Origin: Citreicella sp. C3M06
GTDB taxonomy: Bacteria > Pseudomonadota > Alphaproteobacteria > Rhodobacterales > Rhodobacteraceae
DNA length: 64,000 nucleotides
NCBI RefSeq assembly: GCF_018860705.1
Contig: NZ_JAHKQA010000105.1
Span: forward strand, 1 to 64,000
Reading direction: 5' to 3'
How positions within the stretch are numbered: the stretch's first letter is position 1; each line of letters begins with the position of its first letter. Below the pieces are notes generated by a model. It was not told where the DNA came from, ran no database searches, and was given only the letters and a program-made list of their open reading frames with translations. Positions 1-64,000 of the stretch are shown piece after piece. Made by a program: the position numbers and the translations under genes.

Positions 1-20
1 GCAAACTTTTCCTTTGCCAT
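1..20 (-). CDS. tuf: Elongation factor Tu, N-terminal start only (partial)
   Basis: The first 20 bases read on the minus strand as ATG followed by codons for AKEKF, the usual beginning of EF-Tu. A good ribosome binding site (GAGGAG, about 9 bases upstream of the ATG) precedes it. The gene follows fusA by 86 bases in the same direction, which is the classical str operon order rpsL-rpsG-fusA-tuf. Only about six codons are inside the window, so the call rests on the start peptide and on synteny. Confidence 0.85.
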
Positions 21-106
21 GGTATTGGCTCCTCTGTCTTGTCGGATGATGCGCGGATGCGCACCCTACGGGAATGGGTAGGGCGGGGTTTCCCCCGCCA
101 CCCGTC

Positions 107-2230
107 TTATGCGTATTTCGCTTGGATCTCGTCAGAGATGTTCTGCGGAACCGGGTCGTAATGGTCGAACTGCATCGAGAACTGCGCGCGGCCCGAAGAC
201 ATCGAGCGCAGGTTGTTGATGTAGCCGAACATATTGGCCAGCGGAACGAAGGCGCTGATCGCCACGGCATTGCCGCGCGTGTCCTGCCCCGACACCTGAC
301 CCCGACGCGAGGTCAGATCGCCGATGATCGAACCGGTGTATTCTTCCGGCGTGATCACTTCGACCTTCATCATCGGCTCGAGCAGTTTCGCACCAGCCTT
401 GCGAAGACCTTCACGCATGCACATCCGCGAGGCGATTTCGAAGGCGAGGACCGAGGAGTCCACGTCGTGGAACTTACCGTCGATCAGCTGCACCTTGAAG
501 TCGATCACCGGGAAGCCTGCGAGCGGACCGGAGTCCATCACCGACTTCACACCCTTTTCCACACCCGGAATGTATTCCTTGGGCACGGCGCCGCCGACGA
601 TCTTGCTTTCGAAGGAATAGCCTTCGCCAGCTTCTGTCGGCGAAATGACCATCTTCACTTCGGCGAACTGACCCGAACCACCCGACTGCTTCTTGTGGGT
701 GTAGGTGTGCTCGATCTCGTGACCGATGGTCTCGCGATAAGCCACCTGCGGCGCACCGATGTTTGCGTCGACCTTGAACTCGCGCTTGAGGCGGTCGACC
801 AGAATGTCGAGGTGAAGTTCGCCCATGCCCTTCATGATGGTCTGGCCCGACTCGAGGTCGGTCTCGACGCGGAAGGACGGATCTTCGGCGGCAAGCCGCT
901 GCAGACCCTGAGACATCTTCTCCTGGTCGTTCTTGGTCTTGGGCTCGATCGCGATCTCGATCACCGGCTCGGGGAAGGTCATGGTCTCGAGGACCACCTG
1001 CTTCTGAGCGTCGCACAGGGTGTCACCGGTGGTGGTCTCTTTGAGACCGGCCAGCGCGATGATGTCGCCTGCGAAGGCTTCGTCGATCTCTTCGCGGTTG
1101 TTCGAGTGCATCATCATCATACGACCGATGCGCTCTTTGCGGCCCTTGGTCGAGTTCATGATGCCGTCGCCCTTCTTCAAGGTCCCGGAATAGATCCGGG
1201 TGAAGGTCAGCGTACCCACGAACGGGTCGTTCATGATCTTGAACGCGAGGCCCGAGAACGGCTCGCTATCATCGGCATGACGCTCGATGTTGCGGGTTTC
1301 CGTCTCATCGTCCGGCGAGAAGCCCGTGTAGGCAGGCACGTCGAGCGGACCGGGGAGGAAGTCGACAACGCCGTTCAGAAGCGGCTGAACGCCCTTGTTC
1401 TTGAACGCCGAGCCACCCAGAACCGGAACGAAGGACAGCGACAGCGTGCCCTTGCGGATCAGCTTCCGCAGGGTTGCGATATCGGGCTCTTCGCCCTCGA
1501 GATAGGCTTCCATGGCCGCATCGTCCTGCTCGACCGCGTGCTCGATCAGGTGCGAGCGCCACTCGTCGGCAAGATCCTTCAGCTCGTCGCGGATCGGGCC
1601 ACGGGTCCAGGAGGCGCCAAGGTCTTCACCCTTCCACACCCACTCTTCCATGGTCACGAGGTCGACGATGCCCTCGAGCTGGTCTTCCGCACCGATCGGG
1701 AAGTTGACCGGAACCGGAATCGCACCGGTGCGATCCTTGATCATCTTCACGCAGTTGAAGAAGTCGGCGCCGATCTTGTCCATCTTGTTGACGAAGACGA
1801 TCCGCGGAACCTTGTAGCGGTCAGCCTGACGCCACACGGTTTCGGTCTGCGGCTCGACGCCGGCGTTCCCGTCCAGAAGGCAGATGGCACCGTCAAGCAC
1901 GGCCAGCGAACGCTCGACTTCGATGGTGAAGTCAACGTGGCCGGGAGTGTCGATGATGTTGTAGCGGAACTTCGTGTCCGAGGTACCTTCCTCGGTCGGA
2001 TCTTCCTGCCACTGCCAGAAGGTGGTGGTGGCAGCCGAGGTGATCGTGATGCCCCGCTCCTGCTCCTGCTCCATCCAGTCCATGGTGGCGGCGCCGTCAT
2101 GGACTTCGCCGATCTTGTGCGAGCGGCCGGTGTAGTAGAGGATACGCTCAGTCGTCGTGGTCTTGCCCGCGTCGATGTGGGCCATGATCCCGAAGTTGCG
2201 GTAACGTGTGAGCGGATATTCGCGTGCCAT
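107..2230 (-). CDS. fusA: Translation elongation factor G (EF-G)
   Basis: This 707-residue protein is the translocase GTPase that moves tRNA and mRNA through the ribosome and, with ribosome recycling factor, splits spent ribosomes. The GTP-binding motifs are clear: AHIDAGKTT at residues 17-25, DTPGH at 94-98 and NKMD at 148-151. The remaining length fits domains II to V, ending in the usual RGQ-containing C-terminal half. Length is normal for the family (about 700). It lies 30 bases downstream of rpsG, in the same transcription unit, and upstream of tuf. Confidence 0.98.
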
Positions 2231-2260
2231 AATGGACTGCCTTTCCGGAGGGAAGTTCTG

Positions 2261-3404
<1,144 letters not shown>

Positions 3405-3478
3405 CAACGCCCTGCCCTTGCAAGCGCAATGCTGCGGTGCCATGCACATCAAAGCGGTGTCGCAGAGGAGTTGCCCGA

Positions 3479-4279
3479 ATGCAAGTCATCGGTTTCTGCC
3501 GGTTTTCATGGCCTGCCGAGGGAGGATTCCAGGTCGAACACGACGATCTGGCGACTCGCGAGGCCTATCTTTACGCCCCCGCGCGCATGCAAGAACGCTT
3601 CGCATATTTCGAGGCCATCTGCCTGCCCGGGCTCAAGGCGCAGACCGATTCAGACTTCCTGTTTCTGGTGCTGGTGGGCACGTCGCTGCCCACCCAATAC
3701 CGCGCCCGGCTCGAGGCGCTGCTGGCGGATTTCCCGCAGGCGCGCATCGTAGCGCGCCCCGCCGGACCGCATCGGAGCGTCTGTCAGGAGGTCATCAACG
3801 AGGCGCGCGATCTGTCCGAACCTTGCCTGCAGTTCCGCCATGACGACGACGATGCGGTGAGCGTGGATTTCGTCGCCACCCTGCGCGAGGCGGCCTCTGA
3901 CGTGCTGCCGCTGCTGGCCAAGCACCGGCTTGTGGGCTTTGACTGGAACCGGGGCCATGTCGCCCGCCCCGACGCGCAAGGCATCTGCGCCGAGGAAAGC
4001 GTGACCCCCTACTGGGGCGTGGCGCAGGCCATGGCGGTGCAGCCGCGGGTACGGCAGAGCATCATGAACTTCGGGCACAACAAGATCCTGCGCTTCATGC
4101 CGACGCTCACCTTCACCGATCGTCCGATGTATGTGCGCGGCCACAATGCGCATAATGATTCACGGCAGAAATCCCATGTAAAGCCGGTCTCCCTGCCCCG
4201 GCTCGACGCGCAGGGCGAGGCCGAGTTCCGCAGGCTGTACGCCATTGATGCCGATCAGATCAGGCGCATCTTTGCCTGA
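3479..4279 (+). CDS. Putative rhamnosyltransferase-like glycosyltransferase
   Basis: A 266-residue soluble protein resembling the putative rhamnosyl transferase family often seen in roseobacters. It starts MQVIGFCRFSWPAEGGFQ and has an acidic cluster HDDDDA near residues 120-125 that could be the metal and nucleotide-sugar binding DxD region. The start at 3479 was chosen because GAGGAG lies just upstream; the frame is open for 37 codons further, but those would overlap the rpsL promoter. It is alone on the plus strand between the str operon and a convergent DMT transporter, whose 3' end it overlaps by 25 bases. The sugar substrate is unknown. Confidence 0.7.
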   Translation: MQVIGFCRFSWPAEGGFQVEHDDLATREAYLYAPARMQERFAYFEAICLPGLKAQTDSDFLFLVLVGTSLPTQYRARLEALLADFPQARIVARPAGPHRSVCQEVINEARDLSEPCLQFRHDDDDAVSVDFVATLREAASDVLPLLAKHRLVGFDWNRGHVARPDAQGICAEESVTPYWGVAQAMAVQPRVRQSIMNFGHNKILRFMPTLTFTDRPMYVRGHNAHNDSRQKSHVKPVSLPRLDAQGEAEFRRLYAIDADQIRRIFA

Positions 4280-5160
4280 CGCAGCGCACGGCGGCGCAGC
4301 TGCGCTTCGCGCACCAGCGTGAACACACCGGTCGCCACGATGATCGCGGCGCCGATCAGGGTCAGCGGGTGCGGCCAGTCTCCGAACACCAGCAGGCCCA
4401 GCACCAGCGCCCAGACCAGCCCGGTATAGCGGAACGGCGCGGTAAAGCTGACCTCGCCGTGGCGCATCACCATCACCGACAGGCTGTAGCCCATCGACAC
4501 CAGCACCGCTGCCAAAGCCAACAGCCCGCCGCTGCGCCCGTCGAGCGGCACCCATGTCTCGCTTAGCGACAGCGCGCCGGCAAACAGGATCACCCCCACA
4601 GAGGCCACCCAGACCACCATCAGCGACGGCACATGGCGCGACATGCGCCGGATCAGCAAATCGCGGATGGTCACGAACACGACCGCGATCAGCGCGGACA
4701 CCGAATACACCGTGAACCCCTCGGTGCCGGGGCGCACGATCAGCAGCATTCCGCAGAACCCTACCCCGATCGCCAGCCATCGCCGCCACCCTACCGGCTC
4801 GCGGAACACCACCGCCGAGCCAAGCGTCAGCGTCAACGGCAGCATCTGCAAAAGCGCCGTCACATTGGCCAGCGGCATGTTGCGCAGCGCCACGAAATAG
4901 AACCATGTAGAGCCGATCTCGGCCAGCGCGCGGGCCAGCACCAGCAGCCAGTCGCGGCGTCCCAGATCGAAGCGCAGGGCCGTCAGGCGCCACGCCAGCA
5001 GGGTCACCAGCCCGGTCGCCAGAAGACCGCGCAACAGCAGCACCTCGCCAAGAGGAAGCGCCGTGCCGATGGCCTTGACGCAGGTATCGCCCATCACGAA
5101 CGCTGCCATCGAGCCCATCATCAGCAGCGCGCCGCGGGTGTTATCGGAAAGGGTGACCAT
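4255..5160 (-). CDS. DMT (EamA) family transporter
   Basis: About 301 residues with ten hydrophobic segments in two EamA repeats, typical of drug/metabolite transporters of the inner membrane. The substrate cannot be read from the sequence. The start MVTLSDNTRGALLMMGSMAAF at 5160 matches the usual N-terminus of roseobacter homologues; an alternative ATG at 5184 would add eight residues. An inverted repeat that could be an operator lies at 5206-5220, and the rpoC terminator lies just beyond it, so the gene probably has its own promoter. Its 3' end overlaps the convergent glycosyltransferase. Confidence 0.85.
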   Translation of the reverse strand: MVTLSDNTRGALLMMGSMAAFVMGDTCVKAIGTALPLGEVLLLRGLLATGLVTLLAWRLTALRFDLGRRDWLLVLARALAEIGSTWFYFVALRNMPLANVTALLQMLPLTLTLGSAVVFREPVGWRRWLAIGVGFCGMLLIVRPGTEGFTVYSVSALIAVVFVTIRDLLIRRMSRHVPSLMVVWVASVGVILFAGALSLSETWVPLDGRSGGLLALAAVLVSMGYSLSVMVMRHGEVSFTAPFRYTGLVWALVLGLLVFGDWPHPLTLIGAAIIVATGVFTLVREAQLRRRALRQAKMRLI

Positions 5161-5205
5161 AGGCCAAGCGGTACGCAAAGCCATCCTGCCGGAAAAGAGG
5201 ATTTG

Positions 5206-5220
5206 TTGTACCACGTACAA
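5206..5220. promoter_or_regulatory. Inverted repeat upstream of the DMT transporter (possible operator)
   Basis: TTGTAC-CAC-GTACAA is a perfect 6-bp inverted repeat with a 3-bp spacer, 46 bases upstream of the chosen start at 5160. The pattern resembles operators of GntR-type repressors, but no regulator gene is adjacent. Confidence 0.35.
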
Positions 5221-5240
5221 TTTTCCGCCCCTCGGCAGAA

Positions 5241-5270
5241 CGAAAAAGGGCCCCCGCATTGCGGAGGCCC
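5241..5270 (-). terminator. Intrinsic terminator of rpoBC
   Basis: On the minus strand a 10-bp stem (GGGCCUCCGC / GCGGGGGCCC, loop AAU) is followed by TTTTTCG. It begins about 25 bases after the rpoC stop codon. One base pair is a G-U wobble that pairs only in the minus-strand RNA, which supports this direction. Confidence 0.92.
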
Positions 5271-5294
5271 CCGGTTCGTTTCAGGCGGTCGCGA

Positions 5295-9551
<4,257 letters not shown>

Positions 9552-9591
9552 GTCGAAACCTTTGTGTCATGGTTGCCGGTGAGGTGGGGCG

Positions 9592-9621
9592 CCCAAGATC
9601 TTTCAGAGGAAAGATCTTGGG
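9592..9621 (-). other. Perfect 13-bp hairpin in the rpoB-rpoC spacer
   Basis: CCCAAGATCTTTC, then a 4-base loop, then its exact reverse complement. No T-tract follows on the minus strand, so it is not a normal intrinsic terminator. It is the second of two hairpins between rpoB and rpoC and could be a processing or attenuation site. Confidence 0.75.
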
Positions 9622-9633
9622 ACTTCAGGCTCG

Positions 9634-9659
9634 GAAGAATTTTCGTGGGAAAATCCTTC
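9634..9659 (-). other. Second hairpin in the rpoB-rpoC spacer
   Basis: GAAGAATTTTC and GAAAATCCTTC form an 11-bp stem with one wobble position and a GTGG loop (read on the plus strand). It begins directly after the rpoB stop codon. Like its neighbour it lacks a clear T-run beyond the stem. Confidence 0.65.
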
Positions 9660-9660
9660 G

Positions 9661-13800
<4,140 letters not shown>

Positions 13801-14314
13801 GAGGTTGGTCACCTTTTCAGCTTCTCAACGAAGGTGCGGGCCGTCGGGCACCGGCCGCGCCTCCATCCGAGACGGCAATTCATCAGATCCATGCTCGACC
13901 TGCGTCCCACCGCGGGTCACTCGATCCGATCCCTGCCTTGGAAAGCTCCCCAGCGGGGGAGCTTGCCAAGTCGGGGAATAGGGTTGTCGACGATTACAGA
14001 ATCAGGATGCAGGCAATGCCTTTGATCATCCCGAGTTTTCCGCCACTCCTTTCAAGGGTCTCATCCGGCGACCGGCGAAACGCCGAACGGCAGCTTCGAA
14101 TCGCACGAAGCCGCAGGAAATTCCCAAATAAGGTGTGAACAGATCGAACGCAAGGGCCTCGCACGAAAATCGGCGGCCCGGAACCATATGACAGTCTCAG
14201 AATTGTGCCTGCACGTCAAGAGTTCACCAACGCTGCCGCCGCGCCGCCCCCTGCCGCCCATCCCGGACAGGTTTCAACCAAACAGTCCGGCTGATATCCC
14301 GCCGCCAGACATGG
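13801..14314 (-). other. Gene-free rplL-rpoB spacer (rpoB leader region)
   Basis: No protein gene is supported here. The region holds a large hairpin (13937-13970) and must contain whatever promoter drives rpoBC beyond the rplL terminator. A TTGACG hexamer occurs near 14214-14219 on the minus strand, but no convincing -10 box is placed after it. Confidence 0.5.
13937..13970 (-). other. Long hairpin in the rplL-rpoB spacer
   Basis: CTTGG, one mismatch, AAGCTCCCC, loop AGCG, GGGGAGCTT, mismatch, CCAAG: 14 paired bases in all. It lies about 140 bases upstream of rpoB. No T-run follows. In Escherichia coli the equivalent spacer carries an attenuator and an RNase III site, so an RNA-processing role is plausible here. 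Confidence 0.65.
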
Positions 14315-14341
14315 AAAAAGGCGCCCCGCAAGCGAGGCGCC
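14315..14341 (-). terminator. Intrinsic terminator after rplL
   Basis: On the minus strand GGCGCCUCGC / GCGGGGCGCC form a 10-bp stem with a two-base loop, followed by TTTTT. As at the rpoC terminator, one G-U pair forms only in the minus-strand RNA. It starts about 26 bases after the rplL stop codon. Confidence 0.9.
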
Positions 14342-14367
14342 TTTCGAAAGAACGGTACAGACCGAGA

Positions 14368-14745
14368 TTACTTGATCTCGACTTCTGCGCCTGCTTCTTC
14401 CAGCTTCTTCTTGAGCTCTTCGGCTTCGGCCTTGGAGACGCCTTCCTTGACGGGCTTGCCGCCGGCTTCGACCAGTTCCTTGGCTTCTTTCAGGCCCAGG
14501 CCGGTGATGCCACGGACTTCCTTGATCACGTTGATCTTCTTGTCGCCAGCGGCTTTGAGGATCACGTCGAACTCGGTCTTTTCCTCTTCGGCTTCGCCTG
14601 CGGCTGCTGCCGGGCCTGCCATCATGACGGCGCCGCCAGCTGCGGGCTCGATGCCGTACTCGTCCTTGAGGATGGTTTTCAGTTCCTGAGCTTCCAGGAG
14701 GGTCAGACCCACGATTTGCTCAGCAAGTGCTTTAAGATCAGCCAT
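14368..14745 (-). CDS. rplL: 50S ribosomal protein L7/L12
   Basis: A 125-residue acidic protein starting [22 protein letters not shown]. It has the dimerising N-terminal domain, an Ala/Gly-rich hinge near residues 35-50, and the factor-binding C-terminal domain with the [12 protein letters not shown] motif. It forms the ribosomal stalk together with L10 and recruits translational GTPases. It follows rplJ by 72 bases and is followed by a strong terminator that should limit transcription into rpoB, a common way to keep L12 in excess. Confidence 0.98.
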
Positions 14746-14817
14746 TTTGCTACTTCCGTTTGTTTAGTTGTGTTCCAACGTGCGGGGCTTGACTCCCGCG
14801 AAGGTATTCGGGTGCGC

Positions 14818-15330
14818 TTACGCCGCCTTTTCCTCGATCGTCGAGAGGATGGAGGCGATGTTCGAAGCAGGTGCGCCAATGGCACCGGCGATGTTCGCGG
14901 CGGGTGCGCCGATACAGCCGACGATGGAAGCAATAAGCTCATCGCGCGACGGCATCTTCGACACGGCCTCAACACCGGCACGGTCCAGTGCCGTCCCGCC
15001 CATATTCCCGCCAAGGACTTCGAGTTTCTTGTTATCCTTGGCGAAATCCTCGATCACCTTGGCAGCTGCCACGGGATCTTCGGAATAGACGAGAACGGTC
15101 ATGCCCCCGAGATACTCAGCAATGCTTTCGCACGGCGTCCCCTCGAGAGCGATCTTGGCGAGCCTGTTCTTGGCGACGCGGACCGCAGATTCACCAGCGC
15201 TGGCGCGCGAGCGAAGGTCCGTCATCTCGGCAACCGTGAGACCCTCGTAGCGGGCAACCACCACGACGCCAGAGCTTGCGAAGATCTGGCCGAGTTCATC
15301 GACCAATTTCTCTTTCTGGGCTCTATCCAC
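14818..15330 (-). CDS. rplJ: 50S ribosomal protein L10
   Basis: A 170-residue protein that anchors L7/L12 dimers to the ribosome; typical length is about 170. The C-terminal helix binds L12. A GTG start at 15330 was chosen because GGAGAG lies six bases upstream and it gives the usual N-terminus [14 protein letters not shown]. An in-frame ATG at 15348 has no ribosome binding site. It is the first gene of the rplJL unit. The usual upstream partners rplK and rplA are not adjacent; an unknown gene and an integrase scar are found instead. Confidence 0.97.
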
Positions 15331-15377
15331 AGTTTCTCTCCAGTTCATGGAGGGGGAAGACCCCTCCGGCTCGTTAT

Positions 15378-15395
15378 GGTCAGGTTTCCCTGACC
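15378..15395 (-). promoter_or_regulatory. Hairpin with GAAA tetraloop in the rplJ leader
   Basis: On the minus strand GGTCAGG-GAAA-CCTGACC is a perfect 7-bp stem closed by a GNRA tetraloop, about 50 bases upstream of the rplJ start. In other bacteria L10 or L10(L12)4 binds the rplJ leader and represses translation. This stem is a candidate part of such a site, but it has not been matched to the known L10 leader model. Confidence 0.45.
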
Positions 15396-15609
15396 GCAAA
15401 GGTCCGAAGTCGGGTCGTCGCATCGCGCAGCCGGAACACAAGTATCCGGAACGTTATGTCTCTTCCCGTCTCGGGCAGGAATTACAGGATTGCTCCAACC
15501 CACCGTCTCGGACGAAATAGGGCCTTCGCGAATCGCGAACGCCCCAACACGGGTGGCAGTACAGCCTGCGAGTGCTTTTGCCAAGCCGTTTTCACAGCGC
15601 CCTGCCCGA

Positions 15610-16329
15610 TCAGCTGGCCATCGACAGGCTGTCATCGCCCTGCCATGCCAGCCACAGGCTTGGCGACATTTCCTCGGGCGACAGGAAGGTGCGAACGCTG
15701 AAGGTGGGGATACGCCGGTCACGGTCGGTTTCATAGCGCAGCGGCCAGTGATCGCCGACCATGGAACGATCCATTTGCCCGGCCCAGACCCCATCGTAGC
15801 GCGCGGAGCGGTGGTAACATCTGTCCGCGCCAGTTTGCTCCACCAAACCGCGGCCCCCGAACAGCGCTATCGCCTCGTCATCGATAAACCTGAGCAATCC
15901 GACAAGGCCGCAGGTCGAGCGCTGCACCAGACGCTGCAGCGCATGAGGGGAAAACGACACCCGTACCATGCTGTAACGTCGACGATGCGGCGCAGGCGCG
16001 ACGCGCACGCGCGTGTAGACAAGGACCTCTTCGCGAAACTGCTCTCCCTCCTCGTCCAGCAGGATCATCTCGCGCCGGGTGCGCAGCGCCACCGAGAGGC
16101 CATCGCCGCTGCGCGCAACCCGTACCACACCCGGCAGCTTGCGCAGCCGCGTTCCGACGCGCCTTTGGTTCGACGCATGGCGGGTAAGCCCAGCGGTGGC
16201 CTCGATGACGCGCGCCATGTCGCCATCATCGCGCGCCGCAAGCTCGAAAGCCTCGCGCGCGATGCCACGTGACAGTGACTTGCGCAGGTGAACCGGAACC
16301 AGAGGATGAATGTCGGGACAGTCAGTCAT
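15610..16329 (-). CDS. Hypothetical protein of unknown function
   Basis: A 239-residue arginine-rich protein that I do not recognise. The start at 16329 (MTDCPDIHPLVPVHLRKSL) is preceded by GGAGG at 8-base spacing. There is no signal peptide or membrane segment. A segment near the middle reads FSPHALQRLVQRS. The gene is in the same direction as rplJ, 280 bases upstream of it, and lies beside a broken integrase gene, so it could be a passenger of the old insertion or a lineage-specific chromosomal gene. Codon use looks native (high GC at third positions), which argues for a real gene. Confidence 0.6.
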   Translation of the reverse strand: MTDCPDIHPLVPVHLRKSLSRGIAREAFELAARDDGDMARVIEATAGLTRHASNQRRVGTRLRKLPGVVRVARSGDGLSVALRTRREMILLDEEGEQFREEVLVYTRVRVAPAPHRRRYSMVRVSFSPHALQRLVQRSTCGLVGLLRFIDDEAIALFGGRGLVEQTGADRCYHRSARYDGVWAGQMDRSMVGDHWPLRYETDRDRRIPTFSVRTFLSPEEMSPSLWLAWQGDDSLSMAS

Positions 16330-16497
16330 GAGAAACGCCTCCATCGCACAATGCATGAAGAAAACGTTAACCCAACAGGGTGACAAAATCCGCCGCACCG
16401 CAGCAACAGGCGCGTGCCGCCGCGACATCCACCGGCATTTCGCCTTAAAATGTCGCACGATCGGCAGACTCTAGATCGCCGGACGCCGCCATCACCT

Positions 16498-16776
16498 TGG
16501 CTGGATCAAAGGCTTGACGGGCTCACCTTCCACGATCTGCGTGGCACCGCCGTGACTCGGCTCGCACGGGCGGAATGCACGACAGCGGAAATCGCCACTA
16601 TCACTGAGCACAGCCTTAAAGACGTCGAGTCGATCCTAGAAGCTCACTATCTGAATCGCGCTTCGGCGCTTGGCGTATCCACCATTCGGAAGCTGGAACT
16701 GCACGAAAGGAGAACGAATACTCCCAGCTGCTCAACCCTGCTCTTAGGGCGAGGAGGGGATACTGTTTGGGATTAA
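16498..16776 (+). pseudogene. C-terminal fragment of a tyrosine recombinase (phage-type integrase)
   Basis: About 92 residues match the catalytic end of a tyrosine integrase. They include LTFHDLRGTAVTRLA (the HxxR box), TEHSLKDVESILEAHY (second histidine region and the catalytic tyrosine), and a short tail. The N-terminal arm-binding and core-binding domains and the first catalytic arginine are missing, so it cannot be functional. Its stop codon ends at 16776, immediately next to the 3' end of tRNA-Met at 16777. That is the position expected for an element that integrated into the tRNA 3' end and was later mostly lost. Confidence 0.8.
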
Positions 16777-16853
16777 TGGTAGCGGAGGAGGGACTTGAAC
16801 CCCCGACACGCGGATTATGATTCCGCTGCTCTAACCAACTGAGCTACTCCGCC
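16777..16853 (-). tRNA. tRNA-Met (anticodon CAU), elongator type
   Basis: A 77-nt cloverleaf with encoded CCA. The acceptor stem is GGCGGAG / CTCCGCT-type, the T-arm carries GGTTCAAGTCC, and the anticodon stem GCGGA/TCCGC encloses loop ATCATAA, giving anticodon CAU. The G1-C pair and overall sequence fit elongator methionine rather than the initiator. A CAU anticodon could also be the lysidine-modified isoleucine tRNA, but the body sequence favours Met. Confidence 0.93.
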
Positions 16854-16867
16854 AAACCGTGAGGGGC

Positions 16868-16896
16868 GATCTAAGGGAGCCGCGCGGCTGGGTCAA
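16868..16896 (-). promoter_or_regulatory. Promoter of tRNA-Met
   Basis: On the minus strand TTGACC (16891-16896), a 17-base spacer and TAGATC (16868-16873) stand 14 bases before the tRNA 5' end. The spacing is ideal and no other gene intervenes. Confidence 0.65.
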
Positions 16897-17020
16897 GCGG
16901 AAAAATCGCCCATTTTATTCCATGCGGTGCGGCCTCCGTTGCACCATCCGGCGGCCAAGGGTTCCAGCCCAGCCCGCCGCGTGCCAGAACCGGCGCAACG
17001 CCCCAGAGGAGAGCCTGCCG

Positions 17021-18445
17021 ATGACCGCTTTCGACCCCACGACCCTTGCCGCGAGCGACCTTGTGGCCCGGATGCGCGACGGGCTGTCCGCCCGCAGCGT
17101 GATGGAGGCATTCCTCGACCGAATCGAGACGGTGAACCCGCAGGTCAACGCCATCGTCTCGCTGCGCCCGCGCGAGGAGCTGATTGCAGAGGCCGAAGCC
17201 CATGAGTCCGCGCCCCACCCCGGACCGCTTGCCGGGATGCCGATCGCGGTCAAGGATCTGGTCGAAACCCAAGGCATCCGGACCACCTTTGGATCGCCGG
17301 TGTTCGCAGACCACGTGCCCGAGGCCGACGCTCTGGTCGCCGCCCGGCTCAAGGCCGCCGGGGCGATCCTGATCGGCAAGACCAATACGCCGGAATGGGG
17401 CCATGGTTCGCACAGTTTCAACCCGATCTTCGGCGCGACGCGCAATCCCTATGATCTGACGCGCAGCGCGGGCGGCTCTTCGGGCGGGGCCGGGGCAGCG
17501 CTGGCCACGCGGATGCTGCCGCTTGCAGACGGCTCCGACATGATGGGGTCGCTGCGCAATCCGGCGGCGTTCAACAACGTTTACGGCTTTCGCCCGAGCT
17601 GGGGACTCGTGCCGAAGGACGCCGGGGACGAGACATTTCTGTCGACCCTGTCGACCGAAGGGCCAATGGCGCGCAGCCCGCGCGACGTGGCGCTGCTGCT
17701 GTCGGTGCTGGCCGGGCCCAACCCCCAAGTGCCCTTTGGCCGACAGCCCGAGGATTTCACTGCCCGTTTTGGCGAAAGTCTTGCAGGCAAGCGCATCGGC
17801 TGGCTTGGCGACTGGGGCGGGGCCTACCCCACCGAGCCGGGAATTCTGGAAACCGTAGAACAGGCGCTGCAGGTGTTCGAAACGCTTGGAGCCACGGTCG
17901 AGCCGGTGGCGCCGCCCTTCGCCGCCGACGATCTCTGGACAGCCTGGACCACGCTGCGCGCCGGGCTCAACGCCAATACCAAGCGTGCGCTGCGCGACGA
18001 TCCAGAGAAACGGGCCCTGACCAAGCCAGAATCGCTGTGGGAGATCGAACAGGGCAGCGGTCTGCCCATGGCCGCCTTCTTTGATGCCGCGCGCATCCGT
18101 TCGGACTGGTACAGCCGCGCCGCCACGCTGTTCACGCAATTCGATGCGCTGGTCCTGCCCTCGGCGCAGGTCTGGCCGTTTCCGTTCGATTGGCGCTGGC
18201 CCTCGACGATCGCGGGCAAGGCGATGGACAGCTATCATCGCTGGATGGAGATCGTCGTGCCGGTAAGCCTTGCCGGCCTGCCCTGCATGGGCCTGCCCGC
18301 CGGGTTCTCGGACAGCGGGTTGCCGATGGGCCTGCAGCTCTTTGGCCCCACTGGCAGCGACGCGGCGATCCTTGCCATGTCCGATGCCTATCACCGTGCG
18401 ACCGACTGGCCCGGGCAACGGCCGCCAGCGCTCGCCCACCCCTGA
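17021..18445 (+). CDS. Amidase signature family protein
   Basis: A 474-residue amide hydrolase of the Ser-cisSer-Lys family. The catalytic lysine is K78 (AVKDLVE), the glycine-serine loop GGSSGG is at 151-156, and the likely nucleophile is S177 in GSLRNPA. The start at 17021 follows GAGGAGA. It is not gatA: there are no gatB/gatC neighbours, and the sequence is of the stand-alone amidase type. The next gene, 15 bases downstream, is a PLP-dependent enzyme acting on D-hydroxyamino acids, so the pair may degrade an amide or D-amino-acid compound. The substrate is not determinable. Confidence 0.88.
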   Translation: MTAFDPTTLAASDLVARMRDGLSARSVMEAFLDRIETVNPQVNAIVSLRPREELIAEAEAHESAPHPGPLAGMPIAVKDLVETQGIRTTFGSPVFADHVPEADALVAARLKAAGAILIGKTNTPEWGHGSHSFNPIFGATRNPYDLTRSAGGSSGGAGAALATRMLPLADGSDMMGSLRNPAAFNNVYGFRPSWGLVPKDAGDETFLSTLSTEGPMARSPRDVALLLSVLAGPNPQVPFGRQPEDFTARFGESLAGKRIGWLGDWGGAYPTEPGILETVEQALQVFETLGATVEPVAPPFAADDLWTAWTTLRAGLNANTKRALRDDPEKRALTKPESLWEIEQGSGLPMAAFFDAARIRSDWYSRAATLFTQFDALVLPSAQVWPFPFDWRWPSTIAGKAMDSYHRWMEIVVPVSLAGLPCMGLPAGFSDSGLPMGLQLFGPTGSDAAILAMSDAYHRATDWPGQRPPALAHP

Positions 18446-18460
18446 CTTTCCGGAGGTTCC

Positions 18461-19576
18461 ATGCAGGATCTGCACACCCGTGACACGCCCTTCCTTGCGC
18501 TCGACAAGGCGCGCCTTATGTCCAATTGCGCTCGAATGCGCGCCCGAGCCGACGCGCTTGGCGTCACCCTGCGCCCGCATCTGAAGACGGTGAAATCGGT
18601 GCCTGCCGCCAAGGCGATCCTTGGCGCGATGAGCGCGCCCGCAACCGTCTCGACCCTGCAAGAAGCGGAGGCCTTTGCCGAAGCGGGCGCAACCGACCTG
18701 ATCTATGCGGTTGGCATCGCGCCAGCCAAGCTGCCACGAGTCGCCGCGCTGCGGGCGACGGGGGTCGACATCGCGGTGATTCTCGACAGCGTGGCGCAGG
18801 CCGAAGCGGTTGCCAGCTGTCCCACGCCGATCCCGGCGCTGATCGAGATCGACACCGACGGCGCCCGCGCCGGGCTTGCCCCCGATGCGCCCGAGATCGT
18901 GCAGATCGGCCGCATCCTTGACGCGGGTGCCGCGCTGCGTGGGGTTCTCACCCACGGCGGCGCGTCTTACGGCTGTTTCGATCCGGCATCGATGCAGGCG
19001 CTGGCAGCGCAAGAACGCGATGGTGCGCTCGTGGCGGCCAAGGCGCTGACGGACGCGGGGCTGCCCTGCCCGGTGATCAGCGTCGGATCGACCCCCACGG
19101 CATGGTACGGCACGGACCTTACGGGGATCACCGAACTGCGCGCCGGGGTCTACACCCTGTCCGATCTGATGATGGCAGGGCTTGGCGTCGGCACGGTGGA
19201 TGACATTGCCGCCAGCGTCGTCACCACGGTTATCGGCCACCAGCCGAGCCGCGGCTGGATCGTCACCGACGCGGGTTTCATGGCGCTGTCAAAGGATCAC
19301 GGCACCGCGGCGATGCCTGTCGATCAGGGCTACGGCCTTGTGGCTGCGCTGGATGGAACGCCTTTTGGCGATCTTGTCGTCAGAGCTGTGAGCCAGGAAC
19401 ATGGCATCCTCGCCCTGCGGCCCGGCAGCAGTGGCACCCTGCCCGAACTGCCCATCGGCAGCCGCCTGCGCATCTACCCGAATCATGCCTGCGCCACGGT
19501 TGCCATGCATCCGGCCTTTGCCGTTTGCGACGGGATGCAGATCACCGAAGACTGGCCCATCCTGCGCGGCTGGTAA
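18461..19576 (+). CDS. DSD1-family PLP enzyme (D-serine dehydratase / D-threonine aldolase-like)
   Basis: A 371-residue protein with the alanine-racemase-like PLP barrel. The Schiff-base lysine is probably K42 in RPHLKTVKS. The C-terminal metal site of this family is visible as PNHACATV, with H342 and C344. Members cleave or dehydrate D-3-hydroxyamino acids such as D-threonine or D-serine using PLP and a divalent metal. A good ribosome binding site (GGAGG) precedes ATG 18461. It is co-directional with the amidase just upstream and probably co-transcribed. The exact reaction (aldolase or dehydratase) cannot be decided. Confidence 0.85.
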   Translation: MQDLHTRDTPFLALDKARLMSNCARMRARADALGVTLRPHLKTVKSVPAAKAILGAMSAPATVSTLQEAEAFAEAGATDLIYAVGIAPAKLPRVAALRATGVDIAVILDSVAQAEAVASCPTPIPALIEIDTDGARAGLAPDAPEIVQIGRILDAGAALRGVLTHGGASYGCFDPASMQALAAQERDGALVAAKALTDAGLPCPVISVGSTPTAWYGTDLTGITELRAGVYTLSDLMMAGLGVGTVDDIAASVVTTVIGHQPSRGWIVTDAGFMALSKDHGTAAMPVDQGYGLVAALDGTPFGDLVVRAVSQEHGILALRPGSSGTLPELPIGSRLRIYPNHACATVAMHPAFAVCDGMQITEDWPILRGW

Positions 19577-19590
19577 AGGCGCGTGACCAC

Positions 19591-19615
19591 CGCCGAGCGT
19601 CCGGCACGCTCGGCG
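19591..19615. other. 10-bp perfect hairpin after the DSD1-type gene
   Basis: CGCCGAGCGT, loop CCGGC, ACGCTCGGCG. It begins 15 bases after the stop codon of the upstream gene. Neither strand shows a T-tract after it, so it may be a transcript-stabilising stem or a weak terminator serving the convergent genes. Confidence 0.5.
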
Positions 19616-19831
19616 CAAACAGCGCTGAGCGACGGGCACGACCGGATGATCTGCGAGCGAGACTCCGCCAAGATTCATGAACCTGCACCGTAGCGAAGCG
19701 TTTCGCGCAAAAATCTTTACCCAAGGACTGAAGGACGTCAGCAGTGAGCGCCGATGGCGACACGCCCGGCTTGAGATACGTTCCGCCAGCATGCTTGCAC
19801 TTGCTGGTCCTGTGGGCGGCGAACGCCCGGT

Positions 19832-20548
19832 TCAGATCGCAACCCGATCCGCGAGCCTGTCCTGCACCAGCCCGGCAATGCGGGCGATGTCCGACTTAGT
19901 CGGACGCCCGTCCGAGCGGGCGTCGGCAAGCCCATCGGCGGCATCGACCAGCGCATGATCCCCCGCGCTGAAAGCCACGCCGCGCAGGAACGCGGTCACG
20001 TAGTCCAGCATTCGCTCGTCGCCATCATCGCCCAGCACATCCGCCGCATGGGCCATGTCATCGCGATAGGCCAGCGGGTCGGGCCGCACCGTTTCATCGC
20101 AGACCATACGCACCCCGCGCGGGCGACGCTCGGCCGGAAGGTTCGAGATGATCATGTTCTGAAAGCCGATCACGCTGTCCACTGGCTTTGGCAGAAACCC
20201 GTCGGCCCCGGCAGCCATCGCCACATCTTCGGCGAAAGTATCGCCGCTGGTGCCAAGGATCACCGAAATCCGCGGCATGGTTGCCGCCAGTTCCGAGATC
20301 AGTTCCGCCCCAGAACCATCCGGCAGCCCCATATCGATCACCGCCACCGTCGGGCGATAGACCCGCAGGTGCCGCCGCGCCGATTGCAGGCAATCCGCGC
20401 GGCGGATTCGCGCACCGCTGCGCAGGCACAGCAGGCGGATCGCGTCGCAGGCATAACGACTGTCCTCGACCACGAGTACGGTCATGCCAAGCAAAGGACG
20501 GCTCGCCGTGGGGCGCGGGATCGAAGGCAGGGCATCCGAGTCGGTCAT
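19832..20548 (-). CDS. Response regulator receiver protein with unknown C-terminal part
   Basis: A 238-residue protein. Residues about 20-135 form a receiver domain with acidic pocket E28/D29, phospho-acceptor D72 (IDMGLPDGSG), T100 and K121 (LPKPVD). The C-terminal hundred residues are helical and have no DNA-binding or enzymatic motif that I recognise. The start at 20548 was chosen for GGAGAG seven bases upstream; an ATG at 20563 is possible. No histidine kinase is adjacent, so it is an orphan. It is divergent from the epimerase gene. Confidence 0.85.
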   Translation of the reverse strand: MTDSDALPSIPRPTASRPLLGMTVLVVEDSRYACDAIRLLCLRSGARIRRADCLQSARRHLRVYRPTVAVIDMGLPDGSGAELISELAATMPRISVILGTSGDTFAEDVAMAAGADGFLPKPVDSVIGFQNMIISNLPAERRPRGVRMVCDETVRPDPLAYRDDMAHAADVLGDDGDERMLDYVTAFLRGVAFSAGDHALVDAADGLADARSDGRPTKSDIARIAGLVQDRLADRVAI

Positions 20549-20678
20549 CACACTCTCCATCAAGGTTCCATCACAGTCTTCACGAATTGTTCCTAATGGC
20601 GGGTTAACGTCGCACCCATCTTGTGAGCCTCGCCCCCTTGCGCGATAACCTCAGCGTCAACGTCTGGAGGAGACACCC

Positions 20679-21083
20679 ATGATCGGCCGCCTGAATCACA
20701 TCGCCATCGCTGTTCCCGACCTTGAAGCCGCCGCGGCTCAGTATCGCGACACGCTTGGGGCCAATGTCGGCGCGCCGCAGGACGAGCCCGACCATGGCGT
20801 CACGGTTGTGTTCATCGAACTTCCCAACACCAAGATCGAACTGCTCTATCCGCTGGGCGAAAACTCTCCGATCAAGGCGTTTCTCGACAAGAACCCCTCG
20901 GGCGGGATGCACCATGTCTGCTACGAGGTCGAAGACATCATCGCCGCGCGTGATCATCTGAAATCGCAAGGTGCACGGGTGCTTGGCGATGGGGAGCCGA
21001 AGATCGGCGCGCATGGCAAACCGGTTCTGTTCCTGCATCCCAAGGATTTTCAGGGCACCCTGACCGAGCTCGAGCAGGTCTAA
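20679..21083 (+). CDS. mce: Methylmalonyl-CoA epimerase
   Basis: A 134-residue vicinal-oxygen-chelate fold protein. It begins MIGRLNHIAIAVPDLEAA, with the first metal ligand H7, and has the conserved GGMHHVCYEVEDI segment and a terminal glutamate (LTELEQV). Length is typical. It interconverts (S)- and (R)-methylmalonyl-CoA in propionyl-CoA assimilation. A GGAGGAGA ribosome binding site precedes it. The downstream DUF1467 gene overlaps its stop codon by one base. Confidence 0.95.
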   Translation: MIGRLNHIAIAVPDLEAAAAQYRDTLGANVGAPQDEPDHGVTVVFIELPNTKIELLYPLGENSPIKAFLDKNPSGGMHHVCYEVEDIIAARDHLKSQGARVLGDGEPKIGAHGKPVLFLHPKDFQGTLTELEQV

Positions 21084-21370
21084 TGGATCCGGTTTCAGGC
21101 CTTGTTCTGTTCGCGGTCATCTGGTTCATGACCTTTCTGTGCGTCATCCCGTTCCGGCTGGAAACCCAGGGCGATCGCGGCGAGGTGGTGCACGGCACCC
21201 ATGCCAGCAGCCCCGAGGTTCACAACCTGCGCCGCAAGGCGCTGATCACCACCGGCATTGCGGCGGTGATCTGGGCACTTGCGGCCTGGGTGATCCTGTC
21301 GGGAGTGATCTCGGTGCGCGAACTCGATTCGTGGATGTTCCAGCGGATGAGCCCGCGCCCCGAGCTGTGA
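21083..21370 (+). CDS. DUF1467 family small membrane protein
   Basis: A 95-residue protein with two predicted membrane helices (about residues 4-24 and 50-75) separated by a charged loop with the family pattern ETQGDRGEVVHGTHASSP. Function is unknown; in alphaproteobacteria it is commonly next to mce, as here, where its ATG overlaps the mce stop codon. The translational coupling suggests co-expression, not necessarily a shared pathway. Its end lies 2 bases from the convergent EI24 gene. Confidence 0.85.
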   Translation: MDPVSGLVLFAVIWFMTFLCVIPFRLETQGDRGEVVHGTHASSPEVHNLRRKALITTGIAAVIWALAAWVILSGVISVRELDSWMFQRMSPRPEL

Positions 21371-21372
21371 TC

Positions 21373-22074
21373 CTAGCGTCTCGCGGCGCGCGCCTCGAGA
21401 CGGTGGAACAGGTGGGTGAAGGTCGCCGCGCCAAGGATTGGCACCAGCAGATTCACCAGCGGGATGGTCAGCGGCACCGCCATCAGCACGCCCGCGATCC
21501 AGATCGTCGGCAGGTAGCGGCGGCGCAGCTGCGCCGCGCCCGTGCGCCCCACCCGGCGGATCGCCGCAAGGGTGAAATATTCCCGCCCGAGCAAAAAGCC
21601 GTTCAGCCCCCAGAAGATAAACGGCGCAAGCGGGGCGAGCAGCAGGTACAACACCAGCGCCACCACGTTCGCAAGCACCAGAACCCCAAGAAACCCAAGC
21701 GAATCCCGAATGTTGTCCAGCAGGCTCAGCTCGTTTGCCGGGGGCAGCCCCGGATAGTGACGGTCTTCGACCGCCTGCGCCACATCATCGAGAAACAGCC
21801 CCGTCACTGCCGAGGCGACCGGCACCATCAGCACCACCGACAGCAGCAGCATCAGCGGGACAGCGCCCCAGCTGACCGCATCATCGACCCAAGTCACCGT
21901 GCCGACCCACGGCAGGTTGACCCCATCGCCGATGAACCAGCCGACCACCTGCACGAACAGCACGTAAATCGCCACGAAAATGCCGATGGTGATGCCCACC
22001 CCCTTGAGCAGCACCATGCGAAAGCGCGGATCTCCAAGTTGGCCGACGGCGGCCAGAAACGCGCCGGGGATCAT
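21373..22074 (-). CDS. EI24 domain protein (CysZ-like membrane protein)
   Basis: A 233-residue inner-membrane protein with about four to six hydrophobic segments, matching the EI24/CysZ-type family. CysZ itself is a sulfate permease, but the wider family is of mixed or unknown function, so transport of sulfate is not claimed. Its start codon overlaps the stop of the nitroreductase gene upstream (ATGA), indicating translational coupling. No sulfur-assimilation genes are nearby. Confidence 0.8.
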   Translation of the reverse strand: MIPGAFLAAVGQLGDPRFRMVLLKGVGITIGIFVAIYVLFVQVVGWFIGDGVNLPWVGTVTWVDDAVSWGAVPLMLLLSVVLMVPVASAVTGLFLDDVAQAVEDRHYPGLPPANELSLLDNIRDSLGFLGVLVLANVVALVLYLLLAPLAPFIFWGLNGFLLGREYFTLAAIRRVGRTGAAQLRRRYLPTIWIAGVLMAVPLTIPLVNLLVPILGAATFTHLFHRLEARAARR

Positions 22075-22649
22075 TCCGAGACCCAGCTTACGACAGCATC
22101 CAGATCCGGGCGCGGGCGATCCGGCGGCGCCGAGGTTTCGGTGCCGATATGCAGGAACCCGGCGATGCGCTCATGCGGGGCAAGGCCCAGTGTCTGCTCG
22201 ACAAACTCCCGGTCTTCGGCGATCCAGCCGGTCAGCCAGTTCGCCCCCCAACCGCTGGCCAGCGCGGCATTGAGCAGCGCAAGGCAGACCGCGCCGGCGG
22301 AATAGGTCTGTTCGATGGCGGGCACCTTGGGGCTGTCCTTGGGCGATTCCACCACGGCGACGCAGAGCGGGCTGTCGGCAAATTGCTTGCGCCCCTTGCC
22401 CGCGACGTCCTCGGCCAGACCCAGCGCCGTGCCGCGTGCGCCCGCCGCCTCGGCCAGACGGGCCAGCGCGTCGCCCTGCAGCACGATAAACCGCCACGGT
22501 TCCAGCTTGCCGTGATCGGGCGTGCGCGCCGCCGCTTCGAGGATCGGCAGCAATGCCGTGCGGTCGGGGGCCGGGCCGGTCAGCGTCTTGGCCGGACGCG
22601 AGCGCCGGCTCAGCAGAAACTCCATCGCTGCGGGATTGGGAACGGGCAT
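22071..22649 (-). CDS. Nitroreductase family protein (YdjA-like)
   Basis: A 192-residue FMN-dependent oxidoreductase of the short nitroreductase type. The N-terminal LLSRRSRPAKTL and RTPDHGKLEPWRFIVL segments are the FMN-binding parts, and the GWGANWLTGW motif is typical of YdjA-like members. The start at 22649 was chosen because AAGGAG sits six bases upstream; an ATG two codons earlier overlaps that site. It is co-transcribed with the EI24 gene. The natural substrate is unknown. Confidence 0.88.
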   Translation of the reverse strand: MPVPNPAAMEFLLSRRSRPAKTLTGPAPDRTALLPILEAAARTPDHGKLEPWRFIVLQGDALARLAEAAGARGTALGLAEDVAGKGRKQFADSPLCVAVVESPKDSPKVPAIEQTYSAGAVCLALLNAALASGWGANWLTGWIAEDREFVEQTLGLAPHERIAGFLHIGTETSAPPDRPRPDLDAVVSWVSE

Positions 22650-22769
22650 GCGCATCTCCTTGAAGGGTCAGCCCTTATGTCAGGCTTTCGGCGCGGGCTT
22701 TCAACCCGAAGCCGCCGTTGCCGGGCCTGCCCGCCCCTGCTACCGCTGCTTCAGCCCAACGGAGACCCT

Positions 22770-23027
22770 ATGGCCAAGCCCACCCTGCCCCATCTTGCAA
22801 CGCCCGGCGCGTTGATCGAGCTGCGCGTGACGCCCAAGGCCTCGCGCAACGAGATCCGCGACGAAGACGGCGCGCTGCGCGTCTATGTCACCACCGTGCC
22901 CGAAGACGGCAAGGCCAATGCCGCCGTGATCAAGCTGCTGGCAAAAGCGCTTGGCGTGCCGAAATCGCGGCTGACGCTGCTGCGCGGCGCCACCTCACGC
23001 GACAAGCTTTTCCGGGTCGAGCCCTAA
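22770..23027 (+). CDS. DUF167 (YggU) family protein
   Basis: An 85-residue protein with the family core LRVTPKASRNEI and the LLAKALGVPKSRLTLLRGATSRDK stretch. The start at 22770 is preceded by ACGGAGA. The fold is small alpha/beta; the cellular role is not known. Its stop codon overlaps that of the convergent 78-residue gene by three bases. The frame is open upstream but without family similarity. Confidence 0.88.
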   Translation: MAKPTLPHLATPGALIELRVTPKASRNEIRDEDGALRVYVTTVPEDGKANAAVIKLLAKALGVPKSRLTLLRGATSRDKLFRVEP

Positions 23028-23260
23028 TCCGCCTTGCTGCGCACGTAGACCCCTTCGGGCAGCGAAAGCGCGGCGGCAAGGTCGCGCATCTGGGTCATCG
23101 ACAGGGTGATCTTGTTCACGCTGTCGGTGCGCGGGTCGTATTGCTCGACCGTTACGCATTCCTCGAACCCGGAGACGATCACGTCTTCCTGAAGATGTGG
23201 GGCGCCCTCGTCGACAAGCGTGACGACCGTGGCGTCGAATTCGTGCTCTATGCTGAACAT
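23024..23260 (-). CDS. Conserved hypothetical protein, 78 residues
   Basis: A small acidic protein starting MFSIEHEFDATVVTLVDEG. No known domain was recognised. It has no signal or membrane segment, and its beta-rich pattern plus final helix suggests a compact single domain. The high-GC codon use and lack of an alternative gene on the other strand support it. It sits between the DUF167 gene (convergent overlap) and the M48 protease (divergent). Confidence 0.65.
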   Translation of the reverse strand: MFSIEHEFDATVVTLVDEGAPHLQEDVIVSGFEECVTVEQYDPRTDSVNKITLSMTQMRDLAAALSLPEGVYVRSKAD

Positions 23261-23394
23261 ACCGCCAGCCTAGCCCGTTGCATCAAGGCTGCCTATCCCT
23301 GAAATTCGCCGGGCGGCCGGTCGCATGTCTGGCGCCGCCCTTCCGGCGCGCCTATGCTTGGGGCATGATAGTCCCGAATAAGGCATTGTTCGCC

Positions 23395-24105
23395 ATGCGC
23401 CGCTTCCTGCCGCTGCTCTTTCTCGCTCTTGCGGCCTGCGGGGCCGTTCCGATCGCGACCACGCCGACCGGCAGCGCCCCATCGACCTTGGCAGAGCAGC
23501 GCGCCGAACGGGCGACCCGCCAGTTCATCGACGTTGCCACCACCGTCGAGCCGGTGGTCGAAGACGAATGCCGGCGCAGCACCCGCGGGCTGAACTGCGA
23601 CTTTCTCATCGTTGTCGACGACCGGCCCGCCGCCGAGGCCAATGCCTTTCAAACGCTCGACGATTACGGGCGCCCGATTCTTGCCTTCAATCTTGCGATG
23701 ATCGCCTCGGTGCAGAACCCCGACGAGCTGGCATTTGTCATGAGTCATGAATCGGCGCATCACATCCTCGGGCATCTTGCCCGCGTCGAAGAGGATGCGG
23801 CGGTTGGCGCTATCATCTTTTCCGGCCTTGCCGCCATGTCCGGCGCCGACGATGCGGCGGTGCGCACTGCCGAGGAATTCGGGGCGTCCGTGGGCGCGCG
23901 GACCTTTTCCAAGGAATACGAGCTTCAGGCAGATCAACTGGGCACGATCCTTGCGATCAAGGCCGGGTATGATCCGCTGAAAGGCGCAGCGTTCTTCACC
24001 CGCATCCCCGATCCGGGCGATCGTTTCCTTGGCTCGCACCCGCCCAACGCGGCCCGGATCGAGATCGTCCGCCGCACCGCCGAAACCTACCGCGCCACCA
24101 ACTGA
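23395..24105 (+). CDS. M48 family metalloprotease, predicted lipoprotein
   Basis: A 236-residue protein with a lipoprotein signal (LALAAC, lipidated C15) and the zinc-protease motif HESAHH, giving ligands H118 and H122 with catalytic E119. A downstream E177xxxD (EYELQAD) supplies the third ligand. The C-terminal SHPPNAARI is typical of periplasmic M48 proteins of the BepA/YcaL/LoiP sort, which help outer-membrane quality control. The start at 23395 gives the better lipoprotein signal; an ATG at 23365 is an alternative. No chaperone genes are adjacent. Confidence 0.88.
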   Translation: MRRFLPLLFLALAACGAVPIATTPTGSAPSTLAEQRAERATRQFIDVATTVEPVVEDECRRSTRGLNCDFLIVVDDRPAAEANAFQTLDDYGRPILAFNLAMIASVQNPDELAFVMSHESAHHILGHLARVEEDAAVGAIIFSGLAAMSGADDAAVRTAEEFGASVGARTFSKEYELQADQLGTILAIKAGYDPLKGAAFFTRIPDPGDRFLGSHPPNAARIEIVRRTAETYRATN

Positions 24106-24156
24106 CCCCTGCCAGATGCCAGCCACGTCACGCCCCTTGCACGCAAAGGGCGAGCG

Positions 24157-24198
24157 TTGACCTGCATCAAAGGCACCGCCTCTCCACCTTGCTAGGAT
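24157..24198 (+). promoter_or_regulatory. FNR-type box and class II promoter for the DUF6455 trio
   Basis: TTGAC-CTGC-ATCAA (24157-24170) matches the FNR consensus TTGAT-N4-ATCAA at 9 of 10 positions. A -10-like hexamer TAGGAT lies at 24193-24198. This puts the box centre at -41.5 from a start at 24205 (an A), the classical class II activator geometry. The first DUF6455 gene starts 38 bases further on. In Rhodobacteraceae such boxes are bound by FnrL or related regulators when oxygen is low. Confidence 0.75.
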
Positions 24199-24242
24199 GT
24201 CGGAACGATCATCCGACATACCCAGCATGGGGGAATGAAGAT

Positions 24243-24500
24243 ATGCCCAGCCCCAATCCGCTTGAGCGTCACGCAAAGCTTGTCGACCACATGGCATCCG
24301 CCTTGGGGGTCGATCTCGAAGAACAGATCTTGCGCGGCAAACTCAACCTTGACGCGATCGAAGACGCGGTGCTCAGCTGCACCAACTGCACCCAGCCCGG
24401 CGCCTGTGAATCATGGCTGGCCGCGCGCACCGATGTTGCCCCCGAAGCCCCGCATTACTGCCGCAACCTGACCCTGTTCGAGGCTTTGCGCGACGCCTGA
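24243..24500 (+). CDS. DUF6455 family protein, paralogue 1
   Basis: An 85-residue cytoplasmic protein with the pattern C-x2-C-x5-C-x2-W-L-x10-P-x2-C in its C-terminal half (CTNCTQPGACESWL, then YC). An N-terminal helix region contains HMASALGVDL. The four cysteines look like a metal, iron-sulfur or redox site, but this is inference; the family has no established function. It is the first of three adjacent paralogues and lies directly behind an FNR-type promoter. Confidence 0.85.
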   Translation: MPSPNPLERHAKLVDHMASALGVDLEEQILRGKLNLDAIEDAVLSCTNCTQPGACESWLAARTDVAPEAPHYCRNLTLFEALRDA

Positions 24501-24530
24501 CAGGGCGCACCGATGGGAGAGGAAACCAAC

Positions 24531-24845
24531 ATGTTCGACACCCCGCCAACCACGAAGGCGCAAGACACGCGCCGCCCTCGGCCACTGGGCGCACGGACCG
24601 ATCATTACTGGCTGGTCCAGCGCATGGCACGCGCCAACGGCACCGATCTTGCCACCGCCAGCAATGACGGCCACCTGACGCAAGAGCAATGGGCAGCGAT
24701 GATCGAACGCTGTCGCGGCTGCGCTTGGGTGCAGGGCTGCCAGCGTTGGCTCGCCCAGCCCGAACAGGCGCTGCGTGACACGCCAGCCAATTGCGGCAAC
24801 CGCGCGCATTTCGCCGACCTGAGGACCAGACTGCAAGCAGAGTGA
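24531..24845 (+). CDS. DUF6455 family protein, paralogue 2
   Basis: A 104-residue protein with an N-terminal extension of about 25 polar residues, the helix QRMARANGTDL, and then the same four-cysteine motif (CRGCAWVQGCQRWL, NC) with spacing identical to paralogue 1. The start at 24531 was chosen for AGAGGAAA at good distance; an in-frame ATG at 24513 is possible. It begins 30 bases after paralogue 1 and is probably co-transcribed from the FNR-type promoter. Identity with the other two copies is low outside the motif, so the duplication is old. Confidence 0.85.
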   Translation: MFDTPPTTKAQDTRRPRPLGARTDHYWLVQRMARANGTDLATASNDGHLTQEQWAAMIERCRGCAWVQGCQRWLAQPEQALRDTPANCGNRAHFADLRTRLQAE

Positions 24846-24850
24846 GACCG

Positions 24851-25114
24851 ATGCCACGTCCCCTTGGAGATCCCGCGCGACATTTCTGGATGACCCGAAG
24901 CGTTGCGCGGGTCATGGGGCTCAGTCTCGCCGAAGAGATGCGCTGCGGCAGGCTCGAGGCCGAGGAATACGCCCGGATGGTCACCAGTTGCCGCGGCTGC
25001 CCCGTCGTGTCCTCGTGCGAAAGCTGGCTGGGCCGTCAGACCTGCATCGCGGCCTCTGCCCCGCAGGGCTGCTGCATCAGCGCAACGCTGGCGCGCCTTC
25101 GCCGACGTCACTGA
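24851..25114 (+). CDS. DUF6455 family protein, paralogue 3
   Basis: An 87-residue protein starting MPRPLGDPARHFWMTR, with RVMGLSL in the helix region and the shared motif CRGCPVVSSCESWL ending in a final GC. Two extra cysteines occur near the last motif cysteine (RQTC and CC), unlike the other copies. It begins 5 bases after the stop of paralogue 2. The N-terminus PRPLGDPARHFW resembles RPLGARTDHYW in paralogue 2, suggesting these two are closest. Confidence 0.85.
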   Translation: MPRPLGDPARHFWMTRSVARVMGLSLAEEMRCGRLEAEEYARMVTSCRGCPVVSSCESWLGRQTCIAASAPQGCCISATLARLRRRH

Positions 25115-25178
25115 GCGCGTTCAGCAGAACAGCGGCCCGCCGTCCTGTCCGATACTGCGCCGCAAGGCGATCTTTCGG

Positions 25179-26162
25179 TCAGCCCTGCCGCATGTGTTTG
25201 GCGGATTCCTTGATCAGGTCGTACTGGCCCGAGGGACGGAACCGCCACAGGTAGTCGGGCAGCACCGCTTCAAGCGAGGTCGGGGTGATCCCAAGCTCGG
25301 CAAAACCACGCGCCCCGGCAGACACCACATTGTCGGATTTCAGGCTGGCCACCTGATCGCGGGTGATCTGCGCCGGAATGATGCCGCCGCTCAGCCCGGC
25401 CAGCGTCTCGAAAACACTGCCCATCACCGAAGCAAGCCCGAACGGCAGGTTCACCACCGCCCTGCGACGCCGGATCACCGTCAGCATCTGCCCGATCAAC
25501 GCCCGGAACGTCGCGACCTCTGGTCCGCCAAGTTCATAGACGTCGGGTGCGGCCTCGCCCGTCGCGCCCAGCACGGCGGCATGCGCCACGTCATCGACGT
25601 AGACCGGCTGGAATTTGGTCTCGGCGCCGACCAGCGGCAGCACCGGACCCATGCGCGACATGCCGGCGAACCGGTTGAAAAAACTGTCCTCGGGGCCAAA
25701 GATCACCGACGGACGCAGGATCACCGCGCCGGGCATGTGCTTGAGCACGGCCTCTTCGCCCTGCGCCTTGGACCGGGCGTAGGCGCTGGCGCTGTCCGTA
25801 TCGGCACCGATCGCCGAAAGCTGCACCATATGGGCCACGCCCTGTTCGGCGGCGATGCGGGCGATGCGCTCCGCGCCCTGATGCTGGATCGCCTCGAAGC
25901 TGTTCTTGCCCTTGGCGTCAAAGGTCCCGACACAGTTCACCACCGCATCCGCGCCCAGCATGACAGAACGCACCGACGCGTCATCGCGGATATTGCAGAC
26001 CACCGGCTCGACCTGGCCGACGGCGCCATATGCCTTGACGAACAGCGCCTCGTTCGGGCGCCGCACCGCAACGCGAACACGCCATCCAAGCTTGGCCATG
26101 CGCCGCGCCACATGGCGCCCGACGAAGCCCGAGCCACCGTAGATCGTGACGAGTTTGCTCAT
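25179..26162 (-). CDS. NDUFA9-like NAD(P)-binding protein (complex I associated)
   Basis: A 327-residue atypical short-chain dehydrogenase with the Rossmann motif GGSGFVGRH at residues 9-17. It belongs to the group annotated as complex I NDUFA9 subunit family. In mitochondria NDUFA9 is an accessory subunit of NADH dehydrogenase; the bacterial role is inferred to be similar or in quinone-related chemistry, not proven. The start at 26162 is preceded by AAGGAG. It is convergent with the DUF6455 genes and divergent from tRNA-Leu. Confidence 0.85.
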   Translation of the reverse strand: MSKLVTIYGGSGFVGRHVARRMAKLGWRVRVAVRRPNEALFVKAYGAVGQVEPVVCNIRDDASVRSVMLGADAVVNCVGTFDAKGKNSFEAIQHQGAERIARIAAEQGVAHMVQLSAIGADTDSASAYARSKAQGEEAVLKHMPGAVILRPSVIFGPEDSFFNRFAGMSRMGPVLPLVGAETKFQPVYVDDVAHAAVLGATGEAAPDVYELGGPEVATFRALIGQMLTVIRRRRAVVNLPFGLASVMGSVFETLAGLSGGIIPAQITRDQVASLKSDNVVSAGARGFAELGITPTSLEAVLPDYLWRFRPSGQYDLIKESAKHMRQG

Positions 26163-26265
26163 GCTGACTGCTCCTTGTGCGAGGCTGTTGCGCCCTGAAT
26201 ACCGGTCCGGGGTAGCCCCGACAAGGTGCCGTTGCGAAAGAGGGAAAACAATTTGAAAAACTCTG

Positions 26266-26294
26266 TTGACACTCCCCCCTACCAACTTTAAACG
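26266..26294 (+). promoter_or_regulatory. Promoter of tRNA-Leu
   Basis: A perfect TTGACA (26266-26271) is followed by 17 bases and an AT-rich TAAACG stretch (26289-26294), 16 bases before the tRNA 5' end. The -10 box is weak, but the position is right for a stable RNA promoter. Confidence 0.55.
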
Positions 26295-26310
26295 CCCCCT
26301 CACCACCTGT

Positions 26311-26396
<86 letters not shown>

Positions 26397-27183
26397 CTAC
26401 TTCTATGGAATACATTGGTCTATCTACAGCCCTTCTGAGCTGTTAGGATCCGCAGACCATGTAGGAGCCCGTTTCCTCCTCGTTTAGCTACGTTAAATGT
26501 GGGATCGACTACTTTAGCCGTTGCATCTCGACCAAGCTGAAGAGCCATTACACCTCACCCCCATCGCATTTTCGCCTCGCACGTGATCCACCCGGATCGC
26601 CGAGACGAGAGGCAGACGAGCTGCCGATCAGCTCGACGAGTATTGGCTTCACCTTCTGTCCCAGTCGAAAGAGTTGCCGGGGAAGCACATGCTTCGTCTT
26701 CAGCGCGATCCTCGGGCGGCATCGACGGCAACACCTGCTCCTCGCGTCGAAGCGGTCTCCGAGACCATCACCCTGTCCAAACGCTTTACGATACCTAGGG
26801 CGCGCACTCTGGCGACGTTGGAGCGGCTGCCCACGCCGAAGCCGCGTCGAGACCAAACCTGTCGTGACATTGCTTTGCGATGCGCGTCCTGCGTTCTGGT
26901 CGGTCAGTGGAGGCTCTGCCGGAAACGGACGGGCCAATCTCTCATGGCACGGGACTTCAACAGGCAGGTCGCAGAAATCCAACTCCGTATCGCCGTGCTC
27001 AAGCGCTATTCTGCGCTTGGCATGGCTGTCGCTGTGCCTACTCTGAGGAAAGGGAAAAAACGTCCCTCACCCGATTTGTGCGACAAAGCCAGCGAGATCT
27101 GTAAACGGTGCAGGCGGACACGCTGCGCGCGCAGCATATCGAGGGGTGTTCAGGGCCTCGGCCAGAGAGCCGCCCCAAGGCCG
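26397..27183. other. AT-richer, apparently decayed region downstream of tRNA-Leu
   Basis: About 790 bases without a credible intact gene. Base composition near the tRNA is close to 50% GC, clearly below the flanking genes. One plus-strand frame between about 26940 and 27050 encodes a stretch (RDFNRQVAEIQLRIAVLKRY and on) that reminds me of transposase C-termini, but it has no start or N-terminal part. The position right after a tRNA suggests the remnant of an integrated element. No att repeat could be demonstrated. Confidence 0.45.
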
Positions 27184-28410
27184 CTACAGCAATAGACGCG
27201 GATCGCCCCCAAGCTCGACGCCGGGAAACACTTCGCGTTCCAGAACCCCGGCCTCGAGCCCGAAGAGGCCGCGCATCAGCCAGCCGACATGAGCGCGCAG
27301 ATCGCGCGTCGGCATCAGGTCGCGCCGATCATTCAGTGCCGCCTCGTCCAGTCCGGGCCAATCCGTCACCACGCGCCCGCCGCGCAGCGCGCCGCCCGCC
27401 ATCAGCATCGCGCCCCCGGTGCCGTGATCGGTGCCCCCGGTGCCGTTGAAGCGCACCGTGCGCCCGAATTCCGTCATCGCCACCACCGCCGTGCGCTGCC
27501 ATGCCTGCGGGCCAAGCTCGTCGCGCAGCGTCAGGATCGCGCTCGACAATCGGCCGAGCGCCCGGCCCAGCGGCGCATCCTGCCGCGCGTGGGTATCCCA
27601 GCCGGTGATCGAGAATGCCGCGATCCGGGCATCGGCGCGCAGCTGTTGTGCGACGAAAGCGGCAAGGCGCGCCTCGCCGGGGCCTCTGGCGGCGGCCATG
27701 TCGGCGCCCATCATCTCGCCCATCTCCTGCGGGCTGAGCGCGCTCTCCAACGCATCACCGTCACCATCGGCGATGCGAAAGGCCTCGGACATGGCGGCTG
27801 CAAAGGCGGGGTCATCCTGCATCACTAGCTCTGCAAGGCGGATCGCCTGCGGGCTCAGCGCCAGATCCGCCTCGGGCGCCCAGCGGGCCACCGGCGCCGC
27901 GCCGCGCAGCACCGCCAGCGGATCAGAGCCAATCGCCCATGCGGTCTGCGTGCCGATGCCCGGATAATGTTGCAGCATCCGGTTGAGCCAGCCGTCGCGC
28001 CGCGCGCCGCTGGCCAGATCCGCCACCCCGGCTTCGAGCAGATCCTGCCCATCGAAATGGCTGCGCTTGTCGCGATAGGGAGTCGAGACAGCGTGCACCA
28101 CGCTCAGCTCTTTCGCCTGCCATAGCGGCATCAGCCCGGCCATCGACGGGTGCAGCGCAAAGCGCCCGTCCAGATCAAGCGGCCCGCCGTCGGCATCGGG
28201 CAGCGCCGCGCCGCGCAGCGCCTTCCACGCCGGATCGCCCCAAGGCTGCGCCATGGCAAGCCCGTCCATCGCGCCGCGCAGAATGATCACCACCAACCGG
28301 TTGTCGCCCGGCGCCGCCGCAAAGGTGACCGGCGTCACCAGCGGGCTGGCGGCCAGGGAACAGCCGATCAGCGCCGAGCGGGTCAGGAAGGCGCGCCGTG
28401 ATAGCGTCAT
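27184..28410 (-). CDS. DUF1501 family protein with Tat signal
   Basis: A 408-residue exported protein. The N-terminus MTLSRRAFLTRSALIGCSLAA is a twin-arginine signal. The body is of the DUF1501 family, related to the alkaline phosphatase/sulfatase fold (VVIILRGAMDGLAM, TGWDTHARQD, MTEFGRTVRFNGTGGTDHG). The start at 28410 follows AGGAG and lies 4 bases after the stop codon of the DUF1800 gene. The two genes form a recurrent pair across bacteria with unknown function. Tat export suggests it folds or binds a cofactor before secretion. Confidence 0.9.
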   Translation of the reverse strand: MTLSRRAFLTRSALIGCSLAASPLVTPVTFAAAPGDNRLVVIILRGAMDGLAMAQPWGDPAWKALRGAALPDADGGPLDLDGRFALHPSMAGLMPLWQAKELSVVHAVSTPYRDKRSHFDGQDLLEAGVADLASGARRDGWLNRMLQHYPGIGTQTAWAIGSDPLAVLRGAAPVARWAPEADLALSPQAIRLAELVMQDDPAFAAAMSEAFRIADGDGDALESALSPQEMGEMMGADMAAARGPGEARLAAFVAQQLRADARIAAFSITGWDTHARQDAPLGRALGRLSSAILTLRDELGPQAWQRTAVVAMTEFGRTVRFNGTGGTDHGTGGAMLMAGGALRGGRVVTDWPGLDEAALNDRRDLMPTRDLRAHVGWLMRGLFGLEAGVLEREVFPGVELGGDPRLLL

Positions 28411-28414
28411 GGAC

Positions 28415-29797
28415 TCAGCTCCTCTGAAAGGCGGGAGAGGCAAGGATCAGCCCCACCCCATCGGCGCGGCTTTCCGCCGCCTGCGCGGCGAATTGCACCG
28501 CCGGCGTTGCCCGCCCAGCCAGAGCGGTGATGAGGAATTCGCGCGGATCGGGCAGCGTGCCGCCTAGAATCTGTGGCACCGAAAGCGCCCATTGCAGCCG
28601 CGCGGCAAGGCCCTGCGGCGTGATCCATGCGCTGTCGTCTTCGGACAGCCCGTCAGGGCCGACCGGCCTTTCCCAGCTGTGGCCCATCAGATGGAGCGGA
28701 TACTGGATGTATTCGCGAAACCGTTTTTCCTTGAGCGGCACGAAGCTTTCGGGCGGCATCGCCAAGGCGCGCAGCGCCGAGGCCATGAATTCAAACGGTC
28801 GCTTGACGTTGCCGGGCGCGGCATTCCACGCCGCCGGATGCGCCAGCATCGCCGCATAGCCCGCCGACAGATCACTGCCACTGTCGCGCAAGGCGGTCTC
28901 AATCACCTGCACCAGCGCCGGGTCGGGCATATCGGCGACAAAATGCACCGCAAGCTTGCGGGCCAGATGGCGCGCCGTGGCCGGGTGGCGCGCCAGATCG
29001 CGTAGCGCCGATTCGATGTCGGTCAGCCGGGCGGGATCGCCGCCATAGTCCTTGCCAAGCACCGTTTCGGGCCCCGGCTCGGCGGAATCCTTGCGAAACA
29101 CCCGCCCGACCTGCGGATTGAAGGTCAGCCCGGTCAGCAGCTCGGCCAGCGCGCGCACATCGCCCTGCGTGTAGGGGCCGCCAACGCCCAGCGTGTGCAA
29201 CTCCATGATCTCGCGCGCGAGATTCTCGTTCAACCCGCCCCCGGACTTCTTGCCGCGCGGCGAGTTTGGCCCGACCGAGCCGCGCTGATCGAGATAGCTC
29301 ACCATCACCGGATGGGTGACGGCGGCAATCAGCAGATCTTCGAAGCGGCCCGACAGATGTGGGCGGATCGCCTCTTCGACATAGGGCGACACGGCGCGGC
29401 GCATCAACGCCGCCTTGCCCTGCGCGGTGAAATGATCGGCCCAGAACGCCGACAGCCGTTCGCGAAACGGCGCCTGCGTGGTCACGCAACGGGCCAGCGA
29501 CTGGCCAAGCCATGTCATCTGCGCCTGCCGCGCCTGCTTGTTCATTACGCGCATCGCCTTGAGCGCGGTCTTCTCAGCGGCGGTCCCGCGCGAATCTCTG
29601 CGCAACCTGCCCTGTTCGTTGTACCGCACGATGCGGGCACGGAACGTATCGAACGGCTCGATCGGATGGCGGGCGGCGGCAAGGTCCGGCCCTTGCAGCG
29701 TGGCCAGCATCGCCGCCACGCTTTGGGCGGGCGCGATGTTCGGCGACAGGCCGCAGCCAAAGCGTATTTCGGCAAGGGTGGGGTCGAACGCGGGCAT
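28415..29797 (-). CDS. DUF1800 family protein
   Basis: A 460-residue helical protein of the DUF1800 family starting MPAFDPTLAEIRFGCGLSP. Conserved features include FRERLSAFWADHFT and the LNENLAREIMELHTLGVGG segment. No clear signal peptide is seen. It is the first gene of the DUF1800-DUF1501 pair and is separated from the next gene by only 4 bases. Its function is unknown; co-occurrence with a Tat-exported partner suggests a joint envelope or extracellular role. Confidence 0.9.
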   Translation of the reverse strand: MPAFDPTLAEIRFGCGLSPNIAPAQSVAAMLATLQGPDLAAARHPIEPFDTFRARIVRYNEQGRLRRDSRGTAAEKTALKAMRVMNKQARQAQMTWLGQSLARCVTTQAPFRERLSAFWADHFTAQGKAALMRRAVSPYVEEAIRPHLSGRFEDLLIAAVTHPVMVSYLDQRGSVGPNSPRGKKSGGGLNENLAREIMELHTLGVGGPYTQGDVRALAELLTGLTFNPQVGRVFRKDSAEPGPETVLGKDYGGDPARLTDIESALRDLARHPATARHLARKLAVHFVADMPDPALVQVIETALRDSGSDLSAGYAAMLAHPAAWNAAPGNVKRPFEFMASALRALAMPPESFVPLKEKRFREYIQYPLHLMGHSWERPVGPDGLSEDDSAWITPQGLAARLQWALSVPQILGGTLPDPREFLITALAGRATPAVQFAAQAAESRADGVGLILASPAFQRS

Positions 29798-29871
29798 AGC
29801 AACCTTCCGTCTGATGCACAGAGCCTAGCGCAAGCAGTGCATTCGCACATCCCCACCCCGCACTGAGCTGA

Positions 29872-30807
29872 TCACATCAGCGCCAGACCGCCCAGCAGCA
29901 GGGCGGCCAGCAGCATCGCCCGCCGATACAGTGCAATGGCGCGCCGCATCGCCGCCGCATCCGGGTCAGGCGCGCCATCGTTGACCCATGGCTCGTCGGC
30001 GACGGTGCCGCCATAGACCCTTGGGCCGGACAGGCGCACGCTGACGGCGGCGGCCAGCGCCGCTTCCGGCCATCCGGCATTGGGAGATCGGTGCTTGCCC
30101 GCGTCACGCATCATGGCGCGCAGGCACAGGCGCAAGCGCCCCGATGCCAACGCCAGCAGCGCGCCGGTCAGCCGCGCCGGGATCAGGTTGACCAGATCGT
30201 CAAGCCGCGCGGCGGGCTTGCCGAAATCCTCATAGCGGGCGTTACGATGACCGATCATCGAATCCATCGTGTTGATCGCCTTGTAGGCGGCGATCCCCGG
30301 CAGGCCCGCGACGGCCCCCCACAGCAGCGGCGCAATCACCCCGTCCGAGGCGTTTTCTGCAAGGCTCTCCAGCGCCGCACGGGCGATCCCCGCCTGCCCG
30401 AGCGTCATCGGATCGCGCCCGACGATCCGCGACACGGCGGCACGCGCCTGCGCAAGGTCTCCGCTTGCCAGCGGGCGCGCCACAGCCACGACATGATCGT
30501 TCAGGGAGCGCGCGGCGACCAGCGGCCAACTGAACAGCGCCGTCAGCGCCCCGCCCCAGAGCCCGCCCGGCAGCGCCCATTGCACCAGCGCCGCCGGCAG
30601 GATCACCACCGCCAGCACCGCACCGACGCAGATCCCGCCAAAAACCCGTCGGCGGGCCGCCGAGCCATGGTTCCAGCGCAGATCAAGCGCCGAGATCAGC
30701 GCGCCGATCCACACCACCGGATGCGACAGGCGGCGAAACAGCCAGTCAGGCCAGCCCAGCAGCGCATCGACGATAAGCGCCAGCGCCATGGCTCCGGCGA
30801 ACATCAT
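29872..30807 (-). CDS. cobD: Adenosylcobinamide-phosphate synthase (CobD/CbiB)
   Basis: A 311-residue membrane protein with several hydrophobic segments. It has the family signatures HPVVWIGALI near residues 29-38 and AYKAINTMDSMIGHRNARYEDFG around 170-190. It joins adenosylcobyric acid to the aminopropanol arm in cobalamin synthesis. Its ATG overlaps the stop codon of the phosphatase gene upstream (ATGA). It points away from the cobU-cobT-cobS genes but clearly belongs to the same locus. Confidence 0.95.
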   Translation of the reverse strand: MMFAGAMALALIVDALLGWPDWLFRRLSHPVVWIGALISALDLRWNHGSAARRRVFGGICVGAVLAVVILPAALVQWALPGGLWGGALTALFSWPLVAARSLNDHVVAVARPLASGDLAQARAAVSRIVGRDPMTLGQAGIARAALESLAENASDGVIAPLLWGAVAGLPGIAAYKAINTMDSMIGHRNARYEDFGKPAARLDDLVNLIPARLTGALLALASGRLRLCLRAMMRDAGKHRSPNAGWPEAALAAAVSVRLSGPRVYGGTVADEPWVNDGAPDPDAAAMRRAIALYRRAMLLAALLLGGLALM

Positions 30808-31376
30808 GCCAGCAGCCCGTTGACGCTGAGGATTGCATAGCCCGCGTCCAGTCGTCGCAGCCGGGTCACCGACAGCGGTGCGATTTCAAAGGCCAGCCCC
30901 TGCGCCGGATCTCCCAGCGCAAGGCCAAGCGCGGCGCGCACCGTTCCCGCATGGGCGACGATCGCCAGCGGGCCGGGGCGCTGCGCGTGTCGCTCCAGCG
31001 CCGGAGCCACCCGCGCCACCAGATCGGCAAAGCTTTCGCCGCCGGGGCTGGCGTGACGGGCCAGATCGGAGCGGCTCATCGGGCCAAGGTCGGGCAGTTC
31101 TGCAAACGCCATCCCCTCTTGTGCGCCGAAATCCTGTTCCCACAGCGCCGGGTCACAATCCGGCAGCCGATCCGGAAACAGCGCCTGTGCCGTCTGGCGG
31201 CAGCGCAGCGCCGGGCTGCACACCAGCGCGCAGGGCGCAAGCCAGTCGCGCAAGGGCCTCGGAATCACGGGCAAGGGCAGGATCGCGGGCACATCGCTGC
31301 GTCCGCACAGCCGCCCCTTGTGGTCGGCAGCGGCGTGCCGGATCAGGATCATTTCGGATGGGTCGGGCGGGGTCAT
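30804..31376 (-). CDS. Histidine phosphatase family protein (CobC-like)
   Basis: A 190-residue phosphoglycerate-mutase-type phosphatase. The catalytic histidine is in LIRHAAAD, a second conserved region is SPALRCRQTA, and the acid-base/second histidine is in VAHAGTVR. Placement between cobD and cobU suggests alpha-ribazole-5'-phosphate phosphatase (CobC role), but this is from context. The start at 31376 is one of two options; the other, at 31352, is eight codons later. It is divergent from cobU with only 43 bases between the start codons. Confidence 0.8.
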   Translation of the reverse strand: MTPPDPSEMILIRHAAADHKGRLCGRSDVPAILPLPVIPRPLRDWLAPCALVCSPALRCRQTAQALFPDRLPDCDPALWEQDFGAQEGMAFAELPDLGPMSRSDLARHASPGGESFADLVARVAPALERHAQRPGPLAIVAHAGTVRAALGLALGDPAQGLAFEIAPLSVTRLRRLDAGYAILSVNGLLA

Positions 31377-31419
31377 AGAGGCTTTCCAAATCACGCAGAA
31401 CCTGATTTGTCACGGCGCC

Positions 31420-31926
31420 ATGGCAAAGTCGATCCTGATCACCGGAGGCGCGCGTTCTGGCAAGAGCCGCCTCGCCGAAGACATGACGCTGGGGCTTGGC
31501 GCCTCGGCGATCTATATCGCCACGGCCGAGGCGCATGACGCCGAGATGGCCGACCGCATCGCCCGACACCAAGCCCGGCGCGGAGCGGAATGGCGCACCG
31601 TGGCCGAGCCTCTGGCGCTGGCGCAGGCGCTGCGCGACACCGATGGCGATGCGCCCCGGCTGGTGGATTGCCTGACGCTGTGGCTGAGCAACCTGATGCT
31701 GTCAGGTGCCGACTGGCAGGCCGCCACCGACGATCTGGCGGCGCTGATCCCTACGCAGCGCGCGCCGGTGATTTTTGTCACCAACGAGGTCGGCGACGGG
31801 ATCGTGCCTGAAAATGCCCTCGCCCGCGCCTATCGCGACGCGGCGGGGCTGGTGAACCAATCCATCGCCCGCAGCTGCGACGAGCTCTGGCTCTGCGTCG
31901 CGGGCCACCCGATCAAGGTGAAATGA
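31420..31926 (+). CDS. cobU: Adenosylcobinamide kinase / adenosylcobinamide-phosphate guanylyltransferase
   Basis: A 168-residue bifunctional enzyme (CobU/CobP type). The P-loop GGARSGKS is at residues 9-16, and the guanylylated histidine lies in DRIARHQARRG. The NEVGDGIVPEN motif is typical. It activates adenosylcobinamide for attachment of the lower ligand. No obvious ribosome binding site precedes ATG 31420, so translation may be leaderless or weak. Its stop overlaps the start of cobT (ATGA). Confidence 0.95.
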   Translation: MAKSILITGGARSGKSRLAEDMTLGLGASAIYIATAEAHDAEMADRIARHQARRGAEWRTVAEPLALAQALRDTDGDAPRLVDCLTLWLSNLMLSGADWQAATDDLAALIPTQRAPVIFVTNEVGDGIVPENALARAYRDAAGLVNQSIARSCDELWLCVAGHPIKVK

Positions 31927-32927
31927 CCATGCTGCCGATCCACCATATCGACGATGTCGCCACGCTGGCCCTGCCCGCGCCCGATGCTTCTGCCGCCGCC
32001 GCAGCGCGGGCCCGGCAGGCCGAGCTGACCAAGCCCCCGGGATCGCTGGGGCGGCTCGAAGAGCTGGCCGAATTCCTTGCGAGCTGGCAGGGCCGCGCCC
32101 TGCCCGCACTGGACGCGGCGCAGGCGCTGGTGTTTGCCGGCAACCATGGCATCTGTGCGCAAGGGGTGAACCCCTTCCCGCAAGCGGTGACCGCACAAAT
32201 GGTCGCGAATTTCGAACGGGGCGGCGCGGCGATCAACCAGCTGTGTCGGCTCAACGGGGCCGAATTGTCGGTGGTGGCGCTCGATCTCGACCGCCCGACG
32301 CAGGATTTCACCGCAGGCCCTGCGATGAGCGAGGCCGAAACGCTGGATGCGATGCAGCGCGGCGCGGCCGCCGTAACGCCGGGCGATGTGCTGATCCTTG
32401 GCGAGATGGGCATCGGCAATTCCACCATCGCCGCCGCGCTGGCCCATGCCGCGCTTGGCGGCGATGCTCAAACCTGGGTCGGGCGCGGCACCGGATCGAA
32501 TCCCGAAGCGGTGGCCCACAAGGCCGAGGTGATCTCGCGCGGTGTGTCGCTGCATGCCGCACGCACCTCGATGGGCAAGCTTGCGGCGCTTGGCGGGCGC
32601 GAACAGGCGGCGATCTGCGGCGCGGTCCTGGCCGCACGGCTGCACCGGGTGCCGGTGTTGCTGGATGGGTTCATCTGCACCGCCTCGGTCGCGCCGCTCT
32701 GGTCCGCCAACCCCGGGCTGCTCGATCATTGCCTGATCGGCCACGCCAGCGCCGAGCCGGGCCATCGCGGCCTGTGTGAGGCGATGGGCAAGCGCCCCAT
32801 CCTCGACCTTGGCATGGCGCTCGGCGAAGGCTCGGGCGCTGCGCTGGCGCTTGGCGTGCTTCGCGGGGCGCTGGCCTGCCATTCCGGCATGGCGACCTTT
32901 GCCGAGGCCGGGGTCTCAGCCGGGTGA
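31923..32927 (+). CDS. cobT: Nicotinate-nucleotide--dimethylbenzimidazole phosphoribosyltransferase
   Basis: A 334-residue enzyme that makes alpha-ribazole phosphate for the cobalamin lower ligand. Signatures include [14 protein letters not shown] near residues 36-49, [27 protein letters not shown], and the catalytic glutamate in LGEGSGAAL near the C-terminus. Length is normal for the family. It overlaps cobU upstream and cobS downstream by 4 bases each, so the three are translationally coupled. Confidence 0.96.
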
Positions 32928-33649
32928 GCCGCCTCGACGAGGCGCGCCTTGCGCTGATGCTGCTCACCCGGCTGCCCGCTGGGCAGATCAAGGGCGACGT
33001 TCCCGACATCGCCGCCGCCCGCTGGGCGTTTGCGCTGACCGGCCTGCCGGTGGCGTTGATCGGCTGGGGCGCGCTGTCGGGCGGCGCGGCGCTGGGGCTG
33101 GCCCCGCTGCCCTGTGGCTTTGCCGCGCTGGCGGCGATGGCGCTGGCGACCGGCGGGCTGCATCACGACGGGCTCGCCGATATGGCCGACGCCGCCGGAG
33201 GCCGTGACCGCGCGCACCGGCTCGAGATCATGCGCGACAGCCGGGTCGGCAGCTTCGGCGTGCTGGCGCTGGTGATGGTCTGCGGGCTGGGCGCATCGGC
33301 GCTGTCCACCATGCCACGCGCAGGCGTTGCGCTGATGCTGGCGGCAGTGATCAGCCGCCTTGCCATGGTGCTGGTACTGGCGCTGCTGCCCCCCGCCCGC
33401 GCGGGCGGGCTGGGAGCGTCGGCGCAGGGCGGCGGGTCGGCATGGCTGCCCGGTGCGGCGCTGGCGCTATTGCTGGCACTCCCGCTCGGCTGGGCTGGCC
33501 TGATCGCCATCGCCGCCGCCACCGCTGCCGCCACTTTGGTAGCATGGCGCGCCAGAACCACCCTTGGCGGGCAGACCGGAGACGTGCTCGGCGCGGTACA
33601 GATATGCTCCGAAACCGCCGCCTGGCTGGCGCTGAACGCAGCATTCTGA
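32924..33649 (+). CDS. cobS: Adenosylcobinamide-GDP ribazoletransferase (cobalamin synthase)
   Basis: A 241-residue inner-membrane enzyme with about six hydrophobic segments. It carries the family motif [17 protein letters not shown] near residues 70-86 and a second, [14 protein letters not shown], just after. It joins adenosylcobinamide-GDP and alpha-ribazole phosphate. The start is a GTG at 32924 overlapping the cobT stop (GTGA). It completes the plus-strand cobU-cobT-cobS unit. Confidence 0.94.
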
Positions 33650-33750
33650 GCGAATTCGCACAATTTCAAGGCAATTTCGTCTTTGCCCGCTGGCGCGACG
33701 CATGGGATGCGACTACCTATGTAAGGCGCAGCAGAAGGGATGCCCTCCGC

Positions 33751-34593
33751 ATGAACGACGAACGCCATTCGATCTTCCGCGACGCTGGTCGCGACCGCAA
33801 GACCGCGGAACAGATCCCCGACACGCCGCAGACGCGTGCCCCATCCTACCGGCTGGCCTTTGCCGACGAGTCGTTCCTGTGCAAGGACGAACTGCGGCCG
33901 GTGCGTCTGCAACTCGAACTGCTCAAGCCGCAGCTGATCCTCGATGAGCATGACGTGCAATCGACCATCGTGCTGTTTGGCGGGGCCCGCATCCCCTCTC
34001 CGGCGGAAAAGGGCGGCGCCCGCACCAAGACCCTCGCCGATCTGTCGCATTTCTACGAAGAGGCCCGCCTTTTCGCGCAGAAGATGACCGAGAAATCCAT
34101 CGCTTCGGGCAACCGTGAATTCATCGTCGCCACCGGCGGTGGCCCCGGCGTGATGGAGGCAGGCAATCTGGGCGCACAGCAGGCAGGCGGCATATCGATC
34201 GGCCTCAACATCGTGCTGCCGCACGAGCAGGCCCCGAACGAATATGTCACGCCCGACCTGTGCTTCAACTTCCATTACTTCGCGATCCGCAAGATGCACT
34301 TCCTGATGCGCGCCCGCGCGATCTGCGTGTTTCCGGGTGGCTTCGGCACCCTTGATGAGATGTTCGAGGCGCTCACCCTGATCCAGACCGGCCGGATGAG
34401 CCGCGTGCCCTTCCTGCTGTTCGGTCGGGCCTTCTGGGAAAAGATCATCAACTGGGACGCGCTCGAGGACGCAGGCACCATCAGCCCCGAAGATCTCGAC
34501 CTGTTCCGCTTCGTCGAAACTGCCGACGAAGCCACGGCGATCATCGAGGAGTGGGATCCCTCCCCCGCCCGCGACGATATTCCGGGCCGGTAA
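33751..34593 (+). CDS. LOG family protein (lysine decarboxylase-like fold)
   Basis: A 280-residue protein. The diagnostic motifs are GGGPGVMEA at 129-137 and PGGFGTLDE at 195-203, with RK at 180-181. LOG proteins are nucleotide 5'-monophosphate phosphoribohydrolases, some of which release cytokinins. This is the longer bacterial form (TIGR00730-like) with an N-terminal extension of about 70 residues, so the exact nucleotide substrate is uncertain. It is followed by a GC-rich hairpin and a dispersed repeat. Confidence 0.88.
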   Translation: MNDERHSIFRDAGRDRKTAEQIPDTPQTRAPSYRLAFADESFLCKDELRPVRLQLELLKPQLILDEHDVQSTIVLFGGARIPSPAEKGGARTKTLADLSHFYEEARLFAQKMTEKSIASGNREFIVATGGGPGVMEAGNLGAQQAGGISIGLNIVLPHEQAPNEYVTPDLCFNFHYFAIRKMHFLMRARAICVFPGGFGTLDEMFEALTLIQTGRMSRVPFLLFGRAFWEKIINWDALEDAGTISPEDLDLFRFVETADEATAIIEEWDPSPARDDIPGR

Positions 34594-34628
34594 CGCCCGC
34601 CCCGCGCCCGTATCCCGACAACAGAACA

Positions 34629-34660
34629 GGGGCGCGCCCGGTCCGGACGCGCCCCCTCTT
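34629..34660 (+). terminator. Probable terminator after the LOG family gene
   Basis: GGGGCGCG and CGCGCCCC form an 8-bp GC stem around a 12-base loop, followed by a pyrimidine-rich CTCTTCATCTT tract with several T residues. It begins 36 bases after the stop codon. The T-tract is imperfect, so efficiency is unsure. Confidence 0.55.
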
Positions 34661-34680
34661 CATCTTGCCAGATAAACTCC
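34658..34680 (+). repeat. Dispersed 23-bp repeat, copy A
   Basis: The 23 bases starting CTTCATCTTGCCAGATAAAC occur again with one mismatch at 52462-52484. Both copies lie just beyond the 3' end of a plus-strand gene, between convergent genes. This looks like a family of short extragenic repeats. Confidence 0.7.
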
Positions 34681-34717
34681 CGCCGGAGGCATCCTGCCCC
34701 CTCAGCCGGCCCTGCCG

Positions 34718-36595
34718 TCAGACCCGTTGCGCCTCACTGGCGTCGACCTCGTCTTCGCCATGTTCGACCCAGCGCGCGATGATATCCCGCGCCTGCCCCT
34801 CGTCGAGACTGTGAATCGCGCTGCGCAGTTCCCTGAGCGCCGTGGCGATCTCGAATTCCGACAGATAGCCTTCTTGCGCCCGCATGATCTTGTGATGCGG
34901 CGTGGTCAGCATGTCGGGAGAGATCAGCAGCTCTTCGTGCAGCTTTTCGCCCTTGCGCAGGCCGGTCACCTCGATTTCGATATCGCCATCGGGGTTCTTG
35001 TCGTCGCGCACCGAATAGCCCGCGCCTTCGATCATCTGCCGAGCCAGCTTCTTGATCGGCACCGGCGCGCCCATGTCGAGCACGAAGACATCGCCGCCCC
35101 GCGCGAACGACCCGGCCAGAAGCACAAGCCGCGCCGCTTCCGAGATCGTCATGAAATAGCGCGTCACCTTCGGATCGGTCAGGGTGACGGGCCCCCCGCG
35201 CGAAATCTGCTCTTCGAACAGCGGAATCACCGATCCGGACGAGCCCAGAACATTGCCGAACCGCACCATCGAAAACCGGGTGCCGGTGCTGCGCGTCGCC
35301 AGATCCTGCACCACCAGTTCCGCCAGGCGCTTGGACGCACCCATCACGTTGGTCGGCCGCACGGCTTTGTCCGAAGACACCAGAATGAACCGCTCGACCC
35401 CGGCTTCGCGCGCCACCTCGGCCAGTGTCTTGGTGCCGATAACGTTGTTGTTCAGCCCCGACAGCACGTTGCATTCCACCAGTGGCAGATGCTTGTAGGC
35501 GGCAGCGTGAAGCACCGCCTCGATGCGGTACACCTCCATCGTCCGCGCCATCAGGTTCGCGTCAAGAACCGAGCCAAGGACCGGCACGATGGTCATGCCG
35601 GCGGTCAGGTCCTTCAGCTCTTTCTCGATGTTGTAGAGACCCAGCTCTGAATGATCGACCAGCACCACGCATTCGGGCTTGCAGGCGATCAGCTGGCGGC
35701 ACAGTTCCGATCCGATGGACCCGCCCGCGCCGGTCACCAGAATACGCCGGCCAGAATAGGCATGGCTGACGCCCGGAAGCTCGGATTCCAGCCGGTTGCG
35801 GCCCAGCAGATCGTCCAGCGACACCGGGGTGACGCTTTTGCGCAGCTCGCGCTCGCCAACCAGCTCGGCAAAGGACGGCAGCGCGTGGACCTCGCAGCCG
35901 ATGGTGCGCAACTTGTGGGCGATGCGCGCCAGCTGCGGCGGGCTGCTCGACGGCATCGCCAGCACCACGCGATCAATGGACCGGCGCTGGATGATCTCGG
36001 GGATGGCAGAGGGCGCGTGCACGCGGAGCCCCGCCACGACCTGACTTTGCAACGTCGGGTTGTCATCGACAAAGCAGACCGGGTCGATCTTGTTGTCGTG
36101 GCGCAGCGCGGCGGCCAGTTGCTGGCCGGTCTGCCCGGCGCCATAGATCAGCACCCGCATCCGGTTCAGCCCGCGCTTGTAGATTTCAAGCGTCAGGTAC
36201 CGGGCAAGAATGCGCCAGCTTGCGCCGAGAACCACGAGAATCAGACCGAAGTTGAAGAAGAGCGGCAGCGACAGCTGCGGCGTCATCGTCTTGTTGATCA
36301 GCACCGCCACCACCGCGCTGATGGCGGCAAACCCTGCGGTGCGGGTAATGCCCCGCGTGTCATAGGCGTTGAGCGTGAACTTCGGCAGCCCGAAGTACCA
36401 GCTTGCGCCCGCCCCGGCCAAACCCGTCGCGGCAATCAGCGGTATCAGTTGCTCAAGGGGCGGATGATCAGGATTGACCGCGGCGTTCAGGAGAAGGGCC
36501 GAAACCATGGACAGCACGACCATTGCGATATCTGTCAGCAGAAAGAGGACCTGTTTCTGCGCTCGCGTAAGGGACGTGACGAGCCAATAAAGCAT
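34718..36595 (-). CDS. Membrane-bound nucleotide-sugar 4,6-dehydratase (CapD/FlaA1/PglF type)
   Basis: A 625-residue protein. Residues 1-130 hold four predicted membrane helices. A first Rossmann-like domain has YGAGQTGQQL near 151-160. The catalytic dehydratase domain starts at TGAGGSIGSE (288-297) and has SSDKA at 407-411 and MGASK at 418-422, where the family has Met instead of the usual catalytic Tyr. Members convert UDP-GlcNAc or similar sugars to 4-keto-6-deoxy forms for capsule, O-antigen or glycan synthesis. The gene stands alone, convergent with the LOG gene. GGAAGGAAG precedes ATG 36595. Confidence 0.93.
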   Translation of the reverse strand: MLYWLVTSLTRAQKQVLFLLTDIAMVVLSMVSALLLNAAVNPDHPPLEQLIPLIAATGLAGAGASWYFGLPKFTLNAYDTRGITRTAGFAAISAVVAVLINKTMTPQLSLPLFFNFGLILVVLGASWRILARYLTLEIYKRGLNRMRVLIYGAGQTGQQLAAALRHDNKIDPVCFVDDNPTLQSQVVAGLRVHAPSAIPEIIQRRSIDRVVLAMPSSSPPQLARIAHKLRTIGCEVHALPSFAELVGERELRKSVTPVSLDDLLGRNRLESELPGVSHAYSGRRILVTGAGGSIGSELCRQLIACKPECVVLVDHSELGLYNIEKELKDLTAGMTIVPVLGSVLDANLMARTMEVYRIEAVLHAAAYKHLPLVECNVLSGLNNNVIGTKTLAEVAREAGVERFILVSSDKAVRPTNVMGASKRLAELVVQDLATRSTGTRFSMVRFGNVLGSSGSVIPLFEEQISRGGPVTLTDPKVTRYFMTISEAARLVLLAGSFARGGDVFVLDMGAPVPIKKLARQMIEGAGYSVRDDKNPDGDIEIEVTGLRKGEKLHEELLISPDMLTTPHHKIMRAQEGYLSEFEIATALRELRSAIHSLDEGQARDIIARWVEHGEDEVDASEAQRV

Positions 36596-37035
36596 TCCGG
36601 TCTTCCTTCCACATACGTGGTACTGTCAAAGTCACTATCGTAAGGCCCCGCACCTGGATGAAAGATCCTGCGGCGGTCTGGCTGGCTTGAAGCAAGCGAT
36701 GCCTAACCTGTGATCAAAACTACGGATTTCCTACGCGATTGCCCATTCCCTAGACAAGTCTGGAATTTCTGCACTTGCACAAATGGGCGAAAATTCACCG
36801 AGCGCGTTGCATTTGGGCAAGACGGGGGGATTTTGCCAGCGCCAATGCCGGCAGTTGCCCGGAAAACCGGCAAACCTTGTCCGAACGCGGGCCGGCTTTG
36901 CTGCACCGGGGATTCGCGCGTAGCGAGCCCGCCCCTACTCTCCTCTTTCGCAGACCCAGTCCTTGCGGTATGACGCGCGCCAACCCGCCCGGGTGCCAGG
37001 GGGCACCTGAGTGTGAAAGTCTGAAGGAGACTCCG
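36596..37035. other. Divergent intergenic region between the dehydratase gene and asd
   Basis: 440 bases without a supported gene. It is AT-richer than its surroundings around 36700-36800, as expected for a promoter region serving two divergent genes. A TTGACA on the minus strand (36624-36629) lies too close to the dehydratase start for a sensible -10 box. No operator or riboswitch was recognised. Confidence 0.5.
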
Positions 37036-38058
37036 ATGGGCTACAAGATCGTCGTCGTCGGCGCCACCGGCAACGTGGGCCGTGAAATGCTGAACATTCT
37101 TGCCGAGCGCGAATTCCCGGTGGACGAGATTGCCGTGCTGGCCTCGCGCCGGTCGCTCGGCAGCGAAGTGAGCTTTGGCGAGCGGACTCTCAAGATCAAG
37201 GATCTGGCCACCTTCGATTTCACCGGCTGGGACATTGCGCTGTTCGCCGTCGGCTCCGAGGCCACGAAAGAATACGCCCCCAAGGCCGCCAAGACCGGCT
37301 GCGTGGTGATCGACAACTCTTCGCTGTATCGCTACGACCCCGATGTTCCGCTGGTGGTGCCGGAAGTGAACGCCGACGCCGTGATGGGCTACACCAAGAA
37401 GAACATCATCGCGAACCCCAACTGCTCGACCGCGCAGATGGTCGTGGCGCTCAAGCCGCTGCATGACCGCGCCAAGATCAAGCGCGTCGTGGTCTCGACC
37501 TACCAGTCGGTGTCGGGGTCCGGCAAGGAAGGCATGGACGAGCTCTGGGATCAGACCAAGTCGATCTACAACCCCGTGACCGAAGTGCCGCCCAAGAAAT
37601 ACCCCAAGCAGATCGCCTTCAACGTGATTCCGCACATCGACGTCTTCATGGAGGACGGCTCGACCAAGGAAGAATGGAAGATGGTCGTCGAAACCAAGAA
37701 GATCGTCGATCCGTCGATCAAGGTCACCGCGACCTGCGTGCGGGTCCCGGTCTTTGTTGGCCACGCGGAATCGATCAATATCGAATTCGAGGAGTTCCTT
37801 GACGAGGACGAGGCCCGCGACATCCTGCGCGAGGCCCCCGGCATCATGGTTGTCGACAAGCGCGAAGACGGTGGCTACATCACCCCGGTCGAATGCGTCG
37901 GCGATTTTGCCACCTTCATCAGCCGCATCCGTCAGGATTCGACCATCGACAACGGTCTGAACCTGTGGTGCGTGTCGGACAACCTGCGCAAGGGCGCGGC
38001 CCTGAACGCGGTTCAGATCGCCGAGGTCCTTGGCCAGAAAGCGCTGAAAAAGGGCTGA
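37036..38058 (+). CDS. asd: Aspartate-semialdehyde dehydrogenase
   Basis: A 340-residue NADP-dependent enzyme that reduces aspartyl phosphate to aspartate semialdehyde, feeding lysine, threonine, methionine and diaminopimelate synthesis. The NADP motif GATGNVG is at residues 9-15, and the catalytic cysteine is C130 in NPNCST. A conserved VGHAESINIEF supplies the histidine. AAGGAGA precedes ATG 37036. It is followed by a strong terminator and has no biosynthetic neighbours, the usual arrangement in this group. Confidence 0.97.
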   Translation: MGYKIVVVGATGNVGREMLNILAEREFPVDEIAVLASRRSLGSEVSFGERTLKIKDLATFDFTGWDIALFAVGSEATKEYAPKAAKTGCVVIDNSSLYRYDPDVPLVVPEVNADAVMGYTKKNIIANPNCSTAQMVVALKPLHDRAKIKRVVVSTYQSVSGSGKEGMDELWDQTKSIYNPVTEVPPKKYPKQIAFNVIPHIDVFMEDGSTKEEWKMVVETKKIVDPSIKVTATCVRVPVFVGHAESINIEFEEFLDEDEARDILREAPGIMVVDKREDGGYITPVECVGDFATFISRIRQDSTIDNGLNLWCVSDNLRKGAALNAVQIAEVLGQKALKKG

Positions 38059-38090
38059 AACGACGCCCTTTTCCTGACTTTGACGGGCTG

Positions 38091-38125
38091 GCGGCGGCGC
38101 TCCTGCGGGACGCCGCCGCTTTCGT
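38091..38125 (+). terminator. Intrinsic terminator of asd
   Basis: GCGGCGGCG and CGCCGCCGC form a perfect 9-bp stem around an 11-base loop, followed by TTTCGTT. It begins about 30 bases after the asd stop codon. Confidence 0.8.
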
Positions 38126-38488
38126 TAAAAAGAAAGATATTTCGAACATCGCGCACCGCCCCTTTGCCAAAGGCAGGTTTCACGGGGGCTGGCGTGGACC
38201 GGTTCACCGGCCTTCCCGGCGGTAAGAACGACGCTGCACACGGACCAGAAGCCGTGACAAAGCAAGCTCCTGTCGGAGCGCGCCTGCATCGAAACCGCTT
38301 GTTTCGCCCTCGCCCGCAGCCAGCGGTTCCGCGAGAGACAGCCCCGACCGGCGCGGGAAAGCCAGCTGGCGTGCAGGTTCGTGCTGCCTGGGATTGGCAC
38401 GGGCAGATCACACAACGAGCGCCACGTCAGGCATTGATTAACCGACGCCCAGCAAGCTTGCACGGCCCCCACCCTGAAAGGTCCGGCC
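38126..38488. other. Gene-free spacer downstream of asd
   Basis: About 360 bases beyond the asd terminator with no supported gene, RNA or repeat. It presumably holds the promoter of the 98-residue gene starting at 38489. Confidence 0.5.
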
Positions 38489-38785
38489 ATGTCCAGTTCG
38501 CTTCATCGCCCGCTTGATACCGAAACCGCAACGATGCTGCGCATCGTGCTGCGCCCGCTGCTCGACACCGCCCGCGACTGGCAAAGCCTGTCAGCCGCGC
38601 TTGCTCTCAAAGGCTATGAGCTGCATTTCCGTGACGGACGCATGCTCTTCGTCGAGAGCTACACCGGGGAAGCGATCAGCACCGGTGCCGCCATCGGCGT
38701 TCCACTAAAGACGCTGTCTGACCGCCTTGGCCGCCCGTCGCTGACGATGTCAGCAGACGGACGCTCGGCGGTTCTTCATACCTGA
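38489..38785 (+). CDS. Hypothetical protein, 98 residues
   Basis: A small soluble protein starting MSSSLHRPLDTETATMLRIVLRPLLDTARDW. The middle (LAALKGYELHFRDGRMLFVES-like pattern) suggests an alpha/beta fold similar to small proteins that accompany relaxases or mobilisation genes, but I cannot assign it. GAAAGG precedes the ATG. It is convergent with the carbonic anhydrase gene, with a 2-base gap. Codon use is native. Confidence 0.6.
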   Translation: MSSSLHRPLDTETATMLRIVLRPLLDTARDWQSLSAALALKGYELHFRDGRMLFVESYTGEAISTGAAIGVPLKTLSDRLGRPSLTMSADGRSAVLHT

Positions 38786-38787
38786 GA

Positions 38788-39435
38788 TCAGATCTCGACG
38801 AAGCCGTCCTCGCTGGGATCGAAGACTTCGATCTTGCCGGTGCCAATCTCGTGCCAAAGCCCGTGCAGGGTCATATCCTCGGACTCGACGGCCTCGCGCA
38901 CGAAGGGAAACGTCAGCAGATTGCCGATCGACGTCAGCACCGCCTCATGTTCCAGCGCCTTCGGACGGGTTTCGGCCGGCAGATCCTTCACCTTCTCATA
39001 GCCCGGACGCAGAACATCCATCCAGCGACCGACAAAGCTCGACTGGTCCTCGAGCTCCGGCGCATTGCCCGAGCACATGTCGATGCACCCCTGCACGCCG
39101 CCGCAGCTGGAATGCCCCATGACGATGACATGCGCCACCTTGAGCACGCAGACAGCATATTCGATCGCCGCCGAGGTGCCGTGCTGCTTGCCATCGGGCT
39201 CGTAGGGCGGCACGAGATTGGCGATATTGCGATGGATAAAGAATTCGCCGGTATCCGCACCAAACAGCGACGTTACGTGAACGCGGCTGTCACAGCATGA
39301 GATAATCATCGCCCTTGGATGCTGCCCTTGCGAGGCAAGCCGACGAAACCATGCGTGGTTCTCCGCATAGCTTGTCGCTTTCCAGCCGTGATAGCGCTGG
39401 ATAAGATACTGTGGGAGAGGTCGCGCTCGGTGCAT
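38788..39435 (-). CDS. Beta-class carbonic anhydrase
   Basis: A 215-residue zinc enzyme interconverting CO2 and bicarbonate. Zinc ligands are C47 (CCDSR, with D49 and R51 as the catalytic dyad), H108 and C111 (MGHSSCGG). The start at 39435 is preceded by AGGAGG at ideal spacing. The frame remains open far upstream (to about 40146) without similarity; those residues are not part of the gene. Length is typical of the Can/CynT type. Confidence 0.95.
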   Translation of the reverse strand: MHRARPLPQYLIQRYHGWKATSYAENHAWFRRLASQGQHPRAMIISCCDSRVHVTSLFGADTGEFFIHRNIANLVPPYEPDGKQHGTSAAIEYAVCVLKVAHVIVMGHSSCGGVQGCIDMCSGNAPELEDQSSFVGRWMDVLRPGYEKVKDLPAETRPKALEHEAVLTSIGNLLTFPFVREAVESEDMTLHGLWHEIGTGKIEVFDPSEDGFVEI

Positions 39436-39581
39436 CACATCCTCCTGGTCGCATGGTGATCCCCCGGGAATACGCTGAATTTTGCTGGAATTCGAGAGAA
39501 GAAATGATCCGGGTCTAACGTTTTGGGAACTATGGATCTGTATCCCCTGACAGCGTGGGGTCACGATAAAGGATAGGACGC

Positions 39582-39965
39582 GTGGTGGAACAGGTTGCAG
39601 TGCTTTCGCCGAGCGAGAAGGCTGGTTTGAATCCCGAACGACTGGAAGGACTTTACCAGCGGCTCGGTGCACAAGAGGGCGAAGATGTCCTGTGCCGGGC
39701 CATGGAAGAACTTGCCTATCGGCTCGGGCAGGCTGATCGCTTTTACGAAACGTCGGATTTCGCCGAGATGCGCAAATGCACGCATACGCTTGGCGCGATT
39801 GCCGACCAGATCGGGATGAGCGCGCTGACGCGGATCTCGGCCGATGTCGTGCAATGCATCGACGATGGCGATGCCGTGGCGCTTGCCGCCACGCTTGCGC
39901 GCATGGCGCGGGTGGGCGAACGCTCGCTCTACGCGGTGTGGGATCTTCAGGATATTCCGGTCTGA
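39582..39965 (+). CDS. Hypothetical protein with Hpt-like helical pattern
   Basis: A 127-residue all-helical protein. The segment MRKCTHTLGAIADQIGMSAL resembles the phosphorylatable histidine helix of Hpt domains (usual pattern AHTLKGSAANLG), and the following DGDAVALAATLARM also fits. This is a weak resemblance and phosphotransfer is inferred only. The start is GTG at 39582, with a second GTG immediately after; AAGGATAGGA lies upstream. It is divergent from the carbonic anhydrase gene and followed by an aminopeptidase. Confidence 0.6.
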   Translation: MVEQVAVLSPSEKAGLNPERLEGLYQRLGAQEGEDVLCRAMEELAYRLGQADRFYETSDFAEMRKCTHTLGAIADQIGMSALTRISADVVQCIDDGDAVALAATLARMARVGERSLYAVWDLQDIPV

Positions 39966-40037
39966 TCCAACCCCTTGCGGGTGGCGATGGGGACGCTAGG
40001 CTTGGCGCACCAGACCCACCTGCAAGGAAACACCCAG

Positions 40038-41410
<1,373 letters not shown>

Positions 41411-41414
<4 letters not shown>

Positions 41415-42241
41415 TCGACGCCCGCCAGCGGCCCGCGAATGATCGAGTCGTCAGCCGGGGGTTTTCGGCGCAATACCCCGACCTGACGCCGGTCGACCCG
41501 CGCGCCTGTTTTGTCAGCGTCCCGGTGGTCGACCTTGCCGAAACGCCCGGTGGCAAGCGCGCACGGCAGTTGCGCTATGGCGATGCGGTCGATGTGCTCG
41601 AAGACCGCGGCGGCGCGCTGTTCGTCTATGCCCCGGGCGCCGACTACGCTGGCTGGCTGGCGGATGGAACCGTGCAACCGGCCACGGCGCGCCCCGCCCC
41701 AACGCTGCGTATCGGCGTCCGGCAGACGCATGTCTACCCGCTGCCCGACATGAAGACCCGCGAGCGATGCGCCCTGACGCATCTGTCCACCCTGTCCGCC
41801 ACCGGGCGGCGCGAGGGAGGGTTTACCGAAACCGAACTCGGCTGGATTCCCACGCCCCACCTTGCCGAGGGGGTTGCGGCGGATCCTGTCGCCATCGCCG
41901 GGCTGTACCTAGGCACGCCGTATCTGTGGGGGGGCAACAGCGGCTTTGGCATTGATTGCTCCGGGCTGGTTCAGGCGGCGCTGATGGCCTGTGGCCGCGC
42001 CTGCCCCGGTGACAGCGACCTGCAACAGAACACCCTTGGCCAGACCCTGCCGCAAGGCACGACGCCGCAGCGCGGCGATCTGCTGTTCTGGAAGGGCCAT
42101 GTCGCCCTTGTGAGCGGTCCGGACCAGATCCTGCACGCCAATGCCTTCCACATGGCGGTCGCGTTCGAAGGGCTGACGCAGGCGGTCAACCGCATCAACG
42201 CCCAAGGCGATGGCCCCGTCACGCGCCACGCCCGGCTGTGA
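41411..42241 (+). CDS. NlpC/P60 family cysteine peptidase with SH3-like domain
   Basis: A 276-residue protein. The first part resembles bacterial SH3 domains. The C-terminal NlpC/P60 domain has the catalytic cysteine C183 in FGIDCSG and a histidine in WKGHVALVS. These enzymes cut gamma-D-Glu-diaminopimelate bonds in peptidoglycan peptides. There is no signal peptide, so a cytoplasmic role in muropeptide recycling with the coupled M17 peptidase is likely. The GTG start at 41411 overlaps the upstream stop (GTGA). Confidence 0.9.
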
Positions 42242-42244
42242 CGT

Positions 42245-44284
42245 CTAGCGGCGGCCCTCGCGCAGCCATGCACCAATGATGAACGCCGAGGCCAGCAGCA
42301 AAGTCAGCCACGCCGGAAGCAGCGGGATCTGGCGCACATCCATGGTCTGATAGGCCTCGCGCGGGGTAATCCCGATCCAGCCGCGCCCTGCCGCGGGCCG
42401 CCCCACGGCAACGGCGCGGATGCTCGGCAACCCATCTTCAAGGCGCAACACCCCGCCGCGCAGCGCATCCACCGCAGGTTCAAGCGCCTCGCCGCTGGCG
42501 ATGGTCTGCTCGAACTCCTTCGGCGCGGCGGGTCCAAGCCCGATCACCGCCATCTCGTCGCCTTCGACCAGCCGGTAAAGCCCGATTTCCGGCCCTTCAT
42601 ATAGCGCCTCGAACCGCCCCGGAGACACCTCTGACAAGCTCACCTCTTCGGTCGTGCCATCGGGCTTGGTGATCGTCACTGTCCCCACGGAATCTTCAAG
42701 CGTGCGGCGGATGATCCGCATCGACTGGCCGGATGCCTCGGCCCAGAGCGCCTCTTCTTCCAGATCGGGCTCTTTCATCATCCAATGCGCAAGGCGGCGC
42801 AACAGGTCGAGCTGCGGCCCGCCGCCCTCGTATCCACGCGACCAGAGCCACGCCTGATCCGACGCAAGAAGCGCAACGCGCCCCTCGCCCACGCGGTCGA
42901 GGATCAGCAACGGCTTGTCGTCGACACCCGACATCAACACCTCGCCATCGCCTGGTTCGACCTCGACCTGCCGCAGCCAGCGGCCCCAGGTTTCGGCCCC
43001 GGCCAACCCGGCCGTGACAGGATGGCGCTGCCCAAGGTCGGTGACCTTGGGGCGGAAACCTTCGTCGATGATGCGCGCGGTCGGCTCGGCGGGCAGGATA
43101 TCGGCCAGCGGCGAGCGATAGATCGAATCCGCACTAGCGAAATCCGGCCCCGCAGCCACCAGCACCGCACCGCCAGTTTCGACATAGTTGCGCACGTTGT
43201 CGAGATAGATCGACGGCAGGATGCCGCGCCGCTTGTAACGGTCAAAGATGATCAGGTCGAAATCGTCGATTTTTTCAAGGAACAGCTCGCGGGTCGGAAA
43301 GGCGATCAGGGACAGCTCGCTCACCGGCACGCCATCCTGTTTTTCCGGGGGCCGCAGGATGGTGAAATGCACCAGATCGACAGAGCTGTCCGATTTCAGC
43401 AGGTTGCGCCAGGTTCGGCCGCCTGCATGCGGCTCTCCGGATACCAGCAGAACCCGCAGCCGGTCGCGCACCCCGTTGATCTGCACCAGCGCCGCGTTGT
43501 TGCGATCGGTCAGCTCGCCCGCAGCTTCGGGCGTGGAAAAGCGGATCACGTTCAGCCCACCATGGGGCAGTTCGATCGGCAATTCGACATCCTCGCCGAC
43601 CGGGATGGTGAAGCTTTGCGCCTCGCCGCCATCGATCTCGATCTCCAGCGGTGCCTGAACGGCGCGCGGCGCGGCGCCGTCGTCGTCGATACGCAGTGTC
43701 AGCGTCACCGGCTCGCCCAGGATGGCGAAGGCCGGAGCGTTGCTGACCACCAACCGGCGGTCCCAGTCCTGCTCGCGCCCGGTCAGCAGCAACTGCATCG
43801 GCGCAGGCAGGTTCGGCGCGCGGTCCAGATCGTGCAGCCGCCCGTCCGATAGTACGAACACCCCGGCAATCCGCCCGCGCGGCTCTTCGGCCATCGCCGC
43901 CGACAGGGCGGTCATCAACTGGGTGCCGGTGTCACCGTCGCCATCGCCAACCTCGATGCGACGCACCTCGGTATTCGGACGCGCCTCGAGGCGCGCGGCA
44001 AGGGTCGCGGCGGCGTCCTCGGTTGTCTGCAACCTGCCCGCAAGTCGCTGCGACGCGCTTTTGTCGACCAACATCAACACGATATCGGACAGCGGCGCGC
44101 GGTCCTCCTCCTGAAACGAGGGTTGCGCCAGCGCCGCCACCAACACCACGCCAGCAAAGAAGCGCAGCGGCCAGCCGCGCAATCCGCGCCACAGCGCAAG
44201 CATCACGCCCAGCGCCGAAAGCCCCCCCAGCACCGCAATTGCGGACCAAGGCAGAAGCGGGTCGAAAACGAGTTGTCCGGTCAT
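42245..44284 (-). CDS. VWA-like membrane protein of the MoxR operon
   Basis: A 679-residue protein with N-terminal membrane helices (about residues 12-55) and one near the C-terminus. After the second helix it has VDKSAS at 73-78, matching the MIDAS pattern DxSxS of von Willebrand A domains, and VFVLSDG further on. A later part (LRVLLVSGEPHAGGR, LIIFDRYKRRG) resembles the glutamine-amidotransferase-like fold seen in such proteins. It is the last gene of the operon and overlaps the DUF4159 gene by 4 bases (ATGA). Function unknown; the architecture suggests envelope-anchored protein-protein interaction. Confidence 0.8.
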   Translation of the reverse strand: MTGQLVFDPLLPWSAIAVLGGLSALGVMLALWRGLRGWPLRFFAGVVLVAALAQPSFQEEDRAPLSDIVLMLVDKSASQRLAGRLQTTEDAAATLAARLEARPNTEVRRIEVGDGDGDTGTQLMTALSAAMAEEPRGRIAGVFVLSDGRLHDLDRAPNLPAPMQLLLTGREQDWDRRLVVSNAPAFAILGEPVTLTLRIDDDGAAPRAVQAPLEIEIDGGEAQSFTIPVGEDVELPIELPHGGLNVIRFSTPEAAGELTDRNNAALVQINGVRDRLRVLLVSGEPHAGGRTWRNLLKSDSSVDLVHFTILRPPEKQDGVPVSELSLIAFPTRELFLEKIDDFDLIIFDRYKRRGILPSIYLDNVRNYVETGGAVLVAAGPDFASADSIYRSPLADILPAEPTARIIDEGFRPKVTDLGQRHPVTAGLAGAETWGRWLRQVEVEPGDGEVLMSGVDDKPLLILDRVGEGRVALLASDQAWLWSRGYEGGGPQLDLLRRLAHWMMKEPDLEEEALWAEASGQSMRIIRRTLEDSVGTVTITKPDGTTEEVSLSEVSPGRFEALYEGPEIGLYRLVEGDEMAVIGLGPAAPKEFEQTIASGEALEPAVDALRGGVLRLEDGLPSIRAVAVGRPAAGRGWIGITPREAYQTMDVRQIPLLPAWLTLLLASAFIIGAWLREGRR

Positions 44285-47046
44285 TGGCCCAGCCTGTCGA
44301 GTAGCGCAGGCACGTGCACCTGATCCGATTTGTAGTTGCCGGTCAGCACATGCATCACGAGATTGACTCCGAAGCGATAGGCGATCTCGCGCTGCCGCTC
44401 TCCTGCGAAACCAGAGCCCATGCGGACCAGCGGCGCGCCGCGATCATCCGCCGCCCAAGCCGCGGCCCAGTCATTGCCACCAATCACCACCGGGGTCACA
44501 TTGTCATTGAGATTGCGAAACGGCATCCCCTCGATCATCTCGGCGTCGGGCGGCGCGGACTCGACCCAGACATCGCGGCTGGCATAGCGACCGGGGAAAT
44601 CCTGCAGCAGGTAGAAAGTGCGGGTGAGCACATGATCCTGCGGGATCGGCTCCAGCGGCGGAATGTCCAGCGGCGCGGCCAGCTCCTGCAATTTGCGCCC
44701 CTCGGGGCTGGATGCGCCGAAGCTGGCAACATCCGCATCGCGCGTGTCGAACAGGATCATCCCACCCGAGCGCAAATAATCGTTCAAACGCGCATAGGCC
44801 TCGGAGGACGGGGTCGGCTGGCTCGCCGTCACCGGCCAGTAGAGCATTGGAAAGAAAGCCAACTCATCGGTTTCAAGGTTCACACCCATTGGCTCGGCAG
44901 GCTCGACCGAGGTACGAAAGTACAGCACATCCGACAACCCGCGCAAGCCGGCCTGCGCCAGATCATCAAGCTGGCGATCCCCGGTCAGCACATGGGCCAG
45001 CGTCACCTCGGATGCGGCAAGGATGGCGGCGGCGTCCTCCTGTGCGCGGGCTTGCGGCGCTGCAAGCGCAAGGGCCAGCAGCACCGCCGCCGCCTTTGTG
45101 GCCCGCGCGCCGGACAGACGCCCCGACAAGGCAAGCGACGCGATCGCATCCGCGATCAGCAACAGCAGCGTCAGCGCCAGCAGCCAGCCCGCAAGCGGTG
45201 TTTCGTCGGGGCGCGACAGGCCTTCCACGGCGATCCGATCCGGCCAGACCGCAGGCTCGAACGCCATGTCAGGGGTCATCACGTTGCGCGCAAGGCTGCG
45301 ATCTTCGCCCCGATACAGCCCGGGCTGAAGATCAGGGCCAAGCGAAGCCCCCATCAGGTTCTCTCCGGCGACGCCGGGCAGATTGCCCGCATCGACGACG
45401 CGGCCAAAGGCGTCGAGCACACGGATCGGCTGCCAGATTGTGCCCACAAGGTCTGCGGGGTCCGGTGAGGCTGGCATCGACGACACTGCGAGCCGCTCGA
45501 GCATCTGCACGAACAGCCCCGAAAGCGGCAGCGAGGACCATTCCGCATTGGCGGTGACATGGAACAGCACCACCTGCCCCTGCCCCATGCGCTTGCGGGT
45601 CACCAGCGGCGTGCCATCGGTCAGCTGCGCGATCACCCGTGCAGCGAGCGTCGGATCCGGCTGCGCCATGACTTGCGAGGAAATCGTCACGTCTGCCGGA
45701 ATCCGAAGGCCGTAGAACGGGCTGTCCTCGGTGAAGGGCGCAAGGGTCTTCGGCTCGCCCCAGCTCATGGCGCCGCCAACGCTTCGGCCGCCGACACGCA
45801 GGCGAACAGGCATCAGAGGGTCTTCGCCGTCGCGGCTGACATCGCTGGCGGCAAGGCGCGGCCCGGCAAAACGCAGCAGCGTGCCGCCCTCTTCGACCCA
45901 TTGCAGCACGCCCGCTTCCTCGCCGGGCGACAGCGTCGCCACATCGGCCAGCACGATCACATCGGGGTTGGCGGGCAGCACATCCCCAAGCGCGCCGTCA
46001 AGCAGATCGGCTGTCGGTTCCAGGGCCTTGTGCAGGAAATGCAGCGGCGACAGCAGTTCCAGCCCCTCGCGGTTCTCGTTCCCGGCCAAAAGCGCAACTT
46101 CGCGGCGGCGCAGGCTGTCGTCGGGCAGGCTCACGGCTCCGGCGCTACGCGCGCCTTCGATTTCAAAGCGAGTGATGCGGGAGCGCAATTCGGCGGGCAT
46201 GGCAAGCGCCAGTGCGGCCTCGGTGGCAGATGGGTCAAAGACTGCCGTTGCCCGCATCAGAACCGCGGGGTTGCCCGCCGGATCAAGCCCATGGGCCGCA
46301 ACGGAGATCTCGGCCTCTGGCCCCGGACGCAGGCGGCGCAGCGTCAGGGTGACGCTGCCATCCTCATAAGTCGCGGGGAGCAACGCGTAATGCGCACGCG
46401 GACCTTCGAAGACCGTCACCCTGCCGTGGGTTTCAAGCGCCGACAGCATCGCGGCGCGGCTATCGCGGGCAAGCCCGTCGGACATCCAGTAACTGTCGAA
46501 CTCCTGATCCGGCAGCAGCGAAATCGCCCGGTCCATGCGCGCCGCGTCGGGTTGCCACGGTTCGGGCAAGATGCCCTGAAGCCGGGTCTTCAGCACGTCG
46601 GCGCCCTGAAACCTCACCTCGTCGGGCGCGGTCAGGCGCAACAGCGCGACCGGACGCCCGGCGCGTTCGGCGCGGGTCAACAGCGCCTCAAGCGCCTGCT
46701 GACGCTGGGTCCAGTCGATCGCAGAGGACCAACTGGCATCCATCACCACCAGCAGCGGGCCATTGCCCGCCTGCTCGCCCGCTTCGCCGCGCGGGTTCAG
46801 CACCGGCCCGGCAAGGCCAAGGATGACCGCCGCCACCGCCAGCATCCGCATCAACAACAGCCACCACGGAGTGCGGTCGGTAACAGTGTCGTCGTCGCTG
46901 AGCCCCAGCAGCAGCGCGACCCCCGGAAACCGCCGCCGGATCGGCGCAGGCGGCACCGCGCGCAGGATCAGCCACAGGATCGGCAAGGCAAGAAGCCCCA
47001 AAAGCAGCCACGGCGCGGTAAAGCCCAGCGGGCCAAGCATGATCAT
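44281..47046 (-). CDS. BatA/DUF4159 domain membrane protein
   Basis: A 921-residue protein. The N-terminus is a BatA-type double membrane segment (residues 8-28 and 60-80), followed by a VWA-like MIDAS sequence DASWS at 103-107. A transmembrane helix occurs near the start of the last third, followed by a signal-peptide-like stretch (LLALALAAPQARA). The final 210 residues are a DUF4159 domain (FFPMLYWPV, GGMILFDTRDAD). The start at 47046 overlaps the DUF58 stop (ATGA). The internal helix plus DUF4159 domain could reflect a fusion of two genes. Role unknown. Confidence 0.85.
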   Translation of the reverse strand: MIMLGPLGFTAPWLLLGLLALPILWLILRAVPPAPIRRRFPGVALLLGLSDDDTVTDRTPWWLLLMRMLAVAAVILGLAGPVLNPRGEAGEQAGNGPLLVVMDASWSSAIDWTQRQQALEALLTRAERAGRPVALLRLTAPDEVRFQGADVLKTRLQGILPEPWQPDAARMDRAISLLPDQEFDSYWMSDGLARDSRAAMLSALETHGRVTVFEGPRAHYALLPATYEDGSVTLTLRRLRPGPEAEISVAAHGLDPAGNPAVLMRATAVFDPSATEAALALAMPAELRSRITRFEIEGARSAGAVSLPDDSLRRREVALLAGNENREGLELLSPLHFLHKALEPTADLLDGALGDVLPANPDVIVLADVATLSPGEEAGVLQWVEEGGTLLRFAGPRLAASDVSRDGEDPLMPVRLRVGGRSVGGAMSWGEPKTLAPFTEDSPFYGLRIPADVTISSQVMAQPDPTLAARVIAQLTDGTPLVTRKRMGQGQVVLFHVTANAEWSSLPLSGLFVQMLERLAVSSMPASPDPADLVGTIWQPIRVLDAFGRVVDAGNLPGVAGENLMGASLGPDLQPGLYRGEDRSLARNVMTPDMAFEPAVWPDRIAVEGLSRPDETPLAGWLLALTLLLLIADAIASLALSGRLSGARATKAAAVLLALALAAPQARAQEDAAAILAASEVTLAHVLTGDRQLDDLAQAGLRGLSDVLYFRTSVEPAEPMGVNLETDELAFFPMLYWPVTASQPTPSSEAYARLNDYLRSGGMILFDTRDADVASFGASSPEGRKLQELAAPLDIPPLEPIPQDHVLTRTFYLLQDFPGRYASRDVWVESAPPDAEMIEGMPFRNLNDNVTPVVIGGNDWAAAWAADDRGAPLVRMGSGFAGERQREIAYRFGVNLVMHVLTGNYKSDQVHVPALLDRLGQ

Positions 47047-47921
47047 CCGTGGCCTCCATCCATCGCGCGCCACACCCACAGCAAGGCGTTCTGCGCGCTG
47101 TCGTCAGTATGGTGGCACAGATATTGCCAGCCCGTCAGCCGCGACAAATGGTCGAGACGCGCCTTTCTTTCGATCAGGCGTTCGAGATACCTCTCGCGCA
47201 GATCGCCCGCCTTGAGCGTTTCATGCGCAAGACTGCCGCCGACGCTTTCGAAAATGGTGCGCCCCTTGAACGGAAAGCTCTCCTCGGTTGGGTCGAGCAC
47301 CTGAAGCAGCACGCCGCGCACGCCGCGATCCGCCGCCTTGGTCAGCGCCAGTTCCACGGTATCGAGATCGCCAAGGAAATCCGACACGAACATCGCCCGC
47401 GAATGCGGAATGATGCCGCGATGTTCGGGCAGCGCGTAATCCTCGGCGGTGTCTTCGGACAGGGCCTCGGCAAGGCGCAGCACTTGCACATCGCCATTGC
47501 GCGGCGGCAACGACCAGCCGGTGAAGCCGACCCGCTCACCGCCCCGGATCAGCAGGATCGAGGCCGCAAGCGCGATCAGCCGCGCCCGATCACCCTTTTG
47601 CGGCAAGTCTTTGGACGATGAAAACCGCATCGACGCCCCCGGATCGACCCAGAGCTGCACCGATTGCGCGATCTGCCATTCGCGTTCACGTACGAATTGT
47701 TCGTCACCGCGTGCGGACCGGCGCCAGTCGACGCTGCGCAGCGAATCGCCGCTGCGCAGCGGGCGGTATTGCCAGAAATCATCGCCCATCCCCGAACGCC
47801 GCCGCCCGTGTTCGCCCAGCAGAACAGTTCCGGCCAGTTGCTCGGCCCGCGCGAGCAGCGCCGGGAATCGCGAGGCCTCGATCTGCGCATCCCGGCGCAG
47901 ATAGGTGACGGTGTCGCTCAA
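47043..47921 (-). CDS. DUF58 domain protein
   Basis: A 292-residue protein with the DUF58 signature YRPLRSGDSLRSVDWRRSAR at about 52-71, followed by a VWA-like half. A TTG start at 47921 is inferred because it overlaps the moxR stop (TTGA) and no ATG or GTG fits before the conserved region. DUF58 proteins are standard partners of MoxR ATPases. The exact function is unknown. It is translationally coupled on both sides. Confidence 0.88.
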   Translation of the reverse strand: MSDTVTYLRRDAQIEASRFPALLARAEQLAGTVLLGEHGRRRSGMGDDFWQYRPLRSGDSLRSVDWRRSARGDEQFVREREWQIAQSVQLWVDPGASMRFSSSKDLPQKGDRARLIALAASILLIRGGERVGFTGWSLPPRNGDVQVLRLAEALSEDTAEDYALPEHRGIIPHSRAMFVSDFLGDLDTVELALTKAADRGVRGVLLQVLDPTEESFPFKGRTIFESVGGSLAHETLKAGDLRERYLERLIERKARLDHLSRLTGWQYLCHHTDDSAQNALLWVWRAMDGGHG

Positions 47922-48922
47922 GCCGCCGCCTCGGTGCGGGCAAGCCCGCTTGCGACCTCGTCGATGATCGCGCCAAGATCCTCGCCGCGCGCCCGCGCCG
48001 AGAAGGTCAGCGCCATGCGATGCACCAGCACCGGGCGCGCCATGTTGATCACATCCGCCGGAGACGGCGCCAGCCGCCCTTCGAGCAGCGCCCGCGCCCG
48101 GACCGTCAGCATCAGCGCCTGCGCCGCGCGCGGCCCCGGCCCCCATGCCACGGTGTCGCGGACCCGTTGCGAAACCCCCGGCTCATCGGGGCGGAAGGCG
48201 CGCACCAGATCGAGGATCATCTCGACCACGGCATCCCCCACCGGCATCCGCCGCAGCAGCGTCTGCGCCGCCATCAGCGAGGCCGCATCGAACACCTGAT
48301 GCGCCTGCGCCTCTTCGGTGCCAGTGGTGGCAAGCAGGATATCCTTTTCGGTCTTGCGGTCCGGGTAGGCCACGTCGATCTGCACGAGAAACCGGTCAAG
48401 CTGCGCCTCGGGCAGCGGATAGGTGCCCTCCTGTTCGATCGGGTTCTGGGTTGCCAGCACATGGAAGGGCGCTGCCAGATGCCGCGTCTCGCCCGCCACG
48501 GTCACCACCTTTTCCTGCATCGCCTGAAGCAGCGCCGATTGCGTGCGCGGCGAAGCTCGGTTGATCTCGTCGGCCATCAGCAGCTGGCAGAAGATCGGCC
48601 CTTGAATGAACTTGAACGCCCGGCTGCCATCCATGCCGGTTTCCAGCACCTCGGAGCCGAGAATATCGGCGGGCATCAGGTCGGGCGTGAACTGGATGCG
48701 GTTGCCATGCAGCCCCATCACCGTCGACAACGTGTCGACCAGCCGGGTCTTGCCCAGCCCCGGCAGACCGATCAGCAGCCCGTGCCCACCACACAGAAGC
48801 GCGGCAAGGGTCAGCTCGACCACCCGTTCCTGACCGATGAAGCGGGCGTTGATCGCACGCTTGGCCTCCGCCAGCTTGTCTTCGAGTGCCTCGATCTCGG
48901 CAACCAGGTCCTCGGCCATCAT
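47918..48922 (-). CDS. MoxR family AAA+ ATPase
   Basis: A 334-residue ATPase. Walker A is GLPGLGKT at 52-59, Walker B is LLMADEINRA, and sensor 1 is ATQNPIEQEGTYPL. MoxR ATPases act as chaperones that mature or insert cofactors into complexes, working with VWA-domain proteins. It is the first gene of a four-gene operon (MoxR, DUF58, BatA/DUF4159, VWA-like) in which every junction overlaps by 4 bases. AAGGAG precedes ATG 48922. The client is not evident from neighbours. Confidence 0.95.
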   Translation of the reverse strand: MMAEDLVAEIEALEDKLAEAKRAINARFIGQERVVELTLAALLCGGHGLLIGLPGLGKTRLVDTLSTVMGLHGNRIQFTPDLMPADILGSEVLETGMDGSRAFKFIQGPIFCQLLMADEINRASPRTQSALLQAMQEKVVTVAGETRHLAAPFHVLATQNPIEQEGTYPLPEAQLDRFLVQIDVAYPDRKTEKDILLATTGTEEAQAHQVFDAASLMAAQTLLRRMPVGDAVVEMILDLVRAFRPDEPGVSQRVRDTVAWGPGPRAAQALMLTVRARALLEGRLAPSPADVINMARPVLVHRMALTFSARARGEDLGAIIDEVASGLARTEAAA

Positions 48923-48988
48923 GCGACTCCTTGCTTTTCGGTGATCTTGGTTCAAACTGTATCGCGGGGTTGGGGAAGTGCCAAAGAA

Positions 48989-49543
48989 ATGACATCACAA
49001 AATTCCGTTACAACGCCACTCGACACGCTCGCTGCCTCTGCAAGCGCCAAGAAAGGCCTGCCACCGGTCCACAAGTGGCACCCGCCCTTGTCGGGCACGA
49101 TGGACATGGTGATCCGCCGCGACGGCAGCTGGTGGCACGAGGGCACACAGATCCAGCGCGAGGCGCTGGTGCGCCTGTTCTCCACGATTCTGCGAAAAGA
49201 TGGTAAAGAATTCGTTCTGTTGTCTCCGGTCGAGAAATGGATCATCACCGTCGAAGATGCGCCTTTTGTCGCCGTCGATGTCGATGTGATCGGGGATGGC
49301 GACGCTCAGGTCCTGCGCTTTACCACCAATGTCGGCGACACCACCGATGCAGGGCCAGACGCCCCGATCCGCGTCAGTGAAGACCCCGCAACCGGCGCGC
49401 CCTCGCCCTATGTCATGGTGCGCGACGGGCTCGAGGCGCTGATCGACCGCAAGACGTTCTACCGGCTCGCAGAGCTTGGGGAAGAGCACGACGGGCGCAT
49501 TGGCGTGCGCTCGAATGGGGTGGTCTTCGCGCTGGAAGGCTAG
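48989..49543 (+). CDS. DUF1285 family protein
   Basis: A 184-residue protein matching DUF1285, with RRDGSWWHEGTQIQREALVRLF and the beta-rich FVLLSPVEKWIITVEDAPFVAVD regions. Function unknown. It is divergent from moxR with 66 bases between start codons, a conserved arrangement in this lineage as far as I recall. Its stop codon shares the tetranucleotide CTAG (49540-49543) with the stop codon of the convergent sulfotransferase gene. Confidence 0.88.
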   Translation: MTSQNSVTTPLDTLAASASAKKGLPPVHKWHPPLSGTMDMVIRRDGSWWHEGTQIQREALVRLFSTILRKDGKEFVLLSPVEKWIITVEDAPFVAVDVDVIGDGDAQVLRFTTNVGDTTDAGPDAPIRVSEDPATGAPSPYVMVRDGLEALIDRKTFYRLAELGEEHDGRIGVRSNGVVFALEG

Positions 49544-50358
49544 TCGCCAAGCTTGGCGTGCACCTCGTCGAGGTCGATCTCGCCCAGCGGCATCTTGTTG
49601 CCCGGATTGGCGAAATCGTAGCGGAACAGCTCGAAATCGCGTTTGTAGATCTCGTAGATCAGATGCATCGACAGATCGTCGAAATAGTCTTCGACCGGGT
49701 GCAGACGCTTGGGGCCATGGCCTTCGGATTCGTTGAACCGGGGGATCTGCGCCAGATCGACGTTGTGCGGCGTGCGGATGTTATCAAGCACCACCTGCAT
49801 GCCGTCGTTGAATTTCTCCGTCCAGAAGATCTGATCGTAGCGCCCACCGTTGACGATAAAGGTCGACACATGCCCCGACACCGAAGACCAGTGAATATCC
49901 GGCTCCATCGGGCGGCGCCAGCGGATGGTGTCGCGCACGAACAGCAGAAAACGGCGAAAACTGCGGATCTGGTCGAAATCTTCCGAGCCATCCTCGCCGC
50001 CGACCTCGATGCCGTATTTCTGCATCAGCAGCGGCACGAGATTGCCGCGGTAGCGCTTGCCGTTGCGCTGAATGCCGCAGATCTTGTCGAAAAACGATGA
50101 CAGCACCCGCGTATAGGGGTTGCGCACGCAGGTGAACGCATAGGCCCCGCGCGTCTTGACGTTGGCCTTGATCGCCGCCTGACTGTCCTCGCGCGCCCAT
50201 TTGTGCAGGCCGTCGGTTGCGTCGTGGATATCCCCGTCGAAAAATCGGCCGTGATCGGAGTAATACATGATCTGCCCGATCGTAGAGCAGGCACATTTGG
50301 GCACCACGCGGTACACCGTGCTCTCGCTCTCGGTCATCCAGGTGCCCGGAAAACCCAT
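49540..50358 (-). CDS. Sulfotransferase family protein
   Basis: A 272-residue protein of the carbohydrate sulfotransferase (family 2) type. The 5'-phosphosulfate loop is PKCACST at residues 20-26, and the 3'-phosphate region is RNPYTRVLSS at 79-88. It would transfer sulfate from PAPS to a glycan. There is no signal peptide or membrane anchor, so it is likely cytoplasmic and acts on a precursor of a surface polysaccharide. It is divergent from a glycosyltransferase gene 141 bases away. Its stop codon TAG overlaps the convergent DUF1285 stop. Confidence 0.85.
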   Translation of the reverse strand: MGFPGTWMTESESTVYRVVPKCACSTIGQIMYYSDHGRFFDGDIHDATDGLHKWAREDSQAAIKANVKTRGAYAFTCVRNPYTRVLSSFFDKICGIQRNGKRYRGNLVPLLMQKYGIEVGGEDGSEDFDQIRSFRRFLLFVRDTIRWRRPMEPDIHWSSVSGHVSTFIVNGGRYDQIFWTEKFNDGMQVVLDNIRTPHNVDLAQIPRFNESEGHGPKRLHPVEDYFDDLSMHLIYEIYKRDFELFRYDFANPGNKMPLGEIDLDEVHAKLGD

Positions 50359-50499
50359 TCGCTCTTCCCTCTTCTCAAGGCCTGTGTCTTGCTTGTAGCC
50401 CCTTGGGATGAAAGAAATCAGAACAACACGGTTTCTTCAACGCCCGTTCAGCTTTATCACCGAAACACTCACCCGGAACGATAGCAACCCACGGGGCCT

Positions 50500-52077
50500 A
50501 TGGCCAAGATCGCCTTCATCCTGCTGTGTCACAAGGACCCTGACGCCGTCATCAAGCAGGCGCAGAGCCTGACCGCCGTGGGCGATTGCATGTCGATCCA
50601 TTTCGACGCGCGCGCCCCGCAGGCCGATTTCGACAGGATCCATAAGGCGCTGGCAGACAACCCCAATGTCACCTTCGCGCCGCGGCGCGTCAAATGCGGC
50701 TGGGGTGAATGGTCGCTGGTGCAGGCAACGCTGCACGCCCTCGGCGCAGCCATCGATGCCTTCCCGCGCGCCACGCATTTCTACATGCTCTCGGGCGATT
50801 GCATGGCGATCAAATCGGCGCAATACGCGCATGATTTTCTGGATCGGCGCGAAATCGACTACATCGAAAGCTTCGATTATTTCAAATCCGACTGGATCAA
50901 GACCGGCTGGCGCGAAGAGCGCCTGATCTATCGCCACTGGTTCAACGAACGCACCCAGAAGAAACGCTTCTACGCCCTGTTCGAGCTTCAGAAAAAGCTC
51001 CGCCTTACGCGCGAGATCCCCAAGGACATCGAGGTGATGATCGGCTCGCAATGGTGGTGCCTGCGTCGGCGCACGGTGGAATGGATCCTCGATTTCTGCA
51101 AGCAGCGCCCTGACGTGATGCGCTTCTTCCGCAGCACATGGATTCCCGACGAGACGTTCTTTCAGACCCTCGTGCGCCATCTCGTGCCGGAACAGGAAAT
51201 CGACAGCCGCACGCTGACCTTCCTGATGTTCACCGATTACGGCATGCCGGTGACCTTCTACAACGACCATTACGACCTGCTGCTCAGTCAGGATTTCCTG
51301 TTTGCCCGCAAGATCTCGGCCGAAGCGCGCGACCTGCGCCGCCGCCTCGGCGTGCTCTATTCCACCGAAGGCGCGCAGTTTCAGATCTCGAACGAGGGGC
51401 GCTCGCTCTTCACCTTCCTCACCGGCAAGGGCCGCACCGGCCGCCGTTTCGCCCCGCGCTTCTGGGAAACCGAATCAACCCTCGGGCGCGAACGCGAATT
51501 GCTGATCGTGATCTGCAAGAAATGGCACGTGGCGAAACGGCTGGTGAACCGCATGCGCCAGATGACCAATGTTCCCTGCATCGAATACCTGTTCAACGAA
51601 GACAGCTGCGCGCTGCCCGACCTCGGCGGCATTCAGGCCACCATGGACAAACGCCACCGCCACCGGCGCGCATTGCTGCGGATGCTCTACGATTATTATG
51701 ACAGCGACCGGCTGCTGATCTGCCTCGATCCCTCCAACCTCGACCTGATTGAGGATTTCTGCCGCGACCGCTCGCTCACCCGGCTGCTGGAAATCGACTG
51801 CCAGTTCTCCGATCCCTACCTGATCGGTCACGCCATGCGCGTCGGGCTTGCAGGCGAGCGCACGCCGCGCGAAACCCTGTCACGCCTGCTGCCCACGATC
51901 CGCACCGACACCGTGCTGGAAAGCGACAATATCCGCGACAAGAGCTTCGCCAACCACCACCGTCTGCGCGAAATCGCCGACCCAGACCAGAACGCCCGCG
52001 CCATCGCCGCCTTTCTTCAGATCAGCGAAGACAAGGCCATGGCACTTGCCACCACCAACCATCTCTTTGCCGACTGA
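50500..52077 (+). CDS. Core-2/I-branching (GT14-like) glycosyltransferase with a second domain
   Basis: A 525-residue protein. The first 290 residues resemble beta-1,6-N-acetylglucosaminyltransferases of the core-2/I-branching group (AFILLCHKDPDA, HFYMLSGDCMAIKS, MIGSQWWCLRR, STWIPDETFFQTL). The last 230 residues are a separate domain, rich in RHR and DR motifs, seen in roseobacter homologues but of unknown function (TESTLGRERELLIVICKKWH, YDSDRLLICLD). No membrane segments. Facing the sulfotransferase gene, it may take part in building a sulfated surface glycan. Confidence 0.82.
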   Translation: MAKIAFILLCHKDPDAVIKQAQSLTAVGDCMSIHFDARAPQADFDRIHKALADNPNVTFAPRRVKCGWGEWSLVQATLHALGAAIDAFPRATHFYMLSGDCMAIKSAQYAHDFLDRREIDYIESFDYFKSDWIKTGWREERLIYRHWFNERTQKKRFYALFELQKKLRLTREIPKDIEVMIGSQWWCLRRRTVEWILDFCKQRPDVMRFFRSTWIPDETFFQTLVRHLVPEQEIDSRTLTFLMFTDYGMPVTFYNDHYDLLLSQDFLFARKISAEARDLRRRLGVLYSTEGAQFQISNEGRSLFTFLTGKGRTGRRFAPRFWETESTLGRERELLIVICKKWHVAKRLVNRMRQMTNVPCIEYLFNEDSCALPDLGGIQATMDKRHRHRRALLRMLYDYYDSDRLLICLDPSNLDLIEDFCRDRSLTRLLEIDCQFSDPYLIGHAMRVGLAGERTPRETLSRLLPTIRTDTVLESDNIRDKSFANHHRLREIADPDQNARAIAAFLQISEDKAMALATTNHLFAD

Positions 52078-52085
52078 GGACAAAA

Positions 52086-52454
52086 ATGGCCTACACCTAC
52101 GACGATCAGAACATCTTCGCCAAAATCCTGCGCGGCGAGATCCCCAACGATACCGTGCTCGAAACCGATCACAGCCTCGCCTTCAACGACATCCGCCCGC
52201 AGGCGCCGATCCACGTTCTGGTGATCCCCAAGGGCGCCTACGTCAACTACGACGACTTCGCCCGCAACGCCTCCGACGCCGAAATCCTCGATTTCACCCG
52301 CGCCATCGGCGAGGTCTGCAAGATAAAAGGCGTCGAGACAGACGGATTCCGTGCAATCTCGAACGCCGGGCAGCACGGCGTGCAGGAAGTCCCCCATCTG
52401 CACATCCACATCCTCGGCGGCCGCCCGCTTGGACGAATGCTGCAGCAGGGCTGA
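52086..52454 (+). CDS. HIT family nucleotide-binding protein
   Basis: A 122-residue histidine-triad protein. The triad HLHIHIL contains H104, H106 and H108, and the N-terminal NIFAKILRGEIP motif marks the HinT branch. HinT proteins are purine nucleoside phosphoramidases. It starts 8 bases after the glycosyltransferase stop, with GAGGACA as ribosome binding site, so it may be co-transcribed with it. It is followed by a dispersed repeat and a strong hairpin. Confidence 0.95.
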   Translation: MAYTYDDQNIFAKILRGEIPNDTVLETDHSLAFNDIRPQAPIHVLVIPKGAYVNYDDFARNASDAEILDFTRAIGEVCKIKGVETDGFRAISNAGQHGVQEVPHLHIHILGGRPLGRMLQQG

Positions 52455-52461
52455 GCCGCCC

Positions 52462-52484
52462 CTTCATCTTGCCAGACAAACTCC
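52462..52484 (+). repeat. Dispersed 23-bp repeat, copy B
   Basis: The 23 bases starting CTTCATCTTGCCAGACAAAC match 34658-34680 with one mismatch (C for T). As in copy A, the repeat follows the stop codon of a plus-strand gene in a convergent spacer. Here it is continued by a GC-rich stem-loop tail absent from copy A. Confidence 0.7.
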
Positions 52485-52504
52485 GGGGGTGAGCCCGCAA
52501 GGGC

Positions 52505-52522
52505 GAGGGGGCTGGCCCCCTC
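52505..52522. terminator. GC-rich hairpin between HIT gene and ABC transporter gene
   Basis: GAGGGGGC-TG-GCCCCCTC is a perfect 8-bp stem. No T-run follows on either strand, so it is a possible but unproven bidirectional transcription barrier at the convergence point. It may belong to the dispersed repeat next to it. Confidence 0.4.
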
Positions 52523-52543
52523 CCTCCCGGCACCGCACGCTGC

Positions 52544-53470
52544 TCAGGCGGCCCCGCGCGCCCGGGTGATCTCCAGAAACACATCTTCAAGGTCGGCTTG
52601 CTCGGTGCGCACATCGCGGATGCCGATGCCCGCGTCCTGTACCAGCGCCAACACCTGCCCGGCCGAAATCTGCGAGGCGCGATAGCTCAGCGCGATCAGT
52701 CCGCCGGGGCGGCGCTCGGCGGTGATGCCCGGCGCCTGCGGAAGCATTTCGGGCATGCTCACAGGCTCGATCACCAGCGTCTTGGCGTCAAGCTGTCCCA
52801 GCAAGTTGCGGGTGCTGTCACGGGCGACCACCGTGCCCTGGCTGATGATGGCGATCTCGTCGCACATCTCTTCAGCCTCCTCAAGGTAATGCGTCGTCAG
52901 GATGATCGTCATGCCGCGCTCTTCGTTGAGCCGGCGCACATTGCGCCAGAGCATCTGGCGCAGCTCAATATCCACCCCCGCGGTCGGCTCGTCGAGCACG
53001 AGGATATGCGGGTGATGCACCAGCGCCTTGCCCAGCAACAGCCGCCGCCGCATGCCGCCCGACAGGGTGCGGGCATAAGCATCGGCCTTGTCGGTCAGCC
53101 CGATCATCTCCAGAATCTCGTCCGAGCGCCGCTCGCGCTTGGGCACGCCATACAGCCCCGCCTGCACCTCGAGCGCTCCGCGCGGCGTGAAAAACGGGTC
53201 AAGGTTCAGCTCTTGCGGCATCACGCCGATGGCGCCGCGCGATTGGCGCGGATTGCGGTCCTGATCCCAACCCGCGATCGTCACCTTGCCCGCCGATTTA
53301 ACCACCAGCCCGGCAAGAATGTTGATCAGCGTCGACTTGCCCGCCCCGTTCGGCCCCAGCAGCCCAAAGATCGCTCCTTGCGGGATCGTCAGGTCGATGC
53401 CCTTCAGCGCCTGTTTGCCGCCTGCATAGGTCTTGCTCAGACCCTCGATCCGGATCGCGTCGCCAGTCAT
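52544..53470 (-). CDS. ABC transporter ATP-binding protein (YadG-like)
   Basis: A 308-residue ATPase. Walker A is GPNGAGKST at 39-47, the signature is LSGGM at 136-140, Walker B is LVLDEPTAGVD at 157-167, and TTHYLEE is the H-loop. The long C-terminal extension is typical of exporters of the ABC-2 type (YadG, DrrA-like). The start at 53470 follows AAGG. Its usual membrane partner (an ABC-2 permease) is not adjacent; the next gene downstream is convergent, so the permease must be encoded elsewhere. Confidence 0.9.
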   Translation of the reverse strand: MTGDAIRIEGLSKTYAGGKQALKGIDLTIPQGAIFGLLGPNGAGKSTLINILAGLVVKSAGKVTIAGWDQDRNPRQSRGAIGVMPQELNLDPFFTPRGALEVQAGLYGVPKRERRSDEILEMIGLTDKADAYARTLSGGMRRRLLLGKALVHHPHILVLDEPTAGVDIELRQMLWRNVRRLNEERGMTIILTTHYLEEAEEMCDEIAIISQGTVVARDSTRNLLGQLDAKTLVIEPVSMPEMLPQAPGITAERRPGGLIALSYRASQISAGQVLALVQDAGIGIRDVRTEQADLEDVFLEITRARGAA

Positions 53471-53545
53471 CCCGAGCCTTGCTCCTGTGGTTTTTTCCGC
53501 CCATAACGCAGGTAGTGCAGGTGCGACGAAAAGGAAACCTCGGCC

Positions 53546-53725
53546 ATGACGACGCAAGCCCCCGAAACCAAGGTTGTCGACAGCTGGCGCATCGCCTGCG
53601 ACGGTGGCGAAGGCGCGCTTGGCCATCCGCGGGTGTGGCTGCTGATCCCGCAGACCGAAGGCTTTGTCGAATGCCCCTATTGCGATGCGAAATACGTCCA
53701 CAAGGATTTCGAGGGCAAGGTCTGA
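53546..53725 (+). CDS. Zinc-finger domain protein (zf-CHCC type, NDUFS6-like), 59 residues
   Basis: A very short gene with the full CHCC pattern: C18 in [15 protein letters not shown]27, then C43 and C46 in CPYCDAKY. The ATG at 53546 follows AAGGAAA at good spacing. This family is related to the zinc-binding complex I subunit NDUFS6. In alphaproteobacteria a role with complex I has been suggested, though this gene is not next to nuo genes. It is divergent from the ABC ATPase and followed by a transporter gene. Confidence 0.9.
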
Positions 53726-53755
53726 GCCCGGCGCGGCCGCATCGGCCCGCCTGAC

Positions 53756-54679
53756 ATGCTTGCCATCTTTCTCGAAACCGTGCCGTTCTTTGCCCTGATC
53801 GGCCTTGGCTATGGCGCGGCGCGGCGCGGCTTCTTTTCGGAGACCGCCACCGCCGCGCTGACCAAATTCGTGTTCTTCTTTGCGCTCTCGGCGATGCTGT
53901 TTCGGTTTTCCGCCTCGCTGACCATCACGGAAATCTTCGACGCACGCCTTGCCTCGGCCTACCTGCTGGGGACCCTTGCGGTCTATGGTATCGCCACCGC
54001 CGTCGCCTTTGCCCGTCGGCAGGATCTGCAAACCGCCGCCATCGAGGCGCAAACCGCCGCCATCGGCAACGCCGGGTTTCTTGGCTTGCCGATGCTGTCG
54101 TTGCTTTATGGCGATGCGGCTGTGCCGTCGATCATCCTGATGCTGACCATCGACCTCGTGGTCTTTGCCACGCTGCTGGTCGTTCTTGTCGCCGGCGCGC
54201 GCGAAGGGCGGATCAGCGCGCAAATTTTCCGCTCGGTGGCGTTGGGGCTGCTGCGCAACCCGATGATCATGTCGATCAGCGCCGGGCTTGCGGTCTCGGC
54301 GCTTGGCCTGCCGGTGCCACATGTGATGAGCGAATTCGTCACCCTGCTCGGCAATGCCGCAACCCCCTGTGCCCTGTTCGCAATCGGTGCCTCGCTGGCG
54401 TCGAAATCGGCAGAGCGGCTGGCGGTGGCGGGCTGGCTCAGCTTTGCCAAGCTGGTGCTGCACCCGCTTTGCGTCGCCGCTGCGGTGTTCCTGATCTTCC
54501 CGGTAACACCGTTTCAGGCCGCCGTCGCCATCAGCGCCGCCGCGATGCCGGTGGCGGGCAATGTCTTTATGATGGCCCAGCATTACGGCATCGCGCCGCA
54601 GCGGGTGTCGGCGGCCATCCTTATATCAACCGCGCTCAGCATCGTCACGCTGAGCACCATCATAGGACTGGTGCGATGA
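53756..54679 (+). CDS. AEC family transporter
   Basis: A 307-residue inner-membrane protein with about ten helices, resembling auxin efflux carrier family members. The segment [12 protein letters not shown] fits the conserved half-helix of the family, and the second half has [12 protein letters not shown]. Bacterial members move small organic acids, but the substrate here is unknown. Its stop overlaps the start of the DUF188 gene (ATGA). Confidence 0.9.
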
Positions 54680-55125
54680 GCCTTTACATCGACGCCGACG
54701 CCTGCCCCGTCAAGGACGAGGCCGAGCGCGTCGCAACCCGTCATCGCTGTGTCATGTATGTGGTGTCAAACGGGGGTCTGCGCCCGTCGCGCAACCCGCT
54801 GGTGGAAACGGTGATCGTTCCCGACGGGCCGGACGTGGCCGATATGTGGATCGCAGAGCGCTGCGGGCCAGGGGATGTGGTGGTGACCGGAGACATTCCG
54901 CTTGCCGCAAAATGTATCGAGGCGGGCGCGCAGGTTTTGCGTCACAACGGCGAGCGGTTCACCGCCGCCAACATCGGCCAGCAGCTTGCCATGCGCGATC
55001 TGATGGCCGACCTGCGCGCCGCCAATCCTCTGGGATCAGGGGGCAGCGGCAAGGGATTCACCAAAGCAGACCGCTCGCGGTTTCTGGGCGCGCTGGAACA
55101 GGCGCTACGACAGGCTAAGGGATAG
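54676..55125 (+). CDS. YaiI/YqxD family protein (DUF188)
   Basis: A 149-residue protein of the DUF188 group. Diagnostic motifs are [15 protein letters not shown] near residues 4-18 and [20 protein letters not shown] around 70-89. The fold is PIN-like, and a nuclease function has been suggested but not shown. It is coupled to the AEC transporter by a 4-base overlap, and the HAD gene starts 4 bases after its stop. Confidence 0.93.
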
Positions 55126-55129
55126 ACAT

Positions 55130-55747
55130 ATGGCCATTTCCGCCGTGATTTTCGATATCGGCAACGTGCTGATCCGCTGGCAGCCCGAGCTGTATTACGA
55201 TGCGCTGATCGGCGAAGAGCGTCGCCGCGCCATGTTCGACGCCGTCGATCTGCACGCCATGAACGAAGGCCTCGATGCGGGCGAGCCGTTCCGCAAGCAG
55301 GTTTATGATTGCGCCGAGGCCCACCCCGAATTTGCCGCCGAAATCCGCCATTGGCATGACAACTGGACTTCGCTCGCCGCGCCGGCCATCGACGGATCGG
55401 TCAGCATCCTGATGGCGCTGCGCGACGCCGGGGTGCCGGTTTTCTTTCTGTCCAACATCGGCATGGGTCCGTTCGAGCAGGGGCTCGAGGTTTACCCCTT
55501 CCTGCGCGAATACGACCGCGCCTATATCTCGGGCGAGATGAAGGCGGTGAAACCCCATGAAGACATCTACCGCATGGTCGAGGAAGATTGTGGGCTTGCC
55601 CCTTCGACCCTGCTGTTTGCCGATGACCGCGAGGACAACATCGCCACGGCCGCCGCGCGCGGCTGGCAAACCCATGTGTTCAAACACCCCGAGGGCTGGC
55701 AGGACTGCCTGCTGAAGCATGGCGTCCTGCAAGCACCGGTGATCTGA
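55130..55747 (+). CDS. HAD family hydrolase (YihX-like)
   Basis: A 205-residue haloacid dehalogenase superfamily protein. The nucleophile is D9 in IFDIGNVLIRW; as in YihX and epoxide-hydrolase-type HADs, the second motif position is Gly rather than Asp. Motif II is FFLSNIG, the lysine is in GEMKAVKPHEDIY, and motif III is LLFADDREDN. YihX dephosphorylates glucose-1-phosphate, but the substrate here is not certain. It is the last gene of the AEC-DUF188-HAD unit. Confidence 0.9.
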   Translation: MAISAVIFDIGNVLIRWQPELYYDALIGEERRRAMFDAVDLHAMNEGLDAGEPFRKQVYDCAEAHPEFAAEIRHWHDNWTSLAAPAIDGSVSILMALRDAGVPVFFLSNIGMGPFEQGLEVYPFLREYDRAYISGEMKAVKPHEDIYRMVEEDCGLAPSTLLFADDREDNIATAAARGWQTHVFKHPEGWQDCLLKHGVLQAPVI

Positions 55748-55764
55748 TCAGGCCGAGGCTTAGA

Positions 55765-57006
55765 TCAGGCGGGGGCCAGCTTTGGCCCTCGCACTTCGCG
55801 GATCGGCAGGTGCACCACCGCGCTCAGCGCACCGACGCCAACGCCGATCCACCATACCAGCGTGTAATCGCCGTTCAGGTCATACATCCGCCCGCCCAGC
55901 CAGACGCCGAGGAAGCCGCCCAGCTGGTGCGACAGGAAGACGATACCATACAGCGTGCCCATGTAGCGCAGCCCGTAGATATGCGCGATCAGCCCCGAGG
56001 TCAGCGGCACCGTCGCCAGCCACAACGAGCCCATCGCCGCCGAGAACACCAGCACCGAGGTTGGCGTGATCGGCAGCATGATGAACAGCGCCGCCGCCAG
56101 CGTGCGGGCAACGTAAATGCCCGACAACAGGTACTTCTTCGAAAACCGCTTTCCCGCCCAACCGGCTGTCAGCGTGCCGACGATGTTGCACAGCCCGATG
56201 ACCGCAATGCTGAGCGCACCAAGCGCCGATGTCGTGGTGATGCCCAGCCCGTGCAGGATGCCGCCCGGCGCGATCGGGCCGCACATCTCGGTCACGAAGG
56301 CCGGGAAATGCGCGGTGATGAAGGCCAGCTGGTAGCCGCAGCTGAAGAAGCCGAGGAAAATCAGCGCAAAGCTCGGGTCCCGTCCCGCGCGCAGCAGGAT
56401 GGCACCCAGCGATTCCTCCAGCTCGGCGCGGCTGGCCGGGGGCGTCGGTGCGCGCATGAAGGGCAACAGCAGCAGCATGGCGATAACCACCGCGGCAAAG
56501 ACCATGAACACCGTCTGCCAAGGGAACATGCCCAGAAGATATTCTGCAACGGGCGCGCCGAGCACCTGCCCCGCGCTGCCCGCCGCGGTGGTGATCGCCA
56601 GCGACATCGAGCGGTTTTCCTCCGACGACGCCCGGCCCACCACCGCAAGGATCACGCCAAACCCGGTGCCCGCGATGCCGAAGCCCACCAGCACCTCGGA
56701 CCATTGCATCGCGCCCGGCGTCACCGCCTGCGACGACAGCAGCAGCCCCGCCGAATAGACAATCGCCCCAAGGACCACCGCCTTGCGATCGCCAATCTTT
56801 TCCGCCATCGCGCCAAACAGCGGCTGGCCGATGCCCCAGAACAGGTTCTGCAAGGCGATGGCCATGGAAAACTCCGCCCGCGCCCAGCCGAATTCCTCGG
56901 CAATCGGGATCTGGAACACTCCGAAGCTGGCGCGCACCGCGAAGGAAATCAGGATGATCGCGCAACCGGTGATCAGAACGGGGGTAAAAAGACGTTGGCT
57001 GGTCAT
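55765..57006 (-). CDS. MFS transporter
   Basis: A 413-residue permease with twelve predicted helices. The loop motif GAMAEKIGDRKAV between helices 2 and 3 is the MFS signature. Overall it resembles monocarboxylate/oxalate-formate antiporter-type members, with substrate unknown. The start at 57006 follows AAAGGAG. It is divergent from zapE and convergent with the HAD gene. Confidence 0.92.
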   Translation of the reverse strand: MTSQRLFTPVLITGCAIILISFAVRASFGVFQIPIAEEFGWARAEFSMAIALQNLFWGIGQPLFGAMAEKIGDRKAVVLGAIVYSAGLLLSSQAVTPGAMQWSEVLVGFGIAGTGFGVILAVVGRASSEENRSMSLAITTAAGSAGQVLGAPVAEYLLGMFPWQTVFMVFAAVVIAMLLLLPFMRAPTPPASRAELEESLGAILLRAGRDPSFALIFLGFFSCGYQLAFITAHFPAFVTEMCGPIAPGGILHGLGITTTSALGALSIAVIGLCNIVGTLTAGWAGKRFSKKYLLSGIYVARTLAAALFIMLPITPTSVLVFSAAMGSLWLATVPLTSGLIAHIYGLRYMGTLYGIVFLSHQLGGFLGVWLGGRMYDLNGDYTLVWWIGVGVGALSAVVHLPIREVRGPKLAPA

Positions 57007-57143
57007 GGGGGCTCCTTTGCGGCGCAAATTCTGCCGCAGCCTCGGGCAGGTCAACGCCAGAAATGTGCCGGGTACAATCCTCTTTGCCGCTGTGCGGCAC
57101 GCCGGGTCTACACAAACGATGCGGCGCGCGCTAATTGCCCAGC

Positions 57144-58223
57144 ATGACCACGTTGCACCAGCTCTATGACGCCCGCGTCACCGAAGGACGGCTCACGCGC
57201 GATGACGCGCAGCAGGCCGCCCTGCCCGCATTCGAACGCATCCGCGCCGAGTTGGCGCAGACCCCCGAGACGCCGCAAAGGCGCGGCTTCTTCCGCAAGA
57301 AACCCGAGTTGCCAAAGATCCGCGGGCTGTACCTGTGGGGCGGCGTCGGGCGCGGCAAGTCGATGCTGATGGATCTGTTCGTCGACAGCCTCGATGTGCC
57401 GGTGCGGCGGGTGCATTTTCACGCCTTCATGCAAGAGATGCAGTCGGAACTGCACCGCCTGCGCAGCAAAGGCATCGAAGACCCGGTCAAGCCGATGGCC
57501 AAGCAGGTCAGCGATGCCGTGCGGGTACTGGCCTTTGACGAGATGCAGATCACCGACATCGCCGATGCGATGCTGGTGGGGCGGCTGTTCGAACAGCTGT
57601 TCGAGGCGGGCACCGTGGTTGTCACCACCTCGAACCGGCTGCCGGACGATCTGTACAAGGACGGCCTGAACCGGCAGCTGTTCCTGCCCTTCATCGCGAT
57701 GATCAAGGACCGGCTCGAGGTGCGCGAACTGGCCTCCGAGCGCGACCACCGGCAGGACCGCCTGCGCGGGGCGCGCACCTATTTCACCCCCGTCGACGCC
57801 GCCGCGCGCAGCGAGATCGACCGGCTTTGGGCCGAGCTGACCCATGGCGACGAAGAAGAGCTGACCTTGACCATCAGGGGCCGCAAGCTGACCCTGCCGC
57901 GCTACAAGAACGGCATGGCCCGTGTCAGCTTTTACGACCTGTGCGGGCAGATGCTGGGGCCGGGAGATTACCTCGCCATCGCCGATGCGCTGCGCCTGCT
58001 GGTGCTGGAAAACGTGCCTCGCCTCGGGCGCAGCAACTTCAACGAGGCCAAACGTTTCGTGACGCTGATCGACGCGCTTTACGAGGCGAAGGTCAAGTTG
58101 ATCGTCAGCGCCAAAGACGTGCCCGAAAGCCTGTATATCGAAGGCACTGGCGCCTTTGAATTCGAACGCACCGCCAGCCGTCTGAACGAAATGCAGGCCG
58201 CCGAATGGGGCGAAGAGCTTTAG
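57144..58223 (+). CDS. zapE: Cell division protein ZapE (AFG1-like ATPase)
   Basis: A 359-residue AAA+ type ATPase. Walker A is GGVGRGKS around 66-73, Walker B is FDEMQ, and the TTSNRLPDDLYKDGLNR segment is diagnostic. ZapE associates with FtsZ under stress in Escherichia coli; the mitochondrial homologue AFG1 acts on respiratory complexes. The ATG at 57144 was chosen over an in-frame TTG at 57135. Ends just before a hairpin that terminates the opposing gene. Confidence 0.95.
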   Translation: MTTLHQLYDARVTEGRLTRDDAQQAALPAFERIRAELAQTPETPQRRGFFRKKPELPKIRGLYLWGGVGRGKSMLMDLFVDSLDVPVRRVHFHAFMQEMQSELHRLRSKGIEDPVKPMAKQVSDAVRVLAFDEMQITDIADAMLVGRLFEQLFEAGTVVVTTSNRLPDDLYKDGLNRQLFLPFIAMIKDRLEVRELASERDHRQDRLRGARTYFTPVDAAARSEIDRLWAELTHGDEEELTLTIRGRKLTLPRYKNGMARVSFYDLCGQMLGPGDYLAIADALRLLVLENVPRLGRSNFNEAKRFVTLIDALYEAKVKLIVSAKDVPESLYIEGTGAFEFERTASRLNEMQAAEWGEEL

Positions 58224-58225
58224 CC

Positions 58226-58256
58226 AAGAAAAATGGGGCCGGTCGTTGCCGGCCCC
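58226..58256 (-). terminator. Intrinsic terminator for a minus-strand transcript
   Basis: GGGGCCGG and CCGGCCCC form an 8-bp stem with a 6-base loop. On the minus strand the stem is followed by ATTTTTCTT; on the plus strand no T-run follows. It therefore serves a gene transcribed leftwards, the small gene at 58291-58512. Confidence 0.85.
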
Positions 58257-58290
58257 AGTTGCTCGATGGTCTTGCCTGCAGTTTTTTCGG

Positions 58291-58512
58291 TCAGCGCACT
58301 GGGAGTGTCAGTGTCTGACCGACCTTGAATTGGTCGGAAGTCGCGAGCGCGTTGCGCATCGCGTCGAAAATGGCGCGGGAAAGAACTGTCTGGCCAGCCA
58401 CACAAGCCGCCCTCGACGAGACATCGTCGATGACGTCCGCGGCTTTCGCAGGGACGCGGCCAGAAAAACGGCACAGCCCAAGCATCAGCGCGCGGCAAAT
58501 CTTGCGCAGCAT
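58291..58512 (-). CDS. Small hypothetical protein, 73 residues
   Basis: A short protein starting MLRKICRALMLGLCRFSG, with a possible weak signal-like N-terminus and a C-terminal end SDQFKVGQTLTLPVR. I do not recognise it. Support is mainly contextual: a consensus-like promoter upstream (58580-58609), AGGGGA before the ATG, and a directional terminator 35 bases after the stop. Overlapping frames run through the terminator and are less likely. It lies between zapE and folC. Confidence 0.5.
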   Translation of the reverse strand: MLRKICRALMLGLCRFSGRVPAKAADVIDDVSSRAACVAGQTVLSRAIFDAMRNALATSDQFKVGQTLTLPVR

Positions 58513-58579
58513 GAATGTTCATCCCCTAGATACAGCAGAAACGCCGTGGCAGCGTGTCCCTATAGCGTGTCTGCCACAA

Positions 58580-58609
58580 TATATAGTCAACCGGCAGCGA
58601 ATCGGTCAA
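58580..58609 (-). promoter_or_regulatory. Predicted promoter of the small gene at 58291-58512
   Basis: On the minus strand TTGACC (58604-58609), an 18-base spacer and TATATA (58580-58585). The surrounding 160 bases are markedly AT-rich for this genome. Transcription would start near 58573, about 60 bases before the ATG. Confidence 0.6.
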
Positions 58610-58681
58610 GCAAAAGTGATTCGCCCAAGGGAATTTGTCCGAATTTACAACAAAACGTTTTAGATCAGGCAGATTGCCGCC

Positions 58682-59956
58682 TCAGCCGCCCTGTTTGCGT
58701 AGAACGTCACCCGCCAGATAGAGCGAGCCACAGATCAGGATGCGCGCCTCGGGTGTATCGCTGGCGATGCGCTGCAGCGCGTCCTCGACGCTGTCGGCAA
58801 CCTGCGACACCATGCCGACCGAGGCCGCGACCCGTGCGGTTTCGCCAGCGGGCAGCGTATTGGCTTCGCCTGGAATCGACAGGGCGATCAGCCGGTCGGC
58901 GTGGTCGGCGAGCGGGCGCAGATAGCCCGCGATATCCTTGGTGTTGAGCATTCCGCAGATCAGATGCGTCGGTCGCTTCGGCAGGCCGCCGAGATGGCGC
59001 GCCAGCGCCGCGCCCGCCGCCGGGTTGTGCCCACCGTCGAGCCAAAGCTCGGCTTGCGGCACCAGCGCGGGCAGTGGCCCCTCTGTCAGGCGCTGCATCC
59101 GGGCGGGCCAGTCGGCGCGGGTGACGGCGGCCTCGCAGGCCTCCGGGCCAAGCGCGAGATGACGCAGCGCCGCCAGCGCCGCGCCGGCGTTTTCGATCTG
59201 ATGCGCGCCGGGCAGGTTCGGCAGCGGCAGGTCGAGCAGGCCGTTTTCGTCCTGAAACACCAGCCGCCCACGTTCTTCCCAGACCTGCCAATGCTGGCCA
59301 TGCGCCAGCAACGGCGCGCCCAGACGGGCGGCGCGGGCCTCGATCACCTGCATCGCCTCGTCTGGCTGCGGGCCAACCACGCAGGGCACTCCGCGCTTGA
59401 GGATACCGGCCTTTTCGCCAGCGATCTCGGCCAGCGTTTCGCCCAGATATTGCTGATGATCCAGCGAGATCGGCGTGATCACTGTCAGCGCCGGGGTGTC
59501 GAACACATTGGTCGCATCCAGCCGCCCGCCAAGGCCGGTCTCGATCAGCGCCACATCGGCAGCGCTGCGCGAAAAGGCCAGATAGGCGGCGCAGGTGGTG
59601 ATCTCGAAATAAGTGATGCTCTCGCCGCCATTGCGCTGCCAGCATTCATCGAGAACCGCGCTCAGCGCGTCTTCGTCGATAAGCTTGCCCGCGACGCGAA
59701 TGCGCTCGTGAAAGCGCGCAAGATGCGGCGAGGTATAGGCATGCACCGTCTTGCCCGCGCCTTCGTATCCGGCGCGCAGCATGGCAAGGGTCGACCCTTT
59801 GCCATTGGTTCCGGCGGCGTGAATCACCGGCGGCATCTGCCGTTCGGGATGATCGAGCGCGGCCAGAAGACGCCAGACCCGGTCCAGCGTCAGGTCGATG
59901 ATCTTGGGATGCAGGGACATCATCCGTGCAAGGATGGCGTCGGAGCCTTGCGTCAT
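58682..59956 (-). CDS. folC: Folylpolyglutamate synthase / dihydrofolate synthase
   Basis: A 424-residue Mur-ligase-like enzyme that adds glutamate to dihydropteroate and to folates. The P-loop GTNGKGS is at 49-55. Further signatures are TSPHLARFHERIRV, ETGLGGRLDATN and LDGGHNPAAG. Its start overlaps the accD stop (ATGA), the common accD-folC pairing in proteobacteria. Confidence 0.96.
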   Translation of the reverse strand: MTQGSDAILARMMSLHPKIIDLTLDRVWRLLAALDHPERQMPPVIHAAGTNGKGSTLAMLRAGYEGAGKTVHAYTSPHLARFHERIRVAGKLIDEDALSAVLDECWQRNGGESITYFEITTCAAYLAFSRSAADVALIETGLGGRLDATNVFDTPALTVITPISLDHQQYLGETLAEIAGEKAGILKRGVPCVVGPQPDEAMQVIEARAARLGAPLLAHGQHWQVWEERGRLVFQDENGLLDLPLPNLPGAHQIENAGAALAALRHLALGPEACEAAVTRADWPARMQRLTEGPLPALVPQAELWLDGGHNPAAGAALARHLGGLPKRPTHLICGMLNTKDIAGYLRPLADHADRLIALSIPGEANTLPAGETARVAASVGMVSQVADSVEDALQRIASDTPEARILICGSLYLAGDVLRKQGG

Positions 59957-60867
59957 TCCTCGGGCATCTCCGGCGCCGACAGATCGCCCGGAGGCGGCAG
60001 CTCGCCATGCACCGCCGGGGGCATGTGCATCAGCATCCGCAGAATGGTCATCAGCTCTTCACGCATCTTGCGCCGGTCGGTGACGCGGTCGAGCATGCCG
60101 TGTTCCAGCAGATATTCGGCGCGCTGAAAGCCTTCAGGCAGCTTCTCGCGGATGGTCTGTTCGATGACGCGCGGCCCGGCAAAGCAGATCAGCGCGTTTG
60201 GCTCGGCGATCTGCACATCGCCCAGCATGGCGTAGGATGCCGTGACGCCGCCGGTGGTCGGATGGGTGAGCACCACGATATAGGGCAGCCCCGCCTCGCG
60301 CAGCATCTGGATGGCAACGGTGGTGCGCGGCATCTGCATCAGGCTCAGAATGCCTTCCTGCATCCGCGCCCCGCCCGCCGCCGAGAACAGCACCAGCGGG
60401 CGCTTGAGCCGCTTGGCCTCTTGCGCCGCCTTGATGATGGCATTGCCGACATACATCCCCATGGACCCGCCCATGAAGCTGAAATCCTGCGCGGCGCAAA
60501 CCACCGGGGTGCGGCCGATCTCGCCAGCGGCGACCAGCATCGCCTCTTTTTCGCCGGTGGTTTTCTGCGCGGCGCGCATCCGGTCGGGGTATTTCTTCTG
60601 ATCGCGGAAATGCAGCGGATCGGCGATCGGCACCGGCACGGCGATCTCGTTGAACACGCCGCCGTCGAACAGCGACTCAAAGCGCGCCCGCGGCGTGATG
60701 TGCATGTGGTGACCGCAGGTGGTGCAGACGCCCAGATTGTCGGTCACCTCGCGGTGAAACAGCATGGTGCCGCAGCCGTCGCATTTCATCCACAGGTTCT
60801 CGGGCATCTCGCGGCGCGAGAAGATCGAGTTGATGCGGGGACGGACGTAGTTGGTGATCCAGTTCAT
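59953..60867 (-). CDS. accD: Acetyl-CoA carboxylase carboxyltransferase subunit beta
   Basis: A 304-residue subunit of the carboxyltransferase that, with AccA, makes malonyl-CoA for fatty acid synthesis. The zinc ribbon has C29, C32, C48 and C51. The crotonase-like core includes FSFMGGSMGMYVGN and GGARMQEG. The start MNWITNYVRPRINS is typical. It is translationally coupled to folC. Confidence 0.97.
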   Translation of the reverse strand: MNWITNYVRPRINSIFSRREMPENLWMKCDGCGTMLFHREVTDNLGVCTTCGHHMHITPRARFESLFDGGVFNEIAVPVPIADPLHFRDQKKYPDRMRAAQKTTGEKEAMLVAAGEIGRTPVVCAAQDFSFMGGSMGMYVGNAIIKAAQEAKRLKRPLVLFSAAGGARMQEGILSLMQMPRTTVAIQMLREAGLPYIVVLTHPTTGGVTASYAMLGDVQIAEPNALICFAGPRVIEQTIREKLPEGFQRAEYLLEHGMLDRVTDRRKMREELMTILRMLMHMPPAVHGELPPPGDLSAPEMPEE

Positions 60868-60930
60868 TTCTGGGCCCTTCGCGGCTGGCGTTTGCGGCCC
60901 ATTTATGCAGACGGGGCGCGGAATGCAACG

Positions 60931-61830
60931 TCAGACCCGGAGCGCAAGCCGCACCGCCAGCCAGCCAACGCCGATCCCGAGCAGATCCACCGGCATAAAC
61001 GCCCGCAACATCGCCTCGTCTTCCATGTCGATGGGCAGGATGTACAGCGCAAGGCCGGTCATCGGCCCGTTCGGCGCCGCAACGGCGATAGCGGCAAGGT
61101 TGTTCATCAGGTGCAGTGCCAGCGCCGGGCCAAGTGTGCCGGTGCGCGCCGTCAGATCCGCCGCCGCCAGCCCGAACAGCACCGCCCAAAGCGTCACCAG
61201 CCCCGCATTGCCACCATAGATCCCCGGTGCCCAATGCCCCAGCCCGAACAGCGCCGACGGCAGCAGCAGCCAGACCCAGGGGCGCGAAAAGCGCGCAGCA
61301 AGCTGTGATTGCAGGTAGCCGCGAAACAGCAGCTCTTCGCTACCGGTCTGCACCAGCAACGCCAGCAGCGTCAGAGGCAGCAGCAGCGCCCAGCGGCCGG
61401 GGGCCATCGCGGGCAGCATCTGCGCCGCCATCGGCCATGGCGGCCACAGCATCAACAGCCCCGTCAGCAGCGCCTGAACCAGCAGCAGCGCCAAGGCCGC
61501 GCGCCCGAACTGGCGCAGCGCCAGCGGCAACGGCCCCAGCAGCGAGCGCCCCCTGCGCCCATGCACCAGCCGCGCCGTGATCAGCGCCGCCACCCCCATC
61601 GCACCCGTACTGAACAGCAGCGCATACATGCCCAGCGCCGTGTCGCCGCGCCGCATCTGGCCGATCAGCGCGGCGTGGGTTTGCGCGCTCAGCACCTGTT
61701 CCGCCAGCGCCAGCAGCCCCTGCCCGATGCCAACGGTCAGCGCCACCGCAAGGCCCAGCCCCATGGCAAGGCGCGGCAATGATGTGCGGCGGGCGGGATC
61801 GGTCATCAGGCGAAACGGGTCATATTGCAT
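60931..61830 (-). CDS. CPBP family intramembrane metalloprotease-like protein
   Basis: A 299-residue protein with about eight hydrophobic segments. The CPBP (Abi) motifs are SEELLFRGYLQS (the EExxxR motif), FGLGHW and HLMNN. Family members resemble type II CAAX prenyl endopeptidases (Rce1), but bacterial functions are mostly unknown. The start at 61830 (MQYDPFRLM) resembles relatives; an ATG at 61806 is possible. No phage-defence genes are adjacent, so the old label of abortive infection protein should not be taken as function. Confidence 0.85.
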   Translation of the reverse strand: MQYDPFRLMTDPARRTSLPRLAMGLGLAVALTVGIGQGLLALAEQVLSAQTHAALIGQMRRGDTALGMYALLFSTGAMGVAALITARLVHGRRGRSLLGPLPLALRQFGRAALALLLVQALLTGLLMLWPPWPMAAQMLPAMAPGRWALLLPLTLLALLVQTGSEELLFRGYLQSQLAARFSRPWVWLLLPSALFGLGHWAPGIYGGNAGLVTLWAVLFGLAAADLTARTGTLGPALALHLMNNLAAIAVAAPNGPMTGLALYILPIDMEDEAMLRAFMPVDLLGIGVGWLAVRLALRV

Positions 61831-61939
61831 ACGGGCATTGCACGCATGGCGCGCGGCCCGGCGCAAGCCCCGGACTTGTCCGCAGGGCACTGCCCAGCTA
61901 TTGCCACGTGTTACAAGACGTTACGGGGGCACACAGACG

Positions 61940-62503
61940 ATGGGACAGCTGCGGAACTCTGCCTTTCTGGGCGCAGCTCTTGTGATGGCGGGCTGCGTGA
62001 CAGCCTCGCGCGGGGACGGGATCGAGACCGCCAGCCTTGCCGATGGGGCCGTAGTGGTCGGGGGCCCGCCCGGTTATTGCATCGACCCCGAAACATATCC
62101 GCGCGGACCGGACCGGACCTTTGCCATGATCGCATCCTGCCGGAATCTGACGGGCGACGACACCGGCCCGATGGTCGAGCCGATGGTTGTCACCGTCACC
62201 GTCGCAGAGCAAACCCCACAAGCAACCCTGCCCGATGCTTCCGCCCTCGCGGAAGAGGTGGGGCAGCGCATGATCGGCGGCATCCGATCCGGCGGGCTTA
62301 CCCTGACGCATCTTGCCAGCGGCGGCACCGAGGTGATCGCAGACGGCGATCCGCGCTATTGGCGTGGCACCTTCCTGCAAGGGCAGCGCATGGTCGGGCT
62401 TGCGCTTTATGCCGGCAAGGGCAGCCCGCTTGCCGGGGCCGAGGGCGCCGCCATGTTGCGCGCCGTTCGCGACCGGATCGGAGCGCTCAGCCCCAAGGGG
62501 TGA
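61940..62503 (+). CDS. Hypothetical lipoprotein
   Basis: A 187-residue protein with a lipoprotein signal (LVMAGC, lipidated C19). The mature part contains PPGYCIDPETYPRG and a FAMIASCRNLTG segment whose two cysteines could form a disulfide. A pattern GYCIDP...F.L..C is common to roseobacter lipoproteins of unknown role. It is divergent from the CPBP gene. Confidence 0.75.
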   Translation: MGQLRNSAFLGAALVMAGCVTASRGDGIETASLADGAVVVGGPPGYCIDPETYPRGPDRTFAMIASCRNLTGDDTGPMVEPMVVTVTVAEQTPQATLPDASALAEEVGQRMIGGIRSGGLTLTHLASGGTEVIADGDPRYWRGTFLQGQRMVGLALYAGKGSPLAGAEGAAMLRAVRDRIGALSPKG

Positions 62504-62567
62504 TTGACCATTCACCGAATTCAAGGATCTTGGGGATAAGGGTACAAAAACAGACGCAGGGCGGGCC

Positions 62568-63341
62568 ATGGCAGGGATGACAGACGGGTGGATCGGGCGC
62601 GCGCTCGCGGCGGCATCGCTCAGGCGGTGGTCGCGCGCCGCGCGCAACGCCGATACCGCCGACCTGCGGGTGCTGCGCCGTCAACGCGCAGCGGCGCGCA
62701 AACTGAAGGCGCGCATAGACCGGCTGCTGTTCATCGCAGATAGTCGGCTGGCGCTGCCGGTCATCGGCAATCAGGCGTTTGCGCGCCCCAAGGATGCCGA
62801 CTGGGCCTGGCGCCCCGAGTTGTGGTGCGCACCGCTGCCGGTGCCCGGCCTCGCTTCGGTGCCCAACCAGTCGATGCTTGGGGCCGAGGCGACGCTGTTC
62901 CACGATTGCGCCCGCTCCGAAATCACCCTGCGCCAGCTGCGCAACCTGCGCGAGGCAGATCTTGCCGCCTATGGGCTACGGCTTGACGTGCTGAACTTCG
63001 ACGGCTCGTACCTGTCGCTGGCCATCGACCTGCCGACCGAGGCGGCAACGGGTTTGCAGCGCAAGCACCTCATCCGCATCGACACCATCGTCGAGATGGA
63101 AAAACCACTGGAAATCTTTGCCCGGCTCAACATCCGCCATGGCCCCAACACCGAACAGATCGTGCGCGAGCTGCCCCTGCACGAAGAAGACATCTGCATC
63201 GAATTCGATCTGGCCTATACCCGGCTCAACGAGAAACGCGCCGATCGCATGTGGCTGGACCTGATCTTTGAAGGCCCGCAGATGAATCAGGTGATCCTGC
63301 GCGATCTGACCTTCAGCCGCCGCCCGCGCGCCGAACTCTGA
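62568..63341 (+). CDS. DUF6478 family protein
   Basis: A 257-residue protein matching a roseobacter family of unknown function. It has an arginine-rich N-terminus (ASLRRWSRAARNADTADLRVLR) followed by a beta-rich region with NFDGSYLSLAIDLP and EEDICIEFDLAYTRLNEKRADRMWLDL. No membrane segment or signal. In related genomes such genes lie beside glycan genes, but here the neighbours are small unknown proteins. A start at 62577 is an alternative. Confidence 0.75.
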   Translation: MAGMTDGWIGRALAAASLRRWSRAARNADTADLRVLRRQRAAARKLKARIDRLLFIADSRLALPVIGNQAFARPKDADWAWRPELWCAPLPVPGLASVPNQSMLGAEATLFHDCARSEITLRQLRNLREADLAAYGLRLDVLNFDGSYLSLAIDLPTEAATGLQRKHLIRIDTIVEMEKPLEIFARLNIRHGPNTEQIVRELPLHEEDICIEFDLAYTRLNEKRADRMWLDLIFEGPQMNQVILRDLTFSRRPRAEL

Positions 63342-63352
63342 GGACGAAACAC

Positions 63353-63730
63353 ATGCCCGCCTATTCGCTGACCAAGACCCGCTTTGTCGAAGGCATCTGG
63401 CAAGGGCTGCTGGTGGCGCGGACCGCCGATGCCCCGCCGCCCGAAGTCATGGTCACCCTTCAGGATGCGCCGGTGCGCGGTGTCACCGTATCGCAAAGCA
63501 CCACCCCCGGTCGCTGGGCGCTCGAGGTACCGGTGCCGGTTCAGGCGGTGGGCGACGGGGTGCAGACCTTTCTGATCCTCGATGCAATGAGCGGTGAAAA
63601 GCTTGACAGTTTCACCCTGATCGCCGGAGAGGCGGCAGGCGATGATCTGCGCGCCGAGATGGCCTTGCTGCGCGCCGAGCTGGATATGCTCAAGCGGGCG
63701 TTCCGGCGGCATTGTCTCGAAACCAGCTGA
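63353..63730 (+). CDS. Hypothetical protein with C-terminal coiled coil, 125 residues
   Basis: A small protein with a beta-rich first 90 residues (GIWQGLLVAR, RWALEVPVPVQAV) and a C-terminal heptad-like segment LRAEMALLRAELDMLKRAF. Not recognised. It begins 11 bases after the DUF6478 stop with GAGGA as ribosome binding site, so the two are probably co-transcribed and may work together. Confidence 0.7.
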   Translation: MPAYSLTKTRFVEGIWQGLLVARTADAPPPEVMVTLQDAPVRGVTVSQSTTPGRWALEVPVPVQAVGDGVQTFLILDAMSGEKLDSFTLIAGEAAGDDLRAEMALLRAELDMLKRAFRRHCLETS

Positions 63731-63798
63731 AGCGCCGGGCCGCGATCCGCACGCCGACGATTGCGCCCGGCCGCTTGTCACGCCATGGTGTGCCAAAT

Positions 63799-63808
63799 TG
63801 GTATACCA
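63799..63808. promoter_or_regulatory. Palindrome upstream of the second DMT transporter (possible operator)
   Basis: TGGTATACCA is a perfect 10-bp palindrome 12 bases before the ATG at 63821. It fits the TGGT-N-ACCA type bound by FadR-branch GntR regulators. At this position it would block transcription or translation start. Confidence 0.35.
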
Positions 63809-63820
63809 TACGAGGCCCTC

Positions 63821-64000
63821 ATGACCCCGCTCGGCGGCATTTCGCTGAAACTCGCCTCTGTCGTGCTGTTCGTCATCATGTCGGCGCTGATCAAGGCCTC
63901 GGATGTGCCCACCGGCGAGGCGGTGTTCTTCCGCTCTTTCTTTGCGCTGCCGGTGATCCTTGGCTGGCTGATCTGGCGCGGCGACCTGCGCACCGGGCTG
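63821..64000 (+). CDS. DMT (EamA) family transporter, N-terminal part (partial)
   Basis: The last 180 bases encode 60 residues, starting MTPLGGISLKLASVVLFV and containing GEAVFFRSFFALPVIL, which is the usual beginning of EamA-type permeases. GAGG lies before the ATG. The gene runs off the right edge. It is a different family member from the one at 4255-5160; the N-termini are dissimilar. A palindromic site lies immediately upstream. Confidence 0.8.
   Translation, partial: MTPLGGISLKLASVVLFVIMSALIKASDVPTGEAVFFRSFFALPVILGWLIWRGDLRTGL

Follow-up and report, generated by a model that had tools for sequence, protein, structure and literature searches.

The window that we analysed, a stretch of 64,000 nucleotides from Citreicella sp. 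C3M06, carries three adjacent genes, here called A, B and C, that encode members of DUF6455 (Pfam PF20056), a family with no assigned function, and that stand behind an FNR-type box positioned as in a class II promoter. We regard the trio as strong candidates for founding a new protein family that works at low oxygen with a metal or iron-sulfur centre. For the reading as a whole, that of an operon of three genes that is induced when oxygen is low and encodes small adaptors with a metal centre, we judge the chances to be about even.

The DUF6455 genes and their putative promoter

The features of the locus are the following:

24157-24170, forward strand: FNR-type box TTGACCTGCATCAA, with the TTGAN6TCAA core that is conserved upstream of DUF6455 relatives
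24193-24198, forward strand: putative -10 element TAGGAT, 22 bases past the box (class II spacing)
24243-24500, forward strand: gene A, DUF6455, 85 amino acids, the core member (Pfam 104.7 bits); ATG start after GGGGGAATGAAGAT
24531-24845, forward strand: gene B, DUF6455, 104 amino acids (Pfam 90.5 bits); start at the ATG at 24531
24851-25114, forward strand: gene C, DUF6455, 87 amino acids (Pfam 64.7 bits)

All three proteins score above the Pfam cut-off for DUF6455 (23.7 bits), in agreement with a preliminary description of this DNA that had named three adjacent genes of the family. In the Pfam search of A, B and C only DUF6455 was significant and a CRP/FNR domain was absent, and NCBIfam models gave no match to any of the three at E 1. 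A search of the whole genome found DUF6455 nowhere else. Counted by eye in the translations, C-x2-C-x5-C-x2-W-L-x10-P-x2-C has the same spacing in A, B and C and is preceded in each by G-x-x-L (GVDL, GTDL and GLSL), both as described earlier. The genes are separated by 30 bases (A-B) and 5 bases (B-C); for gene B, an alternative upstream ATG is possible at 24513. Since an upstream M48-peptidase-like gene on the same strand ends at 24105 and a downstream SDR-like gene on the opposite strand converges on the trio (both names read by eye), A-B-C is probably a complete transcript.

The box and TAGGAT reported before gene A are present at class II spacing, and the centre of the box would lie at about -41.5 relative to a putative start near 24205. 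An inverted repeat, GTCGG-N9-CCGAC, can be seen by eye at 24199-24217; it follows the -10 element immediately and would fall within the 5′ leader. Taken within this window, the box is weak evidence and could be due to chance: the strict box pattern is expected 0.06 times per 64 kb window and was present in 6 of 100 shuffles, and the looser TTGAN6TCAA core is expected 0.49 times and was present in 37 of 100, so that a single site proves little.

In the whole genome, TTGAYN4RTCAA followed 21-23 bases on by TANNNT occurs at four places, and a reversed control pattern at none. Besides the DUF6455 operon, these are a site before a ppk2-like gene (G000:C2:41685-41726, L182), a site that no clear gene follows and a site adjoining a cydA-like gene of opposite orientation. 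The strict pattern has seven sites in the 5.0 Mb genome, that of the DUF6455 operon included; one lies between neighbouring hemN-like and fnrL-like genes, one lies before a ccoG-like gene, two fall within the apparent coding regions of dnaX and proC, and a further two are in other places. Gene names at these boxes (hemN, fnrL, ccoG, ppk2, cydA, dnaX and proC) are readings of the translations.

Conservation of the box and co-occurrence with FnrL

The preliminary description had called for a survey of whether DUF6455 genes follow FNR boxes, and most of those examined do. Two sets were analysed, with an overlap of 11 loci. The first, of 84 genes from 77 genomes, takes in some of the DUF6455 genes in the 89 positive genomes described below as well as genes from other alphaproteobacterial families; it was drawn partly from the best-scoring genes, and 24 genomes, mostly with weaker matches, were added deliberately. 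It excludes L044, L045 and L056, where the cysteine motif is absent, and later members of a run (L002, L003, L046, L049, L065-L069 and L094); L027 was retained for its own box, though L064 heads the same run, as was L079, for which the box found precedes the gene that heads the run. In the 400 bases before the matched domain, a perfect TTGAN6TCAA core was found for 67 of the 84 genes, a core with one mismatch for 8 and none for 9, against a background of 13 perfect cores in the remaining 235 kb (0.02 expected per gene). In the second set, of 78 loci with record titles, the core was perfect in 73, had one mismatch in 5 and was missing from none, with 7 cores in 381 kb elsewhere in the same loci; since most loci within the family share synteny, these locus counts are not independent. 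Divergent members outside the family have the box less often: among the 84 genes, those from the window's family (n = 64) divide into 56 perfect, 6 with one mismatch and 2 with none, and those from other alphaproteobacterial families (n = 20) into 11, 2 and 7. The box is also present before divergent members amid unrelated neighbours, and its conservation across genomes raises it above the chance level. One genome (G214) has two convergent DUF6455-type genes, L042 and L047, with one FNR box each.

The spacing to the putative -10 element is conserved as well. TAnnnT has 49 matches 21-23 bases past the box in 73 loci, versus 4 at the remaining offsets between 8 and 44, and in the 84-gene set it has 24 at 21-23 bases versus 5 at the remaining offsets from 10 to 39 (matches, not loci, being counted). 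This is the geometry of a predicted class II promoter. Among the 78 loci the inner bases of the box vary while the core and the -10 spacing are kept.

A regulator of the matching type is found in the same genomes. Across 149 genomes of the family, 89 have DUF6455 and 132 have a match to FnrL with an E value of 1e-30 or better. All 89 belong to the 132, and none of the 17 genomes without an FnrL match has DUF6455 (Fisher p 4e-8, uncorrected for descent). DUF6455 is present in 82 of the 101 genomes whose best FnrL match has 66% identity or more, and in 7 of the 31 in which it has 39-65%. The other 43 of the 132 FnrL-positive genomes do not have DUF6455, which indicates that its proteins are dispensable to an FNR-type regulon. 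Together, the conserved box and -10 spacing and the co-occurrence with FnrL strongly support the predicted FNR-type class II control that had been proposed for this locus.

NosZ (39 of 89 versus 7 of 60) and PF01136 (28 of 89 versus 7 of 60) are both commoner in genomes with DUF6455 than in those without it. An accessory role in denitrification only is not favoured, because the genome of the window itself has no NosZ match at E 1e-50 and no PF01136 match at E 1e-20.

Outside Rhodobacteraceae DUF6455 is sparse. It scored above the cut-off in 12 of 240 genomes in a sample of the class, own-family genomes included, and in 12 of 249 in a sample of the phylum, all 12 in the same class. Enemella evansiae is not a proteobacterium, and a record under that title (L160) has the DUF6455 locus of a Rhodobacteraceae genome; the title looks wrong. 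In the literature searched, the name DUF6455 occurs in one paper, in a table row of a study of ethylene in Azospirillum, where ethylene raised a DUF6455 transcript of A. brasilense (log2 1.67, adjusted p 0.049), a single, marginal value (PMC11819568).

Cysteines, paralogue groups and architectures

Loss of the cysteines in most homologues, which the preliminary description had named as evidence against its proposal, was not seen. Among the 184 DUF6455 matches of the 78 loci, taken with no cysteine pre-filter, 170 have C-x2-C-x5-C plus a fourth cysteine, and 12 of the remaining 14, all C-type proteins (L128, L133, L137, L140, L147, L162, L164, L167, L168, L169, L171 and L175), have, by eye, C-x4-C-x3-C plus a fourth; the exceptions are L178, without the fourth cysteine, and L181, which is degenerate. 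In the shifted form the middle cysteine has moved and the distance from the first to the third is unchanged. A tryptophan stands two residues past the third cysteine in 94 of 118 domains, and the gap between the third and fourth ranges from 9 to 26, mostly 15 to 18; all three window proteins have 17.

The AlphaFold model of gene A's product, built from 31 sequences, is a confident five-helix structure (mean pLDDT 90.5, pTM 0.79; helices 6-20, 25-30, 36-47, 54-60 and 76-84), in which Cys46 ends helix 3, Cys49 is in the loop, Cys55 starts helix 4 and Cys73 precedes helix 5. A profile search of the PDB gave no significant match, and no known relative was found in limited searches. A four-cysteine metal or Fe-S site in each protein is likely.

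A tree of 119 DUF6455 domains (128 of 134 matches were kept by a four-cysteine pre-filter, and repeat loci were then dropped) has main A, B and C groups with supports of 0.91, 0.89 and 0.87. The 78 loci were retrieved by an A-type query, and their genes were assigned with models trained on 10 three-gene loci; the order is ABC in 43, A in 21, AC in 7, AB in 3, ABCA in 2 and ACA in 2. A, B and C are old paralogues whose order is mostly fixed. A heads all of these loci, though not every locus elsewhere: in L007 a B-group gene precedes A, and G144 begins with a gene (L092) that looks B-like and has a perfect box, with A (L069) next behind a one-mismatch box. In some genomes the box is followed only by a gene of B-like type (L030, L070) or by genes of C-like type (L072-L078), so each type can stand alone. 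Separate, conserved groups in mostly fixed order would fit a heteromeric or division-of-labour set.

Some relatives carry additional N-terminal parts. Five proteins were picked because their N-termini are long. In three of them the N-terminus resembles DUF1127 (19.8, 20.6 and 19.9 bits) but does not reach the DUF1127 cut-off of 23.3, and the other two gave no DUF1127 match; the Pfam search found no such N-terminus in the three window proteins. The DUF1127-like proteins L088 and L051 have a perfect box and L097 has one with one mismatch. By eye, an N-terminal membrane helix seems to be present in L043, which has a box, and in L036, which is without one. An open frame at L037:1-1737 joins a glycosyltransferase-like N-terminal part to a C-terminal DUF6455 domain and has no FNR box within 400 bases of that domain. 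L059 and L060 adjoin a CBS-domain-like gene and a P-type-ATPase-like sequence (by eye), as do low-oxygen gene clusters in rhizobia.

Proposed function and comparison with known systems

We propose that FnrL, replaced in other lineages by a relative of FixK/DNR type, would bind the box at low oxygen and activate transcription; on the conservation of the predicted promoter, this step is very probable. Each protein would then fold into a small bundle of helices and bind a single metal centre through its four cysteines, most probably a [4Fe-4S] cluster; the predicted ligands surround the loop that joins helices 3 and 4 or lie shortly ahead of helix 5. We hold this step to be reasonably likely. Much more tentatively, the loaded proteins may act as small adaptors that adjust low-oxygen physiology by binding RNA or other proteins, with A as the core and B and C as its partners or specialised copies. 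If the cluster were labile to O2 or NO, the result would be a two-step gate, in which the cluster of FnrL permits synthesis and the second cluster permits activity.

The alternative that survives best, although we think it unlikely, is that the trio are Fe-S, heme or metal chaperones that build or protect low-oxygen enzymes (cbb3 oxidase, HemN, Fe-S enzymes), with one client each. The box type is common to the hemN/fnrL-like and ccoG-like genes of the same genome, the paralogue groups have separate identities, and CDGSH or RimO genes lie within about 1.5 kb in some loci: when seven neighbours were sought at up to 1.5 kb from 30 head genes (named by eye, not by family search), CDGSH was found at 5 and RimO at 10, together with an M48-like peptidase at 26, a conserved small gene at 23, DUF167 at 12, SDR at 10 and DUF393 at 6. 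These neighbours are, however, absent near divergent DUF6455 members, which sit in other contexts, so we read them as shared synteny; a conserved partner gene was rejected on the same ground. The FnrL-positive genomes without DUF6455 also argue against a chaperone. The varied neighbours and the DUF1127-like and membrane-helix-like N-termini fit a regulatory adaptor about as well as a chaperone, and we place the adaptor role ahead, by a narrow margin, because the neighbours vary and DUF1127 proteins contact PhoR or RNA.

A structural zinc protein, in which the four cysteines hold zinc and FNR control is unrelated to redox, appears slightly less probable than the chaperones. Four cysteines suit zinc too, and a small helical fold was modelled confidently, but there is a single C-x2-C, and the 12 C-type proteins that have C-x4-C-x3-C instead keep four cysteines without that knuckle, which weakly suggests a cluster over a zinc knuckle; the tie to FNR-type control likewise favours a redox-linked centre. 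A box with no function, arisen by chance or kept simply by descent, is highly improbable, since its lack of significance in this window and the two of seven strict genome sites inside coding regions are outweighed by a core and -10 spacing kept while the inner bases vary, by the low background in the same loci and by its occurrence in unrelated contexts.

The preferred reading, of FNR-controlled adaptors with a metal centre, makes a family without a function testable: it predicts a regulator, a condition and the residues likely to be ligands, and the marine Alphaproteobacteria concerned can be cultured. If the clusters proved labile, oxygen or NO would be sensed at a second level, downstream of FnrL.

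FNR-type regulons are textbook knowledge, and the DUF6455 operon has the same box type, in a putative class II layout, as the FnrL/FNR regulons of Rhodobacter and Dinoroseobacter. The genome of the window likewise has boxes at hemN/fnrL-like, ccoG-like and ppk2-like genes; PPK2 is in the FnrL target table of R. capsulatus (PMC4634722) and hemZ/fnrL in that of R. sphaeroides (PMC2908626). The passages on these regulons do not name DUF6455 (PMC4634722, PMC2908626), and the FnrL tables include unnamed hypothetical genes, for example ID 2905 in a predicted conserved FNR regulon (PMC2908626). DUF1127 small proteins (CcaF1, YjiS) resemble some DUF6455 relatives through the below-cut-off N-termini of the latter; they work by contacting the protein PhoR, and one of them is an RNA binder (PMC12501420).

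The cluster site of FNR and FnrP, like the cysteine set of DUF6455, has three close cysteines and one distant one, whereas the trio is without the CRP/FNR domain in Pfam. E. coli FNR has C-x2-C-x5-C. In FnrP of Paracoccus the ligands are Cys14, 17, 25 and 113 (PMC4771820).

The Wbl proteins of actinomycetes, like the DUF6455 trio, are small and have four cysteines. Three of these are in C-x2-C-x5-C and the fourth precedes the triad, whereas in DUF6455 it follows, and the two belong to different phyla; no relation was seen in the PDB profile search, which gave no significant match, or in Pfam, where DUF6455 alone was significant. The Wbl protein WhiD holds a [4Fe-4S] cluster and has four cysteines (PMC7363131). 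The predicted switch, the paralogue set and the architectures of DUF6455 are described here. As a speculation that we rate as rather improbable, DUF6455 could be an alphaproteobacterial counterpart of Wbl, unrelated in sequence: FNR-controlled small [4Fe-4S] adaptors, in which the old A-B-C set would serve as an O2- or NO-labile second gate and DUF1127-like or membrane-helix N-termini would aim the domain at other partners.
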